Source of the DNA: Diaphorobacter caeni
GTDB taxonomy: Bacteria > Pseudomonadota > Gammaproteobacteria > Burkholderiales > Burkholderiaceae_C
Reading direction: 5' to 3'
NCBI RefSeq assembly: GCF_015354245.1
Contig: NZ_JADKYZ010000001.1
Location: forward strand, 310,001 to 374,000
Length of the DNA: 64,000 nucleotides
Positions 1-64,000 of this stretch are shown piece after piece. The notes below the pieces were generated by a model, which saw only the letters and a list, made by a program, of their open reading frames with translations, made no database searches and was not told the DNA's origin. The position numbers and the translations under genes are program-made. Positions within the stretch are counted from its first letter, which is position 1; each line of letters opens with the position of its first letter.

Positions 1-151
1 ACCGTGCAGATAGAGCAGATGCGTCGTGGACATGAATGGGACCGTGGGAGCGCGCGCGGCGCGACCCTGGACAGTTGTTTACGCGAATGGTGAGAGGAGA
101 TTCTGCACCCGCCATGAAGGGTTGTGCGCCGCACTGGGATAATCGCGCGCC
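1..151. other. 5' edge, end of an upstream gene not recognised
   Basis: No gene can be assigned with confidence here. On the plus strand one frame is open from base 1 to a stop at 91-93 and another to a stop at 33-35, so the 3' end of an upstream gene may be included. In this family rodA usually follows mrdA (PBP2), but the few residues visible do not let me confirm that. Confidence 0.3.
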
Positions 152-1321
152 ATGTCCGCCGTTTTCGACAAACCTACGCTGCTCCAGCGTGTCATGCCCC
201 TGCTGCGCGGGTTCGATTGGCCGTTGATCGCTCTTTTGCTGATCCTCACGTCCATCGGGCTCACGGCCATGTATTCGTCGGGGTACGACCACGGCACGCG
301 GTTCATGGACCACGGCCGCAATATTCTTCTCGCGGCAGGCATTCTGTTTTGCGTGTCACAGGTGCCGCCCCAGAAACTCATGGCGCTGGCCGTGCCGCTC
401 TACACGCTGGGCGTGGCGCTGCTGGTGGCGGTGGCGCTGTTCGGCATCACCAAGAAGGGGGCCCAGCGCTGGATCAACGTGGGCGTGGTGATCCAGCCGA
501 GCGAGCTGCTCAAGATCGCCACGCCGCTGATGCTGGCCTGGTGGTTTCAGAAACGTGAAGGGCAGTTGCGCGCGGCGGACTTCGTGGTCGCCGTCGTGCT
601 GCTGATGATCCCCGTGGGACTGATCATGAAGCAGCCCGACCTCGGCACCTCGCTGCTGGTGATGGCGGCCGGCCTGTCGGTGATCTTCTTCGCCGGGCTG
701 CCGTGGAAGCTGGTGGTGCCGCCGGTGCTGATCGGTGCGGTCGGCATTTTCCTGATCGTCTGGTTCGAACCGCAACTGTGCGCGGAAGGCGTGCGCTGGC
801 CGGTGCTGCATGACTACCAGCAGCAGCGCATCTGCACGCTGCTCGACCCCACCCGCGACCCGCTCGGCAAGGGCTTCCACATCATTCAGGGCATGATCGC
901 CATCGGCTCGGGCGGCATCTGGGGCAAGGGCTTCATGGCGGGAACGCAGACCCATCTGGAGTTCATCCCCGAGCGCACGACCGACTTCATCTTCGCCGCG
1001 TTTTCCGAAGAGTTCGGCCTCGTCGGCAACATCGCGCTCATCATCAGCTTTCTGCTGCTGGTCTGGCGCGGCCTGGCGATCGCCGTGAGCGCCAATTCTC
1101 TGTTCGGTCGTCTCATGGCCGGCGCGGTCTCGATGATCTTCTTCACCTACGCCTTCGTGAACATGGGCATGGTCAGCGGCATCCTGCCGGTGGTCGGCGT
1201 GCCCCTGCCGTTCGTGAGCTACGGCGGCACCGCGATGGTGACACTGGGTCTGGCGCTTGGCGTTCTGATGTCGGTAGCCAGAGCCCAGAATCAGCCATCC
1301 CAAGCTCCCCAGGAAAACTAG
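152..1321 (+). CDS. rodA: Rod shape-determining protein RodA (SEDS peptidoglycan glycosyltransferase)
   Basis: RodA polymerises lipid II into glycan strands for lateral wall growth, working in the inner membrane with the transpeptidase PBP2 and the MreBCD elongasome. The 389-residue product has the usual family length and about ten hydrophobic segments. Visible SEDS hallmarks are QPSE near residue 120, ERTTDFIF at about 274-281 and PFVSYGG at about 353-359. The ATG at 152 gives a natural N-terminus. It is followed by a long inverted repeat and then tldD. FtsW is the paralogue; the gene neighbourhood and sequence favour RodA. Confidence 0.96.
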   Translation: MSAVFDKPTLLQRVMPLLRGFDWPLIALLLILTSIGLTAMYSSGYDHGTRFMDHGRNILLAAGILFCVSQVPPQKLMALAVPLYTLGVALLVAVALFGITKKGAQRWINVGVVIQPSELLKIATPLMLAWWFQKREGQLRAADFVVAVVLLMIPVGLIMKQPDLGTSLLVMAAGLSVIFFAGLPWKLVVPPVLIGAVGIFLIVWFEPQLCAEGVRWPVLHDYQQQRICTLLDPTRDPLGKGFHIIQGMIAIGSGGIWGKGFMAGTQTHLEFIPERTTDFIFAAFSEEFGLVGNIALIISFLLLVWRGLAIAVSANSLFGRLMAGAVSMIFFTYAFVNMGMVSGILPVVGVPLPFVSYGGTAMVTLGLALGVLMSVARAQNQPSQAPQEN

Positions 1322-1396
1322 TTTCCCAACTTCCGCCCCCGGTTTTCAAACAGCGGAGCCGAGCAGTGAGCAGAGTGCATGAACCTGCAACTCCAA

Positions 1397-1489
1397 TGGC
1401 GAGATAGCCCCTCAGACGCGACGCAAAGCCGCAGACAGTACACGTGTACGGCAAGGCTTTGCAACAAAGTCTGAGGGGCTATCTCGCCA
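1397..1489. repeat. Nested perfect inverted repeat (93 bp) between rodA and tldD
   Basis: Two 21-bp arms are perfect reverse complements (1397-1417 and 1469-1489). Inside them is a second perfect pair of 8 bp, GCAAAGCC at 1423-1430 and GGCTTTGC at 1455-1462, and in the centre a 12-bp palindrome GTACACGTGTAC at 1438-1449. As RNA this folds into one long interrupted hairpin. No T-run follows, so it is not a standard intrinsic terminator. It could be an mRNA-stabilising or processing stem, or a small MITE/REP-like element; no target-site duplication is obvious. It ends 30 bp before the tldD start codon. Confidence 0.85.
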
Positions 1490-1519
1490 CCTTCAAACGA
1501 ATCGCGAGCCCCCTCTACA

Positions 1520-2989
1520 ATGAGCAGGATGATCTCCCGCGAACCCACCATTGAACGTTTGGCCATCGCTCGTCAGCTGCTGCTGGAGCCCTTCGGCCTC
1601 GATGAGTCCCATCTGACCCGCGCGCTGACGGAAATCCGTGCGCATCAGGTAGACGACGCCGATCTCTACTTCCAGTACACGCGCAGCGAAGGCTGGAGTC
1701 TGGAAGAGGGCATCGTCAAGACCGGCTCGTTCAGCATCGACCAAGGGGTCGGCGTGCGTGCGGTGAGCGGCGAGAAAACGGCGTTCGCCTATTCAGACGA
1801 CATCTCCGAAGCCTCCCTGCTCGACGCGGCGCGCACCGTGCGCTCGATCGCCTCGGCAGCCAAGTCGGCGCGCACCAAGGTGGGCGCGCGCAAGATCGCA
1901 CAGAGCCGCTCGCTCTACCCCGAACTCGACCCCATCGCGACGATGGACAGCACGGCCAAGGTCCAACTGCTGGAGCGCGCCGAGAAGCTCGCGCGTTCCA
2001 AGGACCCGCGCGTGGTGCAGGTCATGGCGGGCCTGGCCGGTGAATATGACGTGGTGCTCGTGGCCCGCGCCGACGGCACGCTGGCGGCCGATGTGCGCCC
2101 GCTGGTGCGCATGTCGATCACCGTGATCGCCGAGCAGAACGGCCGCCGCGAAGTCGGCTCCGCCGGTGGTGGCGGTCGCTTTGGCCTCGACCATTTTGAT
2201 GACGAACTCGTTCACCAATATGTGAGCGAGGCGGTGAACGCGGCGCTGGTGAACCTCGAATCGCGTCCCGCACCCGCAGGCGAGATGACCGTGGTGCTGG
2301 GCCCCGGCTGGCCCGGCGTGCTGCTGCACGAGGCGGTGGGTCACGGCCTGGAGGGCGATTTCAACCGCAAGGGCTCGAGCGCCTTCAGCGGCCGCATCGG
2401 CGAGCGCGTGGCGGCCAAGGGCGTCACGGTGCTCGACGACGGCACCATCGCCGACCGCCGCGGCTCGCTCAACGTCGACGACGAGGGCCACGCCACGCAG
2501 AAGAACGTGCTCATCGAGGACGGCATTCTCAAAGGCTACATCCAGGACTCGATGAATGCGCGCCTGATGAAGACCAAGCCCACGGGCAACGGTCGTCGCG
2601 AGAGCTACGCGCACATTCCCATGCCGCGCATGACCAATACCTACATGCTCGGCGGCGACAAGGACCCCAAGGAAATCGTTGCCTCGATCAAGAAGGGCCT
2701 CTACGCCACCAATTTCGGCGGCGGCCAGGTCGACATCACCAGCGGCAAGTTCGTGTTCTCCGCGAGCGAGGCCTACTGGGTCGAAAACGGCAAGATCCTC
2801 TACCCCGTGAAGGGCGCGACGATTGTCGGCAGCGGCCCCGAGTCGCTGAAAAAAGTGAGCATGATCGGCAACGACATGAAGCTCGACAGCGGCGTCGGCA
2901 CCTGCGGCAAGGAAGGCCAGAGCGTGCCGGTGGGCGTCGGACAGCCGACCATGCGCATCGACGGCCTGACCGTCGGCGGAACGGCATGA
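1520..2989 (+). CDS. tldD: Metalloprotease TldD (PmbA/TldA family)
   Basis: TldD forms a heterodimeric zinc protease with TldE/PmbA that trims unfolded peptides, known from microcin B17 maturation and CcdA degradation. The 489-residue length is typical. The zinc-binding HExxxH motif is seen as HEAVGHGLEGD starting at about residue 270. The C-terminal region rich in glycine ends with a TVGGTA tail. Start: ATG 1520 is used here; a second in-frame ATG at 1529 is a close alternative and neither has a strong Shine-Dalgarno sequence. Cytoplasmic; pmbA is not in this window. Confidence 0.95.
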   Translation: MSRMISREPTIERLAIARQLLLEPFGLDESHLTRALTEIRAHQVDDADLYFQYTRSEGWSLEEGIVKTGSFSIDQGVGVRAVSGEKTAFAYSDDISEASLLDAARTVRSIASAAKSARTKVGARKIAQSRSLYPELDPIATMDSTAKVQLLERAEKLARSKDPRVVQVMAGLAGEYDVVLVARADGTLAADVRPLVRMSITVIAEQNGRREVGSAGGGGRFGLDHFDDELVHQYVSEAVNAALVNLESRPAPAGEMTVVLGPGWPGVLLHEAVGHGLEGDFNRKGSSAFSGRIGERVAAKGVTVLDDGTIADRRGSLNVDDEGHATQKNVLIEDGILKGYIQDSMNARLMKTKPTGNGRRESYAHIPMPRMTNTYMLGGDKDPKEIVASIKKGLYATNFGGGQVDITSGKFVFSASEAYWVENGKILYPVKGATIVGSGPESLKKVSMIGNDMKLDSGVGTCGKEGQSVPVGVGQPTMRIDGLTVGGTA

Positions 2990-3017
2990 TTGCCACATTG
3001 GCGAAATTACCGATAAA
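2990..3017 (+). promoter_or_regulatory. Candidate promoter for the DAHP synthase leader
   Basis: TTGCCA (2990-2995), 16 bp, GATAAA (3012-3017), placing transcription start near 3024 upstream of the leader peptide. A second candidate is TTGTTG with an 18-bp spacer to TACATT (3047-3052), but this would start transcription at the leader peptide itself. Sequence match only. Confidence 0.4.
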
Positions 3018-3054
3018 AATGCTTGTTGCGCCGCACCAAAAAGTGCTACATTGA

Positions 3055-3138
3055 ATGCTTATGCAAGTTCGTAGCTCGTTTTACTTTTACTTTTGGTTCT
3101 CGTCCAAGGCGGATGAGAGGCAACTGCGCGCACGATAA
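3055..3138 (+). CDS. Leader peptide rich in aromatic residues (attenuator of DAHP synthase)
   Basis: This is a 27-codon reading frame (ATG 3055, alternative ATG 3061, TAA 3136-3138). Codons at 3079-3099 encode an unbroken run FYFYFWF: four Phe, two Tyr and one Trp. It lies directly upstream of an intrinsic terminator and of the gene for the first enzyme of aromatic amino acid synthesis. That is the arrangement of ribosome-mediated attenuators such as the pheA and trp leaders: ribosome stalling at the aromatic codons when charged tRNA is scarce would allow readthrough. The frame is closed by a stop just upstream (3052-3054). The Shine-Dalgarno is weak. Chance occurrence of such a run here is unlikely, but translation is inferred. 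Confidence 0.8.
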   Translation: MLMQVRSSFYFYFWFSSKADERQLRAR

Positions 3139-3160
3139 ACAAGCAAGCAAGTTCCCCCAA

Positions 3161-3200
3161 AAGACCGCCGAAGCTGAAAAGCCCGGCGGTTTTTGTTTTT
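3161..3200 (+). terminator. Intrinsic terminator in the DAHP synthase leader (attenuator)
   Basis: The stem is ACCGCCG (3164-3170) with CGGCGGT (3184-3190), extended by A/T pairs, followed by TTTTTGTTTTT. It lies 23 bp after the leader-peptide stop and about 70 bp before the DAHP synthase start. The sequence GGCGG at 3108-3112, just after the aromatic codons, is complementary to CCGCC of the 5' arm (3165-3169) and could form the competing antiterminator; this pairing is short and inferred. Confidence 0.8.
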
Positions 3201-3268
3201 CCGGCATCTTCTTTTTTCGCAACGTTTTCCTTTCAGACACTTCAACACACTCCACGAGGACGCAATTC

Positions 3269-4390
3269 ATGACTGCCAATGTCTCTCCTTCCGCTGATGC
3301 CTGGTATCGCAACGTCGAGAAAACCAGCAATACCGACGACAACCGCATCAAGGACATCACCATGTTGCCTCCTCCGGAACATTTGATTCGCTTCTTCCCG
3401 ATCAGCGGGACCGAAGTGGAGACGTTGATCACCAACACGCGCCAGAACATCCAGAAGATCATGTCCGGCGAAGACGACCGCCTGCTGGTCATCATCGGCC
3501 CCTGCTCGATCCACGATCCGGCCGCCGCCATCGAGTACGCGAAGAAGCTCAAGGCCGTGCGCGAGCAGTACAAGGACACGCTGGAAATCGTGATGCGCGT
3601 GTACTTCGAGAAGCCACGCACGACGGTCGGCTGGAAGGGCCTGATCAACGACCCTTACCTGGACGGCAGCTACCGCATCGACGAGGGTCTGCGCATCGCG
3701 CGCCAGCTGCTCATCGACATCAACCGCCTCGGCATCCCCGCCGGCAGCGAATTCCTCGACGTGATCTCGCCCCAGTACATCGGTGACCTGATCAGCTGGG
3801 GCGCCATCGGCGCGCGCACCACCGAAAGCCAGGTGCACCGCGAGCTGGCCTCGGGCATCTCGGCGCCCATCGGCTTCAAGAACGGCACGGACGGCAACAT
3901 CCGCATCGCCACCGACGCGATCCAGTCGGCCAGCCGTGGTCACCACTTCCTGTCGGTGCACAAGAACGGTCAGGTCGCCATCGTACACACCAGCGGCAAC
4001 CAGGATTGCCACGTCATCCTGCGCGGCGGCAAGACGCCGAACTACGACGCGGAACATGTCGCCGCCGCCTGCAAGGACCTCGAAGCCTCGGGCCTCAAGC
4101 CCACGCTGATGGTCGACTGCAGCCACGCCAATTCGAGCAAGCAGCATGAAAAGCAGCGCGACGTCGCGCTCGACATCGGTGGGCAGATCGCTGGCGGCTC
4201 CAAGTCGGTGTTCGGCGTGATGATCGAGAGCCACCTGAACGCCGGTGCGCAGAAGTTCACGCCGGGCAAGGACGAGCCGAGCGCGCTCGAATACGGCAAG
4301 AGCATCACCGACGCCTGCCTCGGCTGGGAGGATTCGCTGGCGACGATGGCCGAATTGTCGTCCGCCGTACAGACTCGCCGCGGCGCTTGA
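3269..4390 (+). CDS. aroG: 3-deoxy-7-phosphoheptulonate (DAHP) synthase, class I
   Basis: This enzyme condenses phosphoenolpyruvate with erythrose 4-phosphate, the first step of the shikimate pathway to Phe, Tyr and Trp. The 373-residue product has typical AroF/G/H length with IIGPCSIHDP near residues 75-84, GFKNGTDG and DCSHANSSKQH in the C-terminal half. The reading frame stays open upstream to 3023, but ATG 3269 is chosen because it is preceded by ACGAGGA (3254-3260) and gives a normal N-terminus; the upstream part is the attenuator leader in another frame. The leader contents suggest control by supply of charged aromatic tRNAs. The exact paralogue (AroF, G or H) cannot be told from this sequence. 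Confidence 0.95.
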   Translation: MTANVSPSADAWYRNVEKTSNTDDNRIKDITMLPPPEHLIRFFPISGTEVETLITNTRQNIQKIMSGEDDRLLVIIGPCSIHDPAAAIEYAKKLKAVREQYKDTLEIVMRVYFEKPRTTVGWKGLINDPYLDGSYRIDEGLRIARQLLIDINRLGIPAGSEFLDVISPQYIGDLISWGAIGARTTESQVHRELASGISAPIGFKNGTDGNIRIATDAIQSASRGHHFLSVHKNGQVAIVHTSGNQDCHVILRGGKTPNYDAEHVAAACKDLEASGLKPTLMVDCSHANSSKQHEKQRDVALDIGGQIAGGSKSVFGVMIESHLNAGAQKFTPGKDEPSALEYGKSITDACLGWEDSLATMAELSSAVQTRRGA

Positions 4391-4468
4391 GTGGACAATC
4401 GGGATTCGGGGAAAAGTTTGCGACTGCCCCGGATTCCGACAATTCCCATCGCCCAAAGGTGAAAAGCT

Positions 4469-4780
4469 ATGCGCAGTGAAGTCACAGTGACTCTGAGTCC
4501 GGAGCAGGAGTTCCGCTTCGATCTGGAGGGCGCTGAGCCCTTGTCCAACGAAGAAGCCCGTCGCTGGCTGGACGCGGAATTCGTGCGTCTGGACTGCGAG
4601 CCGCTGCGCCCCAGCGGCAAGGTGCTGCTGGCCGACAAGGTGCTGGTGGTGGCCGCGAACGCGGGTCGGGCCCTGCTGTCCGATGCCACCTGGTCGCAGC
4701 AGTTCGCACGCGCCACGCGCGCCGCGCTCGAGCGAGAAACGGTGCGCATCGACATTCCTGCGATGGCCGTGACCTTCTGA
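4469..4780 (+). CDS. Conserved hypothetical protein, 103 aa
   Basis: The function is not recognised. The 103-residue protein is acidic, soluble-looking and has no signal peptide or membrane segment. It begins MRSEVTVTLS and has two alpha-rich stretches (EEARRWLDAEF, ATRAALERE). The start is supported by AAGGTG at 4455-4460, 8 bp upstream. Codon use matches its neighbours. It lies 78 bp after the DAHP synthase gene in the same direction and before a strong bidirectional terminator, so it may be cotranscribed with it. Confidence 0.75.
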   Translation: MRSEVTVTLSPEQEFRFDLEGAEPLSNEEARRWLDAEFVRLDCEPLRPSGKVLLADKVLVVAANAGRALLSDATWSQQFARATRAALERETVRIDIPAMAVTF

Positions 4781-4792
4781 TCCGGCGCTTGG

Positions 4793-4837
4793 CCAGAAAC
4801 AAAAACGGTGCTCATGGGCACCGTTTTCTGTTTCTGG
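4793..4837. terminator. Bidirectional intrinsic terminator between convergent genes
   Basis: AAAACGGTGC (4802-4811) pairs with GCACCGTTTT (4818-4827) around a 6-nt loop, and the flanking CCAGAAAC and GTTTCTGG extend the symmetry to 4793-4837. A-rich and T-rich flanks serve both strands. It sits between the 103-aa gene (plus) and mpl (minus). Confidence 0.88.
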
Positions 4838-4849
4838 GCGGCGACAGGA

Positions 4850-6262
4850 TTATTTCGGAGCCAGCGCCGCGAGCAGCTTGGCGTGGATGCCGCCGAAGCT
4901 GCCGTTGCTCATGCAGACGATGTGGTCCCCGGGACGGGCCACGGCGGTGAGCTGGGTGATCAGCGTGTCGATGTCTGCCGCCACGTGCGCACGGTCGCCG
5001 AGCGGGGCCAGCGCCTCGGCGGCATCCCAGTCGAGCCCCGCCGTGTGGCAGAACGACTGATCGGCCGACGCGAGCGCCCATGGCAGCTGCGACTTCATCG
5101 TGCCGAGCTTCATGGTGTTGCTGCGCGGCTCGAAGGCGGCGAGGATGCGCGCCTCCTTGCCGACGACGCGGCGCAGGCCGTCCAGCGTGGTGCGCAGGGC
5201 GGTGGGGTGGTGGGCGAAATCGTCGTAGACGTCGATGCCGTTGACCGTGCCGCGCAGTTCCATGCGACGCTTGACGTTCTGGAAGCTGCCCAGCGCCTGG
5301 GCGGCCTGTTCGGGCGTCACGCCCACATGCTCTGCCGCCGCGATCGCCGCCAGCGCGTTGAGCTGGTTGTGCACGCCGCTGAGCTCCCATTTCACATGGG
5401 CGACGGGCTTGCCACGGTGCAGCACGTCAAAATCGCCGGGCTCGCCGACCGCGCTGAAATCGCTGACCGCGTCGCCGAAGGATGCGATCTCGCTCCAGCA
5501 GCCGGTGTGCAGCACGCGGGTGAGGCTTTCCTCGAGGGCGTTGACCACCACGCGGCCGGTCGATGGCACGGTGCGCACGAGGTGGTGGAACTGGCGCTCG
5601 ATGGCGGCGAGATCGTCAAAGATGTCGGCGTGATCGAACTCCAGATTGTTCAGCACGGCGGTGCGCGGGCGGTAGTGCACGAACTTGCTGCGCTTGTCGA
5701 AGAACGCGGTGTCGTATTCATCGGCCTCGATCACGAAGAGCGGCGCCTGATTTTTCTGGGCGGCTCCCCATTCGTGCGTGGGCGAGCGGCCCAGCCGCGC
5801 GGAGACACCGAAGTTCAGCGGCACGCCGCCGACGAGAAAGCCCGGCTCGCGACCCGCGTGCTCGAGAATCCAGGCGAGCATCGAGGTCGTCGTGGTCTTG
5901 CCGTGAGTGCCCGCGATGGCGAGCACATGGCGACCCTGCAGCACGTTTTCGGCGAGCCACTGCGGACCGCTGATGTAGGGCGCACCAGCATCAAGAATGG
6001 CTTCCATCAACGGAAACTTGGGGCTGCCGTCGGCCAGCCGCGCACGGCTCACGACGTTGCCGATCACGAAGACATCGGGTTTGAGCGCAAGCTGGTCGGC
6101 GCCGTAGCCTTCGATCAGGTCGATGCCCAAGGCGCGCAGCTGGTCGCTCATCGGCGGGTAGACGCCCGCGTCGCAACCGGTCACGCGATGACCGGCTTCC
6201 CGGGCCAGTGCCGCCACGCCACCCATGAAGGTGCCGCAAATCCCCAGAATATGTATGTGCAT
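4850..6262 (-). CDS. mpl: UDP-N-acetylmuramate:L-alanyl-gamma-D-glutamyl-meso-diaminopimelate ligase
   Basis: Mpl recycles cell-wall peptides by ATP-dependent joining of the tripeptide L-Ala-gamma-D-Glu-mDAP to UDP-MurNAc in the cytoplasm. The 470-residue protein has the Mur ligase three-domain layout: an N-terminal Rossmann fold starting HILGICGTFMGG, the ATP-binding loop GTHGKTTTT at about 118-126, and the central-domain signature AHHPTALRTTL in the second half. Together with ampD at 24.9 kb it shows the genome has peptidoglycan recycling. It is transcribed alone on the minus strand. MurC is the paralogue; the MHIHILG start and length favour Mpl. Confidence 0.96.
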   Translation of the reverse strand: MHIHILGICGTFMGGVAALAREAGHRVTGCDAGVYPPMSDQLRALGIDLIEGYGADQLALKPDVFVIGNVVSRARLADGSPKFPLMEAILDAGAPYISGPQWLAENVLQGRHVLAIAGTHGKTTTTSMLAWILEHAGREPGFLVGGVPLNFGVSARLGRSPTHEWGAAQKNQAPLFVIEADEYDTAFFDKRSKFVHYRPRTAVLNNLEFDHADIFDDLAAIERQFHHLVRTVPSTGRVVVNALEESLTRVLHTGCWSEIASFGDAVSDFSAVGEPGDFDVLHRGKPVAHVKWELSGVHNQLNALAAIAAAEHVGVTPEQAAQALGSFQNVKRRMELRGTVNGIDVYDDFAHHPTALRTTLDGLRRVVGKEARILAAFEPRSNTMKLGTMKSQLPWALASADQSFCHTAGLDWDAAEALAPLGDRAHVAADIDTLITQLTAVARPGDHIVCMSNGSFGGIHAKLLAALAPK

Positions 6263-6487
6263 GCAGCGATTCTACGAGTTGCGGATGGGCCCTCACCGAG
6301 GACTGCCATTGGGCTTCTCGCGCTAGAAAATATGTAGCTGAATGTGAGTTGGCCGCTCATATGCGCTTTCAGTATGTCACGCAATATTTCGGGTATTGGC
6401 ATTGGGGCGACAATGCCTTCGAGCACCGATCTTCTTTTCCGTTTCCAACCATTGCGTGGACGATGCGCTCAGAACAGGATGGCCGCC

Positions 6488-7090
6488 ATGAATGACTCTC
6501 TTGCTGCAGAAATCGCCAACGTCGCGGCACGGCTCGTGGTGGAAGAGGGCCAGGAATGGGGCGCCGCCAAGCGCCGCGCCGTCAAGCAGCTCGGGCTGCC
6601 CGCACGCACCGCGCTGCCGGACAACGATCTGGTCGAAGACGCCGTGCGTGAATACATCGGTCTTTTCTGTGCCGACACCCAGCCAGCCGAATTGCGTGCG
6701 CTGCGCCAGCTCGCGCTGGTTTGGATGGAGCGCATGAAGGACTTCCGGCCGTATCTGGCCGGGGCGGTCTGGCATGGCACCGCGACCCGGCTGTCGGATA
6801 TTTATGTGCAGATGTTTTGCGATGACTCCAAATCTGCAGAGATCTGTTTGATAGACCATCATGTAGATTACGAACCTCGTTCCGTGACGGGTTTTCGCGG
6901 CGAACTGGTCGATGCCCTGAGCGTGAGCAGTCTGTCGCAGGAACTCGGTGAGCACATCGGCGTGCATCTGATGGTGTATGACCTCGACGATCTGCGCGGT
7001 GCCCTGAAGCCCGATTCGCGCGGGCGACTGCCGCGCGGAGACATCGCCGCCGTGCGCGCCTTGCTCGCGCAGCCGGACGAAGTGCTCTGA
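6488..7090 (+). CDS. Conserved hypothetical protein, 200 aa
   Basis: I do not recognise a named family. The product is soluble, without signal peptide, and begins MNDSLAAEIA. It has an N-terminal helical part (residues 1-70) with EEGQEWGAAKRRAVKQL, then an alpha/beta part with DIYVQMFCDDSKSAEICL and a C-terminal LRGALKPDSRGRLPRGD segment. The start chosen is ATG 6488 with AGGA 9 bp upstream; the frame remains open to an ATG at 6344, which lies inside the divergent mpl promoter region and is less likely. It probably forms a unit with the following thioredoxin-like gene. Confidence 0.75.
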   Translation: MNDSLAAEIANVAARLVVEEGQEWGAAKRRAVKQLGLPARTALPDNDLVEDAVREYIGLFCADTQPAELRALRQLALVWMERMKDFRPYLAGAVWHGTATRLSDIYVQMFCDDSKSAEICLIDHHVDYEPRSVTGFRGELVDALSVSSLSQELGEHIGVHLMVYDLDDLRGALKPDSRGRLPRGDIAAVRALLAQPDEVL

Positions 7091-7165
7091 GATTGCGTCG
7101 CGGCCCGCTGCAGTCGTTTTTGTTGCTTCGTCCCCCTTCAATTTTTCAGGTAAGCGTTCCCCAAC

Positions 7166-7759
7166 ATGTCCTCGCCCATCGATTCCGATCCGCAACAGCC
7201 CGCAGACGCCAAGTCGTCGGCACAGTCCGCCCATCCCGCGACGCGGCGCGGCTGGATGATGGCGGGCGTCGGCGCGGCGGCGGCGGTGGCAGGGGCCGGT
7301 TTCGCTTGGTGGCGCTTGCGGCCGCACGATGTGCCGGACGGCGTGGAGGCCTCGTTCTGGAACGCGTCGATGGAAACCTTGGACGGCGCAACCTTGACCA
7401 TGCGCAAGTTTCATGGTCGTCCACTGCTGCTGAACTTCTGGGCGACCTGGTGTCCGCCGTGCGTGGAAGAACTCCCGCTGCTCAACAGCTTTTACGGAGC
7501 GCATGCTGGCAAGGGCTTCCAAGTGCTCGGATTGGCCATTGATCAGCCTGCAGCCGTGCGCAAGTTTCTGGACCGGATGCCGCTCGATTTTCCGATTGCA
7601 CTCGCGGGTTTGACCGGCACCGACCTCGGCCGAGCGCTTGGCAACGAAGTGGGTGGTCTGCCGTTTTCAGTCCTGTTTGGAAAAGATGGGAACATCTTGA
7701 GGCGTAAAATGGGGCAGTTGACCGAAAAAGACTTGGCGCAATGGTCTTCGGAGGTCTGA
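7166..7759 (+). CDS. TlpA/ResA-family thiol:disulfide oxidoreductase, membrane-anchored
   Basis: Members of this family act outside the inner membrane, reducing disulfides in apocytochromes or other exported proteins. The 197-residue protein has a twin-arginine-like N-terminal anchor (RRGWMMAG, then an Ala/Gly-rich hydrophobic stretch at about 33-48) followed by a thioredoxin fold. The active site is WCPPC at residues 95-99 in the context NFWATWCPPC, and the cis-proline region is GGLPFSVLF. Start ATG 7166. It lies 75 bp after the 200-aa gene and 111 bp before accB. The specific partner is unknown. Confidence 0.9.
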   Translation: MSSPIDSDPQQPADAKSSAQSAHPATRRGWMMAGVGAAAAVAGAGFAWWRLRPHDVPDGVEASFWNASMETLDGATLTMRKFHGRPLLLNFWATWCPPCVEELPLLNSFYGAHAGKGFQVLGLAIDQPAAVRKFLDRMPLDFPIALAGLTGTDLGRALGNEVGGLPFSVLFGKDGNILRRKMGQLTEKDLAQWSSEV

Positions 7760-7870
7760 AAAGCAAGGCATCCCCTGTTGGAGATGCAGATATTTGCGTC
7801 AATTTCGATGCAATAGGCTGAAATTAGGGTAAATTTGCGCCCCATTCTGTTTCTAGCCGTTGGAGCTCCC

Positions 7871-8332
7871 ATGGATTTGCGAAAACTTAAGACCCTCATC
7901 GACCTGGTGTCCGAGTCGAACGTTTCTGAACTCGAGATCACCGAAGCCGAGGGCAAAGTGCGCATCGTCAAGGGCGGTGGCGCCGTCGTTCAGCAACTGG
8001 TTGCCGCTCCGATGATGGCCGCTCAGCCCGTGGCTGCAGCCGCCCCGGCCGCCGCCGCAGGCGCACCTGCAGCCGAAGCCGCACCCGCCGCACCTGCAGG
8101 CCATTCCGTCAAGTCGCCGATGGTCGGCACGTTCTACCGCGCGGCCAGCCCTGGTGCGAAGGCCTTCGTGGAAATCGGTGCCCAGGTCAAGGAAGGCGAC
8201 ACGCTGTGCATCATCGAAGCGATGAAGATTCTCAACGAGATCGAAGCCGACAAGTCCGGCACGGTCACCCGTGTTCTGGCCGAAAACGGTCAGGCGGTCG
8301 AATACGGTCAGCCACTGTTCGTGATCGAGTAA
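7871..8332 (+). CDS. accB: Biotin carboxyl carrier protein of acetyl-CoA carboxylase
   Basis: AccB carries biotin between the carboxylase and carboxyltransferase halves of acetyl-CoA carboxylase, the committed step of fatty acid synthesis. The 153-residue protein has the usual N-terminal [11 protein letters not shown] segment, an Ala/Pro-rich linker (about 43-77) and a C-terminal biotinyl domain with EAMKILNEI; the biotinylated lysine is about residue 119. ATG 7871 is chosen over an upstream in-frame start at 7835 because it gives the family's MDLRKLK N-terminus. accC follows after 12 bp. Confidence 0.97.
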
Positions 8333-8344
8333 AGCGGCCACTTC

Positions 8345-9694
8345 ATGTTCAAGAAAATCCTGGTTGCAAACCGCGGTGAGATCGCTCTGCGAATTCAGCG
8401 CGCGTGCCGCGAGCTGGGCGTCAAGGCGGTGATGGTCTATTCCGAGGCCGATCGCGATGCCAAGTATGTCAAGCTTGCCGAGGAAGCGGTCTGCATCGGC
8501 CCTGCGCCGTCCGGACTGTCCTACCTGAATATGCCGGCGATCATTTCCGCAGCGGAAGTGACCGACGCGGAAGCCATTCACCCCGGCTACGGCTTTCTCT
8601 CCGAGAACGCCGATTTCGCCGAGCGCGTGGAAAAGAGCGGTTTCCAGTTCATCGGCCCCACGCCGGAATCGATCCGCATCATGGGCGACAAGGTGTCGGC
8701 CAAGCAGGCGATGATCCGCGCGGGCGTGCCCTGCGTTCCCGGCTCCGACGGCGAGCTGCCCGATGATCCGGTCGCGATCCGCCGCATTGCGCGCTCGGTC
8801 GGCTATCCCGTGATCATCAAGGCGGCAGGCGGCGGCGGCGGTCGCGGCATGCGCGTGGTGCACACCGAGGCGGCGCTCGTCAACGCCGTGCAGATGACCA
8901 AGGCCGAAGCGGGCACCGCATTCGGCAATCCGGCCGTGTACATGGAGAAGTTTCTCCAGAACCCGCGCCACATCGAAATCCAGATCATCGCCGACAAGTT
9001 CAAGAATGCCGTCTATCTGGGCGAACGCGACTGCTCCATGCAGCGCCGCCACCAGAAGGTCATCGAAGAAGCTCCGGCTCCGGGCATTCCACGCAAGCTG
9101 ATCGAGAAGATCGGCGAGCGTTGCGTGACCGCCTGCAAGAAGATCGGCTACCGCGGTGCGGGCACGTTCGAGTTCCTCTATGAAAACGGCGAGTTCTACT
9201 TCATCGAGATGAACACCCGCGTGCAGGTGGAGCATCCGGTGACGGAATGGATCACCGGCGTGGACATCGTGAAGACGCAGATCCTGGTCGCCGCCGGCGA
9301 AAAGCTGCCGTTCACGCAGCGCCAGATCGAGATCCGCGGTCACGCGATCGAATGCCGCATCAACGCGGAAGACCCCTACAAGTTCATCCCGTCGCCGGGC
9401 AAGATCACCATGTGGCATGCGCCGGGTGGTCCGGGCGTGCGCGTGGACTCGCATGTCTACACGAACTATTTCGTGCCACCGAACTACGATTCGATGATCG
9501 GCAAGCTCATCGTTCACGGAGATACCCGTGAAGAGGCGATTGCGCGCATGCGCACGGCACTCTCCGAGACCGTGATCGAGGGCATCAACTCCAACGTGCC
9601 GCTGCATCGCGACATCATGGTGGACGCCAAGTTCAATGCGGGCGGAACGAACATCCATTATCTGGAGCAGTGGCTGGAGCAGCGCAAGCGCTGA
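8345..9694 (+). CDS. accC: Biotin carboxylase subunit of acetyl-CoA carboxylase
   Basis: AccC carboxylates biotin on AccB using ATP and bicarbonate. The 449-residue length is standard. It has the N-terminal [14 protein letters not shown] signature, the glycine-rich ATP-grasp loop [12 protein letters not shown] at about 159-170 and the second biotin carboxylase signature ending [14 protein letters not shown] near residue 300. It forms an operon with accB (12-bp gap). Confidence 0.98.
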
Positions 9695-9710
9695 GCTTTT
9701 TGCCCTGCAA

Positions 9711-9738
9711 CGCGCGGTCATGGTGGCCGCGCGGTTTT
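9711..9738 (+). terminator. Probable weak terminator after accC
   Basis: CGCGCGG (9711-9717) pairs with CCGCGCG (9727-9733) around a 9-nt loop, followed by GTTTTG. The stem is strong but the T-run is short, so partial readthrough into prmA is possible. Confidence 0.5.
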
Positions 9739-9802
9739 GACACCATGCTGGCAGTTTGAAGAAGACTGCCGGCATGTTTTATTTGAGGAAGAAGGTGCCT
9801 CC

Positions 9803-10693
9803 ATGTTTGAACTTTCCTTGCTGTGTACCGAGGACCGGGTCGAAGACCTGAGCGATGCGCTGGAGGCGCTGGATGCCCTGAGCGTGACCGTTGACGACGC
9901 CGACGCGCAGACCGATGCCGAGCAGGCGCTGTTCGGCGAGCCCGGCATGCCCGCGCCCAAGGGCGGCTGGAATCGCAGCCGCATCGTCGCGCTGTTCCAG
10001 ACGCGCGAGCAGGCCGAGGAGGCGCAGGCGCTGCTGCAGGTGCAGGACTTCTTTGAAGGCAGCAAGATTCTGGGCCTCGCCGAAGTCGAGGACCAGGACT
10101 GGGTGCGCATCACGCAGTCGCAGTTCGCGCCGGTCGACATCACCGAAGATTTCTGGATCGTGCCTTCGTGGCATGAGCCTCCCGCCGCCGCCAGGCACTG
10201 CATCCGCCTGGATCCGGGATTGGCGTTCGGCACCGGCACGCACCCGACCACCCGCATGTGCCTGCGCTGGATCGCGAAGAACGTCGAGCCGTCCAACCCG
10301 CCCGCCCGTGTGCTCGACTACGGCTGTGGCTCCGGCATTCTGGCGATCGGCGCGGCCAAGTTCGGCGCCAAGGACATCGTCGCGGTCGACATCGATCAGG
10401 CGGCAGTGGACTCCACCGTGGCCAATGCGCTGGCCAACGAGGTTTCGCTGCACGCGGGTCTGCCGGACAAGGCGGTCGGCACCTACAACGTGGTGCTGGC
10501 CAACATTCTGGCCACGCCGCTCAAGATGCTCGCTCCGTTGCTGTGCTCGCACGTCGAGGCGGGCGGATCGCTGGTGATGGCGGGCATTCTCGAGCGCCAG
10601 GAAGACGAGCTCAAGGCCGCCTACGCGCCGTGGGTGCAGCTTGAGGTGAGCGACCGCGAAGACGGCTGGATTCTCATGACGGCCCGCCGTTGA
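9803..10693 (+). CDS. prmA: Ribosomal protein L11 methyltransferase
   Basis: PrmA trimethylates lysines and the N-terminus of ribosomal protein L11 using S-adenosylmethionine. The 296-residue protein shows the N-terminal L11-binding domain (first ~100 residues), then the family signature DPGLAFGTGTHPTTRMCL, the SAM loop LDYGCGSGILAIGA and the NILATPL motif. ATG 9803 is chosen (MFELSLLC is typical); the frame stays open to 9737. The accB-accC-prmA order is typical of Burkholderiales. Confidence 0.96.
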   Translation: MFELSLLCTEDRVEDLSDALEALDALSVTVDDADAQTDAEQALFGEPGMPAPKGGWNRSRIVALFQTREQAEEAQALLQVQDFFEGSKILGLAEVEDQDWVRITQSQFAPVDITEDFWIVPSWHEPPAAARHCIRLDPGLAFGTGTHPTTRMCLRWIAKNVEPSNPPARVLDYGCGSGILAIGAAKFGAKDIVAVDIDQAAVDSTVANALANEVSLHAGLPDKAVGTYNVVLANILATPLKMLAPLLCSHVEAGGSLVMAGILERQEDELKAAYAPWVQLEVSDREDGWILMTARR

Positions 10694-10786
10694 TGGCCCC
10701 TCCGTGACCCGCTGAAAGGCTGTTGCTTCTGCTTGCACGATGCAGCGGTAGTGTCGCCCGGAGGCTGCCCCTACAATGCAAAGCCG

Positions 10787-12679
10787 ATGAGCCAGATTAC
10801 CCGCTGCCCCGCCTGCCGAACCAGTTTCAGAGTTGTCCCCGACCAACTGAGGATCTCAGGGGGATGGGTGCGCTGCGGTCGCTGCAAGGAGGTGTTCGAC
10901 GCATCGGCCAATCTGCTGGCGGATGTGCGCTATGCGCCGGTGCCGCAGGCCAAGGATGAATCCACGGCGGAGTCGATGGCTCCGGCTGCAGCGCCCTCGC
11001 AGCAAACGGATTTGATTGCTTCGGCTCCACCGGTTCCGACCGCAACACCGGCCGTGCCTGTCGAGGCGCAGCCGCAGCAGGACATTCCGCCGCCCGCGCC
11101 TGCAGCGAGCGCCGCGCCGACGGTGCTGGTTCCGCCCACTCCGGTCGCGAGCTTTGCGCAGAATGTTCCGGCGCAGGAAGAGCGCCCGAGCGTCTGGAGC
11201 AACGCGCGTGCAAGCGTCACGGGCTTCTCCAACGCCTCCATTCAACACCTCGCGCAGGAAAGCGTTGAAGGCACGGTGTCGCCATCGCCATCGCCATCGC
11301 CATCGCCATCACCATCACCATCGCCTTTGCCTTCGTCATCGCCAGCCGCTGCGCGGGTTTCTGCGGCTCATCAGCCATGGGCGGGAAATTATCCCCCGGC
11401 ACCGATGCCGCCACAGGTCCAGTACGGCTCGCGGCTCGAAGCGAATGTGGTGCCACCCGGCTGGAGGCCCGAGCCGCAGGCCATCAAGCCTGCAGCCGCG
11501 ACTGCGCTGAGTGCGTTGGCAGCGCAGCGCGCCGAGCCCGAGTTCGTGTCGTCGCGTCTGCTCGAGGCAGAGCAGGGGCGGGAGCATGAGCTCGAGCCCA
11601 AGTCCGAGTCCGACTCCGACTCGGTCGCAGAGACCGAAGCCAAGAGCGAAGCCATCGAGGCGGAAACGCACATCGAGCCTACGCTGGACACGGACACTAC
11701 CAAGGCGGTCGCCGCGCCACATCACGCCATCATCTCGCAGGACCCTGAGCTGCATTCGCAGGACCTTCGGGATGAAGGAGATGAAGAGGGTGAAGAGATG
11801 CCGGAACTCACGTTCGAGGCATCGCGGCAGCATGAACTGGTGAATGAGCCGGTGATCATCGCCGAGCGGGAGGCCCGTGAAGTCGCCGCTGACGAGCACG
11901 ACGAGGCACCCGCCGCAGAACCCGAGCGGGTGGAGCCGACATTGGAGTCGGCGTTGGATGATGCGTCCGGCAAGCCGCACGCCGAAGCCGAGGCCGAGGC
12001 TGAACAGTCCGGCGAGCAGGCGGCTCCCGAGGGCTCCGACAAGACAGACGGCGAGCCGGTTGCGGCGCAGACTGATCCAGTGGATCCGGAGCCTGCCACG
12101 CAGGAGCAAGCGACGCAAGAGTCGGATCCTGAACAAGCGGTCGCCAAGCCGTCGGAAGACGAAGTGGGCTTCATGCGCGACGCGCGGCGCAAGGCTTTCT
12201 GGAGCAAGCCGACGGTGCGCGGGCTGCTGCTGTTGGCGTCGGTGGGATTGGTCGCGGGGTTCGCAGGCCAATACGCGGTGGCAGAGCGCAATCGCCTTGC
12301 CGCGATGTACCCGGCGTTGCGCCCGGTGCTCGAGCAGCTGTGCCAGCCGCTCAAGTGCGAGGTGGGTCTGCCGCGCCTGATCTCGTCGGTGGCCATCGAC
12401 AGCTCGACCTTCACGCGCGTGCGCGACGATGCGAGCTCGTTCAATCTGCAGGTCGCGCTCAAGAGCACGGCCGACATGGTGCTGGAGATGCCCGCGCTGG
12501 AGTTGACGCTCACCGATTCGAGCGACCAGCCGGTGCTGCGCCGCGTGCTCAAGCGCGAGGACACGGGCGCGCCCGCCGAGCTGGTGGCTCGTGGGGAGTG
12601 GAGCGGCGTCGTCAAGCTGCAGGTGCCCGAGGTCGCGGACCGCGTCACGGGGTATCGCCTGCTGGCCTTCTATCCCTGA
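10787..12679 (+). CDS. Zinc-ribbon (MJ0042-type) and DUF3426 membrane protein
   Basis: An N-terminal zinc ribbon uses Cys7, Cys10, Cys30 and Cys33 (RCPACRTSF, VRCGRCKEVFD). A very long acidic, Pro/Ala/Glu-rich linker (about residues 60-460) follows, then a single membrane segment at about 478-498 (GLLLLASVGLVAGFAGQYAV) and a C-terminal DUF3426 domain that should lie in the periplasm. The linker contains a run of seven to eight Ser-Pro pairs coded by a hexanucleotide repeat. At 630 residues it is longer than many relatives, mainly because of the linker. Function unknown; topology suggests a cytoplasm-to-periplasm bridge. ATG 10787 chosen so that the zinc ribbon is N-terminal. Confidence 0.9.
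   Translation: MSQITRCPACRTSFRVVPDQLRISGGWVRCGRCKEVFDASANLLADVRYAPVPQAKDESTAESMAPAAAPSQQTDLIASAPPVPTATPAVPVEAQPQQDIPPPAPAASAAPTVLVPPTPVASFAQNVPAQEERPSVWSNARASVTGFSNASIQHLAQESVEGTVSPSPSPSPSPSPSPSPLPSSSPAAARVSAAHQPWAGNYPPAPMPPQVQYGSRLEANVVPPGWRPEPQAIKPAAATALSALAAQRAEPEFVSSRLLEAEQGREHELEPKSESDSDSVAETEAKSEAIEAETHIEPTLDTDTTKAVAAPHHAIISQDPELHSQDLRDEGDEEGEEMPELTFEASRQHELVNEPVIIAEREAREVAADEHDEAPAAEPERVEPTLESALDDASGKPHAEAEAEAEQSGEQAAPEGSDKTDGEPVAAQTDPVDPEPATQEQATQESDPEQAVAKPSEDEVGFMRDARRKAFWSKPTVRGLLLLASVGLVAGFAGQYAVAERNRLAAMYPALRPVLEQLCQPLKCEVGLPRLISSVAIDSSTFTRVRDDASSFNLQVALKSTADMVLEMPALELTLTDSSDQPVLRRVLKREDTGAPAELVARGEWSGVVKLQVPEVADRVTGYRLLAFYP
11279..11326 (+). repeat. In-frame hexanucleotide microsatellite (Ser-Pro codons)
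   Basis: Eight tandem hexamers: five TCGCCA, two TCACCA and one TCGCCT, coding Ser-Pro pairs in the linker of the zinc-ribbon protein. Length change in units of 6 bp would keep the frame. Confidence 0.92.
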
Positions 12680-12736
12680 CCTTCTGCTTCCGTCTTTTCT
12701 TCTTTGACTTTCTACCTTTTGAATATTGGCTGAACT

Positions 12737-13636
12737 ATGGCTGTACTGATCTGTGGCTCTCTCGCCTACGACACCATCATGACCTTCGAGGGTCGCTTTG
12801 CCGAGCAGATCCTGCCCGATCAACTGCATATCCTGAACGTCTCGTTCTTCGTGCCCACGCTGCGCCGCGACTTTGGCGGCTGCGCCGGCAACATCGCCTA
12901 CGCGGTCAAGCTGCTGGGCGCCGAGCCGCTGCCGATGGCGGTGATCGGCCATGACGGCGTGGACTATCTCGCGCGCATGAAGAGCCAGAACATCGACACG
13001 CGCTTCGTGACCAAGCTCGACGAGCTGCACACCGCGCAGTGCATGATCATCACCGACCGGGACAACAACCAGATCAACGGCTTCCACCCCGGTGCGATGT
13101 CGATGGCGCACCAGAACAAGATCACGGCCGACATCGCCGCGTCGGTCGGCATCATCTCGCCGGACGGACGCGACGCGATGCTGCAGCACGCCGAGCAGTT
13201 CAAGGCGGCAGGCATTCCTTTCGTGTTCGATCCGGGCCAGGCGATGCCGATGTTCAATGGCGAGGAACTGCGCCAATTCATCGAGCTGGCCACATGGGTC
13301 ACCGTGAACGACTACGAAGGCAAGATGCTCTGCGAGCGCACCGGCTGGAGCGAAGCGGAGATTTCGCGCAAGGTGCGCGGACTGGTCGTGACGCTGGGCG
13401 GCGAGGGCTGCGACGTCTGGGAGAACGGCGAGCAGCAACGCGTCGCCCCGATCAAGGCCAAGGAAGTGGTGGACCCCACCGGCTGCGGCGATGCATGGCG
13501 CGGCGCGCTGCTCTTCGGTCTGGAGCGCGGCTGGGCGCTGGCCAAGTGCGCGGAACTGGGCAACCGCATCGGCGCGCTCAAGATCGCCCAGCGCGGCCCA
13601 CAGAACTACACGCTGGATTTCACGCCCGAAGCCTGA
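12737..13636 (+). CDS. PfkB/ribokinase-family sugar or nucleoside kinase
   Basis: This 299-residue protein belongs to the PfkB family, which phosphorylates sugars or nucleosides with ATP. Visible are the start MAVLICGSLAYDT, GGCAGNIAYAVKLLG at about 48-62 (substrate side) and the catalytic DPTGCGDAWRGAL at about 246-258, with Asp252 as likely base; glycine-to-cysteine variation in this motif is tolerated in the family. Substrate cannot be read from sequence; related proteins are often labelled adenosine kinase. Start ATG 12737. It ends with a strong terminator. Confidence 0.9.
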   Translation: MAVLICGSLAYDTIMTFEGRFAEQILPDQLHILNVSFFVPTLRRDFGGCAGNIAYAVKLLGAEPLPMAVIGHDGVDYLARMKSQNIDTRFVTKLDELHTAQCMIITDRDNNQINGFHPGAMSMAHQNKITADIAASVGIISPDGRDAMLQHAEQFKAAGIPFVFDPGQAMPMFNGEELRQFIELATWVTVNDYEGKMLCERTGWSEAEISRKVRGLVVTLGGEGCDVWENGEQQRVAPIKAKEVVDPTGCGDAWRGALLFGLERGWALAKCAELGNRIGALKIAQRGPQNYTLDFTPEA

Positions 13637-13682
13637 TCGACATTGGGCAGCGCATCCTCAGCGTTGCGCGACGCCACACCAA

Positions 13683-13720
13683 GCCGCCCTGCCATTCAAA
13701 GGCAGGGCGGCTTTTTTTTT
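13683..13720 (+). terminator. Strong intrinsic terminator after the PfkB kinase
   Basis: A perfect 11-bp stem, GCCGCCCTGCC (13683-13693) with GGCAGGGCGGC (13701-13711), a 7-nt loop and nine T residues (13712-13720). Confidence 0.95.
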
Positions 13721-13866
13721 GGAACAGCGGCAGTGGATTGTTTGCAGCAATTGAAACTGACGTATCGATATACTGTTTGCACGTGTTCACATGGAGACGG
13801 GATGTGCGGCACGGGCTGGGCTCGCGGGCTGGCTCCAGCATTCCATTCGTTGAAAGACTCAAACCC

Positions 13867-16800
13867 ATGCAATGGATCTTGATGTTGGTCGGAGGGCTGA
13901 TCGGAGCGCTGGAGGGGGAGGCGCTGATCGGCGCGCTGTCGGGCCTCGGCGTGGGTCTGGTGTGGATCGTGCGAAGCCTGAGGCGGGAGAACGACGATCT
14001 GAGCAAGAAGCTCGACGTGATGCACAAGCGTCTGGGGCGGGTCGAGCGGTTCATGCTGGGGTCGGGAGCCGAGCGCCAGCGTGAAGCACAGACGGGGAGC
14101 GAAGAAACTGCGACCCAGACCAGTGCCGTCCCGCCAGAGGGGGGGCGGGCTTCATCATTCGAGTTCGCTCCGGGGCCTGATTCCGAGCCGATCCCGCAGG
14201 CGACGCCGACGACGCAGGAGCCTGCACGGGGCGTGCCGGTGACGGCCGCCGCGCCGCCGACCTCCGCAACGGTTCAAGCGACCGATCTCTGGCAGACCAC
14301 CACGGCTGCCGCCGCCATGCCTGCCGAGAAGAGCGCTTCCGCTGCGCCGTCAGCGACCTTCCAAGAAATATCGAAAGAAACTCCCAAAGAGATTCCAAAG
14401 GAGATTCCCGCCTCCGCACGTTCATCCAGGCCCATCCGCAAAGCACCCGTGCCTTCGGGCCCCACGATTTTCGAGCGCGCGTTTCTGGCCGCCAAGGGTT
14501 GGCTGTTCGGTGGCAACACGGTTTTGCGCATCGGCGTGGTGCTGCTGTTCTTCGGCCTTGCGTTTCTGCTGCGCTATGCGTCGGAGCGGGTGTCGCTGCC
14601 GGTCGAGTATCGCTACGCGGGGGTGGCGTTCGCGGCCTTCGTGCTGCTGGCCATCGGCTGGCGGCTGCGCGACAAGCGCACCGCGTACGGGCTGATTCTG
14701 CAGGGCACGGGCATCGCGGTGCTGTATCTCACGATCTTCGCGGCGATGCGTCTGCATCCGCTGATCTCGCCCGGCGTGGCGCTGGTGCTGCTGATCGTGG
14801 TGACCGCCTGCCTCGCCATGCTCGCGGTGCTGCAAAGCGCGATGGGGTTGGCGGTGGTCGCGGTGCTCGGTGGATTCGCCGCGCCGATTCTCACGTCGAC
14901 CGGCAGCGGCAACCATGTGGCGCTGTTCAGCTACTTCGCGCTGCTGAACGCCGGCATCTTCGCGATCGCTTGGTTCCGCGCATGGCGTCTGCTCAATCTG
15001 ATTGGCTTCGTCGGCACCTTCGGCATCGGATTCGCATGGGGCATGCGCTCCTACAGGCCCGAACTGTTCGCGAGCACCGAGCCGTTTTTGATTCTTTTCT
15101 TCCTGATGTATGTGGGCATCGGCCTGCTGTTCGCGCGGCGCAGGCTGATCGATGCGGCCACGGCGCCGCAGGATCGCCACGCGCTGCTGCGCTGGTCGGT
15201 GCGGCAGGCGGACTACATCGATGCGACCGTGCTGTTCGGCCCGCCCATCGTCGGCTTCGGCCTGCAGTGCGCGATCATCGGCCATATCGAGTTCGGCATG
15301 GCGTTCAGCGCGTTGGCGCTGGGCCTGTTCTACATGGTGCTGGCGCGCGTGATGCATGGCGGCGTGGCGGCCAGGCGGACCTCGCTGCTGATGGAGGTGT
15401 ATCTCGCGCTCGGCGTGATCTTCGGCACGCTGGCGATTCCGCTTGCGCTTGATGCGCGCTGGACGGCAGCTGCCTGGGCGGTCGAGGGCGCGGGCATCTT
15501 CTGGCTGGGACTGCGCCAGCGACGCCTCGTGGCGCGCATGTTCGCGCTGTTTCTGCAGGTCGCGGCGGCCTGTGCGTTTCTCAGCGAAATCCGGTTGGGT
15601 GGTCAGACGCTGCTCAATGGTGCGCCGCTGGGCGCGCTGATGGTGGGCGCGGCCTTTCTGTTCAGCTTTCTGCAGTTGCGTCGCGCGCCGCGTGAGGTGC
15701 TCGCGGGCTTCGAGCCCAGAGTCACGCCTGCGCTTGCGGTGCTCGGGCTGTCGTCTCTCTACCTGATCGCACCGCTGAGCTTCGGCGCGAACCACACCGC
15801 GATGGCGTGGGCGGTGGCCGGGCTCGCCACGCTGTACGCGGGGCTGCGGCTTGTGTCGCGCACCTTCCTGTTCTGCGCATTCGGCGTGCAGATTCTCGGC
15901 GGGATTCTGTTCTTCCTGAACATGGATGCGAGCGACGGGCAGGGCGGTGTGCTCGCCTCGGGTTGGCAGGGGCTGCTCAGCGCCATGCTCATCGGCCTTG
16001 CGATGATCGCGGGCATGGTGCTGGCGGTGCGCGATCCGCACGTCAAGCAGGACACGGCACTGGTGCGTGGTGTGAATCTGGTGCTGCTGCTCGGGCTGGT
16101 GTTCGTCAATCTGGCGGTGCTGTTCGTGCTGCCGTGGCGCACCGCGAGCGCCGTCTGGGCGGCGAGCGGGCTGGTCATTCTCTGGCTGGGCCTGCAGCTG
16201 GGGCAGCGCTTGGGCTTCTACTTCGGCGTCGCGCTGCAGGTGTTTGGCGGTGCGGCTTTCCTGAGCGCTGCGGCTCCGGCGATGTTGCAGGGCGTGGCGG
16301 CCGAGGGCCTTCGGCCGCTTGCGCACAGCGGCTTCTGGACGCCCGCGTTGATCGGCATCGCGGCGCTCATCGGCGCATGGCGGCTGCGCAAGTCCAGCGC
16401 ACAGGAGCAGGATCTTGCCCTTGGCGGACTCGGTCTGCTCAATCTGTCGACGGGGTTGATGCTCTGGGGCGCGGCGTGGTGGGCGTTTGCCGTGCTTTGC
16501 GAAAACGTCCGCTTCGTGCCGCTCGCTTTGCGCGACTCGGTCTCGCTCGCGCTGGCCTCCGCCACGGTGGCGGTCTGGGGGCTGGTCGCGCGGCGCGTGC
16601 GCTGGCGCGAGCTCGCAAGCCTCTGTCTCATGCTTGCGCCCTGTGGATTGATGGTGCTCGTCAGCCTCTGGCTGTCCGATCTGGAGCCTTTCGCCGACTG
16701 GCGCTGGGCGGCATGGCCGCTGCTGTTCGCGGTGCACCTGCTTTCGCTGCGCATGCTCCCGCCGCTTCTGCCCGCGCGACTGCAGAGCGCCGCGCATGTG

Positions 16801-17598
16801 CTGGGCTGCTGGTTGCTGATGGGCGTGCTTGCGCTCGAGATGCGCCATCTCTTCGCGCTGCTGGCCGAGCCGTACAACGCCTGGCGCTGGCTGGGCTGGG
16901 CGCTGGTGCCGAGCGCCTATCTGCTGCTGATGGCGAGCCGTCTGCGTTTGCCCTGGCCGGTGCGTGACTTTGCGCGCGAGTACCGGCTGTATGCCGCCGC
17001 GCCCGTCGCGCTGGTCATGCTGTGCTGGTTCTGGCTCGCGAATCTGCTCAGCGACGGGGCGGCGCGGCCGCTGCCGTTCTTGCCGCTGGTGAATCCGCTG
17101 GAGATCGGCCTGTTGATCGTGCTGTTCGCGCTGTATCGCTGGAGCGCCCACTGCCTTGATGACGTCGTCCCCAACAAGAGCCTGCTCAACTTGCTGCGGC
17201 AGGTGATCGCGGGCGCGTCGATCTTCGCGCTGCTCACGATGATGGTCTGCCGCGCCGCGCACCATCTGTTCGGCGTGGCGTTCGACGCGCAGGCCCTTGG
17301 CAACTCGATGCTGGTGCAGGCGGGGCTGTCGCTGGTCTGGACCCTGTCCGCGCTCGCGCTGACCATCGCGGGAACGCGCCTCGTGCGTCGCGATCTGTGG
17401 ATGACGGGCGCGACACTGGTCGGCCTCGTCGTGGTAAAGATGTTCTTCATCGAGCTGGGCAACAGCGGCAGCCTCGAGCGCATCATTTCTTTCATCGGAG
17501 TGGGGGTGCTGCTGCTGGTGGTCGGATACTTCTCACCATTGCCGCCGCGCCGGGAGCAGTCGGCAAACCTCGACCAGCCTGAGAAAGTGATTGCATGA
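13867..17598 (+). CDS. DUF2339 polytopic membrane protein
   Basis: A 1243-residue integral membrane protein of the DUF2339 family, whose biochemical role is unknown. It begins with a short hydrophobic segment (MQWILMLVGGLIGALEGEAL), a coiled-coil-like charged stretch (RRENDDLSKKLDVMHKRL) and a low-complexity linker to about residue 200, then a dense succession of more than two dozen hydrophobic segments to the C-terminus. ATG 13867 is chosen; the frame stays open far upstream, but only across the PfkB gene and its terminator. It overlaps the DUF3999 gene by 4 bp (ATGA), so the two are translationally coupled and probably act together in the envelope. Confidence 0.92.
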   Translation: MQWILMLVGGLIGALEGEALIGALSGLGVGLVWIVRSLRRENDDLSKKLDVMHKRLGRVERFMLGSGAERQREAQTGSEETATQTSAVPPEGGRASSFEFAPGPDSEPIPQATPTTQEPARGVPVTAAAPPTSATVQATDLWQTTTAAAAMPAEKSASAAPSATFQEISKETPKEIPKEIPASARSSRPIRKAPVPSGPTIFERAFLAAKGWLFGGNTVLRIGVVLLFFGLAFLLRYASERVSLPVEYRYAGVAFAAFVLLAIGWRLRDKRTAYGLILQGTGIAVLYLTIFAAMRLHPLISPGVALVLLIVVTACLAMLAVLQSAMGLAVVAVLGGFAAPILTSTGSGNHVALFSYFALLNAGIFAIAWFRAWRLLNLIGFVGTFGIGFAWGMRSYRPELFASTEPFLILFFLMYVGIGLLFARRRLIDAATAPQDRHALLRWSVRQADYIDATVLFGPPIVGFGLQCAIIGHIEFGMAFSALALGLFYMVLARVMHGGVAARRTSLLMEVYLALGVIFGTLAIPLALDARWTAAAWAVEGAGIFWLGLRQRRLVARMFALFLQVAAACAFLSEIRLGGQTLLNGAPLGALMVGAAFLFSFLQLRRAPREVLAGFEPRVTPALAVLGLSSLYLIAPLSFGANHTAMAWAVAGLATLYAGLRLVSRTFLFCAFGVQILGGILFFLNMDASDGQGGVLASGWQGLLSAMLIGLAMIAGMVLAVRDPHVKQDTALVRGVNLVLLLGLVFVNLAVLFVLPWRTASAVWAASGLVILWLGLQLGQRLGFYFGVALQVFGGAAFLSAAAPAMLQGVAAEGLRPLAHSGFWTPALIGIAALIGAWRLRKSSAQEQDLALGGLGLLNLSTGLMLWGAAWWAFAVLCENVRFVPLALRDSVSLALASATVAVWGLVARRVRWRELASLCLMLAPCGLMVLVSLWLSDLEPFADWRWAAWPLLFAVHLLSLRMLPPLLPARLQSAAHVLGCWLLMGVLALEMRHLFALLAEPYNAWRWLGWALVPSAYLLLMASRLRLPWPVRDFAREYRLYAAAPVALVMLCWFWLANLLSDGAARPLPFLPLVNPLEIGLLIVLFALYRWSAHCLDDVVPNKSLLNLLRQVIAGASIFALLTMMVCRAAHHLFGVAFDAQALGNSMLVQAGLSLVWTLSALALTIAGTRLVRRDLWMTGATLVGLVVVKMFFIELGNSGSLERIISFIGVGVLLLVVGYFSPLPPRREQSANLDQPEKVIA

Positions 17599-19034
17599 TG
17601 CGTGCCCTGTTCGTCCGTTTGGCCTGTTCGCTGGTGGTCGGTGCCGGGCTCTCCACGAGCGTCGTCGGCAAGGAGCAGTCTGCGGATTTCGGTCAGCGCC
17701 TGCCGCTCACTCTGCAGGGCGATGGCCCGTGGTGGGGCGTGGAGATCCCCATGGGGGTTCGGATGTCGGCGTCGCACGCCGATCTGCGAGACCTGCGTGT
17801 GTTCGATGCGGCTGGCGAGAGCGTACCTTTCGCACTGGTGACCGACGCGGCCGCGCCCGCCACAAGCACGCTGCGTGACGGTGGACCGGTGCGGTTGTTC
17901 CCACTGCGCATGCCCGTGTCGGCGGGCGCGGCGCAGCCCGACATCCGTATCCAGCAGAACGGAACCATCGTCGAGCTGCGCACTGCGCGTCCCGCCACCG
18001 TTGCAAGCGGGGATCAGCAGGGCAAGGTGCATGGCTGGCTGATCGACGCGAGCAGGATCGATCTTCCACTCGAGCGGCTGCAGCTGGACTGGAGCGGCGG
18101 CGGCGAGGGCTTTCAGAGCTTCAGCATCGAGGCCAGTGATGATCTGCAGCGCTGGAATCACTGGGGCAGCGGCCAGATCGCGCACATGAGCTTCGAGGGG
18201 GAGCGTCTGGATGTCAGCGAAGTCAAATTGCCCGGTCAGAAGGCCCGCTATCTGCGGCTGCTCTGGCCGCGCGATGCGGCAGCGGTGGACGTGAAGAGCG
18301 TTCGCCTGCTCGGCAGCACACGGACCCGTTCTCCCACGCCGCTTTCCTGGTCCGAGCCCATTGCGGGCCGGCTGGAGAAAGAGGGTGAGTACCGCTGGCA
18401 GCTTCCGCAGTCACTGCCGCTGCAACGGGTGCGCTTCGCGCTCTCCGAGGACGTGGCGTACACCGTTGCGCCGGTCGAGCTGTCAGGGCGGGATGTGACG
18501 AAGACCACGCCCACGCAGGCATCCCGGCGCCGCGAGCGTCAGGACAGCTACTGGCGGCCGCTGGCGCGTGGCGTGCTGTATCGCTTGCCCGTCGATGGAC
18601 GCACGGTGCAGGTCGACGAGCTGGAGATCCCGAGCTTCGAGCCGGTCAACGAGTTGCGTCTGCGTGCCGACAGCCGCGGTGCGGGTCTTGGCGACCAGGC
18701 GCCACGCCTGAGCGTGGCCATGCCGTCGAGCCGACTGGTGTTTCTCGCGCGCGGCAAGGCTCCGTACGAACTGGCGTTTGGCAACGAGAAGGCACGCGCG
18801 GCCGATCTGCCGCTGAATGTGCTGATTCCCGGCTACAACGAAGACAAGCCACCCGTGTGGGGCCGCGCGTCGCTTGCGCCGTTCAACATGGCAAAGGCGA
18901 CAGCGGATGCGCAGTCCGCAGCGATCAAGGATGCGTCGGCGCGCGACTGGAAGAAGTACAGCCTCTGGGCGATGCTGCTCCTCGGCGTAGGCATGCTGGT
19001 GCTGATGGCGGGCAGTCTGATCCGCAAGAAATGA
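17595..19034 (+). CDS. DUF3999 envelope protein
   Basis: A 479-residue protein with an N-terminal signal peptide (MMRALFVRLACSLVVGAGLS), a large beta-rich exported region and a C-terminal membrane anchor (LWAMLLLGVGMLVLMAG followed by SLIRKK). The region around residues 155-230 (GEGFQSFSIEASDDLQRWNH and LPGQKARYLRLLW) resembles a discoidin/F5-8-type carbohydrate-binding sandwich, which is inference. Function unknown. It starts within the stop of the DUF2339 gene; ATG 17598 is an equally possible start. Confidence 0.88.
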   Translation: MMRALFVRLACSLVVGAGLSTSVVGKEQSADFGQRLPLTLQGDGPWWGVEIPMGVRMSASHADLRDLRVFDAAGESVPFALVTDAAAPATSTLRDGGPVRLFPLRMPVSAGAAQPDIRIQQNGTIVELRTARPATVASGDQQGKVHGWLIDASRIDLPLERLQLDWSGGGEGFQSFSIEASDDLQRWNHWGSGQIAHMSFEGERLDVSEVKLPGQKARYLRLLWPRDAAAVDVKSVRLLGSTRTRSPTPLSWSEPIAGRLEKEGEYRWQLPQSLPLQRVRFALSEDVAYTVAPVELSGRDVTKTTPTQASRRRERQDSYWRPLARGVLYRLPVDGRTVQVDELEIPSFEPVNELRLRADSRGAGLGDQAPRLSVAMPSSRLVFLARGKAPYELAFGNEKARAADLPLNVLIPGYNEDKPPVWGRASLAPFNMAKATADAQSAAIKDASARDWKKYSLWAMLLLGVGMLVLMAGSLIRKK

Positions 19035-19373
19035 AATCTTCTTGGAAAACAGGAGCGTGCCAGACGGTGTGCACTTTTTTTTCCGCGTGCAGTCTTTGAT
19101 CGTGACACCGCCCTCGGCAGCGATGGGTCAATCGTTTTGAGGCGGCGAAATGGGCCATCTCGCTTCGTTGCGCCTCCTTGCCGTACTGAAGTTGAAGTAC
19201 TGATCTGCGTCGGCGACGCCTCACGCTACGGTCCATTGCGCCGTTGTGGTGCTTGTTCGAGCGCCTTGTGCACTTCGTTGGCCCGCTCCTGCATGCCGAG
19301 CTTCATGCGCAAATCCATGATGTACCAACAATGAACCGCTGAAGCATGAGAGGAAATGCATCTGACCGGGACG
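19035..19373. other. Intergenic stretch with no supported gene
   Basis: No convincing gene or terminator for the upstream operon is visible. A 30-codon frame on the minus strand (19226-19318) is listed separately as a possible remnant. Base composition is slightly lower in GC than the flanking genes. Confidence 0.5.
19226..19318 (-). CDS. Possible small ORF or gene remnant, 30 aa
   Basis: ATG 19318 to TAG 19226-19228. The peptide begins MDLRMKLGMQERANEVHKAL and looks like a charged amphipathic helix, with reasonable codon use for this genome. The frame continues upstream of the ATG for several codons without a start. It may be a real small protein, the tail of a decayed gene, or chance. No ribosome-binding site stands out. 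Confidence 0.25.
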   Translation of the reverse strand: MDLRMKLGMQERANEVHKALEQAPQRRNGP

Positions 19374-19403
19374 AAAAAAGCCCGGTGCTTTCACACCGGG
19401 CTT
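19374..19403 (-). terminator. Intrinsic terminator of the H1-like gene
   Basis: AAGCCCGGTG (19378-19387) pairs with CACCGGGCTT (19394-19403) around a 6-nt loop. Read on the minus strand it is followed by a T-run (A residues 19374-19379). It lies 30 bp downstream of the H1-like stop codon. Confidence 0.92.
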
Positions 19404-19432
19404 AGCTGTTTCCTGAAAGGAAGCTTGCCTGA

Positions 19433-20098
19433 TTAGGGCTTGCCGCCTGTCGGGAAAGGCCACGCAGCTTGAGGATTCAGCGTGGTCTGTGCAGCTGGAG
19501 CGGCAGCAGCGGCTGCAGGGGCAGCAGCGGCAGGCTTGGCGGCAGCCTTCTTCGAAGCCTTCTTGGCAGCAGGCTTCTTTGCAGCAACCGGCTTCTTCGC
19601 AGCTACGGCCTTCTTGGCGGCAGCGGGCTTCTTCGCGGCAGCAGCCTTCTTGGCTGGAGCTGCGGCCTTCTTGGCTGGGGCTGCCTTCTTGGCGGCCACG
19701 GCCTTCTTGGCTGGAGCTGCCTTCTTCGCGGCCACGGCCTTCTTGGCTGGAGCTGCCTTCTTTGCGGCTACGGCCTTCTTGGCTGGAGCTGCCTTCTTGG
19801 CGGCTACGGCCTTCTTGGCTGGAGCTGCCTTCTTCGCGGCTACGGCCTTCTTGGCTGGAGCTGCCTTCTTCGCGGCTACGGCCTTCTTGGCTGGAGCTGC
19901 CTTCTTCGCGGCTACGGCCTTCTTGGCTGGAGCTGCCTTCTTGGCGGCTACGGCCTTCTTGGCTGGAGCTGCCTTCTTCGCAGCTACGGCCTTCTTGGCT
20001 GGAGCTGCCTTCTTTGCAGGAGCAGCCTTCTTGGCCACGGTTGCTTTCTTTGCAGGAGCTGCCTTCTTAGCAGCGGTCTTCTTCGCAGTTGCCATCAT
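19433..20098 (-). CDS. Histone H1-like, Lys/Ala-rich DNA-binding protein
   Basis: A 221-residue protein made almost only of Ala, Lys, Pro and Val, like eukaryotic H1 tails and bacterial HctB/AlgP-type proteins; it is expected to bind and compact DNA non-specifically. The core is about nine tandem copies of a 12-residue unit KKAVAAKKAAPA, flanked by degenerate copies. The C-terminal tail is different: LNPQAAWPFPTGGKP. The start ATG 20098 (or the adjacent ATG 20095) follows AAGGAGA with good spacing; the frame stays open to 20128. It is transcribed alone and ends in a strong terminator. Confidence 0.92.
   Translation of the reverse strand: MMATAKKTAAKKAAPAKKATVAKKAAPAKKAAPAKKAVAAKKAAPAKKAVAAKKAAPAKKAVAAKKAAPAKKAVAAKKAAPAKKAVAAKKAAPAKKAVAAKKAAPAKKAVAAKKAAPAKKAVAAKKAAPAKKAVAAKKAAPAKKAAAPAKKAAAAKKPAAAKKAVAAKKPVAAKKPAAKKASKKAAAKPAAAAPAAAAAAPAAQTTLNPQAAWPFPTGGKP
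19673..20010 (-). repeat. 36-bp tandem repeat within the H1-like gene
   Basis: About nine near-identical 36-bp units code the 12-residue Lys/Ala/Pro repeat. Units differ mainly at synonymous positions, for example in the alternating GCGGCT, GCGGCC and GCAGCT blocks. Boundaries are approximate. Confidence 0.88.
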
Positions 20099-20289
20099 TT
20101 TCTCCTTGGGTCGATTAGCAAAGAGCACCCCGTGTCTACTTTGGACACAGAGCGATTCATGGCACCGGGATGTTGGATGTCCATCTCACTGCCACAAATA
20201 CGGTAACACCCCCACACCGCGCCTCGTGCGGGCGCTGGGTTGGTGAGGGTGTGGTTGAAAGACATGTCCTGCTGCAATCGGATGATCCA

Positions 20290-21468
20290 TCAGTCCCAGG
20301 ACAAGGCTCCACCGGATTGGTACTCGATGACCCGGGTCTCGAAGAAGTTGCGTTCTTTCTTCAAGTCGATCATCTCGCTCATCCAGGGGAACGGATTTTC
20401 TTCATTGGGGAACAACGCTTCGAGGCCAATCTGCGTCGCACGACGGTTGGCGATGTAGCGCAGGTAGCTCTTGAACATCGATGCGTTCAGACCCAGCACG
20501 CCGCGCGGCATGGTGTCTTCGGCATACGCGTATTCGAGTTCCACGGCCTTCTGGAACAGGCCCTTGATCTCTTCCTTGAACTCGGGCGTCCACAGGTGCG
20601 GGTTCTCGAGCTTGAGCTGGTTGATCAGGTCGATGCCGAAATTGCAGTGCATCGACTCGTCGCGCAGGATGTATTGATATTGCTCGGCGGCGCCGGTCAT
20701 CTTGTTCTGGCGGCCCAGCGCGAGGATCTGCGTGAAGCCGACGTAGAAGAACAGGCCTTCCATCAGGCAGGCGAAGACGATCAGCGACTTCAGCAGCGTC
20801 TGGTCGGTCTCGGGCGTGCCGGTGTGGAATTCCGGATCCATGATCGCTTCGATGAACGGGATCAGGAACTCGTCCTTGTCGCGGATCGACTTGACTTCGT
20901 TGTACGCGTTGAAGATCTCGGACTCGTCGAGGCCGAGCGATTCGACGATGTACTGATAGGCGTGCGTGTGGATCGCTTCTTCGAACGCCTGGCGCAGCAG
21001 GAACTGGCGGCACTCGGGCGCGGTGATGTGGCGGTAGGTGCCCAGCACGATGTTGTTGGCGGCCAGCGAATCGGCGGTCACGAAGAAGCCGAGGTTGCGC
21101 TTGACGATGCGGCGTTCGTCTTCGGTCAGGCCATTCGGATCTTTCCACAACGCGATGTCGCGCGTCATGTTCACTTCCTGCGGCATCCAGTGATTGGCGC
21201 AGGTGGCGAGGTATTTTTCCCAGGCCCACTTGTACTTGAAGGGGACCAGCTGGTTGACGTCGGTCTTGGCGTTGATGATGCGCTTGTCCGCGGCATTCAC
21301 GCGCTTGTGAGCGGCGGGTGCTGGTGTCGTCGCGGCTGGTGCGACGCCCGTCGAAGATGTGGAGGCAACGGTTTGAAGAGCGGGCGTTGACCCGAGGCGG
21401 TTGTCTTGTGAACCGCCTTCCGTTTGATTTTGCGATGAGGGCTTGACTTCTTCGTCCCAGGTCAGCAT
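20290..21468 (-). CDS. nrdB: Ribonucleoside-diphosphate reductase class I, beta subunit
   Basis: NrdB houses the metal centre and tyrosyl radical that start ribonucleotide reduction, in complex with NrdA. The 392-residue protein contains the helix [17 protein letters not shown], with metal-ligand Glu and His and the radical Tyr, and the later ligand set [16 protein letters not shown] 21468 gives the usual MLTWDEEV N-terminus; an in-frame ATG at 21507 gives an atypical extension. It follows nrdA on the same strand, 133 bp apart, and is likely cotranscribed under NrdR. Confidence 0.96.
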
Positions 21469-21555
21469 ACGTTTTCCAGTGCTCGAATTATGAAAGCAGC
21501 GACTCAAAAAGAAAAGCGCTGCGGCGTTGCTTCGCCAAATATTTTGCGCAGAGGC

Positions 21556-21593
21556 GCGCGCGTGAAGATGCGAAGCACTTCAAACACGCGCGC
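21556..21593. repeat. Inverted repeat between nrdA and nrdB
   Basis: GCGCGCGTG (21556-21564) is the reverse complement of CACGCGCGC (21585-21593), with a 20-nt loop. No T-run follows on either strand, so it is more likely an mRNA processing or stabilising stem than a terminator. Confidence 0.6.
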
Positions 21594-21601
21594 AAAACGC
21601 C

Positions 21602-24538
<2,937 letters not shown>

Positions 24539-24632
24539 GTAGTCCTCTTGTATTGCGGTCGAAGGCGGGTGTGCAGGCGTGGTACCAAGCTGCAGGGGCC
24601 TTCGGGTGTGATGTATCACTGGTTGCCGTGAC

Positions 24633-24680
24633 ACACTATATCTGGGGTGTCCGAAGTCATCAAGACACTACCTGTAGTGT
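24633..24680 (-). promoter_or_regulatory. nrdA promoter with two NrdR boxes
   Basis: On the minus strand TTGATG (24658-24663) and TATAGT (24635-24640) are spaced by 17 bp. Two NrdR-box-like palindromes flank this: box 1 at 24633-24648 covers the -10 element, and box 2, ACACTACCTGTAGTGT, at 24665-24680 lies just upstream of the -35. Their starts are 32 bp apart, close to three helical turns, as is usual for tandem NrdR sites. The rest of the intergenic region to 24905 shows nothing clear. Confidence 0.8.
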
Positions 24681-24905
24681 ATCCGCTGCAGGGTGGCCTT
24701 CGGACGAAGTTGACAATTCGAGGTCTTCAAAGGCCCCTCGTGCCGGTGCGCGACGTGTGTGCTGACGGTGTTTGCGAACGGGAATCACCAGTTGATGCGA
24801 TCTATCCGGCAATACGCTCCGCTAGCCCGCATGCATCGGGAAAAAACGGAGTGGGAAATAAACCGGAGAGGGCTGTCCGTGAAAACCACAGAGGGGTGAC
24901 GGTTG

Positions 24906-25488
24906 CTAGGGGGGTAGTGGAAACCACCAACCCAGATCACACAAATTGTTTCGCATTTCTCGCCACTCGAATCCGGCTCCGGGATCGCCCTTGCGCGTGG
25001 GCGCAATGTGCTCATGCCCGGCGATGTAGCGGATCGAATAGCGCCGTGCAAGATCCCTGCACAGCATGGTCAGCGCGGTGTATTGCGCCTTCGTGAAACT
25101 CTCGCCTTCCAATCCTTCCAGTTCAATGCCGATCGAGTCGTCATTGCAGTTGTCACGTGCTCGCCAGTGCGAACGACCGGCATGCCACGCGCGCCGATCA
25201 CAGTCGACGAACTGCGTGATTGTCCCACTTCTGTCGATCACGAAGTGACTGGAAACCTCTATGCCGCGTATGGTGTTGAAGTAGGGATCCGCATCCCAGT
25301 CGAGTTTGTTGGTAAAGAGGCGCTCGATGTCGCCCGTTCCATACTGGCCCGGCGGCAGGCTGATGGAGTGCACGACGACGAGGTCGATCTCGGCGCCCGC
25401 AGGTCGCGGGCCGTGGTTGGGCGATTCGACGCGGCGGGCCCTGACGTACCAGCCGCCCCGCCACTCACGTTGCGTCACGCTTGCTGGC

Positions 25489-25505
<17 letters not shown>
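24906..25505 (-). CDS. ampD: 1,6-anhydro-N-acetylmuramyl-L-alanine amidase AmpD
   Basis: AmpD cuts the stem peptide from anhydromuropeptides in the cytoplasm during peptidoglycan recycling; its loss induces AmpC beta-lactamase in many bacteria. The 199-residue product has the amidase_2 motifs VVHSISLPPGQYG, FVDCDRRAWHAG, GIELEG and GHEHIAPTRKGDPG; the zinc ligands should be the His of VVHS, the first His of GHEH and the Asp of KGDPG. The frame stays open far upstream, but ATG 25505 gives the normal size and overlaps the 3' end of pilR by 17 bp, implying coupled translation. Confidence 0.94.
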
Positions 25506-27054
<1,549 letters not shown>

Positions 27055-27069
27055 GTGTTCGTTGGAGTC

Positions 27070-28770
27070 TCAAACCATGATTGTGTCAAAAAGAGAAGGC
27101 GTTCCCGGAAGCTGCAGCGATTTGCGGAAGGTGACGATGAAGGCGTTGCCCTCGATCTCGCCGCGATGCAGGGTCTGGGGGCGGCGTTCGTAGCGGATGG
27201 ATGCGCCGTGGCGGCTGCACAGTTCTCTGCTGATGTAGAGGCCGAGTCCGCTCGAGCGGTTTTCCGAGGAGAAGAACGGCTCGAACAGATGCTGCTCCAC
27301 CGATTGCTCGAGCGGCGCGCCGTCGCTCCAGACTTCGACATAGGCGAGCCCGTCGGGCGTGGTGCCGGTGTGGATGGTCATCGAGTCCGGGTGCGGACCC
27401 ATGTAGCGCAGCGCGTTGTCCATGAGATTGACGAGCACGCGGCGCAGATGGTCGATGTCGAAATTCACCTGCATGCCCGACGTGCTCAGCGAGAGCAGCG
27501 CATGGCGGCGCTGCACGTCGTGCGCCTGCCAGTCGCCGACGATCAGGCTGACGGTGGCATCAAGCTCGATGGCCGAGGCGGGCACGTTGTCGATCTGGTG
27601 GCGCACGCGGGCGATGTCCAGCACCTCCTCGGTGATGCGGGTGAGCCGCTCTGCGTTCTGCTTGACCATCTGGCTGAGGCGCCGCTGCATGGGGTCGCTC
27701 AGATCCTCGTCGAGCAATGCGTTGGCCTGGATGATGGCGGCCAGCGGATTGCGGATCTCGTGCGCCACGGCGGCCGACATGCGCCCCATCGCGGCGAGCT
27801 TCTCGGTGCGCAGCCGCGCCTCCATCTCGCGCAGGTCCTGCAGAAAAACCACGCACAGCGGCTCCGCGGCGGCATCGGCTGCGACGCTTGTCGAGCGGAA
27901 GTGCTGGTGCGTGGTCAGCCAGGTGCGGGCGCGCAGACCCATGGGGCTGTGGCCGGGATGGACGATGTCGATGTCGGCCGATTGCTGCGTGCCGCTCACG
28001 AAGGTCAGGCGCACCAGATCCAGCAGCGGCGACCAGTTGACCAGCGGGCGCAGATCAAAAGGCATGGTGCCCGCAATCGCGTCGCCCATCAGCAGCCGTG
28101 CCGACGGGTTGACCAGCCGCACCTGGCTCTGGTGGTCCATCACCAGCACACCCTCGGCCAGATGCTGCATCACGAGTGCGCTCACGTCTTCCTGCGTCTG
28201 TGCGGCCATGCGGCTGCGCTGCGCGATCGCGTGTTCGGAGCGCAGCTTGACCGAGAGCTGGTGCGCCAGATAGGTGACGATGAAGAAACCGACGCCGGTG
28301 AGCGCCGCCTGTATATAGCGCTGGACCGGATCGCCTTGGTTCTTCTGGTCGGCGAACAGGGCTGCCGCGAGCATCACGATGGTGATCAGCGAGGTGGTGC
28401 CCAGCGCCGTCATCAGCGAGCCCAGCATCCCGGCCATCAGCACCGGCAGCGCAAAGAGCGGGGTGAAGCTCAGGGTGTCGCTGCCCATGAACTGCAGAAA
28501 GCTGAAGATGACGATGTCCACGCCGATGGTGGGCAGCCACTGCACGCCCGGCTGGGGCGATGGCACGGTGCGCGAGACGATGCGCACGGCCAGCGTCAGC
28601 GCCAGGTAGCCAAGGGCGGCTGCCAGCGTGTCGGGATGGGTGGGCACATGCCAGATCAGCCCAGCGCCCTGCTGCATGGCCAGCAGGAGCGCGACCATCA
28701 CCCGGCCGTTCAGGAATGCGAGCCAGATGCGCAGAAACGTGTTGTTGTTGGTGCGGGGACTGTGGAGCAC
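27070..28770 (-). CDS. pilS: Sensor histidine kinase PilS
   Basis: The 566-residue protein is an inner-membrane histidine kinase that controls PilR. The first ~190 residues hold about six membrane segments, followed by a PAS-like region, the phospho-acceptor helix VAHEIRNPLAAIIQ and a HATPase domain ending with GLGLYISRELCSRHG. The start is GTG 28770; no ATG is available nearby upstream and the Shine-Dalgarno is weak. It is separated from pilR by 15 bp. Confidence 0.9.
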   Translation of the reverse strand: MLHSPRTNNNTFLRIWLAFLNGRVMVALLLAMQQGAGLIWHVPTHPDTLAAALGYLALTLAVRIVSRTVPSPQPGVQWLPTIGVDIVIFSFLQFMGSDTLSFTPLFALPVLMAGMLGSLMTALGTTSLITIVMLAAALFADQKNQGDPVQRYIQAALTGVGFFIVTYLAHQLSVKLRSEHAIAQRSRMAAQTQEDVSALVMQHLAEGVLVMDHQSQVRLVNPSARLLMGDAIAGTMPFDLRPLVNWSPLLDLVRLTFVSGTQQSADIDIVHPGHSPMGLRARTWLTTHQHFRSTSVAADAAAEPLCVVFLQDLREMEARLRTEKLAAMGRMSAAVAHEIRNPLAAIIQANALLDEDLSDPMQRRLSQMVKQNAERLTRITEEVLDIARVRHQIDNVPASAIELDATVSLIVGDWQAHDVQRRHALLSLSTSGMQVNFDIDHLRRVLVNLMDNALRYMGPHPDSMTIHTGTTPDGLAYVEVWSDGAPLEQSVEQHLFEPFFSSENRSSGLGLYISRELCSRHGASIRYERRPQTLHRGEIEGNAFIVTFRKSLQLPGTPSLFDTIMV

Positions 28771-28798
28771 GAATTTGTCTAGATCCGATGGCGGCGAC

Positions 28799-29038
28799 TC
28801 AGGCCGGACCCTGGCGCTGGTGGTCGGCGCTGCAGTAATGCCTGCCGCCTTGCTCGAGCGCTTCGGTCTTGGGCATCATCAGGCCGCAGCGCGCGCAGGG
28901 CACCATCTCCTGTGGAATGCGCGGGGGGGCGTTCGTCGGGTTGCGATGGGGAGGTTTGGCGGTGCCGCTGTCGATGCGGTTCTTGCGCCAGATGTTGTAG
29001 GCGACGATCAGTACGATCAGGACGAGAAGGTATTTCAT
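28799..29038 (-). CDS. Small membrane protein with zinc ribbon (PP0621 family)
   Basis: A 79-residue protein with one N-terminal membrane segment (MKYLLVLIVLIVAYNIW), a short charged linker and a C-terminal metal-binding motif VPCARCGLMMP with a later Cys-His pair (YCSADH). Relatives are known as the PP0621 family, without function. It lies between the CcsA-like gene (6-bp gap) and pilS (28-bp gap) on the same strand, suggesting one operon. Confidence 0.85.
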   Translation of the reverse strand: MKYLLVLIVLIVAYNIWRKNRIDSGTAKPPHRNPTNAPPRIPQEMVPCARCGLMMPKTEALEQGGRHYCSADHQRQGPA

Positions 29039-29044
29039 GTTCGT

Positions 29045-29845
29045 TCAGGCCCCGGCGCGCACCAGCAGCACTTCCATCACGAAGCGTGATCCGGCATAGG
29101 CGAGCAGCAGCAACGCCGCGCCCGCGTACAGCATGCGCACGGCGCTGTGGCCGCGCCAGCCGAAGCGCGAGCGGCCGATCAGCAGCACGGCGAAGGTGAT
29201 CCACGAGAGCACCGAGAACACCGATTTGTGGTCCCAGACCCAGGCGCGGCCATACAGCACCTCGCCGAAGAACCAGCCCGCGATCAGCGTGGCTGTCAGC
29301 ACCACGAAGCCCGCCGTCACGAAGCGGAAGGTCAGGCGCTCCAGCGTGAGCAGCGGCATGCCGCTTGGGGAATCAGCGGCGAGGCGGATCTGCTTTTCGG
29401 CGCGCGTCATCAGCCAGGCATGCACGACGGCGGCGGCGAACAGACCATAGGAGGCGATGCCCAGCGTGAGGTGCAGTGGCAACCAGGGCGACGACAGCGC
29501 ATGCAGCGGCTTGCCCGGAAACAGCGCGGCGAGCAGCACAATGGCCGCACCGAGCAGGGACAGCACCCAGAGCGCGCGCAGCTGCGGAAAGAACTGGCGC
29601 TCCACCAGATAGGCGACCAGCATCAGCCAGGCGGTCATCGAGAGCGCGGAGGCGAATCCGAAATGGGGAGCCGCGCCCATCAGGCCCCAGGCGATGGAGG
29701 CGCCGTGCAACACCCAGGCCGCGATCAGCGCCATGCGGGCCTGAGACGGGGAAAATTTCGAGCCCGCAACGGCTGAGATCACATAGGCCACAGCCGTCGC
29801 CAAGGCCAATAGCCATCCGAGTGGTGAAGCACTGGGTAAAATCAT
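29045..29845 (-). CDS. CcsA/CcmC-like cytochrome c assembly membrane protein
   Basis: A 266-residue polytopic protein of the cytochrome_C_asm family. It has about eight hydrophobic segments and the typical end with a WSVFSVLSWITFAVLL-like region in the context HKSVFSVLSW and GWRGHSAVR. Such proteins handle heme for cytochrome c maturation, but stand-alone YpjD-type members next to ffh are of unknown role. ATG 29845 is chosen (MILPSASPL); the frame stays open to 30106, overlapping the divergent ffh gene. Start-site confidence is moderate. Confidence 0.85.
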   Translation of the reverse strand: MILPSASPLGWLLALATAVAYVISAVAGSKFSPSQARMALIAAWVLHGASIAWGLMGAAPHFGFASALSMTAWLMLVAYLVERQFFPQLRALWVLSLLGAAIVLLAALFPGKPLHALSSPWLPLHLTLGIASYGLFAAAVVHAWLMTRAEKQIRLAADSPSGMPLLTLERLTFRFVTAGFVVLTATLIAGWFFGEVLYGRAWVWDHKSVFSVLSWITFAVLLIGRSRFGWRGHSAVRMLYAGAALLLLAYAGSRFVMEVLLVRAGA

Positions 29846-29939
29846 AGACTTACAGTTTAGCCTTTCGCCCGCGTTCGTCGGGCCAAACATTGCAGCATCC
29901 TGCGCCTGATGGCAGGAATGCTGCCCTTGGAGCATTCGC

Positions 29940-31331
29940 ATGGCTTCCGCGCTCACCGATAAATTATCACGACTCGTCAAGGAGATGCGTGGCCAGGCCC
30001 GCATCACCGAATCCAACGTGCAGGACATGCTGCGCGAAGTGCGCATGGCGCTGCTTGAGGCCGACGTGGCGCTGCCCGTGGTGCGGGACTTCGTCGCCCG
30101 CGTCAAGGAAAAGGCGCTCGGTCAGGAAGTTCTCGGCAGCCTCAAACCCGGTCAGGCGCTGGTGGGCATCGTCAATGCCGAACTCGCCGCCACCATGGGT
30201 GAGGGCATCTCCGACATCAATCTGAACGCCCAGCCTCCCGCCGTCATCCTCATGGCCGGTCTGCAGGGCGCCGGTAAAACCACGACCACCGCCAAGCTCG
30301 CCAAGCACCTGATCGACAAGCGCAAGAAGAAGGTGCTGACGGTGTCGGGCGACGTGTACCGCCCGGCCGCCATCGAGCAGCTCAAGACCGTGACCGCGCA
30401 GGCGGGGGCCGAATGGTTCCCTTCCTCGCCCGACCAGAAGCCGCGCGACATCGCGCTGGCGGCGCTCGACTACGCCAAAAAGCACTATTTCGACGTGCTG
30501 CTGGTCGACACGGCCGGCCGCCTGGCCATCGATGAACTGCTGATGCAGGAAATCAAGGACCTGCACGGCATCCTGAAGCCCGTCGAAACCCTGTTCGTGG
30601 TCGACGCCATGCAGGGCCAGGACGCGATCAACACCGCCAAGGCCTTCAAGGAGGCGCTGCCGCTCACTGGCATCGTGCTCACCAAGCTCGACGGCGACTC
30701 GCGCGGCGGTGCGGCGCTGTCGGTGCGCCAGATCACGGGCGCGCCGATCAAGTTTGCGGGTGTCTCGGAAAAGATCGACGGCCTCGAAGTATTCGACGCC
30801 ACCCGCCACGCCCAGCGCGTGCTCGGCATGGGCGACATCGTCGCCTTGGTCGAGCAGGTCACCAAGGGCGTGGACATGGAAGCCGCGCAGAAGCTGGCCG
30901 AAAAGGTCAAGTCTGGCGACGGTTTTGATCTGAACGACTTTTTGGCGCAGCTGCAGCAGATGAAGCAGATGGGCGGTCTTTCCACGCTGATGGACAAGCT
31001 GCCCTCAGAGCTCGCGGGCAAGGCCGGTCAGGTCGATATGGACAAGGCCGAGCGCGAAGTGCGTCGCAAGGAAGGCATTATCTGTTCGATGACGATGAAG
31101 GAGCGCAAGCATCCTGCGCTCATCAAGGCTACGCGCAAGAAGCGTATTGCTGATGGCGCGGGTGTGCAGGTTCAGGAAGTGAATCGCCTGCTCAAGGAAT
31201 TCGAGCAGATGCAGACCATGATGAAGAAGATGAAGGGCGGCGGTCTCATGAAGATGATGAAGCGCATGGGGGGGATGAAGGGCATGAAGAACATGATGGG
31301 TGGCGGTGGCATGCCCAAAATGCCGTTCTGA
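29940..31331 (+). CDS. ffh: Signal recognition particle GTPase Ffh
   Basis: Ffh binds 4.5S RNA and signal sequences and delivers ribosomes to the membrane receptor FtsY. The 463-residue protein has an N domain, the G domain with P-loop GLQGAGKTTT, DTAGR and TKLDGD, and a methionine-rich M domain (MQTMMKKMKGGGLMKMMKRM) at the C-terminus. The start is ATG 29940. It is divergent from the CcsA-like gene and followed by repeat copy A. Confidence 0.98.
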   Translation: MASALTDKLSRLVKEMRGQARITESNVQDMLREVRMALLEADVALPVVRDFVARVKEKALGQEVLGSLKPGQALVGIVNAELAATMGEGISDINLNAQPPAVILMAGLQGAGKTTTTAKLAKHLIDKRKKKVLTVSGDVYRPAAIEQLKTVTAQAGAEWFPSSPDQKPRDIALAALDYAKKHYFDVLLVDTAGRLAIDELLMQEIKDLHGILKPVETLFVVDAMQGQDAINTAKAFKEALPLTGIVLTKLDGDSRGGAALSVRQITGAPIKFAGVSEKIDGLEVFDATRHAQRVLGMGDIVALVEQVTKGVDMEAAQKLAEKVKSGDGFDLNDFLAQLQQMKQMGGLSTLMDKLPSELAGKAGQVDMDKAEREVRRKEGIICSMTMKERKHPALIKATRKKRIADGAGVQVQEVNRLLKEFEQMQTMMKKMKGGGLMKMMKRMGGMKGMKNMMGGGGMPKMPF

Positions 31332-31400
31332 TCTTTTCGACGTTTCTTGCCGAACGTCGTTGCTGAGGTGTTTTTTCGGCTACTGCTGGGTGGTTGGGGT

Positions 31401-31886
31401 CAGGGGCCGGGACTGCCCCCGGCGGGGCAATCACTTTTTGCTTGCGCGCAAAAAGTAATCAAAAACGCGCTTTCAATACCTCCGGCGGAACTCGCTTTGC
31501 GCTGCGCGCGCCGCTCGGACAACCGCCGGAAATCAGTTTGGAAGAGGTGGTTGCGGCACGTTGCTTCGCTCGTGCCGGGGTGTTTGCGGAGTTGGGTGGG
31601 GGGGGCAGACGCCCACTGTTCTTTTGAGTGACGTTGATCCAGCGAGCAAATCAAAAATCGCGCAGCGCTGGCACCCCAGCATCTCGCGAAGTCGCGAGAT
31701 GCCCGGCACGAGCGCAGCGACGTGCCGAACACACCTCCGAGTGAACATCTAGCTCGCGGCGGTTGCCCGAGCGGCGCGCGAAGCGCAAAGCGAGTTCTGC
31801 CGCGGGTATTGAAGAGCGCATTTTTGGTGCCTTTTTGGGCAAGACCAAAAAGGTACTCCGCCGCCGGGCGGAACTCCCGGCCTCTG
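31401..31886 (+). repeat. Large palindromic intergenic repeat, copy A
   Basis: One of three related elements in this window (copies B at 35572 and C at 58216), all in the same orientation. It lies between the convergent genes ffh and miaB. The left and right halves are imperfect reverse complements over the whole length. It contains a 5' hairpin ACTTTTTGC/GCAAAAAGT (31433-31456), an inner hairpin CGGCACG/CGTGCCG (31554-31577), a central 10-bp-arm palindrome (31680-31701), a mirrored inner hairpin (31704-31727) and a 3' hairpin of 12 bp (31827-31856). The outer terminal sequence is more diverged than in B and C. Open frames across it are by-products of the palindrome. I do not recognise it as a named family. 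Confidence 0.92.
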
Positions 31887-32085
31887 CCGCCAGCACCGCA
31901 GCAAAGGCAACCCCCTCCACTGCAATTGAAGCCGCCGCACGCGGCCGCGACAAGATCATCCCCCGCCGCAACTCGGGCGAGCAGATTGCCGCAGAAACAA
32001 TCACCCGCCCCGGTGGCATCCACAGCCTGCGCCTTGAATGCCGGAACTGCCGTGCGGCGCGGCTGATCATCCAGCCGCGCGTGGC
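31887..32085 (-). pseudogene. Ribokinase (PfkB family) 3' fragment, frameshifted
   Basis: Read on the minus strand from directly after the miaB stop codon, the sequence encodes VPAFKAQAVDATGAGDCF and then GNLLARVAAGDDLVAA, which is the catalytic C-terminal block of ribokinase-type PfkB proteins (general base Asp in GAGD). The similarity then shifts into another frame (AAASIAVEGVAF), as expected after a small indel, and is cut off at the edge of repeat copy A. The N-terminal two thirds and the extreme C-terminus are absent. This is a degenerated gene, not a functional kinase. Confidence 0.8.
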
Positions 32086-33426
32086 TCAGGCTGCGACGGT
32101 CTCGCTGGTCACTACTTCACCGCGCAGCGTATAGGTCTTGGCCTCGGTGATGCGCACGTCGATCAGTTGACCGATCAGTCGCGCATTGCCGGGGAAGTTC
32201 ACCACGCGGTTGCATTCCGTGCGGCCCATGAGTTCGCTGCCGTCGCGCTTGGAGATGCCTTCCACCAGCAGGCGCTGCACGGTGCCCACGCGCTCTTCGC
32301 TGATGTCCTTGATGTTCTGGTTGATGACGGCTTGCAGCTCTTGCAGACGGCGCAGCTTCACGTCGTGTGGCGTGTCGTCGTGCAGATTGGCTGCGGGCGT
32401 GCCGGGGCGTGGGCTGAAGATGAAGCTGAAGGAGTTGTCGAAGCGGACATCGTGAATCAGCTTCATCATCTTCTGGAAGTCTTCTTCCGTCTCGCCGGGA
32501 AAGCCCACGATGAAGTCGCTGCTCATCGCCAGATCGGGCCGGATGGCGCGCAGCTTGCGCACCGTGCTCTTGTATTCCATGGCGGTGTAGCCGCGCTTCA
32601 TCGCCATGAGAATCTTGTCGCTGCCGTGCTGCACGGGCAGATGCAGGTGGTTCACCAGCTTGGGCAGCTTGGCGTATGCCTCGATCAGGCGCGGCGTGAA
32701 TTCGTTGGGATGGCTGGTGGTGTAGCGAATGCGCTCGATGCCGGGAATGTCGGACACGTATTCGAGCAGCATCGCGAAGTCGGCGATCTCGCTGGTGTCG
32801 CCCATTTTGCCGAGATAGGCATTCACGTTCTGGCCAAGCAGGTTGATTTCCTTCACGCCCTGATCGGCGAGGCCCGCCACTTCCACCAGCACGTCTTCAA
32901 ATGGGCGGCTCACTTCTTCGCCGCGCGTGTAGGGCACGACGCAGTAGCTGCAGTACTTGGAGCAGCCTTCCATGATCGAGACGAACGCGGTCGCGCCCTC
33001 GACGCGTGCGGGCGGCAGGTGGTCGAACTTCTCGATCTCTGGAAAGGAGATGTCCACCTGCGGCTTGGCCTTGGTCGAACGTGCGTTCAGCAGCTCGGGC
33101 AGGCGGTGCAGCGTCTGCGGGCCGAACACCACGTCCACATAGGGCGCGCGCTTGATGATCTCCTCGCCTTCCTGGCTCGCGACGCAGCCGCCCACGCCGA
33201 TCAGCACGCCTTTTTCCTTGAGGTGCTTGACGCGACCGAGATCGCTGAACACTTTTTCCTGCGCTTTTTCACGCACCGAGCAGGTGTTGAAAAGGATGAG
33301 GTCGGCCTCGTCCATGTTGGTGGTGGGCTCGTAGCCCTGGGCGGCGCCGAGCACGTCGGCCATCTTGTCCGAGTCGTACTCGTTCATCTGGCAGCCGAAG
33401 GTCTTGATGAAAACTTTTTTGGACAT
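32086..33426 (-). CDS. miaB: tRNA-2-methylthio-N6-isopentenyladenosine(37) methylthiotransferase MiaB
   Basis: MiaB is a radical-SAM enzyme that adds a methylthio group to i6A37 of tRNAs. The 446-residue protein has the N-terminal [4Fe-4S] ligands Cys12, Cys49 and Cys81, the radical-SAM cluster CSKYCSYC (Cys155, 159, 162) and a C-terminal TRAM domain. The start ATG 33426 ([20 protein letters not shown]) is typical. The usual partners phoH and ybeY are not adjacent here. Its stop abuts the ribokinase fragment. Confidence 0.97.
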
Positions 33427-33654
33427 GGCGGTCTCTCGAATTCTGTGTGTGCGTGGGGGTGGGTGGATGCCGCGGCTGCAATGCCTTCACCTGCGGATAT
33501 CGCAGCGCTGTTTCAGCGTTGTCGCTGCGATGGGAGCGGCAGGCAGGACGGCCAGCGCCATGAATCAACCGATGATCTCTTCAAATGGGTACGGGTCCGA
33601 AGCGCCACGAGCGGCGACCTCGGTCAGTCCGGTATGGAGGCGAGGCAGGCTTGC

Positions 33655-34059
33655 TTACTTGAACCAGCCGCGCTTGGGTTCCTTGGCCAGCTCGGTGCTG
33701 GTGAGGATCCATGCGGTCTGCAGCATGCCGGTGCTGGGCTCGATGAGATAGCGCACGTCGAGCTTCTGGCCGATCACCGAGTGCGCGAACACCAGCTGGT
33801 TCTGCTGATTGAAGATGCGCAGGCCGGGAGCCAGCCGGTACACGTCGCTGTCCACCTTGGCCTCGACCGTGCTGGCGACGACGAGGTCGCCGCGCTTTGA
33901 CGCGGGTGGGAAGTTGCGGGCGACGGAGTGTTCCATCACCTGCGCGACGGCGGCGGGCACGGTGCCCATGGCGAGCGCCGCGCACAGCGTGGCGGCGGCG
34001 AGCCGGCGGACGCTGGCCGAGGAGCAGGAAGGACAGTGGGGCTTGTTGCAGCGGTTCAT
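33655..34059 (-). CDS. Putative exported protein, 134 aa
   Basis: The function is not recognised. A signal peptide is visible (VRRLAAATLCAALAMGTVPAAVAQ) after a cysteine-rich start (MNRCNKPHCPSC). The mature part is about 90 residues, mainly beta, with NQLVFAHSVIGQKLDVRYLI and the tail AKEPKRGWFK. ATG 34059 is used; ATG 34068 is also possible. It is read toward miaB with a 228-bp gap in which I see nothing. Confidence 0.72.
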   Translation of the reverse strand: MNRCNKPHCPSCSSASVRRLAAATLCAALAMGTVPAAVAQVMEHSVARNFPPASKRGDLVVASTVEAKVDSDVYRLAPGLRIFNQQNQLVFAHSVIGQKLDVRYLIEPSTGMLQTAWILTSTELAKEPKRGWFK

Positions 34060-34280
34060 GGTGTACATCCAGAGGCTGAAGAGTGGGGCGATTTTAGCCG
34101 CGAGGGAACATGCGGCCGAAGGCGGCGCGGCTTGCCAGCGCAAATCCGTCCAGTTTGTCGCCAAATAGCCGCAGCTGAAACCACATGCCTCTCTTGAGGA
34201 AACAGTTATTGCCAATATTGACGAAGTTGGTTTGCGCGAAACAATGGCGCACTGAGTGTTACTCAATGTACATTTCTTGC

Positions 34281-35081
34281 ATGTCCGATTTCGCGTTTTC
34301 CGCCTTGCCCGCCTCCTCCTGTCAGCTGGTGCGCTTTTCCCTGAATCGGATTGGGCGGGACATAGCGGTCGGCGACATCCACGGGAGCTTCACTGCGCTG
34401 CAGAACGCGCTGCGAGCCATCGACTTCAATCCGATCCGTGATCGTCTGTTCTCGGTCGGTGATCTGGTGGACCGCGGCCCCGAGTCGCACCGGGTGCTCG
34501 AATGGCTCGACAAACCGTGGTTCCACGCGATCTGCGGCAACCACGAGCAACTGGTCTGCCGCACCGCCAGCGGCGACCCCATGCCCGATGTCGACCACAT
34601 GCGCCACGGCGGCGACTGGATGCTCTCCCTGAGCGAGCCCGAACTCAACGCCATCGCCGATCGGCTTGGCGCGTTGCCGCTCGCGATGGAAGTGGAAACC
34701 CGCGATGGCCCGGTGGGACTGGTGCACGCGGGATATCCGTTCGAGGACTGGGACGACATCCGCAGCTTTCATCTGCCCGCCTCGGCCGTCGACGCCTGTC
34801 TCTGGTCGCGCGACCGCTTTGCGCGCCGCTGCGAGCAGCCCGTGGCCAACGTGCGGGCGCTGATCCACGGACACACCACGCTGGACGAGGTGCAGACATT
34901 GGGCAACGTGATGTTCATCGACACCGGCGGCTGGCGCGGCGGACGCGGCCACTTCACGCTGCTGGACCTGCATACGCTCAAGCCGATCGAGCCCATGTCG
35001 ACGAGTGCGCCCGCTGCACCGGCCAAAGGAGTTTCGCCTCTGAAACTCAAGCGCGCCAAGGCTGAGGTCGAGCGCGTGTGA
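34281..35081 (+). CDS. Calcineurin-like metallophosphoesterase (PrpA/ApaH-like Ser/Thr phosphatase)
   Basis: The 266-residue cytoplasmic protein contains the phosphoesterase signature blocks AVGDIHGSF, SVGDLVDRGPESH and CGNHEQL, which bind two metal ions, plus the later VHAGYPF and IHGHTTLD. This is the pattern of bacterial PPP-type phosphatases (PrpA/PrpB, ApaH). The natural substrate is unknown. ATG 34281 (MSDFAFSALP) is chosen; ATG 34266 is in frame and possible. It ends just before the tRNA terminator. Confidence 0.88.
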   Translation: MSDFAFSALPASSCQLVRFSLNRIGRDIAVGDIHGSFTALQNALRAIDFNPIRDRLFSVGDLVDRGPESHRVLEWLDKPWFHAICGNHEQLVCRTASGDPMPDVDHMRHGGDWMLSLSEPELNAIADRLGALPLAMEVETRDGPVGLVHAGYPFEDWDDIRSFHLPASAVDACLWSRDRFARRCEQPVANVRALIHGHTTLDEVQTLGNVMFIDTGGWRGGRGHFTLLDLHTLKPIEPMSTSAPAAPAKGVSPLKLKRAKAEVERV

Positions 35082-35136
35082 CCGCCACGCGGCGCGGCTG
35101 TTGCGACCTGATGAGTATCTAGCAGAGCGCAAAGAA

Positions 35137-35168
35137 AAAAGCCGTTGGGCTTGCGCTCAACGGCTTTT
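35137..35168 (-). terminator. Terminator of the tRNA-Met pair
   Basis: AAAAGCCGTTG (35137-35147) pairs with CAACGGCTTTT (35158-35168). Read on the minus strand it ends in a T-run directly after the tRNA genes; it may also stop plus-strand transcription of the phosphoesterase gene. Confidence 0.9.
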
Positions 35169-35171
35169 GAC

Positions 35172-35248
35172 TGGTGGTCGTAGAGGGACTTGAACCTTCG
35201 ACATCAGCATTATGAATGCTGCGCTCTAACCAACTGAGCTATACGACC
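35172..35248 (-). tRNA. tRNA-Met (CAT anticodon), copy 2
   Basis: A full cloverleaf is readable on the minus strand: acceptor GGTCGTA, D arm with AGCTCAGTTGGTTAGAGC, anticodon stem CAGCA/TGCTG with loop TTCATAA, T loop GTTCAAGTC, and an encoded CCA. The CAT anticodon and similarity to elongator tRNA-Met support methionine; a lysidine-modified tRNA-Ile2 also has CAT and is less likely. It is identical to the copy at 35299. Confidence 0.95.
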
Positions 35249-35258
35249 TTGACCCACG

Positions 35259-35290
35259 AAGCCCGCACTGCCGTGAGGCACTGCGGGCTT
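35259..35290 (-). repeat. Hairpin between the two tRNA-Met genes
   Basis: AAGCCCGCA (35259-35267) and TGCGGGCTT (35282-35290) form a stem extended by TGCC/GGCA with one mismatch. It probably marks a processing site or a partial terminator between the tandem tRNAs. Confidence 0.65.
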
Positions 35291-35298
35291 TGCTTGAC

Positions 35299-35375
35299 TG
35301 GTGGTCGTAGAGGGACTTGAACCTTCGACATCAGCATTATGAATGCTGCGCTCTAACCAACTGAGCTATACGACC
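35299..35375 (-). tRNA. tRNA-Met (CAT anticodon), copy 1
   Basis: Identical in sequence to the tRNA at 35172 and promoter-proximal on the minus strand. The 77 bases include CCA. The 35376-35571 stretch upstream is AT-richer and has no other recognised feature beyond the tRNA promoter it must contain. Confidence 0.95.
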
Positions 35376-35571
35376 AGAGACAAATATTATAGCCTATGAA
35401 TTCGAGGTCGTAGGAATTCTTCGCTCGGCTGCTTGCTTGTTGCTTCGGTGAAGGATTCTTTTTGCATGTATGTGTGTCAATTGTTTTCTGTCTTGGTTGC
35501 TCTGTGTGAGTGATGAATTGGGCGCGTTGATCGTCTTCTTATTTGAGCGATTCATTCGGTGGGGTCTTTTT

Positions 35572-36072
35572 GAGGGCGGAGGCCGGGACTGCCCCCGGCG
35601 GGGCAATCACTTTTTGCTTGCGCGCAAAAAGTAATCAAAAACGCGCTTTCAATACCTCCGGCGGAACTCGCTGCGTTCCTTCGTCACTCCGCTCGGGCAA
35701 CCGCCGGAAATCAGTTTGGAAGAGGTGTTGCGGCACGTTGCTTCGCTCGTGCCGGGGTGCTTGCAGAGCTGGGTTGGGCACTACATGCCCGCTGCTCTTT
35801 TGAACGACGTTGATCCCTCGAGAAATCAAAAGCCGCACAACACTGGCGCAACCGCATCTCGCGAAGTCGCGAGATGATCGACACGAGCGAAGCGAAGTGC
35901 CGAACACACCTCTTATGAAAATTCTGACTCGCGGCGGTTGCCCGAGCGGCGCGCGAAGCGCAAAGCGAGTTCTGCCGCGTGACCCCGTATTCAAAAGCGC
36001 GCTTTTGGTGACTTTTCGCGCGCAAGCGAAAAGTTACTCCGCCGCCGGGCGGAACTCCCGGCCTCCACCCTC
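35572..36072 (+). repeat. Large palindromic intergenic repeat, copy B
   Basis: Second copy of the element seen at 31401 and 58216. The ends are a 17-bp inverted repeat with one mismatch (GAGGGCGGAGGCCGGGA on the left). It contains the 5' hairpin at 35609-35632, the inner hairpin at 35731-35754, the central palindrome at 35855-35876 and a 12-bp 3' hairpin at 36008-36037 whose stem differs from copy A by compensatory changes. The mirrored inner hairpin is partly decayed. It lies between the tRNA pair and the enoyl-CoA hydratase gene, both on the minus strand. Confidence 0.93.
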
Positions 36073-36087
36073 AACCAAAGCAACACA

Positions 36088-36120
36088 CAAAAAAACGCCA
36101 CCGCATCACTGCAGGTGGCG
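36088..36120 (-). terminator. Terminator of the enoyl-CoA hydratase gene
   Basis: CGCCACC (36096-36102) pairs with GGTGGCG (36114-36120); on the minus strand the stem is followed by a run of T (A residues 36089-36095). It is 33 bp downstream of the stop codon and just outside repeat copy B. Confidence 0.88.
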
Positions 36121-36152
36121 CTCACCTTGGAGAGGTGTACAGGGCAAGTCGA

Positions 36153-36932
36153 TCAGAGATGCTTGAACGCAGCCTGACGCTTGTTCACGAAGGCATCCAT
36201 GCCTTCCTTCTGATCTTCAGTCGCAAACAGCGCGTGGAACAGACGGCGCTCGAACATCAGGCCATCGGAGAGCGTGCCTTCGAACGCGCGGTTGACGGTT
36301 TCCTTGGCGGCCATGACGGCGATCTGCGAGAAGCCGCTGATGATGATGGCGGCGCCGAGGGCTTCTTCCATCAGCTTGTCGAGTGCCACGACGCGGCTCA
36401 CGAGGCCCGAGCGTTCGGCTTCGGTGGCGTCCATCATGCGGCCGGTCAGAGCCATGTCCATGGCCTTGGACTTGCCCACCGCGCGGGGCAGGCGCTGGGT
36501 GCCGCCTGCGCCGGGGATCACGCCGAGCTTGATTTCAGGCTGGCCGAACTTGGCGTTGTCGGCGGCGATGATGAAGTCGCACATCATCGCAAGTTCGCAG
36601 CCGCCGCCGAGGGCGTAGCCGGCCACTGCGGCGATCACGGGCTTGCGGATGTTGCGGATCTGTTCCCAGTTGCGGGTGATGTAGTCGCCCTTGTAGGCAT
36701 CGGCAAAACTGTACTTGGCCATGGCGCCGATGTCCGCGCCTGCGGCGAACGCCTTTTCGCTGCCGGTCAGGATGATGCAGCCGATCTTTTCGTCCGCTTC
36801 GAAAGCGCGCAGCGCGTCGCCCAGCTCGTTCATGAGTTGGTCGTTGAGCGCGTTCAAGGCCTTGGGGCGGTTCAGCGTGATGACGCCGACCTTTTCAGCT
36901 TCGACGCGGACTTCAATCGTTTCGTAGGCCAC
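36153..36932 (-). CDS. Enoyl-CoA hydratase (crotonase)
   Basis: The enzyme hydrates trans-2-enoyl-CoA to 3-hydroxyacyl-CoA in fatty acid beta-oxidation or aromatic-acid catabolism. The 259-residue protein aligns by eye with the short-chain mitochondrial type: [14 protein letters not shown] (oxyanion hole part), [13 protein letters not shown] with the first catalytic Glu, and [20 protein letters not shown] with the second. The C-terminal [17 protein letters not shown] is typical. It is transcribed alone, so the pathway cannot be told from context. Confidence 0.93.
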
Positions 36933-37051
36933 GGTAATCTCCAGATAACTGTTTGTGTTGCGAAAGGGGAAACCAACGCTGCACTATACCCAAGCGGTGG
37001 CCGGACAGTTTTTGGTGCCCGGCCAGAACGGCGGAAAGTGTGAACTATCTG

Positions 37052-38860
37052 TCAGAGTTTGGTGCTTTCGGCGACCTTGTCTTCGCGCAGCCAATGCCGG
37101 GCGAGGTCGGCGTTGTCGACGGCCAGACGCACGGTGTCGGGCGCTGCGCCTTCCATCTGAGAGGGCTGAAGGCGCATCGGCAGCTTGAGCAATCTGCGGT
37201 CGCGAGAGACCAGCGCCGTGACGCGTGCGGACGCGCCCGCGTAGAGCGCCAGATCGTCGAGCTTCTGCAGGCGCCAGCCTTCGCCGCTCGCCAGCTCGAT
37301 GCCGAGCCATTCGTCACCGGCCATGAACCCAGCCTGTTCCGCAAGGCCGCCTTGCAGCACGACCTTGGCGGTGATGCCTGAGGCGTTTTCCTGCACGCGC
37401 AGGCCAAGGCGCTGTGCGGTCGCGGTGGTCTCGGTCTGCAGCTCGATGCCTTGGGAGGCGAGCAGTTCCTTGAGCGGCAGGTCGTCGGTGCCGTGCACCC
37501 AGCGCTGGAGTTCGGGGGACCAGTCCCTGCCTGAGAGTTTGTGCAGCACGGCGAGCACGTCGGCCTCGCTCATCGGGCCGCCTCGCGTGCGTTGCCACAG
37601 CGCGCGCATCACGTCGTCGAGCGTGGTGCGGCCGTGCTGGCGCAGCGCGAGGTCCAGGCACAGCGCGACCAGCGAGCCCTTGGTGTAGTAGCTCACGGTG
37701 GAGTTGGGCGTGTTTTCGTCCTGGCGGTAGTACTTCACCCAGGCGTCAAAGCTGGCCTCGGCCACGGACTGCACCTTGCGGCCCGGGGTCTGCTGCACCT
37801 GGTTGATGGTCTTGGTGATGAGGCGCAGATAGGTCGCGTGGTCGATGAGCCCTGCGCGGCGCAGCAGCAGGTCGTCGTAGTAGCTGGTGAAGCCTTCGAA
37901 GAACCACAGCAGCTCGGTGTAGTTCTCCTGGTTGTAGTCGTAGCGCGCGAACTCGGCGGGGCGCATGCGCTTGACGTTCCAGGTGTGGAAATACTCGTGG
38001 CTGATCAGGCCGAGCAGCGTGTTGTAGCCTTCGGGCGCCGTCTTCTCGCCGATGCGGGGCAGGTCGCGGCGGCCGCAGATCAGCGCGGTGCTGGTCTGGT
38101 GCTCGAGCCCGCCGTAGCCGTCGTCCACCACGTTGAGCATGAAGAGATAGTGCGAATGCACGGCCTTGCCCTCGCCATGCCAGAAGCGGATTTCGGTCTC
38201 GCAGATGCGCTTGGTGTCGGCGACGAGGCGTTCGCCGTCGAACGACGCGGCCGCGCCCGCGACGACGATGCGGTGGGGCACGCCGCAGGCGGTGAATTTT
38301 GCGCTCCAGAACTTGCCGAGCTCCACGGGGCAGTCGACGAGTTCGTCGTAGTTCGCGGCGATGTAGGTGCCGAAGCCTGCGCGGTTCACGTGCACCGGAG
38401 TGAGCGCGGTGGCAGCCTGCCAGCCCTTGATGCGGGCGGGCGGGGCGATGTCGATGCCGTGCGGCTTGTCCTCGAGGCCCACCGCGCGAAGGCACACGCT
38501 GGTGCCGTTGAAAAAGCCGCGCGAGACGTCGAGCCATGCGGTGCGCACCGAATGGTCGTAGGCCGCGACCTCGTAGGTCAGCGTGAGCGGCTTGTTCTTT
38601 GCGCACTTGGCGACGAAGCGGTGCTTGTCGAGCTGCTGCACTTCGATGGCCTTGCCGTTCTGCTGCGCCGCAAGCCGCTGCAGGTTCTTGGAGAACTCGC
38701 GCACCAGATAGCTGCCCGGAATCCAGACCGGCAGCGCCAGCTCCTGGTCTTCGGCGGGGCGGGCGACGACCATGGTCACCTGGAACAGGTGGTTGTGCGG
38801 ATCGGTGGGCTCCACGCGAAAGAAGACGGCGGGCGTAGCGGTGGTGGCTTTGGTGGTCAT
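37052..38860 (-). CDS. M61-family glycyl aminopeptidase-like protease with PDZ domain
   Basis: A 602-residue M61 metallopeptidase. It has the N-terminal beta-sandwich domain (RVEPTDPHNHLFQVTM), the gluzincin catalytic domain with HEYFHTWNVKR (zinc ligands His288 and His292, catalytic Glu289), and a C-terminal PDZ domain (GITAKVVLQGGLAEQAGFMAGDE region). No signal peptide is evident, so it is probably cytoplasmic. ATG 38860 is chosen; the longer frame to 39235 runs into dsbC. Natural substrates are not known. Confidence 0.9.
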   Translation of the reverse strand: MTTKATTATPAVFFRVEPTDPHNHLFQVTMVVARPAEDQELALPVWIPGSYLVREFSKNLQRLAAQQNGKAIEVQQLDKHRFVAKCAKNKPLTLTYEVAAYDHSVRTAWLDVSRGFFNGTSVCLRAVGLEDKPHGIDIAPPARIKGWQAATALTPVHVNRAGFGTYIAANYDELVDCPVELGKFWSAKFTACGVPHRIVVAGAAASFDGERLVADTKRICETEIRFWHGEGKAVHSHYLFMLNVVDDGYGGLEHQTSTALICGRRDLPRIGEKTAPEGYNTLLGLISHEYFHTWNVKRMRPAEFARYDYNQENYTELLWFFEGFTSYYDDLLLRRAGLIDHATYLRLITKTINQVQQTPGRKVQSVAEASFDAWVKYYRQDENTPNSTVSYYTKGSLVALCLDLALRQHGRTTLDDVMRALWQRTRGGPMSEADVLAVLHKLSGRDWSPELQRWVHGTDDLPLKELLASQGIELQTETTATAQRLGLRVQENASGITAKVVLQGGLAEQAGFMAGDEWLGIELASGEGWRLQKLDDLALYAGASARVTALVSRDRRLLKLPMRLQPSQMEGAAPDTVRLAVDNADLARHWLREDKVAESTKL

Positions 38861-38921
38861 CGGATCGGTGTTCTGTACGGGTGAGTGCCGTCCACTATAT
38901 GCGGACGCTCGTCCCAAAGGA

Positions 38922-38951
38922 AAAGGCCGGGGCTGCGAGCGCCCGGCCTTT
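38922..38951 (-). terminator. Hairpin terminator after dsbC
   Basis: AAAGGCCGGG (38922-38931) pairs with CCCGGCCTTT (38942-38951) around a 10-nt loop. On the minus strand it is followed by a short T-rich stretch, 56 bp downstream of dsbC. Confidence 0.75.
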
Positions 38952-39006
38952 GGAGGGTTCGTCAGGCGGCACGCCTTGTGGCGTGGCCCGTCACTTGCCC
39001 ATTGAC

Positions 39007-39723
39007 TTATTTGGACGAGATCACGGTGGCGAGGCGCTTTTCGACTTCCTGCGCGCTGATCGCGCCCGGCACGCGGGTGCCGTCCTGGAAGATGATCGTC
39101 GGCGTGCCGGTGATCTTGTGCTTGCGGCCAAGCGCCAGATTGCGCTGAATGGCGGCGGTGTCGCAGCTCGCGGCGGGCGTGACCTTCTCGCGCAGCATGT
39201 GGTCTTCCCACTCTTTCACACGGTCCTTGGCGCACCAGATGTTACGGCTCTTCTCGGCCGAATCGGGGCTCAGGATCGGGTAGAGGAACATGTAGACCGT
39301 GATGTTGTCGACGTTCTGCAGGTCTTTTTCGAAGCGCTTGCAGTAGCCGCAGTTCGGATCTTCGAACACGGCGATCTTGCGCTTGCCGTTGCCGCGCACG
39401 ATGGTGAACGCGTCGGCCAGCGGCAGCGCGTCGAAGCTGATCGCGGTGAGCTTGTTGATGCGGTCTTCGGTCAGGTTGCGGCGCGCCTTGGTGTCGATGA
39501 GCTCGCCCTGGATCAGGTAGTTGCCGCCGGCGTCCGTGTAGAACACGTCGGTGCCCATGCGCACTTCGTACAGTCCCTTCATCGGCGTGGCGGAGATTTC
39601 CTCGATGTTCTGCAGCTGCGGAATGCGCTCGGTCAGGGCCTTGCGGATCGCCGCTTCCTGTGCGGACACGCCCGTGCTCATTGCGAGTGCGGCGCCTGCC
39701 AGCAAGGTAGTGACTAGTTTCAT
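39007..39723 (-). CDS. dsbC: Thiol:disulfide interchange protein DsbC
   Basis: DsbC is the periplasmic disulfide isomerase, kept reduced by DsbD. The 238-residue precursor has a signal peptide (MKLVTTLLAGAALAMSTGVSA), an N-terminal dimerisation domain and a thioredoxin-fold domain with CGYC at residues 125-128 in DPNCGYCKRFEKDL. Start ATG 39723 is chosen for the signal peptide; ATG 39741 is in frame but adds six charged residues. The third helper cysteines (IWCAKD, ASCDTA) match the family. Confidence 0.95.
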   Translation of the reverse strand: MKLVTTLLAGAALAMSTGVSAQEAAIRKALTERIPQLQNIEEISATPMKGLYEVRMGTDVFYTDAGGNYLIQGELIDTKARRNLTEDRINKLTAISFDALPLADAFTIVRGNGKRKIAVFEDPNCGYCKRFEKDLQNVDNITVYMFLYPILSPDSAEKSRNIWCAKDRVKEWEDHMLREKVTPAASCDTAAIQRNLALGRKHKITGTPTIIFQDGTRVPGAISAQEVEKRLATVISSK

Positions 39724-39804
39724 GGTGCTTTTTTCATCCACTCAAAGGTTCATCAAATTCGGTTCAACGCGTGTCCAGCCCGCTCTGTCTTCGCGACCAC
39801 TGGC

Positions 39805-40950
39805 TCAGCGCCGGTTCGGCTGCTGTAGTCCCATGGCCTGACGGGCGACCCATTCCTTGAGCGGGCCGCTCATCTCAAATCCTCTCATGCCCCAGTTGCG
39901 CAGCGCCTGCAGCGGCGATTCCTGCCGGGCAAACAGTTGCTGCAGCGCGTCCATGGTCGCTCCCATCGGCAGCAGCGCGGACTTGCGTTCGCGCTCGTAT
40001 TGCCGCAGCAGCTTCGCATCGCCCACGCTGCGCCAGCCCTGGCGCTCGCTCAGAATGCGCGCCAGCGCCGACACATCGCCAATGCCGATGTTCAGCCCCT
40101 GACCCGCAAGCGGGTGCACCGAGTGCGCGGCATCTCCGGCCAAGGCCCATGATTCGCCCGCCGCGCCCGGCATCGCGCCGCACCAGCGACGCGCCTGCGC
40201 CTGCTGCAGGGGCCACGACGCGCGCGGCGCAATCAGCTCCAGCGCGCCGAGGCTGCTTTCGCTGACGTCTTGCAGCTTCTGCACGAAAGCGGCATCGTCG
40301 CAGGTCAGCCATTGCTGCACCTGCTCGTGGGGGATAGACCAGACAACCGCGACGGAGTTCCCTTGTTCGCCCTCGAGCGGCAGAAACGCCAGAATGCTGC
40401 CGTCCGCCGTGAACCACTGGCGCGCGATCTGGCTGTGCGTGCGCTCGCAGCGCAGCCGGGTGGCGATCGCCGTCTGGCCGTAGGGCGTCACGTCGAACTC
40501 GACGCCGAACTCCGCCCGGCTCTTGCTCGCGCGGCCCTCGCAGACCACCGTGAGCGGTGCCTTGACCGGCTCGCGCACCACGTCCACCAGCGGCTGAAAG
40601 CGCGTCGCGTCCGCGAGGCGGCGCTCCAGCGCGGGCACGTCCACGATCCAGGCCATCGCCTCGGCCTGCTGGCGATTCGCATCGAAAGTGACCGAGCCGC
40701 CCTGATCGCCATGCACCTGCATCTGCAGCACGGCGGTCGCGTGTTCGGGGTCGGGCCAACTGCGCACCGACTCCAGAATCGCCCGCGAGGCCACGTTCAT
40801 CGCATAGGCCCGCACATCGGAATGCGAGGGCGCGCGCGAGCCCGCCGAATCGACCAGAGCGACCGACAGCCGCTCGCGAGCCAACAGCAACGCCAAGGTG
40901 CGGCCCACAATGCCGGCACCGCGGATACATACGTCAAAAGTTTGCGCCAT
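39805..40950 (-). CDS. UbiH/UbiF-family FAD-dependent monooxygenase
   Basis: A 381-residue flavoprotein hydroxylase like those that hydroxylate the ubiquinone ring. It has the N-terminal FAD loop RGAGIVG at about 10-16 and the second FAD motif GDAAHSVHPLAGQGLNIGIGD. ATG 40950 (MAQTFDVCI) is chosen; the frame stays open to 41031. The ring position it acts on cannot be told from sequence. It lies divergent from the MOSC gene and upstream of dsbC on the same strand. Confidence 0.9.
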   Translation of the reverse strand: MAQTFDVCIRGAGIVGRTLALLLARERLSVALVDSAGSRAPSHSDVRAYAMNVASRAILESVRSWPDPEHATAVLQMQVHGDQGGSVTFDANRQQAEAMAWIVDVPALERRLADATRFQPLVDVVREPVKAPLTVVCEGRASKSRAEFGVEFDVTPYGQTAIATRLRCERTHSQIARQWFTADGSILAFLPLEGEQGNSVAVVWSIPHEQVQQWLTCDDAAFVQKLQDVSESSLGALELIAPRASWPLQQAQARRWCGAMPGAAGESWALAGDAAHSVHPLAGQGLNIGIGDVSALARILSERQGWRSVGDAKLLRQYERERKSALLPMGATMDALQQLFARQESPLQALRNWGMRGFEMSGPLKEWVARQAMGLQQPNRR

Positions 40951-41060
40951 ACGGGGAATTGTAGGAGGCGCGGCGACCTGCCGGCCCGAGCGTGCAGAAT
41001 CCCCGTTTCGCGGGTGCGCCGCCCGGCACACGCCCGCCCCCGTCAGCGGAGTTGTCCCCC

Positions 41061-41942
41061 ATGAGTTTCGAGTCTGATCAATACGATCTGGCAGGCCGCA
41101 TCCACAGCCTGTATATCCATCCCGTCAAGTCCTGCGCCGGCATCGCCGTGCAGCAGGCACTGCTCACGCCAAGCGGCCTGCAATGGGACCGCGCATGGAT
41201 GGTGACCGATATGGACGGCGCCCTGCGCACCCAGCGCGAACTGCCGCGCATGGTGCTCGTCCAACCCGCGTTCGACGGCGAATCGCTGGTTTTGAACGCC
41301 CCCGGCATGCCCGAGCTGCGCCTGCCCACGGCCGCGCCGAGCGCGCAAGGCAACGAAACCCGCGCCCGCGTCTGGAGCGACACCGTCTCGGCCCTCGACA
41401 TGGGCGACGAGCCCGCGCGCTGGTTCTCCCAATACCTTGAGGTGCCGTGCCGCATGGTGCGCTTCAACCCCGACCATCGCCGCATCGTCGATCCCGACTG
41501 GACCGGCGACGTGGAGGCCGTCACCCAGTTCGCCGATGGTTTCCCGATGCTGGTGACCAGCACCGCCTCCATCGCCGAACTCAACCAGCGCCTCGAAGCC
41601 GCGGGCGAGCAGGCGGTCGACGTACGCCGCTTCCGCCCCAACATCGTCATCGACGGCGTCGAATCCCACGACGAGGACCGCATCGACTCGCTGTTCATCG
41701 ACGCGGGTCAGGGACAAGTCGAGCTCAAGATGGCCAAGCCCTGCAGCCGCTGCCCCATGCCCGACGTGAACCCCGACAACGCCGCCGTCGGAACCCAGGT
41801 CAACGGCATGCTGCGCCGCTACCGCCAGGACCCGCGCATGGACGGCGCGCTCACCTTCGGCATGAACGCGATCACGCTGGAAGGCGAGGGGCGGGTGCTG
41901 CGTGTGGGGCAGCGGGTGGGCGGCAATCTGAGTTTTGATTGA
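41061..41942 (+). CDS. MOSC-domain protein with N-terminal beta barrel
   Basis: A 293-residue protein of the YcbX/mARC-like group: an N-terminal MOSC beta-barrel domain (SLYIHPVKSCAGI) and a C-terminal MOSC domain with the conserved KPCSRCPMPDVNPD, where a cysteine could bind molybdenum cofactor. Relatives take part in detoxifying N-hydroxylated bases together with a reductase. No ferredoxin domain is present at the C-terminus, so an external partner is expected. ATG 41061. Confidence 0.9.
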   Translation: MSFESDQYDLAGRIHSLYIHPVKSCAGIAVQQALLTPSGLQWDRAWMVTDMDGALRTQRELPRMVLVQPAFDGESLVLNAPGMPELRLPTAAPSAQGNETRARVWSDTVSALDMGDEPARWFSQYLEVPCRMVRFNPDHRRIVDPDWTGDVEAVTQFADGFPMLVTSTASIAELNQRLEAAGEQAVDVRRFRPNIVIDGVESHDEDRIDSLFIDAGQGQVELKMAKPCSRCPMPDVNPDNAAVGTQVNGMLRRYRQDPRMDGALTFGMNAITLEGEGRVLRVGQRVGGNLSFD

Positions 41943-42000
41943 GTGAAGTCGTGTCCGCTTGCGGCGATATCCCGGAATTGAATGTTCGAGGTGACATGAA

Positions 42001-43065
42001 ATGCTGATCACACTGGATGAATATGAGCGCGCCTTTCATTGGGAGTACCGATTCCATTTCAGAGACGCTGTCGTCCGGGACAGGAACATCTTTTCCTTCA
42101 TTGTCGAACCCTCGTTGACCGAAGCGCAGGAGCGTGACGAACGGAAGAAAGGCGGTGATCACAATTTGCGCCCGAAAGGCGTCCGCATTTTCAACCGGTC
42201 CGCTGAGCCGGGAAAGATGTGGTCAGGCAGGTGGCTTCAGAACTGGGAAGCGATGGTCTGCGGATCTGCGAAGAATCCGCTGAACCAGGTGATCCAAGTG
42301 GAGGCATCGCCTGTCTATCCGTCGATGGAGCGTCGGGTGCTCGTGTCCGGAAGCGGCCCGGCCTATCAGGATCTGTCTCTCGGCTCAAGTGAACTGGAGG
42401 TTGGGGACGCGCGCTTCATTCGCGGAAGGATCGGAAAGATCAAGGAGATCGACGGATACGCCTATGTGGCCGCGGGTGGCCGTTCATTTGGACGTCGCCT
42501 CGGCAAGGGCCAGTGGGAGTCGTTCAGCCATCTGTTCGCACATTCGCTCTCCACTGACGCCATCAGCGAGGAAGGCTTCCGCGACTTCGATGGTTGGAGC
42601 GCGGAGGACATTTATCTTGTGGGCGGGCTGGGCGATTTATGGCATTTTGATGGCGCCAGTGCCCGCAGGATTTCGCTTTCCTACGACTATCCATTGCACA
42701 GCGTCTGCTGTGGCGGGGACGGGCGAGTGTATGTGTCCGGCATGTCGGGCGACACCTGGGTGGGGCGGGGCGATCAATGGACGAGGATACGTTCGCTCGG
42801 TCTCTCGCTGCCCTTGAGGGACATGGTCTGGTACGAGGACAGAGCCTGGGGTACCAATGATCATGGCGTTTACTGGATTCAGAACGACACTCTCCAGATC
42901 GCCGAACTGCCGCCGGAAGCGTCCGTCTGCGCGGGAAACCTGTCCGCAGCGGATGGCGTGCTGCTGATTGCGGGTCTGGGTGGAGCCGTCTTCAGGGAAA
43001 ACGGTCGGTGGACTCCATTGGTGTTGTTTGACGATATGGAAAGAATCCGGGCATCGAAAGCTTGA
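42001..43065 (+). CDS. Orphan protein, possible beta-propeller, 354 aa
   Basis: I do not recognise a family. The N-terminal ~60 residues are charged (RFHFRDAVVRDRN, EAQERDERKKGGDHN). From about residue 150 to the end there are repeating beta-like units with glycine/tryptophan patterns (YLVGGLGDLWHFDGA, VYVSGMSGDTWVGRGDQW, AWGTNDHGVYWIQND), which suggests a propeller. No signal peptide. The start has GAGGTG 7 bp upstream. GC content and codon use look lower and less biased than in neighbouring genes, consistent with recent acquisition. Proteins of this sort occur as scattered paralogues in comamonads; any toxin or immunity role would be a guess. Confidence 0.8.
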   Translation: MLITLDEYERAFHWEYRFHFRDAVVRDRNIFSFIVEPSLTEAQERDERKKGGDHNLRPKGVRIFNRSAEPGKMWSGRWLQNWEAMVCGSAKNPLNQVIQVEASPVYPSMERRVLVSGSGPAYQDLSLGSSELEVGDARFIRGRIGKIKEIDGYAYVAAGGRSFGRRLGKGQWESFSHLFAHSLSTDAISEEGFRDFDGWSAEDIYLVGGLGDLWHFDGASARRISLSYDYPLHSVCCGGDGRVYVSGMSGDTWVGRGDQWTRIRSLGLSLPLRDMVWYEDRAWGTNDHGVYWIQNDTLQIAELPPEASVCAGNLSAADGVLLIAGLGGAVFRENGRWTPLVLFDDMERIRASKA

Positions 43066-43382
43066 ATGCGGCGATTCGCGTTTTCGGGACACTGGATCCG
43101 AGCCCGGTTTGAATCGCAGGTGACGCGCAATGGGAAATCATCCGGACCTTGTGCGGCAACGAACGGATCCGCAAGGCCGCAGCGCGGCAGCAGGGATTCG
43201 GTGATCAGTACAATTGGCGCCAGTTTCCCCAGACAAGACGAGGACGACGTCCTCTTGAAGTCCGACACATTTCCCTGCTTCGACGCGATGCGGTCCGGGG
43301 AAATAGGCATGGACCGGGCACTTCCACGACGCCGATTTTCGGATCGACGGTGCATAAGGGGTTGATTTAAAAAGGAATATCC
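43066..43382. other. Gene-free stretch, possible remnant of a transferred segment
   Basis: No gene is supported. A plus-strand frame (about 43115-43370) without ATG reads NERIRKAAARQQGFGDQYNW, which looks protein-like but has no recognisable family; it could be the tail of a decayed gene acquired with the orphan upstream. The last bases carry the ychF ribosome-binding site (AAGGAAT). Confidence 0.4.
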
Positions 43383-44477
43383 ATGAGCCTCAAATGCGGC
43401 ATCGTGGGCCTGCCCAATGTGGGCAAGTCCACTCTTTTCAACGCGCTGACGAAGGCCGGCATTGCCGCCGAGAACTATCCGTTCTGCACCATCGAGCCGA
43501 ATACCGGCGTCGTGGAAGTGCCCGATCCGCGTTTGAATGACCTGTCGGCCATCGTCGAGCCGGAGCGTGTCGTGCCCGCCATCGTCGAATTTGTGGACAT
43601 CGCCGGTCTGGTGGCTGGTGCGTCCAAGGGTGAAGGTCTGGGCAACCAGTTCCTCGCGCACATCCGCGAGACCGACGCCATCGTCAACGTGGTGCGTTGC
43701 TTCGAAGATCCGAACGTGATCCACGTGGCCAACAAGGTCGATCCGATCGCCGACATCGAAGTCATCCAGACCGAACTGTGCCTGGCCGATCTGGCCACGG
43801 TGGAGAAGGCGATCAACCGCTACAGCAAGGCCGCCAAGTCGGGCAACGACAAGGAAGCCGCCAAGCTGGTGTCGCTCCTCACGCCCATTCAGGCCGCGCT
43901 CGACCAGGGCAAGCCCGCACGCACCGTGCCGGTGAGCAAGGAAGACGCGCCGCTGCTCAAGTCGTTCTGCCTGATCACGGCCAAGCCTGCGATGTTCGTG
44001 GGCAACGTGTCGGAAGATGGTTTCGAGAACAACCCGTTGCTCGACCAGCTCAAGGCATACGCCGACGCTCAAGGCGCGCCGGTGGTGGCCATCTGCGCCA
44101 AGATCGAAGCCGAGATGTCGGAGATGGGCGACGAAGACCGCGACATGTTCCTGAGCGAAATGGGCCTCGAGGAACCTGGCCTGAACCGCCTGATCCGCGC
44201 GGGCTTCAAGCTGCTGGGTCTGCAGACCTACTTCACCGCCGGTGTGAAGGAAGTGCGCGCCTGGACCATCCACGTGGGCGACACCGCACCTCAGGCCGCT
44301 GGCGTGATCCACGGCGATTTCGAGCGCGGCTTCATCCGCGCGCAGACCATCGCGTTTGATGACTTCATCCAGTACAAGGGCGAGCAGGGCGCCAAGGACG
44401 CGGGCAAGATGCGCGCCGAAGGCAAGGAATACATCGTCAAGGACGGCGATGTGATGAACTTCCTGTTCAACGTCTAA
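43383..44477 (+). CDS. ychF: Redox-regulated ATPase/GTPase YchF (Obg family)
   Basis: YchF is a universally conserved P-loop NTPase that associates with ribosomes and prefers ATP. The 364-residue protein begins with [18 protein letters not shown] (G1), followed by YPFCTIEPN (switch region) and DIAGLV (G3), with a C-terminal TGS-like domain ending [13 protein letters not shown]. The start ATG 43383 has AAGGAAT 7 bp upstream. It ends with a strong terminator. Confidence 0.97.
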
Positions 44478-44505
44478 GTACGCGGCGCTCGCCGCTGCGA
44501 TAGGG

Positions 44506-44546
44506 CGCCAGTACCGGCCGCTTATGGCTGGTGCTGGCGTTTTTTT
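44506..44546 (+). terminator. Intrinsic terminator after ychF
   Basis: CGCCAGTACC (44506-44515) pairs with GGTGCTGGCG (44530-44539), with one G-T wobble and an inner GGCC/GGCT extension, followed by seven T (44540-44546). Confidence 0.92.
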
Positions 44547-44755
44547 CGCATGCAAGGTTGCGCTGGCGATATCAACGATGGGAGTTGCCGTGCTGCCTAT
44601 CGCATGCCTTCCGTGCGTCAGCATGGGCAGCGAAGAAACTGCCGTGGCCTTTGGGTTCGCCAGGCGTGATTGAGCCGCCGGCGCTGGCTGTTGGCACAGG
44701 CTGATTTCCTCGGATCCGCTATCCTTTCGGCTTCAAAAAATGGAGGCATCCAAAC

Positions 44756-46507
44756 ATGAAGCCGCAAATTCGACACTGTGCCCTGGCCCTGAGCATCACT
44801 CTGGGGCTGGCTGTGATGGCACCCTCGGTCACCCATGCCGACACGCTCAAGAAACCCGCGCTCGATGCGATGGCGTCGCAGCCTGCGGCAAGCAGTTTTG
44901 AAGGGTTCCTGAAGAGCGCCGCCGCGCAGAATCCCGGCGTGGCATCGGCGGTGCAGAACTACTCGAGCGGCAAGCCCTTGCAGGGTGACGAGTTGACCAA
45001 CATCGCGCGCCTTTTGGGGTTGCACACCCGCATGACGCAGGAGAGCAAGGTGCTTTCCAGCATCGAGCAGATGGTGGCGCTGCCCACCGTGCGCGATCCC
45101 AAGATTGCGCCGCATGAGAACAAGGCGATCATCGAATTTGGGCAGCTTGTCGAGAGGATGAGCAAGGACTTCGGCCTGCAGTTCCGCAATGTCGACAACC
45201 GCATTTTTGAAGTGACGCTGCCCGGCACGGGCGGCGAGGAGTTCGGCATTCTCACGCACTCCGACGTGGTGCCGGTGGTGCCTGCGGAATGGGTGATCGA
45301 TGGCAGGCAGATCGATCCGTTCAAGGTCACGCGCATCGGTGACAGGCTCTACGGGCGCGGCACGATTGATGACAAAGGATCCATCGCCACGGTGCTGTAC
45401 GCGATGAAGGCCGTGAAGGATGCGAAGCTGCCGCTTGCGCGCAGCATTCGCCTGATGATCGAGACCACCGAGGAGACCGGTGGCGACGCGATGAAGTACT
45501 ACCGCGAGAAGACGAAACTGCCCGAGTACAACATCGTGCTCGACAGCAAGTATCCCGCCGTGGTGGCCGAAAAAGGTACGGGCGCGATCAAGGCGTTCTT
45601 TGCCGATGTGAAGACCGATGCGCAGCAACCGGCGATCACGGCGATGGCGGGTGCGGCGTCCTCCAACGCGATTGCGCAGACCGCGACGGCGAGCATCGAG
45701 GCGGGCGACGCGGCGGCGTTGGCAGCGGTCGCACAGACACTGCAGAGCGCGAAGGACGGCTTTGTGGATGCCCACCAGAAGCTCGGCAAGTTCAGCATCG
45801 ACATCACGCCTGGCACCCACAAGATCGACATCAAAGTGACTGGCGCTTCGGCGCATGGCTCGCGCCCGGAAGAAGGCGTGAATCCCGTTCCGCGCCTTGC
45901 GCTGTTCCTCCAGCAAGCCCTGCTGGCGGAGGGTGCAAAGGCGCTGGTGCAGCACAATCAGTACACCGAAGCGGTTCGCTACATCAACGGCGTATACGGG
46001 CTCGACTATTTCGGCAATGCGCTCAAACTCGCGTATGCGGACGATTTCATGGGGCCGCTGACCATCTCGCCCAATTTCATCAAGCCCGGCAACGGCCAGC
46101 TGGAAGTGACGGCCAACGCGCGCATGCCGCGCGGCAAGTCGCCAGAGCAGCTCAAGGCCGAGGTCGAAAAGGGCATTGCCGACTGGAGCACTGCCGCCAA
46201 GGTACCGGTGAAGATCGACTACACTCAGGGCAACTGGATGGCGCGCGACCCCAAGGGCGCATGGCTGTCCACGCTGCTGAACATCTTCGGCGATACCACG
46301 GGGCTCGACGCCAAACCAGTTCCCACAGCGGGCAGCACGACCGCCAAGCTGATGCCCAACGCCATCAACTTCGGCCCCGCAATGCCGGGCAAGAAATACA
46401 CGGCGCACAACGCCCTCGAGTATCAGGAACTGCCGGACCTGCGGACCGACATCCAGATGTTCACAGAGATGCTGGTGCGCATCGGCAATCTGCAGCAGAT
46501 GCAGTGA
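44756..46507 (+). CDS. Exported M20-family dipeptidase (PepV-like)
   Basis: The 583-residue zinc peptidase has a signal peptide (ALSITLGLAVMAPSVTHA) and the M20 metal-site blocks GILTHSDVVPVV (zinc ligand His about 168), GRGTIDDKGS (bridging Asp) and ETTEETGGDAM (catalytic Glu). The lid domain is at about 270-420, with GASAHGSRPEEGVNP contributing a conserved His. It should cut dipeptides in the periplasm or outside the cell. Stand-alone; ATG 44756. Confidence 0.9.
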   Translation: MKPQIRHCALALSITLGLAVMAPSVTHADTLKKPALDAMASQPAASSFEGFLKSAAAQNPGVASAVQNYSSGKPLQGDELTNIARLLGLHTRMTQESKVLSSIEQMVALPTVRDPKIAPHENKAIIEFGQLVERMSKDFGLQFRNVDNRIFEVTLPGTGGEEFGILTHSDVVPVVPAEWVIDGRQIDPFKVTRIGDRLYGRGTIDDKGSIATVLYAMKAVKDAKLPLARSIRLMIETTEETGGDAMKYYREKTKLPEYNIVLDSKYPAVVAEKGTGAIKAFFADVKTDAQQPAITAMAGAASSNAIAQTATASIEAGDAAALAAVAQTLQSAKDGFVDAHQKLGKFSIDITPGTHKIDIKVTGASAHGSRPEEGVNPVPRLALFLQQALLAEGAKALVQHNQYTEAVRYINGVYGLDYFGNALKLAYADDFMGPLTISPNFIKPGNGQLEVTANARMPRGKSPEQLKAEVEKGIADWSTAAKVPVKIDYTQGNWMARDPKGAWLSTLLNIFGDTTGLDAKPVPTAGSTTAKLMPNAINFGPAMPGKKYTAHNALEYQELPDLRTDIQMFTEMLVRIGNLQQMQ

Positions 46508-46665
46508 ACGACAGACAACGGGACGCCTTGGATACGGAGTAACAGGTCTCGATGGATTGTTTAAATCTATTGATTTGTAAAAATTGATCCGGTATTGTGA
46601 TGGGCCTGGCGCGCAGTGCAGCCACTGGCGCCCATCCCTCACTCATCCAACCAAAGTGTTCTTCG

Positions 46666-47118
46666 ATGTCTGATGCGTCCAATCCGGCGACCACGCCCGA
46701 TCCTGTATCCAACGCCCCCGTCGCCGATTGGCACAACGACCCGACGCTCAGCGAGAAGTGGAAGTACCGCTTCAACTTCTTCGAGAAGAATGGCGTGCCC
46801 GGCATGGGCAGCCCCAGCCCGCAGCTGCGCGCGGCATTCAAGGAGCTGAGCTTTGCCGAGCGCGTGAAGGTCAACATGAACTTCTTCGCGCTGTTCTTTT
46901 CGTTCATCTACTTCGGCTTCTTCCTCAAGATGTGGCGTCAGGCGGCGATCGCGTTCGGCCTGATCGTGGCGGCGAGCATCATCCTCTCGATCTTCAACCT
47001 GTCCAACGGCGCGGCACGCGGCGCGAGCATGGGTCTCGGGGTGCTGTTCGGGCTGCGTGCCAACGCGCTCTATTACCTCAAGCGCACGCAGGGCGACATC
47101 GGCTGGAAATTCTTCTGA
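46666..47118 (+). CDS. DUF2628 membrane protein
   Basis: The 150-residue protein has a soluble N-terminus (about 60 residues including HNDPTLSEKWKYRFNFF) and two to three membrane segments (FFALFFSFIYFGFFLKMW, AIAFGLIVAASIILSIF), the arrangement of DUF2628. Function unknown. ATG 46666 is preferred over a longer frame from 46597. Confidence 0.85.
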   Translation: MSDASNPATTPDPVSNAPVADWHNDPTLSEKWKYRFNFFEKNGVPGMGSPSPQLRAAFKELSFAERVKVNMNFFALFFSFIYFGFFLKMWRQAAIAFGLIVAASIILSIFNLSNGAARGASMGLGVLFGLRANALYYLKRTQGDIGWKFF

Positions 47119-47161
47119 ACGCGGGGCGCGCATCGCCGGACGCAGCGCATTCCGGTGACTG

Positions 47162-48223
47162 ATGCGCGGTGGAAATTCGGCTCGGAATGAGGTGCGGGCA
47201 TGTGATAATTTTCAGATCGCATTCACTTCATCCAACCCACTCCGGCCCATTCCATCCTTGAGCAACCAGACCGAAACGCCCGAATCGCCCGACACGCGCG
47301 ACACGCATTCCGTACAAGCCGATCTGGTGGCGGTGCTGCTCGCCGTGACCAATGGCGAGCCACGCGTGCTCACTACAAGGGAAGGGCGCACGCTGCCCGC
47401 AGGTCCGTTCACGGCGGGGCACCGCTCGCTGCAGGCGAGCCTGCGTGAATGGGTGGAGAGCCAGACGCACCATCCGCTCGGCTACGTCGAGCAGCTCTAC
47501 ACCTTTCCGGACCACGAGCGCTCCGACGCGCTCGGCATGCGCGCCATCTCCATCAGCTATCTCGGACTCACGCGCGAGCTTGACGACAGCGGCGTCTCGC
47601 AACCCGGCTGGCAGGACTGGTATCGCTACTTTCCGTGGGAAGACTGGCGAACGGGTGAACCTGAGCTCGTGACCCAAACGATTCTCCCGCGCCTGCGCGA
47701 ATGGAGTCGCGGCGCGGCCGACGCGGCGCTCAAGAAGCGGCGCACCCAGCGCGTGGCGGTGATGTTCGGGCTGAGCGACAACGAGTGGAACGAGGAGCTG
47801 GTGCTGCAGCGCTACGAACTGCTGTTCGAGGCTGGCCTGGTGGAGGAGTCGCGCCGCTACGGCATTGCTTCCGCACGCGACGTGCTGCTGCCCGGCGCGG
47901 ACATGGGCCATGATCACCGCCGCATCCTTGCCACGGGCATGGCGCGGCTGCGCGCCAAGATCAAGTACCGCCCGGTGGTGTTCGAGCTCATGCCGCCCGA
48001 GTTTTCGCTGCTGCAGTTGCAGCAGACCGTCGAAGCGCTCGCGGGGCGCGGCCTGCACAAGCAGAACTTCCGCCGCCAGATCGAGCAGCAGGCGCTGGTC
48101 GAGGAAACCGGCCAGATCGCAGCGGGCACGGCAGGCCGCCCGGCCAAGCTCTATCGCTTTCGCCGCAACGTGATTCTGGAGCGTGCGATGTCGGGCAACA
48201 AGCTGCCGCTCGCGCGCGGCTGA
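47162..48223 (+). CDS. nadQ: NAD biosynthesis regulator, NadQ-like (degenerate Nudix plus winged helix)
   Basis: The N-terminal half resembles a Nudix domain whose catalytic box is lost (REWVESQTHHPLGYVEQLYTF has no REXXEE core), and includes the diagnostic FPWEDWR. The C-terminal half is a winged helix (PPEFSLLQLQQTVEAL, KQNFRRQIEQQALVEETG, GRPAKLYRFRRN). This is the architecture of NrtR/NadQ repressors that sense NAD metabolites and control nad genes; nadC lies 2.4 kb downstream. The start is uncertain: ATG 47162 gives an atypical N-terminus, and TTG 47258 would give MSNQTETPES. The gene name rests on family resemblance. Confidence 0.78.
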   Translation: MRGGNSARNEVRACDNFQIAFTSSNPLRPIPSLSNQTETPESPDTRDTHSVQADLVAVLLAVTNGEPRVLTTREGRTLPAGPFTAGHRSLQASLREWVESQTHHPLGYVEQLYTFPDHERSDALGMRAISISYLGLTRELDDSGVSQPGWQDWYRYFPWEDWRTGEPELVTQTILPRLREWSRGAADAALKKRRTQRVAVMFGLSDNEWNEELVLQRYELLFEAGLVEESRRYGIASARDVLLPGADMGHDHRRILATGMARLRAKIKYRPVVFELMPPEFSLLQLQQTVEALAGRGLHKQNFRRQIEQQALVEETGQIAAGTAGRPAKLYRFRRNVILERAMSGNKLPLARG

Positions 48224-48229
48224 AAGAGC

Positions 48230-48721
48230 TTACTTTCTGGCGAACGCCCATCGGGCCGCGGCCACGACGAGGCCCATCACGCCCGCGGCGACGCAGGCAT
48301 ATTCCAGTGCTTCCACCGAGACCTTGCCCGCGAACGGATTGCCCGGCGCAAAGGGCGAGAACGGTTGCATGTCGAAGTGCATGAAGCTGTCGATCGCGAT
48401 GTGCGACCATGCCCCGAGCGCCGCGCCGATCAGCACCTGCTTCATCGACAGCGCCTGCCAGTCGAACAGATTCGGAAGCCGCACCCGCGCGGCCAGCGCG
48501 CGCAGCCCCACAAACGCCAGCGCGATGAAGGCCACGACGATACTCGCGCCGACATAGGTGTGAAAGAACGCGTGCACCGGCTCGAAGCCGTAGGTGAAGT
48601 TGATGAACGACTCCAGGTCAATCAGCACATTGGCCGAGAAGAACGCGAGAAAGCTCACGTGGCGCGGCGCGCCGGCCTGCAGTGCGGCACCTGGGCCGAA
48701 GTGGAAGGGGGTGATGGGCAT
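48230..48721 (-). CDS. Integral membrane protein, 163 aa
   Basis: The protein begins MPITPFHFGPGA and has four hydrophobic segments (VSFLAFFSANVLIDLES, ASIVVAFIALAFVGL, VLIGAALGAWSHIAID, ACVAAGVMGLVVAAA). The pattern of His and Asp in membrane segments (HFGPG, DLES, WSHIAIDSFMHFD) resembles the YdjM/DUF4184-type membrane metal-dependent hydrolases, but this is a weak resemblance. It converges on the NadQ-like gene with a 6-bp gap. Confidence 0.75.
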   Translation of the reverse strand: MPITPFHFGPGAALQAGAPRHVSFLAFFSANVLIDLESFINFTYGFEPVHAFFHTYVGASIVVAFIALAFVGLRALAARVRLPNLFDWQALSMKQVLIGAALGAWSHIAIDSFMHFDMQPFSPFAPGNPFAGKVSVEALEYACVAAGVMGLVVAAARWAFARK

Positions 48722-48772
48722 GGCAATGTTGAAAGCGGTGGATGTTCGAAGGAGGCCGTCGTGGAGCTGGCC

Positions 48773-49789
48773 TCATTTGCGGTTCAGCTTGGCGTATTCA
48801 TCGCATCCCGGTTGATGGCCGTTGTCGCAGGACTTGCCGTACCACTCCTTGGCGGTGGATGCGTTCTGGCGCACGCTTTGTCCTTGTGAATACATGTAGC
48901 CCAGTGCGTATTGGGCTTCGCCATTGTTCTGCTTTGCGGCAGCCTCGAACCACTGCCGTGCCTTGACATAGTCCTGGGGCATGCCATTGCCGTTGTAGTG
49001 GAGGACTCCCATATTCCTCTGTGCATCGGAATTGCCTTGAGCAATGGACTTCTCGTACCATCGGGCTGCCTGGGCAAAGTCGCGCGGCTTGCCCCTGCCT
49101 TTCGCGTACATCTGTCCCAAATTGTTCTGTGCGACGGAATCGCCTTGAGCTGCTGACTTTTCATACCATTGTGCCGCCTTGGAGAGGTCGTGCACGGCAC
49201 TGTTTGCGTCGGCGTAGATTGCGCCAAGATTGTTTTGTGCGGCTGCGTCCCCTTCAGCGGCGGCTTGCAAATACAGGGACAGTGCCCGATTCTCATCGCG
49301 AGGTCCCCCGACGCCGCCGTAATACATCACGCCCAGGTTGTATCGAGCCCGCGTCGACCCCCTCGCTGCTGCCTTGTCAAAGTAAGCCCGTGCCTTGACG
49401 TCATCCTGCGGAATGCCGTGCGCGAAATAGTGCATCACGCCGAGTGCGTAGAGTGCACTGGCATTGTCTTGCTTTGCGGCTTTGTCGAACCAGTAGAGAG
49501 CCTTGGCATTGCTCTTGGCGATGCCCGTTCCTTCGTGGTAGCAGTATCCAAGTTCGAATTGAGCTTCGGCGTTGCCTTGGGCTGCCGCCTCCTGCGCCCA
49601 CTCGAAATATTTGGCGTCATCCTGCGCAACGCCGTCGCCCTTCCGGTATTTCAAGGCAAGTTGAAGCTGCGCGTCGGCCATCCCTTGAGTGGAACGGCGC
49701 TGCAGCTCCGCGACGGAGTCGTTTGAATGGGCAAGGGTGCACAGCAGCAAAGTGGCGCTGGCGAGCAAGGCGGGAAGCGGGTGATGCAT
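48773..49789 (-). CDS. Exported Sel1-repeat protein
   Basis: The 338-residue protein has a signal peptide (MHHPLPALLASATLLLCTLA) and eight successive 36-residue Sel1-like (TPR-related) repeats, each of the form G.A.AQ..LG..Y..G.GV..D..KA..W..KAA.Q, from about residue 36 to 323. Such solenoids are protein-protein interaction scaffolds in the periplasm or envelope. The C-terminal CDNGHQPGCDEY may carry a disulfide. It is divergent from the next exported protein. Confidence 0.93.
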   Translation of the reverse strand: MHHPLPALLASATLLLCTLAHSNDSVAELQRRSTQGMADAQLQLALKYRKGDGVAQDDAKYFEWAQEAAAQGNAEAQFELGYCYHEGTGIAKSNAKALYWFDKAAKQDNASALYALGVMHYFAHGIPQDDVKARAYFDKAAARGSTRARYNLGVMYYGGVGGPRDENRALSLYLQAAAEGDAAAQNNLGAIYADANSAVHDLSKAAQWYEKSAAQGDSVAQNNLGQMYAKGRGKPRDFAQAARWYEKSIAQGNSDAQRNMGVLHYNGNGMPQDYVKARQWFEAAAKQNNGEAQYALGYMYSQGQSVRQNASTAKEWYGKSCDNGHQPGCDEYAKLNRK

Positions 49790-49966
49790 GGGGTAGGAAC
49801 TCAGAAAATGCGCCTGAAATACTTTGTTTCAATTATCCGGGCCAGATTTTCCACACCAATCCTGGAGATTCCGATGTGTGGAATGCGGAAAGACTTGCGA
49901 GCGAGCGAGCAGGTTGGCGAGTTCCGCTCTCTAGAATTTTTGCCTTTTGGTCATGAGGGCAAGGGA

Positions 49967-50491
49967 ATGATGTTCAAGAAATGGATTGCAGGCTGCGCGC
50001 TGGCCATGTCGATCAGCGTGCCGGCGATGGCGGCACCGGCGCCGTTCGGTCTTGAGATTGGCAAGGCCACGGTGGGCGAAATGAAAAACAAGCATTCCGC
50101 GCGCAGCTCGGGCACCAATGCCTATTCCGGAGGTGCCATGTACCAGCTCGATGTCTCGCGCATCGAGTTTGATGGACTGAAGTCGGTGTTGGTGATTTTC
50201 AACCCCGCAGGCAAGGTCGAGGGCGTCGTCGCCACGCTGGAGAAGGATCGCTTTGACGAGATCTCGCGCAGCCTTTCCGGCAAATACAAGACGGTGTCGA
50301 AGAAGCTGCCATTCGTGGGGGACAAACGCATCGTTTGGGTCGACGGCGGTACGGAGATCGAGTTGAACGCTCCGCACATGAGCTTCGTAATGACGATGCA
50401 GTACGTCACCAAGGACCTGTTGAAAAAGTTCAACAACACGGAGAACGAGAACGCCAAGTCGAAGGCCAGAAACGAGGCATCGCAGCTGTAG
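49967..50491 (+). CDS. Putative exported protein, 174 aa
   Basis: Function not recognised. A clear signal peptide (FKKWIAGCALAMSISVPAMA) is followed by a ~150-residue domain with a beta-rich core (GAMYQLDVSRIEFDGLKSV, EGVVATLEKDRF) and a charged C-terminus. ATG 49967 or the adjacent ATG 49970 follows AAGGGA. The longer frame to 49727 overlaps the divergent Sel1 gene and is unlikely. Confidence 0.8.
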   Translation: MMFKKWIAGCALAMSISVPAMAAPAPFGLEIGKATVGEMKNKHSARSSGTNAYSGGAMYQLDVSRIEFDGLKSVLVIFNPAGKVEGVVATLEKDRFDEISRSLSGKYKTVSKKLPFVGDKRIVWVDGGTEIELNAPHMSFVMTMQYVTKDLLKKFNNTENENAKSKARNEASQL

Positions 50492-50549
50492 GGCCTCGCG
50501 ACTTGGGGGAAGAGGGTGCGGGGTGCGGGAGATCGGATTTCCCATCCTC

Positions 50550-50635
50550 TTGACGGGTTTTATGCTCAGGATTAGCATAAGTCGTCAGCGCAGTTGCGCT
50601 CCCTTTTTTTGATCAAATATACTCAAAATGAGCAT
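50550..50635 (+). promoter_or_regulatory. nadC promoter with overlapping palindromes (candidate NadQ operators)
   Basis: TTGACG (50550-50555), a 17-bp spacer and TAGCAT (50573-50578) form a good sigma-70 promoter. A palindrome, TTATGCT (50560-50566) and AGCATAA (50574-50580), lies across the spacer and -10 element, ideal for a repressor. A second, imperfect, related palindrome at 50619-50635 (ACTCAAAATGAGC core) covers the nadC start codon. Binding by the NadQ-like protein is inferred from gene proximity. Confidence 0.6.
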
Positions 50636-51497
50636 TAAACAGAACGCCGCCCTGCCGATTCCTCCGCTGCCCGATGTGATGCTCGAGCCGCTGGTGCGCA
50701 TGGCCCTGCTGGAAGACCTGGGCCGTGCCGGTGATCTGACCACCGACACCATCGTGCCTGCAGACGCCAAGGCCGAGCTGCGGCTGGTGGCGCGGCAGGA
50801 CGGTGTGCTTGCGGGGCTCGATCTCGCACGTCTTGCATTCACGCTGATGGATGGCCGCACGCGGTTCGAGGCGAGCTGCGCGGATGGCACGCTGCTCTCG
50901 CCCGGCACCGAAATCGCGCGCATCAGTGGCCACAGCCGCGCGCTGCTGAGTGCCGAGCGGGTGGCGCTCAATTACCTGTGCCACCTGAGCGGTGTAGCCA
51001 CCGCCACGCATTCGATCGCCGAGGCGATTGCGGCCCATGGCGCGCGCGTGACCTGCACCCGCAAGACCATGCCGGGTCTGCGCTCGCTGCAGAAATATGC
51101 GGTGCGCGTGGGGGGCGGCAGCAACCACCGCTTCGGGCTCGATGATGCGGTGCTCATCAAGGACAACCACATCGCGCTTGCGGGCGGTGTGGAAACGGCC
51201 GTGCAGCGCGCGCGCGCCGGGGTGGGCCACATGGTGAAGATCGAGCTGGAGGTGGACACGCTCGCGCAGCTCGAGGTGGCGCTCGCGCTCGGCGTGGACG
51301 TGGTGCTGCTCGACAACATGAGCCTCGACGATCTGCGCACCGCCGTGGGCATGTGCAAGGGCCGCGCGATCACCGAGGCGTCGGGGCGCATCACGCCCGA
51401 GACCGCGCCCGCCGTGGCCGCCACGGGGGTGGACCAGATCGCGGTCGGCTGGATCACGCACAGCACGCGGGTGCTCGACATCGGGCTCGATGCCTGA
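50628..51497 (+). CDS. nadC: Nicotinate-nucleotide diphosphorylase (quinolinate phosphoribosyltransferase)
   Basis: NadC converts quinolinate and PRPP to nicotinate mononucleotide in de novo NAD synthesis. The 289-residue protein has the family blocks LEDLGRAGDLTTD, TRKTMPGLRSLQKYAV, GGGSNHRFGL and IKDNH, and the C-terminal EASGRITP with VGWITHS. ATG 50628. nadA and nadB are not in this window. It is followed after 17 bp by a TctC receptor gene, probably not functionally linked. Confidence 0.97.
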   Translation: MSIKQNAALPIPPLPDVMLEPLVRMALLEDLGRAGDLTTDTIVPADAKAELRLVARQDGVLAGLDLARLAFTLMDGRTRFEASCADGTLLSPGTEIARISGHSRALLSAERVALNYLCHLSGVATATHSIAEAIAAHGARVTCTRKTMPGLRSLQKYAVRVGGGSNHRFGLDDAVLIKDNHIALAGGVETAVQRARAGVGHMVKIELEVDTLAQLEVALALGVDVVLLDNMSLDDLRTAVGMCKGRAITEASGRITPETAPAVAATGVDQIAVGWITHSTRVLDIGLDA

Positions 51498-51514
51498 AAC
51501 GGAGTGAATGCACG

Positions 51515-52507
51515 ATGCTGAAACGACGCATGGCATGGATGACGGCGGCGGTGTTCGCGCTGATCGCGATTGCGGGTGTCTGGCAGGTCAGCAGCGGCCG
51601 CGCGGCGGTGCGCTTTGACCGGCCGATCACCATCGTCGTGACCTTCCCTCCGGGCGGTGGAACCGACCTGCTCGCACGGCGACTCGGCACGGCGCTGCAG
51701 GACCGGCTGGGACAGAACGTGGTCGTGGAAAACCGGCCCGGCGCGAGCGGCAACATCGGCGCCCGCCACGTGGCCGAGTCGCCCGCCGACGGCTCTACGC
51801 TGCTGATGGTGAACAGCTCGTTCGCGATCAATCCGGGCGTGTATCAGCATCTGGATTTCGATCCGCGCCGCGACTTCCGCGCCGTGGTCAACGCGGGCAC
51901 CATCGCATCGGTGCTGGTGGTGCCGCAGGGCAGTGACGTCACGTCTCTTGCCGGACTGGTCGGCGGACAGCAGGCGCCTGCCGCTGCTCCGGTGGCCTTT
52001 GCATCGTGCGGCAATGGCACGCCACAGCACCTGGCCGGTGAGATGCTGGCACGCGCGCTGCACATCGACCTGCAGCACGTGCCCTACAAGGGCTGCGGCC
52101 CGGCCATCACCGACGTGGCGGCCGGGCAGGTGCCACTCGGCATGGTGACCGCGAGCAGCGCGGCGCCGATGATCGAGGCAGGCCGCGTGCGCGCGATTGC
52201 CGTGACATCGGCGACGCGCCTGCCCCAGCTGGCCGATGTGCCGACGGTGGCCGAGCAGGGCGCTCCGGGGTTCGAGGCACAGCAATGGCACGGGCTGCTC
52301 GCGCCCTCGGGCACCCCAGATGCGGTGGTTGAGCAGCTGCACAACGTGCTGATGGCGATTCTGGATGAGCCCGCAACCGCGCAGGCGCTCAGGGCGCAGG
52401 GCTATGCGCCGCAGCGCCAGACCCCGCAGCAGTTCGGCAAGCTGATCACCGCCGACATGGATCGCTACGCCGAACTCAGCCGCGAACTGGGGTTGCGGGT
52501 GGATTGA
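51515..52507 (+). CDS. Bug/TctC-family extracytoplasmic solute receptor
   Basis: The 330-residue protein has a signal anchor (MTAAVFALIAIAGVWQVSSG) and the Bug-family start of the mature domain, RPITIVVTFPPGGGTDLLAR, followed by NVVVENRPGASGNIGA. These proteins bind carboxylates and related solutes for tripartite tricarboxylate transporters and are greatly expanded in Burkholderiales. No TctA or TctB is adjacent, so it is an orphan receptor with unknown ligand. ATG 51515; the longer frame overlaps nadC. Confidence 0.93.
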   Translation: MLKRRMAWMTAAVFALIAIAGVWQVSSGRAAVRFDRPITIVVTFPPGGGTDLLARRLGTALQDRLGQNVVVENRPGASGNIGARHVAESPADGSTLLMVNSSFAINPGVYQHLDFDPRRDFRAVVNAGTIASVLVVPQGSDVTSLAGLVGGQQAPAAAPVAFASCGNGTPQHLAGEMLARALHIDLQHVPYKGCGPAITDVAAGQVPLGMVTASSAAPMIEAGRVRAIAVTSATRLPQLADVPTVAEQGAPGFEAQQWHGLLAPSGTPDAVVEQLHNVLMAILDEPATAQALRAQGYAPQRQTPQQFGKLITADMDRYAELSRELGLRVD

Positions 52508-52623
52508 GCGGGCGGGATTTCGGACACCTACACGGTGTCTGGATGATGGCTGACTGTGCGGCGCGTCCGGAGTGTGGAACAAAGGACGTCCATCACCACT
52601 ACCGGGCCCGGCCCCTTGCCATC

Positions 52624-53133
52624 ATGCTGCATGCCAATCGCTTTCGCACCCAGGCGGGCCTTGTTCTGATCGCGGCGGCGCTCACGTTGTCCGCCTGCGG
52701 CTCCAAACGCGCGGAGTCGCGCCGCGCGGCCGTCGCCACGCAGACTGCGCAGGTCGGGGAAAACAGGAACAAGGCCAGTGCCATGGCCTTCTACAACGAG
52801 TTCTTCAACCAGCACGACCTGAGCGCGGCCGACCGCTACATCGGCGATACCTACATCCAGCACAACCCGCGCGTGGCCAACGGGCGCGAGGCGTTCAAAA
52901 GCACCTTCGCTCAGATATTCAAGCAGAACCCGGGCCGCCGCAGCACGATCGCGCGCGCGGTGGCCGAGGGCGATCTGGTGATGCTGCATGTGCACACGGT
53001 GACCGGGCCAGGTGATCGCGGCAGCGCCATCGTGGACATCTTCCGCTTCGATGCGAACGGCAAGATCGTCGAGCATTGGGATGTGATCCAGCCCGTGCCG
53101 GACAAAACGGCCAGCGGCAACGGCATGTTCTGA
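52624..53133 (+). CDS. SnoaL-like lipoprotein
   Basis: The 169-residue precursor has a lipoprotein signal with lipobox LSAC (about residues 23-26 in ALTLSACGSK), then a SnoaL/NTF2-type fold of the polyketide-cyclase-like kind (AMAFYNEFFNQHDLSAADRY, YIQHNPRVANGREAF, VDIFRFDANGKIVEHWDV). Proteins of this group are common and mostly of unknown role. ATG 52624 is chosen to place the signal peptide at the N-terminus. Confidence 0.85.
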   Translation: MLHANRFRTQAGLVLIAAALTLSACGSKRAESRRAAVATQTAQVGENRNKASAMAFYNEFFNQHDLSAADRYIGDTYIQHNPRVANGREAFKSTFAQIFKQNPGRRSTIARAVAEGDLVMLHVHTVTGPGDRGSAIVDIFRFDANGKIVEHWDVIQPVPDKTASGNGMF

Positions 53134-53221
53134 CGGCTGCAGCCCTCGGGTACAGTGACGCCCGTCATCCGGTTGTCACATGGCATTGCAACCATGCCGG
53201 GCCTGTTCCTGAGAGGTCTTC

Positions 53222-53932
53222 ATGTCCGTGGTTTTCCAACGCGATGCGTGCCGTGGCGCGCTGTTTCTTCTGCTGGCGACGTGCGCGGGTGGCCATGCCA
53301 TGGCCGCGCGGCCGATGATCACCGACGATGCGCGCGTCGTCGACGCCAAGGCCTGTCAGGTCGAGAGCTGGGCGCGTCGCAATCAGGGCGGCGGCAGCGA
53401 GTTCTGGGCGCAGCCCGCCTGCAATTTCACCGGCAATCTGGAGGTGACCGTTGGCGGAGCGTGGACGCGCGAGGACGGTGTCACGCGGAACTCTGCGCGC
53501 GTCCTTCAGGGCAAGACGCTGTTCAGGCCGCTGGAGTCCAACGGCTGGGGTTGGGGCTTGGCGCTCGGCGCCCTGCGCGATCCACATGGCGGCAGCGGCC
53601 GCAACTGGTATGGCTATGTGCCCGCGAGTTTTTCGTTTTTTGATGATCGCTTCGTGCTGCACGCCAACGTGGGCTGGCAGCGCGATCAGGGCACCAGACG
53701 CAGCCACGCGACCTGGGGGCTGGGCAGTGAGACGCGGCTCACCGAGCGCTCGTGGCTGGTCGCCGAGACCTTCGGTGCGGCTGACGGCAAGCCGCATTAC
53801 CAGATGGGTGTGCGCTACTGGCTGGTGCCGGATCGGGTGCAGGTCGACACGACCTATGGGAACCGTCTCGGCGGCGGCGAGCGCTGGATTTCCGTGGGGC
53901 TGCGGCTGCTCTCGCCCGCCTTCCTGCCGTGA
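53222..53932 (+). CDS. Putative outer-membrane or periplasmic beta-rich protein, 236 aa
   Basis: Signal peptide (GALFLLLATCAGGHAMA) then RPMITDDARVVDAKACQVESW, followed by alternating beta strands with aromatic residues (WGWGLALGALRD, YGYVPASFSFFDDRF, WISVGLRLLSP) that fit a small outer-membrane barrel. One cysteine pair (ACQVES, PACNFT) may form a disulfide. The function is not known. ATG 53222. Confidence 0.8.
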   Translation: MSVVFQRDACRGALFLLLATCAGGHAMAARPMITDDARVVDAKACQVESWARRNQGGGSEFWAQPACNFTGNLEVTVGGAWTREDGVTRNSARVLQGKTLFRPLESNGWGWGLALGALRDPHGGSGRNWYGYVPASFSFFDDRFVLHANVGWQRDQGTRRSHATWGLGSETRLTERSWLVAETFGAADGKPHYQMGVRYWLVPDRVQVDTTYGNRLGGGERWISVGLRLLSPAFLP

Positions 53933-53948
53933 ATCGCGGTGGCGTCTA

Positions 53949-54482
53949 TCAACCGATGTCGGCGGGCACCATGTGCAGCAGCAGGGTCGTCATCACCAGG
54001 TAGCGCATGAACTTGCCGATGGCCATGTAGCCCACGCAGGGCCAGAACGGCAGACGCATCCAGCCCGCCACCGCGCACAGCGGATCACCGACCACCGGCA
54101 GCCAGCTCAGGAGACAGGTCTTTGCTCCGAACTTGCGCAGCCATACGCGCACGCGCCGTTCGGTGCGCGTGAGCTCACGCGGCTTCTTGTGATGCGCGAG
54201 TTCCGGCTGACCGGCCAGACGCCGCTTGCGGGCCGCGTTCCAGGCCTTGTGCGCGCCAAGGCCCATCCACCAGCTGACCATGCCGCCGAGGGTGTTGCCG
54301 GCGGTCGCCACCAGCACGGCGGGCCAGAACAGTTCCGGGTTGAGCTTGATGAGGCCGAACACCGCAGGCTCCGAGCCGAGCGGCAGCAGCGTGGCCGAAA
54401 TGAATGAAACGATGAACACCGTGCTCAGCCCGAATTGGGGCAGAGCCAGCCATTCCAGCAGTTGATGCAGCCATGCTTCCAT
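53949..54482 (-). CDS. YqaA-family membrane protein (DedA/VTT superfamily)
   Basis: The 177-residue protein has about five hydrophobic segments and the VTT-type signature around SATLLPLGSEPAVFGLI and GNTLGGMVSWWMGLG, with a basic cytoplasmic loop (KKPRELTRTERRVRVWLRKF) and SWLPVVGDPLCAVAGWMR, the re-entrant loop with conserved Gly/Pro. Members of the superfamily act in lipid transport. ATG 54482 is chosen; the longer frame to 54662 overlaps the dusB promoter. Confidence 0.88.
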   Translation of the reverse strand: MEAWLHQLLEWLALPQFGLSTVFIVSFISATLLPLGSEPAVFGLIKLNPELFWPAVLVATAGNTLGGMVSWWMGLGAHKAWNAARKRRLAGQPELAHHKKPRELTRTERRVRVWLRKFGAKTCLLSWLPVVGDPLCAVAGWMRLPFWPCVGYMAIGKFMRYLVMTTLLLHMVPADIG

Positions 54483-54594
54483 AGGGCCGCAAGTGTAGAG
54501 CCATCGGGTGTCCCCACATGTCGGAGGAGAAGAACAGTTTGCGGGTTTCGTCAAGCGGGTGCCGCACCGCCCGCGCTGGCCTTGTCGGTATTCT

Positions 54595-54623
54595 CTTTTG
54601 CCTAAAATTTGGGCAGGTATAAT
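54595..54623 (+). promoter_or_regulatory. Candidate promoter of dusB-fis
   Basis: A consensus -10 TATAAT at 54618-54623, with only a weak -35 (CTTTTG at 54595-54600, 17 bp upstream). The intervening sequence GCCTAAAATTTGGGC is nearly palindromic and AT-rich in the middle, like a Fis or other operator site. Confidence 0.5.
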
Positions 54624-54670
54624 CGCGCCTCTTTTCCAGCGCTTTGCCGCATTTTTAAGCACCTCTCCCT

Positions 54671-55747
54671 ATGCCTGCCCTGCACATTGGTCCTATTCCA
54701 TTGGCGAACAACCTGTTTGTCGCGCCGATGGCGGGTGTGACCGACCGGCCTTTCCGCCAGCTGTGCAAGGCGCTCGGCGCAGGGTATGCGGTCAGCGAAA
54801 TGGTGACATCGCGCAAGGATCTTTGGAACAGTCTCAAGACTTCGCGCCGTGCCAATCACGAGGGCGAGCCCGGTCCGATCTCGGTGCAGATCGCCGGAAC
54901 CGATGCCGAGATGATGGCGGAAGCTGCGGTCTACAACATCGACCGAGGCGCCCAGATCATCGACATCAACATGGGCTGCCCGGCCAAGAAGGTCTGCAAC
55001 AAATGGGCCGGCTCGGCCCTGATGCAGAACGAGAAGCTGGCGGTGGAAATCGCCCAGGCGGTCGTCGAGGCCGCCGCGCCGCGCAACGTGCCCGTCACGC
55101 TGAAGATGCGCACCGGCTGGTGCAACGAGCACAAGAATGCGGTGACGCTGGCGCGCGCGTTCGAGGACGTCGGCATCCAGATGCTGACCGTGCATGGACG
55201 CACGCGCGAGCAGGGCTACAAGGGTTTTGCGGAGTACGACACGATCGCCGCAGTGAAGAACGCGGTGCGCGTGCCGGTCGTCGCCAATGGCGACGTGGAC
55301 AGCCCGGAGAAGGCGCGCGAGGTGCTTGCCGCCACCGGCGCCGACGCCATCATGGTGGGGCGCGCGGCCCAGGGCCGTCCGTGGATCTTCCGCGAGATCG
55401 GCCACTTCCTCGCGACCGGCGAGCATCTCGCTCCACCGCTGGTGGCCGAGGTGCGGCGTCTGCTGCTCGATCACCTGCAGGACCACTACCAGCTCTACGG
55501 CGAGCTCACCGGCGTGCGCAGCGCACGCAAGCACATCGCATGGTATGTGCGCACGCTGCCCGGCGGCGAAGACTTGAGAAGACACATCAACACTTTGGAT
55601 GACTGCACGGCGCAATGGCGTGCGGTGGCCGACTATTTCGATGCGCTGGGCACCGAGATGGACCGTCTGCCGCGCGTTGAAATTGCGCAATCAAATGACG
55701 CAGCATTGGATTTGAGGGAATCGACCCATGAGCAAGAACAACATTGA
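54671..55747 (+). CDS. dusB: tRNA-dihydrouridine synthase B
   Basis: DusB reduces specific uridines in tRNA to dihydrouridine with FMN and NADPH. The 358-residue protein has NNLFVAPMAGVTDRPFRQL at the N-terminus, the active-site NMGCPAKKVCNKWAGSALM (catalytic Cys) and GDVDSPEKA and GRAAQGRPWIF for FMN binding. It overlaps fis by 20 bp, the classical dusB-fis operon. Confidence 0.97.
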   Translation: MPALHIGPIPLANNLFVAPMAGVTDRPFRQLCKALGAGYAVSEMVTSRKDLWNSLKTSRRANHEGEPGPISVQIAGTDAEMMAEAAVYNIDRGAQIIDINMGCPAKKVCNKWAGSALMQNEKLAVEIAQAVVEAAAPRNVPVTLKMRTGWCNEHKNAVTLARAFEDVGIQMLTVHGRTREQGYKGFAEYDTIAAVKNAVRVPVVANGDVDSPEKAREVLAATGADAIMVGRAAQGRPWIFREIGHFLATGEHLAPPLVAEVRRLLLDHLQDHYQLYGELTGVRSARKHIAWYVRTLPGGEDLRRHINTLDDCTAQWRAVADYFDALGTEMDRLPRVEIAQSNDAALDLRESTHEQEQH

Positions 55748-55961
55748 AGACAGCGTGCGCGAGAGCCTGCAGAGCTATTTCCGCGACCTCGACGGCGAGT
55801 CTCCCGACGGGGTGTACGACATGGTCATCCGACTGGTCGAGAAGCCGCTTCTCGAAGTCGTGATGACGCAAGCCAACGAGAACCAGTCGCGCGCGGCTGA
55901 ATGGCTGGGCCTGAACCGCAACACGCTGCGCAAGAAACTGGTGGAGCACAAGCTGCTCTGA
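55728..55961 (+). CDS. fis: Fis-family DNA-binding protein
   Basis: The 77-residue protein consists of a short N-terminal arm and a Fis-type helix-turn-helix: VVMTQANENQSRAAEWLGLN followed by RNTLRKKLVEH. It is shorter than enterobacterial Fis (98 residues) at the N-terminus, which is usual in betaproteobacteria. Start ATG 55728 lies within the last codons of dusB, so translation is coupled. Confidence 0.95.
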   Translation: MSKNNIEDSVRESLQSYFRDLDGESPDGVYDMVIRLVEKPLLEVVMTQANENQSRAAEWLGLNRNTLRKKLVEHKLL

Positions 55962-56072
55962 GCCGAATGACAGGACCCCGGCCACCGCCGGGGTCGGTCG
56001 TTGCGGCGAACGCATGTGGATGCGCGCCGCACGACAACCGATGATTTATTGAACTCTCTTTCTGAAGACCAA

Positions 56073-57671
56073 ATGAAAGCACTGATTTCCGTCTCTGACA
56101 AAACCGGCATCGTCGAATTTGCGCAAGCGCTGCACCAGCTCGGCGTGCAGCTGCTGTCCACCGGCGGCACCGCCAAGCTGCTGGCCGAAAAGGGCCTGCC
56201 CGTGACCGAAGTGGCGCAAGTCACCGAGTTCCCCGAGATGCTCGACGGCCGCGTGAAGACGCTGCACCCCAAGGTCCACGGCGGTCTGCTCGCGCGCCGC
56301 GACTTCCCCGAGCACATGGCGGCTCTGAAGGAACACAACATCGACACCATCGACCTGCTGGTGGTGAACCTCTACCCGTTCGAGGCGACCGTCGCCAAGC
56401 CCGGCTGCACGCTGGCTGACGCCATAGAGAACATCGACATCGGTGGCCCTGCCATGGTGCGCTCGGCCGCCAAGAACTGGAAGGACGTGGGCGTGATCAC
56501 CGCCGCCGACCAGTACGAGGCCGTGATCGCCGAACTCAAGGCGTCCGGCAAGCTCTCCGACAAGCTGCGCTTCGCGCTGTCGGTGGCCGCGTTCAACCGC
56601 ATCTCGCAATATGACGGCGCGATCAGCGACTACCTGTCGTCGGTGACGTTCGAAGACGAGAAGATGTCCGAGGAATACGTGCCCGAGCGCGCGGCGTTCC
56701 CAGGCCAGAGCAACGCCCAGTTCATCAAGATCCAGGACCTGCGCTACGGCGAGAACAGTCACCAGCAAGCCGCCTGGTACCGCGACCTGTATCCCGCTCC
56801 CGGCTCGCTCGCGACCGGCGTGCAGCTGCAGGGCAAGGAACTCTCGTATAACAACATCGCCGACGCCGATGCCGCATGGGAATGCGTCAAGAGCTTCGTT
56901 GAACCGGCCTGCGTGATCATCAAGCACGCCAACCCCTGCGGCGTGGCCGTGGGCAAGGACGCGCACGAGGCCTATGCCAAGGCGTTCCAGACCGACCCAA
57001 CCAGCGCGTTCGGCGGCATCATCGCCTTCAACCGTCCAGTGGACAAGGCCGCTGCGGAAGCGGTGTCCAAGCAGTTCGTCGAAGTGCTGATGGCGCCTGA
57101 ATTCAGCGCCGAAGCGCTTGAGATCTTCAAGAGCAAGGTGAACGTGCGCCTGATGAAGATCGCGCTGCCCAAGGGCGGCAAGACCGACTGGGACAACGGC
57201 CGCAACGCCGTCGAATCCAAGCGCGTGGGCTCGGGCATCCTGCTGCAGACGGCCGACAACCATGAACTGGCATTGGCCGACCTGAAGGTCGTGACCGTCA
57301 AGCAACCCACTCCAGAAGAGCTGAACGATCTGCTGTTCGCATGGAAGGTCGCCAAGTTCGTCAAGTCCAACGCCATTGTGTTCTGCAAGAACGGCATGAC
57401 CATGGGCGTGGGCGCAGGCCAGATGTCGCGCCTCGACTCTGCACGCATCGCCTCGATCAAGGCCGAAGCCGCCAAGCTGTCCCTCCAGAACACGGTCGTC
57501 GCGAGCGATGCCTTCTTCCCGTTCCGTGACGGTCTGGACGTGGTGGTGGATGCCGGCGCGACCTGCGTGGCGCAGCCCGGCGGCTCGATGCGCGATCAGG
57601 AAGTGATCGACGCGGCCAACGAGCGCGGCGTGGCCATGGTGTTCACCGGCGTGCGTCACTTCCGTCATTGA
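56073..57671 (+). CDS. purH: Bifunctional AICAR transformylase/IMP cyclohydrolase
   Basis: PurH performs the last two steps of IMP synthesis. The 532-residue protein has an N-terminal MGS-like cyclohydrolase domain ([38 protein letters not shown]) and a C-terminal formyltransferase domain with [12 protein letters not shown] and [15 protein letters not shown] 56073 is chosen; the frame stays open to 56001. It follows fis by 111 bp on the same strand. Confidence 0.97.
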
Positions 57672-57690
57672 TCCGGGCATCGTCCAGACA

Positions 57691-58146
57691 GTGACTGAAC
57701 CCTACGACGAAGACGACGCGCCCAACCGCCCGAAATGGATCGGCTGGGCGCTGGTGATTTTCATGGTGCTGGTGGTGATCGGCGTGCTCAACGTGGGCTG
57801 GCTGATCATGCGCCCCACGCCGGCCTCCGAAGCCATGGCCGCCGTGATCGCCGCCCAGCCGGAACTCGCGGTCGGCCAATCGGCCGTGGAGGCATCGGAC
57901 TGCATGCGCTGCCATGGCGTGCAGCGCAAGGCGGTCGGTCCTTCGTTCGCGGACATCGCGAGCAAGTACGCGCAGCAGGCGGATGCCAAGGAATACTTGG
58001 CTCGCAAGATCCGCGAAGGCAGCGTCGGCACCTGGGGCAACATCATCATGCCGCGCCATCCGCAGATTTCGGAAGAGCAATCTTTGCAGATGGCGGGGTG
58101 GGTGTTGGCTGTGCCGCAGGTTGCTGCTTCTGGCTCTGATCGGTGA
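57691..58146 (+). CDS. Membrane-anchored c-type cytochrome (class I)
   Basis: The 151-residue protein has an N-terminal anchor (WIGWALVIFMVLVVIGVLNVGW) and a periplasmic heme domain with CMRCH (Cys71, Cys74, His75); the second axial ligand is probably the Met in IIMPRHP (about 118). It resembles cytochrome c551/c552 carriers. The start is GTG 57691, only 19 bp after purH. Possible electron donor to an oxidase not in this window. Confidence 0.9.
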   Translation: MTEPYDEDDAPNRPKWIGWALVIFMVLVVIGVLNVGWLIMRPTPASEAMAAVIAAQPELAVGQSAVEASDCMRCHGVQRKAVGPSFADIASKYAQQADAKEYLARKIREGSVGTWGNIIMPRHPQISEEQSLQMAGWVLAVPQVAASGSDR

Positions 58147-58215
58147 TTGGGGCTTGCAGCTTGTAGCTTGTAGCTGGGTGGTATTTGATTTCTTTTTGGC
58201 TTTTGTTCTTTGGTT

Positions 58216-58740
58216 GAGGGCGGAGGCCGGGACTGCCCCCGGCGGGGCAATCACTTTTTGCTTGCGCGCAAAAAGTAATCAAAAACGCGCTTTGAATACC
58301 TCCGGCGGAACTCGCTTTGCGCTGCGCGCTCCGCTCGGACAACCGCCGGAAATCAGTCTGGAAGAGGTGTTTGCGGCACTTCGCTGCGCTCGTGCCGGGG
58401 TGTTTGTGGAGTTGGGTTGGGCGACCTATGCCCGCTGCTCTTTTGAACGACGTTGATCCCACGAGCAAATCAAAAGCCGCACAACACTGCCGCAACCGCA
58501 ACCGCAACCGCAACCGCAACCGCATCTCGCGAAGTCGCGAGATGCCCGGCACGAGCGCAGCGATGTGCCGAATACACCTCCGAGTGAATATCTAGCTCGC
58601 GGCGGTTGCCCGAGCGGCGCGCGCAGCGCAAAGCGAGTTCTGCCGCGTGACCCCGTATTCAAAGGCGCGCTTTTGGTGACTTTTCGCGCGCAAGCGAAAA
58701 GTTACTCCGCCGCCGGGCGGAACTCCCGGCCTCCGCCCTC
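58216..58740 (+). repeat. Large palindromic intergenic repeat, copy C
   Basis: Third and best-kept copy of the element at 31401 and 35572. The terminal 17 bp (GAGGGCGGAGGCCGGGA at 58216-58232) reappear as a perfect inverted repeat at the right end (58724-58740). The 5' hairpin is at 58253-58276, the central palindrome at 58523-58544 and the 12-bp 3' hairpin at 58676-58705. A hexanucleotide expansion precedes the central palindrome. It lies between the convergent cytochrome c and PhoD genes. Flanks 58147-58215 and 58741-58831 show nothing else. Confidence 0.94.
58491..58520 (+). repeat. CGCAAC hexanucleotide expansion inside repeat copy C
   Basis: Five tandem CGCAAC units (58491-58520) and a partial unit precede the central palindrome. 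Copy B has one unit at this place and copy A none, so this is a copy-specific expansion. Confidence 0.93.
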
Positions 58741-58831
58741 AATGTGAGCAACAAAAGTAGAAACGAAAACCAATCATCGCCGCAAAAAACGGAACCAGGC
58801 ACGCGCCACGCATGAGTAGCCTCATTGCGCC

Positions 58832-60607
58832 TCAGGCTTTGACCAGCCCTCCCAGCTGCGAGGGCACCACCCTCCAGCTCGCATCAACTCGCGCAGAGTA
58901 GCTCGTGCTGCTCACCGTGCTCACCTGCACCCATTCCGAGGTACAGGCCTGACGCGTCGCGGTGACGAGAAGATAGCCGCGTCGCGCGGTGTCGCAGTAG
59001 CGCAGATCGGGGAGCAGCGACTCGAGTGCGCTCTTGAGTTCGGCCGGGACGATGCCGGTGTTGGCGTCGAATCCGGGCGAGGACACCGATGCAGTGGCGA
59101 ACTCCACGCCGGCTGCTGTGCCACCGTCGGTTTTGAGCACGTTGGCCCATGCGTTGTGCGTGTCGCCCGACAGCACGACGAGGTTTTTCTTGAGCTCGAG
59201 GCTGGCCTGCAGCACTTTTTCGCGCGCGGCCGCGTAGCCGTCCCAGGCGTCGAGGTTGTAGGGGATGCGGGGCTGGGCGAGCAGGGCCTTGTCAGCGGCG
59301 CTGAGCTGCGATGGTTTGGTCTGCGCGAGCGCGGCGATGCGTTGGTAATCGCTTGCGGACACGCCGCCGGGCTTGCCGAGCCAGCCGAGAACGATGGGCT
59401 TGGGCAGATGCATGCGGCCCATCACGACCTGCTGGCCGAGCACTTGCCAGAGCGCCTTGGAGTCAGCAAGGCTTTTCTGCAGCCATGCGAATTGCGTGGC
59501 GCCGAGCAGCTCGCGCTTTCCGTCGTTGATGGCGTTCTGCAGCGCGGGGAGGAACTGCGCTTCGGGCAGTGCAAGCAGGGGGGCGTAGGCGATTTGCCTG
59601 TCACGGCCGACGGCGCGGGTGTCGAGCATGTGCAGCGCGAGCAGGTCGCCGAACGCGAAGCTGCGGTAGATGATCCCGGGGTTGGTGGATACCCGCGTGG
59701 GCATCCACTCGTGGTAGGCCTGCATTGCGGCGGCCTTGCGCGCGGCGAAGCTGCCTTCGGTCGCATCGTCGTGATTGGCGGCGCCGTTCATCCAGGTGTC
59801 GTCGCTGAACTCGTGATCGTCCCAGACGGCGATCATCGGCATGCGCGCATGCAGCTTCTGCAACTGCGCGTCGGTCTTGTACTGTGCGTGGCGCAGGCGG
59901 TAGTCCTTGAGCGAGACGATTTCGTGGGGCGGATCGACCTGGCGCCCCATCTCGGCGGCCGTCGCGGCCTCGTAGAAGCCCTTCTCGAATTCGTAGATGT
60001 AGTCGCCGAGATGGATGGCCGCATCGACATCGTCGCGCTGGCTCGCGTCGTCGTAGACGTTGAAGAAACCCTGCGGAAAATTCGCACAGGAGAACACCGC
60101 CAGCCTGACGCTGTCGATGGTGCCGGTGGGCAGTGTCTTCGTTCGACCGGCGGGCGATGTCTGCGACGCGGATCTGAAGCGGTAGAAGTAGGTGGTGGCG
60201 GCCGACAGGCCGGTGACGTCGACCTTGACGGTGTAGTCCTGATCGGGTCTGGTGCGTGTCTTGCCGAGCGCGACGAGGACCTTGAAGTCGGCGTCGCTCG
60301 CGACCTCCCAGTCGACCTCGATCTCTCCGCCGAAGACGCTGAGCGGCGAGAGCCGCGTCCACAGAATCACACGGTCGGCGAGCGGGTCGCCGCTTGCGAC
60401 GCCGTGCTTGAACTGCGCCAGAGGCTGGCTGCCGGTGGTGGCGGGGGTGGCGCCCGAACCGCCTCCGCCGCCGCAGGCTCCGAGCGAGCCCCCCAGCGTG
60501 GCGGTGGCGGCGGCCCAGGCCAGTTGCCGTATCACATGGCGGCGGCTCGGCGTGTCCGCCCGGGATGGTGTGTGCTCGACGGAGTCGGTGGGGCGGCGTT
60601 CGCTCAT
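58832..60607 (-). CDS. phoD: PhoD-family alkaline phosphatase (Tat-exported)
   Basis: The 591-residue precursor has a twin-arginine signal (SRRHVIRQLAWAAATATLGG), a Gly-rich stretch and an N-terminal Fn3-like PhoD domain (GVASGDPLADRVILWTRLSP). The metallophosphatase core shows AVFSCANFPQGF, IHLGDYIYEF, WDDHEFSDDTW and GDTHNAW, which hold the iron/calcium site of PhoD enzymes. Such enzymes release phosphate from esters and diesters in the periplasm or outside. ATG 60607 is chosen so that the Tat signal is N-terminal. No Pho box could be identified with confidence. Confidence 0.92.
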   Translation of the reverse strand: MSERRPTDSVEHTPSRADTPSRRHVIRQLAWAAATATLGGSLGACGGGGGSGATPATTGSQPLAQFKHGVASGDPLADRVILWTRLSPLSVFGGEIEVDWEVASDADFKVLVALGKTRTRPDQDYTVKVDVTGLSAATTYFYRFRSASQTSPAGRTKTLPTGTIDSVRLAVFSCANFPQGFFNVYDDASQRDDVDAAIHLGDYIYEFEKGFYEAATAAEMGRQVDPPHEIVSLKDYRLRHAQYKTDAQLQKLHARMPMIAVWDDHEFSDDTWMNGAANHDDATEGSFAARKAAAMQAYHEWMPTRVSTNPGIIYRSFAFGDLLALHMLDTRAVGRDRQIAYAPLLALPEAQFLPALQNAINDGKRELLGATQFAWLQKSLADSKALWQVLGQQVVMGRMHLPKPIVLGWLGKPGGVSASDYQRIAALAQTKPSQLSAADKALLAQPRIPYNLDAWDGYAAAREKVLQASLELKKNLVVLSGDTHNAWANVLKTDGGTAAGVEFATASVSSPGFDANTGIVPAELKSALESLLPDLRYCDTARRGYLLVTATRQACTSEWVQVSTVSSTSYSARVDASWRVVPSQLGGLVKA

Positions 60608-60726
60608 GGTGGAGTGGACAGCGAAAGGTTGAGGGCTTGCGGGTGGCGCCAGTCTAGCCGTGACGCTCGATGCCCGGTCAGCGAAATGGTCAGCGTCGGT
60701 GCGTGATACCATCCGCGCCAGCGTTT

Positions 60727-60965
60727 GCAGGTGCCCACGTTCGTGGGTGAAACGGGAACAAGGTCAATCGACGAAAGGTCGGTTGGATGCCTTGGCTGCC
60801 CCCGCAACGGTAAGTAGATCAAAGCATGTCGCGCGGTTCGAGAGGACTGCGGCCACTGACGATTGGGGTTCCGGATGTCTGTCCGGGGCTTCGTCATCGG
60901 GAAGGTGAGATGCGGATGCGCACACGCGCATCGTCTATGAGCCCGGAGACCGGCCTGCAGACTTT
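60727..60965 (+). ncRNA. Cobalamin (B12) riboswitch
   Basis: The conserved blocks occur in the right order: GCAGGTGCCCAC, GGGTGAAACGGGAA, the core TGCCCCCGCAACGGTAAG, and the B12 box AGCCCGGAGACCGGCCT at 60940-60956. It ends about 150 bp before the TonB receptor start, so it should repress that transcript when adenosylcobalamin is bound. I could not define the expression platform with certainty. Confidence 0.95.
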
Positions 60966-61113
60966 CTGGTGCGATGCACTGAACCCATGACTGTCTGCGG
61001 GGTGTGGACGGCCTTCATTCTTTGTGAGGCATGGAGCGGCACGTCTGTGGCCGGACCGGAATCTCGCGCAGGGTGAGGCTGCACTTCAGACGGTCATCTC
61101 TCTGTTTGAAGAC

Positions 61114-63285
61114 ATGTTTTTCAGCTCTCTGCCCGCGCGGACCTTGGCTCGCGCTTCGGTTTCTTTCCCTCGCCTTCAAGCGCGCTTTCAACCTCGTTTT
61201 CGTCCGGTGCTGCTGCGCACCAGCGTGGCCGCCGCTTGCGCGCTGATGGGCGCGGCCCATGCGCAATCGAGCCTGCCCGAAGTGCAGGTGCAATCCACGC
61301 GCACGGTCGATTCGGCGCTGGGCCTCGCCAACACGGCGACGTCCGGCTCCAACGTCGATGTGCCGGTGCAGGACCTACCCGCCAGCGTGTCCACGGTGTC
61401 GTCGCGGCAGTTCGATGAGCGTGCCGACTACGCGGTGATGGACGCGGTCACGCGCACCGTGGGCCTCTCGACCAACAGCTCGCCGGGCAATGGCGGGCTC
61501 GCGTTCTCCAGCCGCGGCTTCAGCGGCGTGAATTCCGTGGGCGTGGCCGAGGACGGAATGATGCTTGGCGTGGCATCGGGCACGGTGAACTATCCCAACG
61601 ACGCATGGGGCTACGAGCGCATCGACGTGCTGCGCGGCCCCGCATCCATCGTCTACGGCAGCGGCACCATGGGCGGCACGGTGAACGCCGTGCGCAAGCA
61701 GCCGAGCCGCGAGCGCTCCACCGATCTGCTGGTGGGCGCGGGCAGCCATGGCGAGGCGCGCCTGGGCTTCGGCACGACGGGCGCGATCAACGAGACGCTG
61801 AGCTACCGCGTTGACGCATACGGTCAGCGCACCGACGGCGAGCGCGAACTCGGTCGCGCGAACAGCCAGAAGCTGATGACTGGCCTGCGCTGGCAGCCGC
61901 GCGCGGATCTCAAGGTTGATGTCACGGCCGACATTGCCGAGCAGAAACCCGAGCGCTATTTCGGCACGCCCGCGGTGGATGGCCAACTGGTGCGCTCGCT
62001 GCGCAACGTCAACTACAACGTGCAGGACAGCGACATCCGCTACAAGGACAAGCGCGTGCGTGCCAAGGCCGAGTGGAACGCGAGTGACCGGCTCACGCTG
62101 CGTGAGGAGCTCTACTGGTTCAAGGCCGACCGCCACTGGAAAAATGCCGAGGCATACAGCTTCGATCCCGCAGCCGGGCAGGTGACGCGCGGCGACTACC
62201 TCGAGATCGGCCACGATCTCGAACAGAAGGGCAACCGCATCGGCGCGGAAATGAAGCTCGCCGATCACCGCATCGCCATGGGCTGGGACGTGGCCGACAT
62301 GCGCTACACCAACCTGAGCAATTCGCCCTACGGCACGCCGTCGAACGTGCTGGATGCGTGGCATCCAGTGCACGGCGAGTGGACCAGCCCCGATCCGTAT
62401 CTTGCGCGCAGCAAGACGAAGCTGCGCCAGAACGCGCTTTATCTAGAGGACGCATGGCAGCTGTCCGGGCAGTGGCTGCTGATGGCGGGCCTGCGCCGCG
62501 ACTGGTATGACTTCGACCAGCGCAGCCTCATCACCGGCGCGACGGCGGACACGGAGCTGCGCGGCACGTCGTGGCGCGTGGGCGCGACCTACAGGCTCAG
62601 CGAGCGCGGCAGTCTTTATGCGCAACTGAGCCGTGGGCATGATCCCGTGGGCAGCCTGGTGTCGCTGTCCGCATCGCAGACGGCCTTCAAGCTCACGCGC
62701 GGCAGGCAGGCGGAAATCGGCTGGAAGCAGCAGTTGCCTGACGAGCGGGGTGAGGTGACGCTGGCGGTCTTCGACATCCGCAAGACCAACATCCTCACGC
62801 GCGATCCGCTGCGTCCCGCGCTCTCGGTGCAGGGCGGAAAGCAGACCTCGCGCGGCGTGGAGTTGAGCGCGGCCTACAAGGTGAACGCGGCGTTCCGCGT
62901 GGATGGCAATCTGGCCTACGTGAAGGCGCGGTTCGACGAACTCCGCGAGGGCAGTGCAGGCATCGACCGCGCCGGCAATCGACCGGAGAACGTGCCGTCG
63001 ACGACCGCCAATCTCTGGGGCCACTACCGCGTCGGCGCATGGCAGACCTCGCTCGGCCTGCGCCATGTCGGCAGCAGCTACACGAGCAACGCCAACACGT
63101 CCAAGCTGCCGCGCTACACCGTGGCGGATGCGGTGCTGCGCTGGGACGTGAGCAGGTCTACCGCGCTGAATCTGGTGGTGCGCAATCTCACGAACCGCGT
63201 CTACGCGGCCTCGTCGTACTACGACGATCAGTGGCTGGTCGCGCCGGGCCGCAGCGTGGCGCTGACGGGCCAGTTCCGCTTCTGA
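61114..63285 (+). CDS. TonB-dependent outer-membrane receptor, siderophore-receptor type
   Basis: The 723-residue precursor has a signal region (about the first 50 residues, ending GAAHAQ), a plug domain (VPVQDLPASVSTVSSRQF, IDVLRGPASIVYGSGTMGGT) and a 22-strand-type barrel ending in the required C-terminal Phe (SVALTGQFRF). The sequence is closest to ferric-siderophore receptors rather than to short BtuB. A cobalamin riboswitch lies upstream and a periplasmic binding protein gene downstream, so the substrate may be a corrinoid or a cobalt or iron complex. ATG 61114 is chosen; the frame stays open to 61024. Confidence 0.9.
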   Translation: MFFSSLPARTLARASVSFPRLQARFQPRFRPVLLRTSVAAACALMGAAHAQSSLPEVQVQSTRTVDSALGLANTATSGSNVDVPVQDLPASVSTVSSRQFDERADYAVMDAVTRTVGLSTNSSPGNGGLAFSSRGFSGVNSVGVAEDGMMLGVASGTVNYPNDAWGYERIDVLRGPASIVYGSGTMGGTVNAVRKQPSRERSTDLLVGAGSHGEARLGFGTTGAINETLSYRVDAYGQRTDGERELGRANSQKLMTGLRWQPRADLKVDVTADIAEQKPERYFGTPAVDGQLVRSLRNVNYNVQDSDIRYKDKRVRAKAEWNASDRLTLREELYWFKADRHWKNAEAYSFDPAAGQVTRGDYLEIGHDLEQKGNRIGAEMKLADHRIAMGWDVADMRYTNLSNSPYGTPSNVLDAWHPVHGEWTSPDPYLARSKTKLRQNALYLEDAWQLSGQWLLMAGLRRDWYDFDQRSLITGATADTELRGTSWRVGATYRLSERGSLYAQLSRGHDPVGSLVSLSASQTAFKLTRGRQAEIGWKQQLPDERGEVTLAVFDIRKTNILTRDPLRPALSVQGGKQTSRGVELSAAYKVNAAFRVDGNLAYVKARFDELREGSAGIDRAGNRPENVPSTTANLWGHYRVGAWQTSLGLRHVGSSYTSNANTSKLPRYTVADAVLRWDVSRSTALNLVVRNLTNRVYAASSYYDDQWLVAPGRSVALTGQFRF

Positions 63286-63307
63286 CATCGGCATGGAGAG
63301 AATCGCG

Positions 63308-64000
63308 ATGATGGCCCGTTCGACATCCTTATCGAATCTGTGCCTGCGCACGGCGCCCATCTTCGCGATGGTGCTTGCCGCTGCAGGCACCGCGCACGCG
63401 CAACCCACGCAGCGTGCGCAGCCGCTGGTGATCGACGTGTGCGGCAAGCCGGTGACCTATGCGCGCGTGCCGCAGCGCGCGGTCACGCACGACGTCAACA
63501 TCACCGAGATGTTTCTGTATCTCGGGCTGGGCCCGCGCCTCGTCGGCTACTCCGGCATTGCCGCCAGCAAGGAAGTGTCGCCGCGCTATCGCGCCGCGCT
63601 CGCCAAGGTACCCGATCTTTCTCGCAAGGACATGAATCTGGAGAGCATGCTCGGCGCGCGCGCGGATTTCGTCTTCGGCGGCTGGAGCTACGGCTTTCGC
63701 GCCGGCGGGGTGACGCCCGCGCTGCTCGCGCGCTACGGGATCGATTCGTATGTGCTGCGCGAGTCCTGCATCCACGTTGAAAAGCGTGAACGCATTGCAC
63801 TGGTCGATTCGCTGATCGACTTGCGCAACGTCGCGCGCATCTTCGATGTCGAAAAAGAAAACGCGCAGAAACTGCAGGCGCTGGAGTCCCGCATCAAGGC
63901 GCTCGAGAGCGACATGCGCAGCGTCTCCAGGCGCCCGCGTGTCTTCGTCTACGACAGCGGCCAGCGACTGCCGGTGACCGCAGGTCGCTTCGGCACGCCG
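63308..64000 (+). CDS. ABC-transporter periplasmic binding protein (cobalamin/Fe3+-siderophore class), partial
   Basis: Truncated at the window edge after 231 residues. It has a signal peptide (APIFAMVLAAAGTAHAQ) and a Fe/B12-type binding-protein fold: IDVCGKPVTYARVPQRAVT, ITEMFLYLGLGPRLVGYSG and a long central helix (ENAQKLQALESRIKALESD). ATG 63308 (or 63311) follows GGAGAG; ATG 63293 is also in frame. It lies 22 bp after the TonB receptor gene and belongs to the same riboswitch-controlled unit, so corrinoid uptake (BtuF-like) is the simplest reading. Confidence 0.88.
   Translation, partial: MMARSTSLSNLCLRTAPIFAMVLAAAGTAHAQPTQRAQPLVIDVCGKPVTYARVPQRAVTHDVNITEMFLYLGLGPRLVGYSGIAASKEVSPRYRAALAKVPDLSRKDMNLESMLGARADFVFGGWSYGFRAGGVTPALLARYGIDSYVLRESCIHVEKRERIALVDSLIDLRNVARIFDVEKENAQKLQALESRIKALESDMRSVSRRPRVFVYDSGQRLPVTAGRFGTP

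What the first reader, a model, noticed from the sequence alone, without database searches (positions are those of the whole stretch)
31401..31886. Dispersed ~0.5-kb giant palindrome, copy A: hairpin stems preserved by compensatory changes
Three intergenic copies occur in 64 kb, each a long imperfect palindrome with smaller hairpins inside. The 3' hairpin in copy A has the stem CCTTTTTGG/CCAAAAAGG (31830-31853 region), while copies B and C have ACTTTTCGC/GCGAAAAGT at the same place. Both arms changed together and pairing is kept over 12 bp in all three, with an identical G-T wobble position. This implies selection on pairing, as RNA or cruciform DNA. No transposase is present and I do not recognise a named family.
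Basis: seen in the sequence. Interest (0 to 1): 0.8.

Follow-up and report, generated by a model that had tools for sequence, protein, structure and literature searches.

The report
Giant structured repeat in bacterial genomes
A half-kilobase mirror-image DNA repeat, present in dozens of places in this bacterium's genome, belongs to a widespread and apparently unnamed family whose hairpin folds are clearly preserved by evolution, although what it does is still inferred.

Summary
Copy A is one of 44 full palindromes (~490 bp) in a 6.0-Mb Diaphorobacter-like genome; 39 single arms and one mini-copy bring the total to 84 places. Each ~180-nt arm carries several stems plus an outer module (interleaved helices S1/S2, then hairpin H3). 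In 44 chosen arms from six congeners, 19 of 31 pairs change on both sides (score 0.307; shuffled 0.109; slid at most 0.058). An arm model matches 111 of 200 family genomes; an outer-module model matches 61 of 274 class genomes. A fixed H3 wobble is G·U on the centre-to-end strand, suggesting that this strand folds single-stranded. Orthologous copies are less alike than many own-genome paralogs. Full copies lie between convergent genes in 30 of 44 cases. Y1 transposase presence does not track the element (79/111 vs 68/89, p=0.42). Best reading: a giant BIME/REP-like repeat acting on transcript 3' ends, disperser unknown. RNA versus single-stranded DNA is unresolved; single arms between tandem genes show no clear orientation bias (13:10).

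The parts
31405..31882 (.). Copy A, full inverted pair of arms (core, GGCCGGG to CCCGGCC)
31360..31404 (.). Left outer tail of copy A, T/G-rich, weakly conserved
   Evidence: composition and position counts of outer flanks
31406..31429 (-). Left arm outer module: S1 (31406-31411 with 31418-31423) interleaved with S2 (31414-31417 with 31426-31429); strand given is centre-to-end
31430..31459 (-). Left arm H3, 12 bp with the fixed wobble
31481..31530 (-). Left arm H2, base stem 31481-31488 with 31523-31530
31555..31576 (-). Left arm H1
   Evidence: sequence read; not part of the covariation count
31577..31679 (.). Central spacer, variable between copies
31680..31701 (.). H0, central hairpin CATCTCGCG-AAGT-CGCGAGATG
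31705..31726 (+). Right arm H1
31755..31804 (+). Right arm H2, base stem 31755-31762 with 31797-31804
31827..31856 (+).
31857..31881 (+). Right arm outer module: S2 (31857-31860 with 31869-31872) interleaved with S1 (31863-31868 with 31876-31881)
31883..31925 (.). Right outer tail of copy A, A/C-rich
35581..36063 (.). Copy B, full element
58225..58731 (.). Copy C, full element

Best explanation
A very large REP/BIME-like interspersed repeat. SHOWN here by computation: the building block is a ~180-nt arm with several hairpins and an outer module (interleaved helices S1/S2, then hairpin H3); it occurs as inverted, mostly heterotypic pairs and as single arms, mostly at gene ends; pairing covaries in genus, family and class; one H3 wobble is kept as G.U on the centre-to-end strand; orthologous copies are less alike than many own-genome paralogs. 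INFERRED: when transcription runs past a gene end, the centre-to-end strand folds as RNA, shields the transcript from 3' exonucleases and, with the A/C-rich tail beyond the outer end, helps Rho-dependent termination; a full palindrome offers one such arm in each direction and so suits convergent genes. Present copies are mostly inherited in place and homogenised by gene conversion, which can swap whole hairpin alleles. The first dispersal needed an enzyme acting in trans that I did not find.
For: Context: full elements convergent 30, tandem 12, divergent 2 of 44; inner end of single arms faces a stop codon in 21 of 24 cases within 110 nt (26 of 39 without a distance limit). Strand: H3 wobble in 112 of 127 own arms, 38 of 44 aligned arms; in 33 modules of other genera 17 A.C against 2 G.T cells on the end-to-centre strand; 4 against 1 in 21 class-wide modules. 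Covariation. Outer tails: 40 to 20 nt outside the arm, T is 51% (full) and 45% (single) toward the element, so A-rich outward. Single arms keep intact stems: H3 8 of 8 bp in 33 of 39 against 85 of 88 in full elements, S2 6 of 6 in 37 of 39 against 83 of 88. Shared sites and homogenised sequences. Precedent for BIMEs as mRNA stabilisers and attenuators is cited in PMC2267715 (passages seen).
Against: Among 23 single arms between tandem genes 13 lie in sense and 10 in antisense to the upstream gene, not what a strictly cis-acting RNA predicts. The outer end also often faces stops (20 of 29 within 110 nt). Strand asymmetry is nearly all in two positions: elsewhere it is 9 A.C to 3 G.T, and in all own arms about equal (H3 outside the wobble 9 to 7, S2 1 to 2). 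The two pairs that extend S2 go the other way (121 G.T to 38 A.C in 127 arms; 16 to 12 in 44 arms); I set them aside because they overlap the foot of H3. No transcript data were available; Rho and exonuclease roles are untested.
Confidence: 0.42

Rival explanations
1. A non-autonomous mobile element working through single-stranded DNA: the folded centre-to-end strand is the substrate of an enzyme encoded elsewhere, and placement near gene ends only reflects selection against harmful insertions.
For: Inverted pairs with structured ends, wide spread across genera, strand-specific wobble, no clear sense bias in tandem contexts (13:10), few divergent-promoter sites (5 of 83). b-type arms are more alike in full elements than in single arms (0.921 against 0.884, permutation p 0.001), as expected if the pair is the copied unit.
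Against: a-type arms show no such difference (0.886 against 0.894, p 0.74). Eight of nine placeable sites are shared with G003, so little recent movement. Y1_Tnp presence is unrelated to the element. No target duplication could be shown.
Confidence: 0.33
2. The compensatory changes are made by mutation, not selection: template switching in quasi-palindromes and ectopic gene conversion keep both strands of each hairpin matched, and the repeat has no function.
For: Hairpins come as whole alleles with few one-sided intermediates; stem lengths change on both sides together; copies evolve in concert.
Against: Templated repair should remove the H3 wobble, yet it persists at one position in several genera and families. 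S1 and S2 interleave and both hold class-wide, 18 of 26 against a shuffled mean of 2.6, which a single-palindrome repair does not explain easily.
Confidence: 0.15
3. A double-stranded DNA landmark, bound by gyrase, IHF or a nucleoid protein or extruded as a cruciform, as proposed for some BIMEs.
For: Long palindromy and preference for convergent genes, where positive supercoils are expected (general knowledge).
Against: Arms of a full element are of different type in at least 33 of 44 cases (41 if the 8 with a third allele are counted), so arm-to-arm pairing is not what is kept; the wobble is strand-specific.
Confidence: 0.1

Closest known systems
REP / BIME (PU) repeats of enterobacteria and pseudomonads
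   Same: High-copy intergenic palindromes, single units and inverted pairs, preference for convergent and unidirectional gene pairs, G.T pairs in stems, mosaic of unit types (PMC3733652, PMC2817692: passages or abstract only).
   Different: REP units are 20-40 bp (PMC3733652 abstract); this arm is ~180 nt with several stems and interleaved S1/S2. GTAG or CGTC tags were not tested for.
REPINs with RAYT transposases
   Same: Inverted doublets with a spacer, compensatory changes in the hairpin, singlets beside doublets (PMC3116915, passages).
   Different: No element beside the one Y1 gene of G000 or of four congeners; no association in 200 family genomes; singlet stems are mostly intact.
R0/R2 and other intergenic repeats of Pseudomonas fluorescens
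   Same: Inverted-repeat elements with tail-to-tail bias of flanking genes (PMC2718517, passages).
   Different: Listed sizes 50-352 bp; R0 and R2 share ends with insertion sequences, for which I saw no counterpart here. Sequences could not be compared.
Stem-loop families Bor-1, Pae-1, Ppu-1 of Cozzuto et al. 2008
   Same: Repeated, mostly intergenic, structured; Pae-1 is a pair of adjacent stem-loops; Ppu-1 is 617 bp (PMC2267715, passages).
   Different: Sequences not available here, so membership in the present superfamily is open.
Rfam RF03046 Pseudomonadales-1 RNA
   Same: Full-length model match on the centre-to-end strand of the right arm in two paralogous copies.
   Different: 20-21 bits against a gathering score of 68, with most stems unaligned; taken as chance.

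Membership tests
REP / BIME repeats | Short unit of 20-40 bp forming one hairpin | tested here: not met
   Arm ~180 nt, several stems plus interleaved S1/S2
REP / BIME repeats | Many intergenic copies, as singlets and inverted pairs | tested here: met
   44 full, 39 single arms, 1 mini of 84 places
REP / BIME repeats | GTAG or CGTC tag at the hairpin foot | not tested
   No search was made
REPIN-RAYT system | Repeats flank a RAYT (Y1) gene | tested here: not met
   No element in the ~3.3-kb loci of five Y1 genes
REPIN-RAYT system | Y1 transposase present where the repeat is multiplied | tested here: not met
   79/111 against 68/89, p=0.42; 32 of 111 element-bearing genomes without a Y1 match at E<=0.001
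REPIN-RAYT system | Doublet arms more alike than singlets | tested here: inconclusive
   True for b-type arms, not for a-type
MITE | Terminal inverted repeats shared with an autonomous transposon | tested here: inconclusive
   Inverted structured ends present; three long pairs examined hold no transposase seen, not a systematic search
MITE | Target site duplication | tested here: inconclusive
   Intergenic DNA too diverged at the sites compared
Known Rfam RNA | Match above the gathering score | tested here: not met
   None in the elements of the window
Intrinsic terminator | GC-rich hairpin directly followed by a U-run | not tested
   No scan was run; by composition the outward tail is A/C-rich, not U-rich

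The most novel reading that the evidence does not exclude
A class-wide superfamily of structured palindromic elements, defined by an outer module of interleaved helices S1/S2 and hairpin H3 and independent of RAYT enzymes: a new kind of bacterial repeat that is copied and kept through a folded single strand (RNA or single-stranded DNA).
Probability: 0.4. Interest if true: 0.85.

Novelty: new variant of a known kind. Interest (0 to 1): 0.63.

Why it matters
REP repeats are described as units of 20-40 bp. This arm is several times larger, carries a covarying module of interleaved helices, and by covariance model reaches 61 of 274 genomes sampled across the class, whereas BLASTN with one arm found little outside its genus among 60 relatives. 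The models can be run on any genome, let one ask what moves and keeps bacterial palindromic repeats outside the RAYT framework, and give cases in which selection on pairing can be told from gene conversion.

Tried and rejected
Rejected or unsupported: RAYT-driven REPIN. RT-driven element: an RT gene is found in 6 of 6 congeners, but 5 of the 6 RT loci examined hold no element and the sixth only a 25-nt match. Known Rfam RNA; RF03046 was found in 0 of 185 class genomes, but its control was silent too, so that says little. Phage origin: no match in phages for one query; one exact H3 match in viral contigs not followed. Carrier with its own transposase: of three long pairs, one encloses a methyltransferase-like and one an ion-channel-like ORF, and the third has no ORF of 120 aa wholly between its arms. 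Empty sites at copy B in G001 and G002 exist but are too diverged to define ends. Literature: nine text searches, one of them by sequence words, listed no description that I recognised as this element. Of papers I saw only search listings and passages; figures and supplements were not seen. My first gene-context count was replaced by a stricter finder; both are home-made.

Rows dropped before counts: 44 of 138 usable arms were chosen for diversity; L088 was left out of arm counts; for A2, 29 of the 33 modules were kept and 10 own-genus modules added; one search used 26 of 30 loci (L205 own genome, L217, L219, L228 too short); one search used 21 of 27 modules parsed (L205 and five of unclear orientation left out).

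Full report
CHECK. Copy A is a highly significant palindrome (z -15, 0 of 100 shuffles). The genome belongs to a genus in which congener G001 has the contig length of Diaphorobacter aerolatus KACC 16536 and G005 that of a replicon of Diaphorobacter sp. HDW4B. BLAST scored 40 full-length copies, its limit, out of 139 first-look candidates. Two outer-end patterns (58 and 62 hits, up to 3 mismatches) resolve to 84 places: 44 full elements, 39 single arms and one mini-element.

ANATOMY. Reading from an outer end inward, an arm has a degenerate T/G-rich tail of about 45 nt, interleaved helices S1 and S2, hairpin H3 (12 bp in copy A), a long hairpin H2 with an inner stem, H1, and often a central hairpin H0. 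A full element is arm, spacer, H0, inverted arm. By S2 type the 44 full elements are 33 a/b, 2 b/b, 1 a/a and 8 in which one arm matched neither pattern; one search lists 9 arms with a third, CTCGCC-type allele. So pairing inside each arm, not between arms, is what is kept. Units in direct tandem are seen in G001.

COVARIATION. In 44 arms chosen for diversity out of 138 usable (22 own, 22 from five congeners), 19 of 31 pairs change on both sides; score 0.307 against 0.109 for shuffles (0 of 500) and at most 0.058 for slid structures; 92.1% of cells pair. In 39 outer modules of the family (29 from other genera, 10 from the own genus), 9 of 12 pairs change on both sides; 0.491 against 0.125 for shuffles and at most 0.148 slid. 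In 26 distant modules (24 outside the family), a Watson-Crick-only search finds interleaved S1+S2 in 18; 40 shuffled sets give a mean of 2.6 and a maximum of 5. Against: 'further pair types' did not exceed shuffles (311/500, 238/500), and shuffles do not remove relatedness. S1 is almost invariant in the genus set; its variation comes from the distant set. Loops of 1-2 nt would make a simultaneous pseudoknot tight (reasoned, not computed), so S1 and S2 may be alternatives.

WHICH STRAND. At the third pair from the base of H3 the bases are C.A or A.C on the end-to-centre strand in 112 of 127 own arms (62 and 50) and 38 of 44 aligned arms, that is G.U or U.G on the centre-to-end strand. In other genera 33 modules give 427 Watson-Crick, 17 A.C, 2 G.T and 3 other cells. 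In 21 class-wide modules (2 of the own family) there are 4 A.C, all at that pair, 1 G.T, 2 other and 224 Watson-Crick cells. A second position, in the H2 base, shows 27 A.C of 43. Against: outside these two positions the imbalance is 9 to 3 in 44 arms and about even in all own arms (H3 9 to 7, S2 core 1 to 2), and the two pairs that would extend S2 lean the other way (38 A.C to 121 G.T in 127 arms; 12 to 16 in 44). I set those two aside because they share bases with the foot of H3. The strand reading therefore rests mainly on one conserved wobble seen across several genera and families.

DISTRIBUTION. BLASTN with one arm finds 5 of 5 congeners and short matches (27-55 nt) in 3 of 54 other genomes. 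Arm model R1 matches 111 of 200 family genomes, 3 of them of the own genus, in 84 of 141 genera. Outer-module model R2 matches 61 of 274 class genomes, 3 of them of the own family, in 54 of 222 genera. E-values of both models are rough and stricter filters were used in these large searches. Many genomes show several copies, often as inverted pairs with the outer ends outward; in the truncated lists, read by eye, I noticed no close pair with outer ends inward and a few in the same direction. Plasmid searches gave 1 and 2 records; one query found no phage record.

EVOLUTION. Nine G000 elements could be placed by both flanks on a 400-kb piece of G003; 8 sites are occupied there, and at the ninth (copy B) only a 67-bp remnant lies nearby. 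Requiring both flanks favours conserved sites. For six orthologous full pairs, the ortholog ranks 22 to 42 of 44 in likeness behind own paralogs: same places, homogenised sequences. Re-insertion at hot spots is the alternative. At L024 the right half of the full element and its right flank align to a G003 single arm, while the left flank finds no counterpart in the stretch held. At L026 G003 has a partial arm, 6.5 kb and then a full element; ORFs in that 6.5 kb match thiolase, a DUF5938 protein, OmpW, SDR and TetR families. Synteny thus breaks at elements in two cases.

CONTEXT. With a home-made gene finder full elements are convergent 30, tandem 12, divergent 2 of 44, single arms 13, 23 and 3 of 39, and the mini-element convergent. 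A cruder finder gave 33, 43 and 8 of 84; by it, neighbouring genes in the window are convergent 10, tandem 24, divergent 9 of 43. The inner end of single arms faces a stop in 21 of 24 cases within 110 nt (26 of 39 without limit), the outer end in 20 of 29 (23 of 39). Against a strictly cis-acting RNA: in tandem contexts the arm is in sense with the upstream gene in 13 and antisense in 10.

TRANS FACTORS. G000 has one Y1_Tnp match, four of five congeners have one each and the draft G004 none; no element was found in the ~3.3-kb loci of these five. In 200 family genomes Y1 presence is unrelated to the element (79/111 against 68/89, p=0.42). RT matches occur in 6 of 6 genomes of the genus; of six RT loci, five hold no element and one a 25-nt match, though single arm L087 lies 873 bp past the G000 RT reading frame.

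SINGLET TEST. Full and single a-type arms are equally alike (0.886 and 0.894), b-type arms more alike in full elements (0.921 against 0.884, p 0.001); stems are nearly as intact in single arms. Single arms are therefore not simply decayed remnants.

JUDGEMENT. By form and placement this works like a BIME/REP, but the unit is far larger, it has interleaved helices, and the RAYT link is not met, so I do not file it as REP or REPIN. The transcript-end role is inference (0.42), with a single-stranded-DNA mobile element close behind (0.33). Nine text searches listed no name for it, but stem-loop families of Pseudomonas and Bordetella (PMC2267715, PMC2718517; passages seen) could be members and could not be compared by sequence.

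Noticed in passing
window 35167-35248 and 35294-35375: Two identical 82-nt copies holding a tRNA gene on the minus strand, 127 bp apart, just beside copy B.
   Followed up: no
window 19523-20134: Array of an 18-nt repeat, 22 overlapping copies listed in register.
   Followed up: no
window 60712-60972: Cobalamin riboswitch, 83.2 bits.
   Followed up: no
L167 and L166: RT reading frame with a long N-terminal part and a hydrophobic C-terminus, very similar in G000 and G003; RT matches of similar score occur in all six genomes of the genus.
   Followed up: partly
L064, L073: In these arms the H1 hairpin appears replaced by a different hairpin of unrelated sequence (read by eye).
   Followed up: no
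L214-type repeats: G214 C11, C33, C81: Same-direction arms about 475 bp apart in one genome, unlike the usual inverted pairs.
   Followed up: no
L259 10257-10286: Single exact match of the family-wide H3 hairpin on a contig classed as viral; may be host DNA.
   Followed up: no
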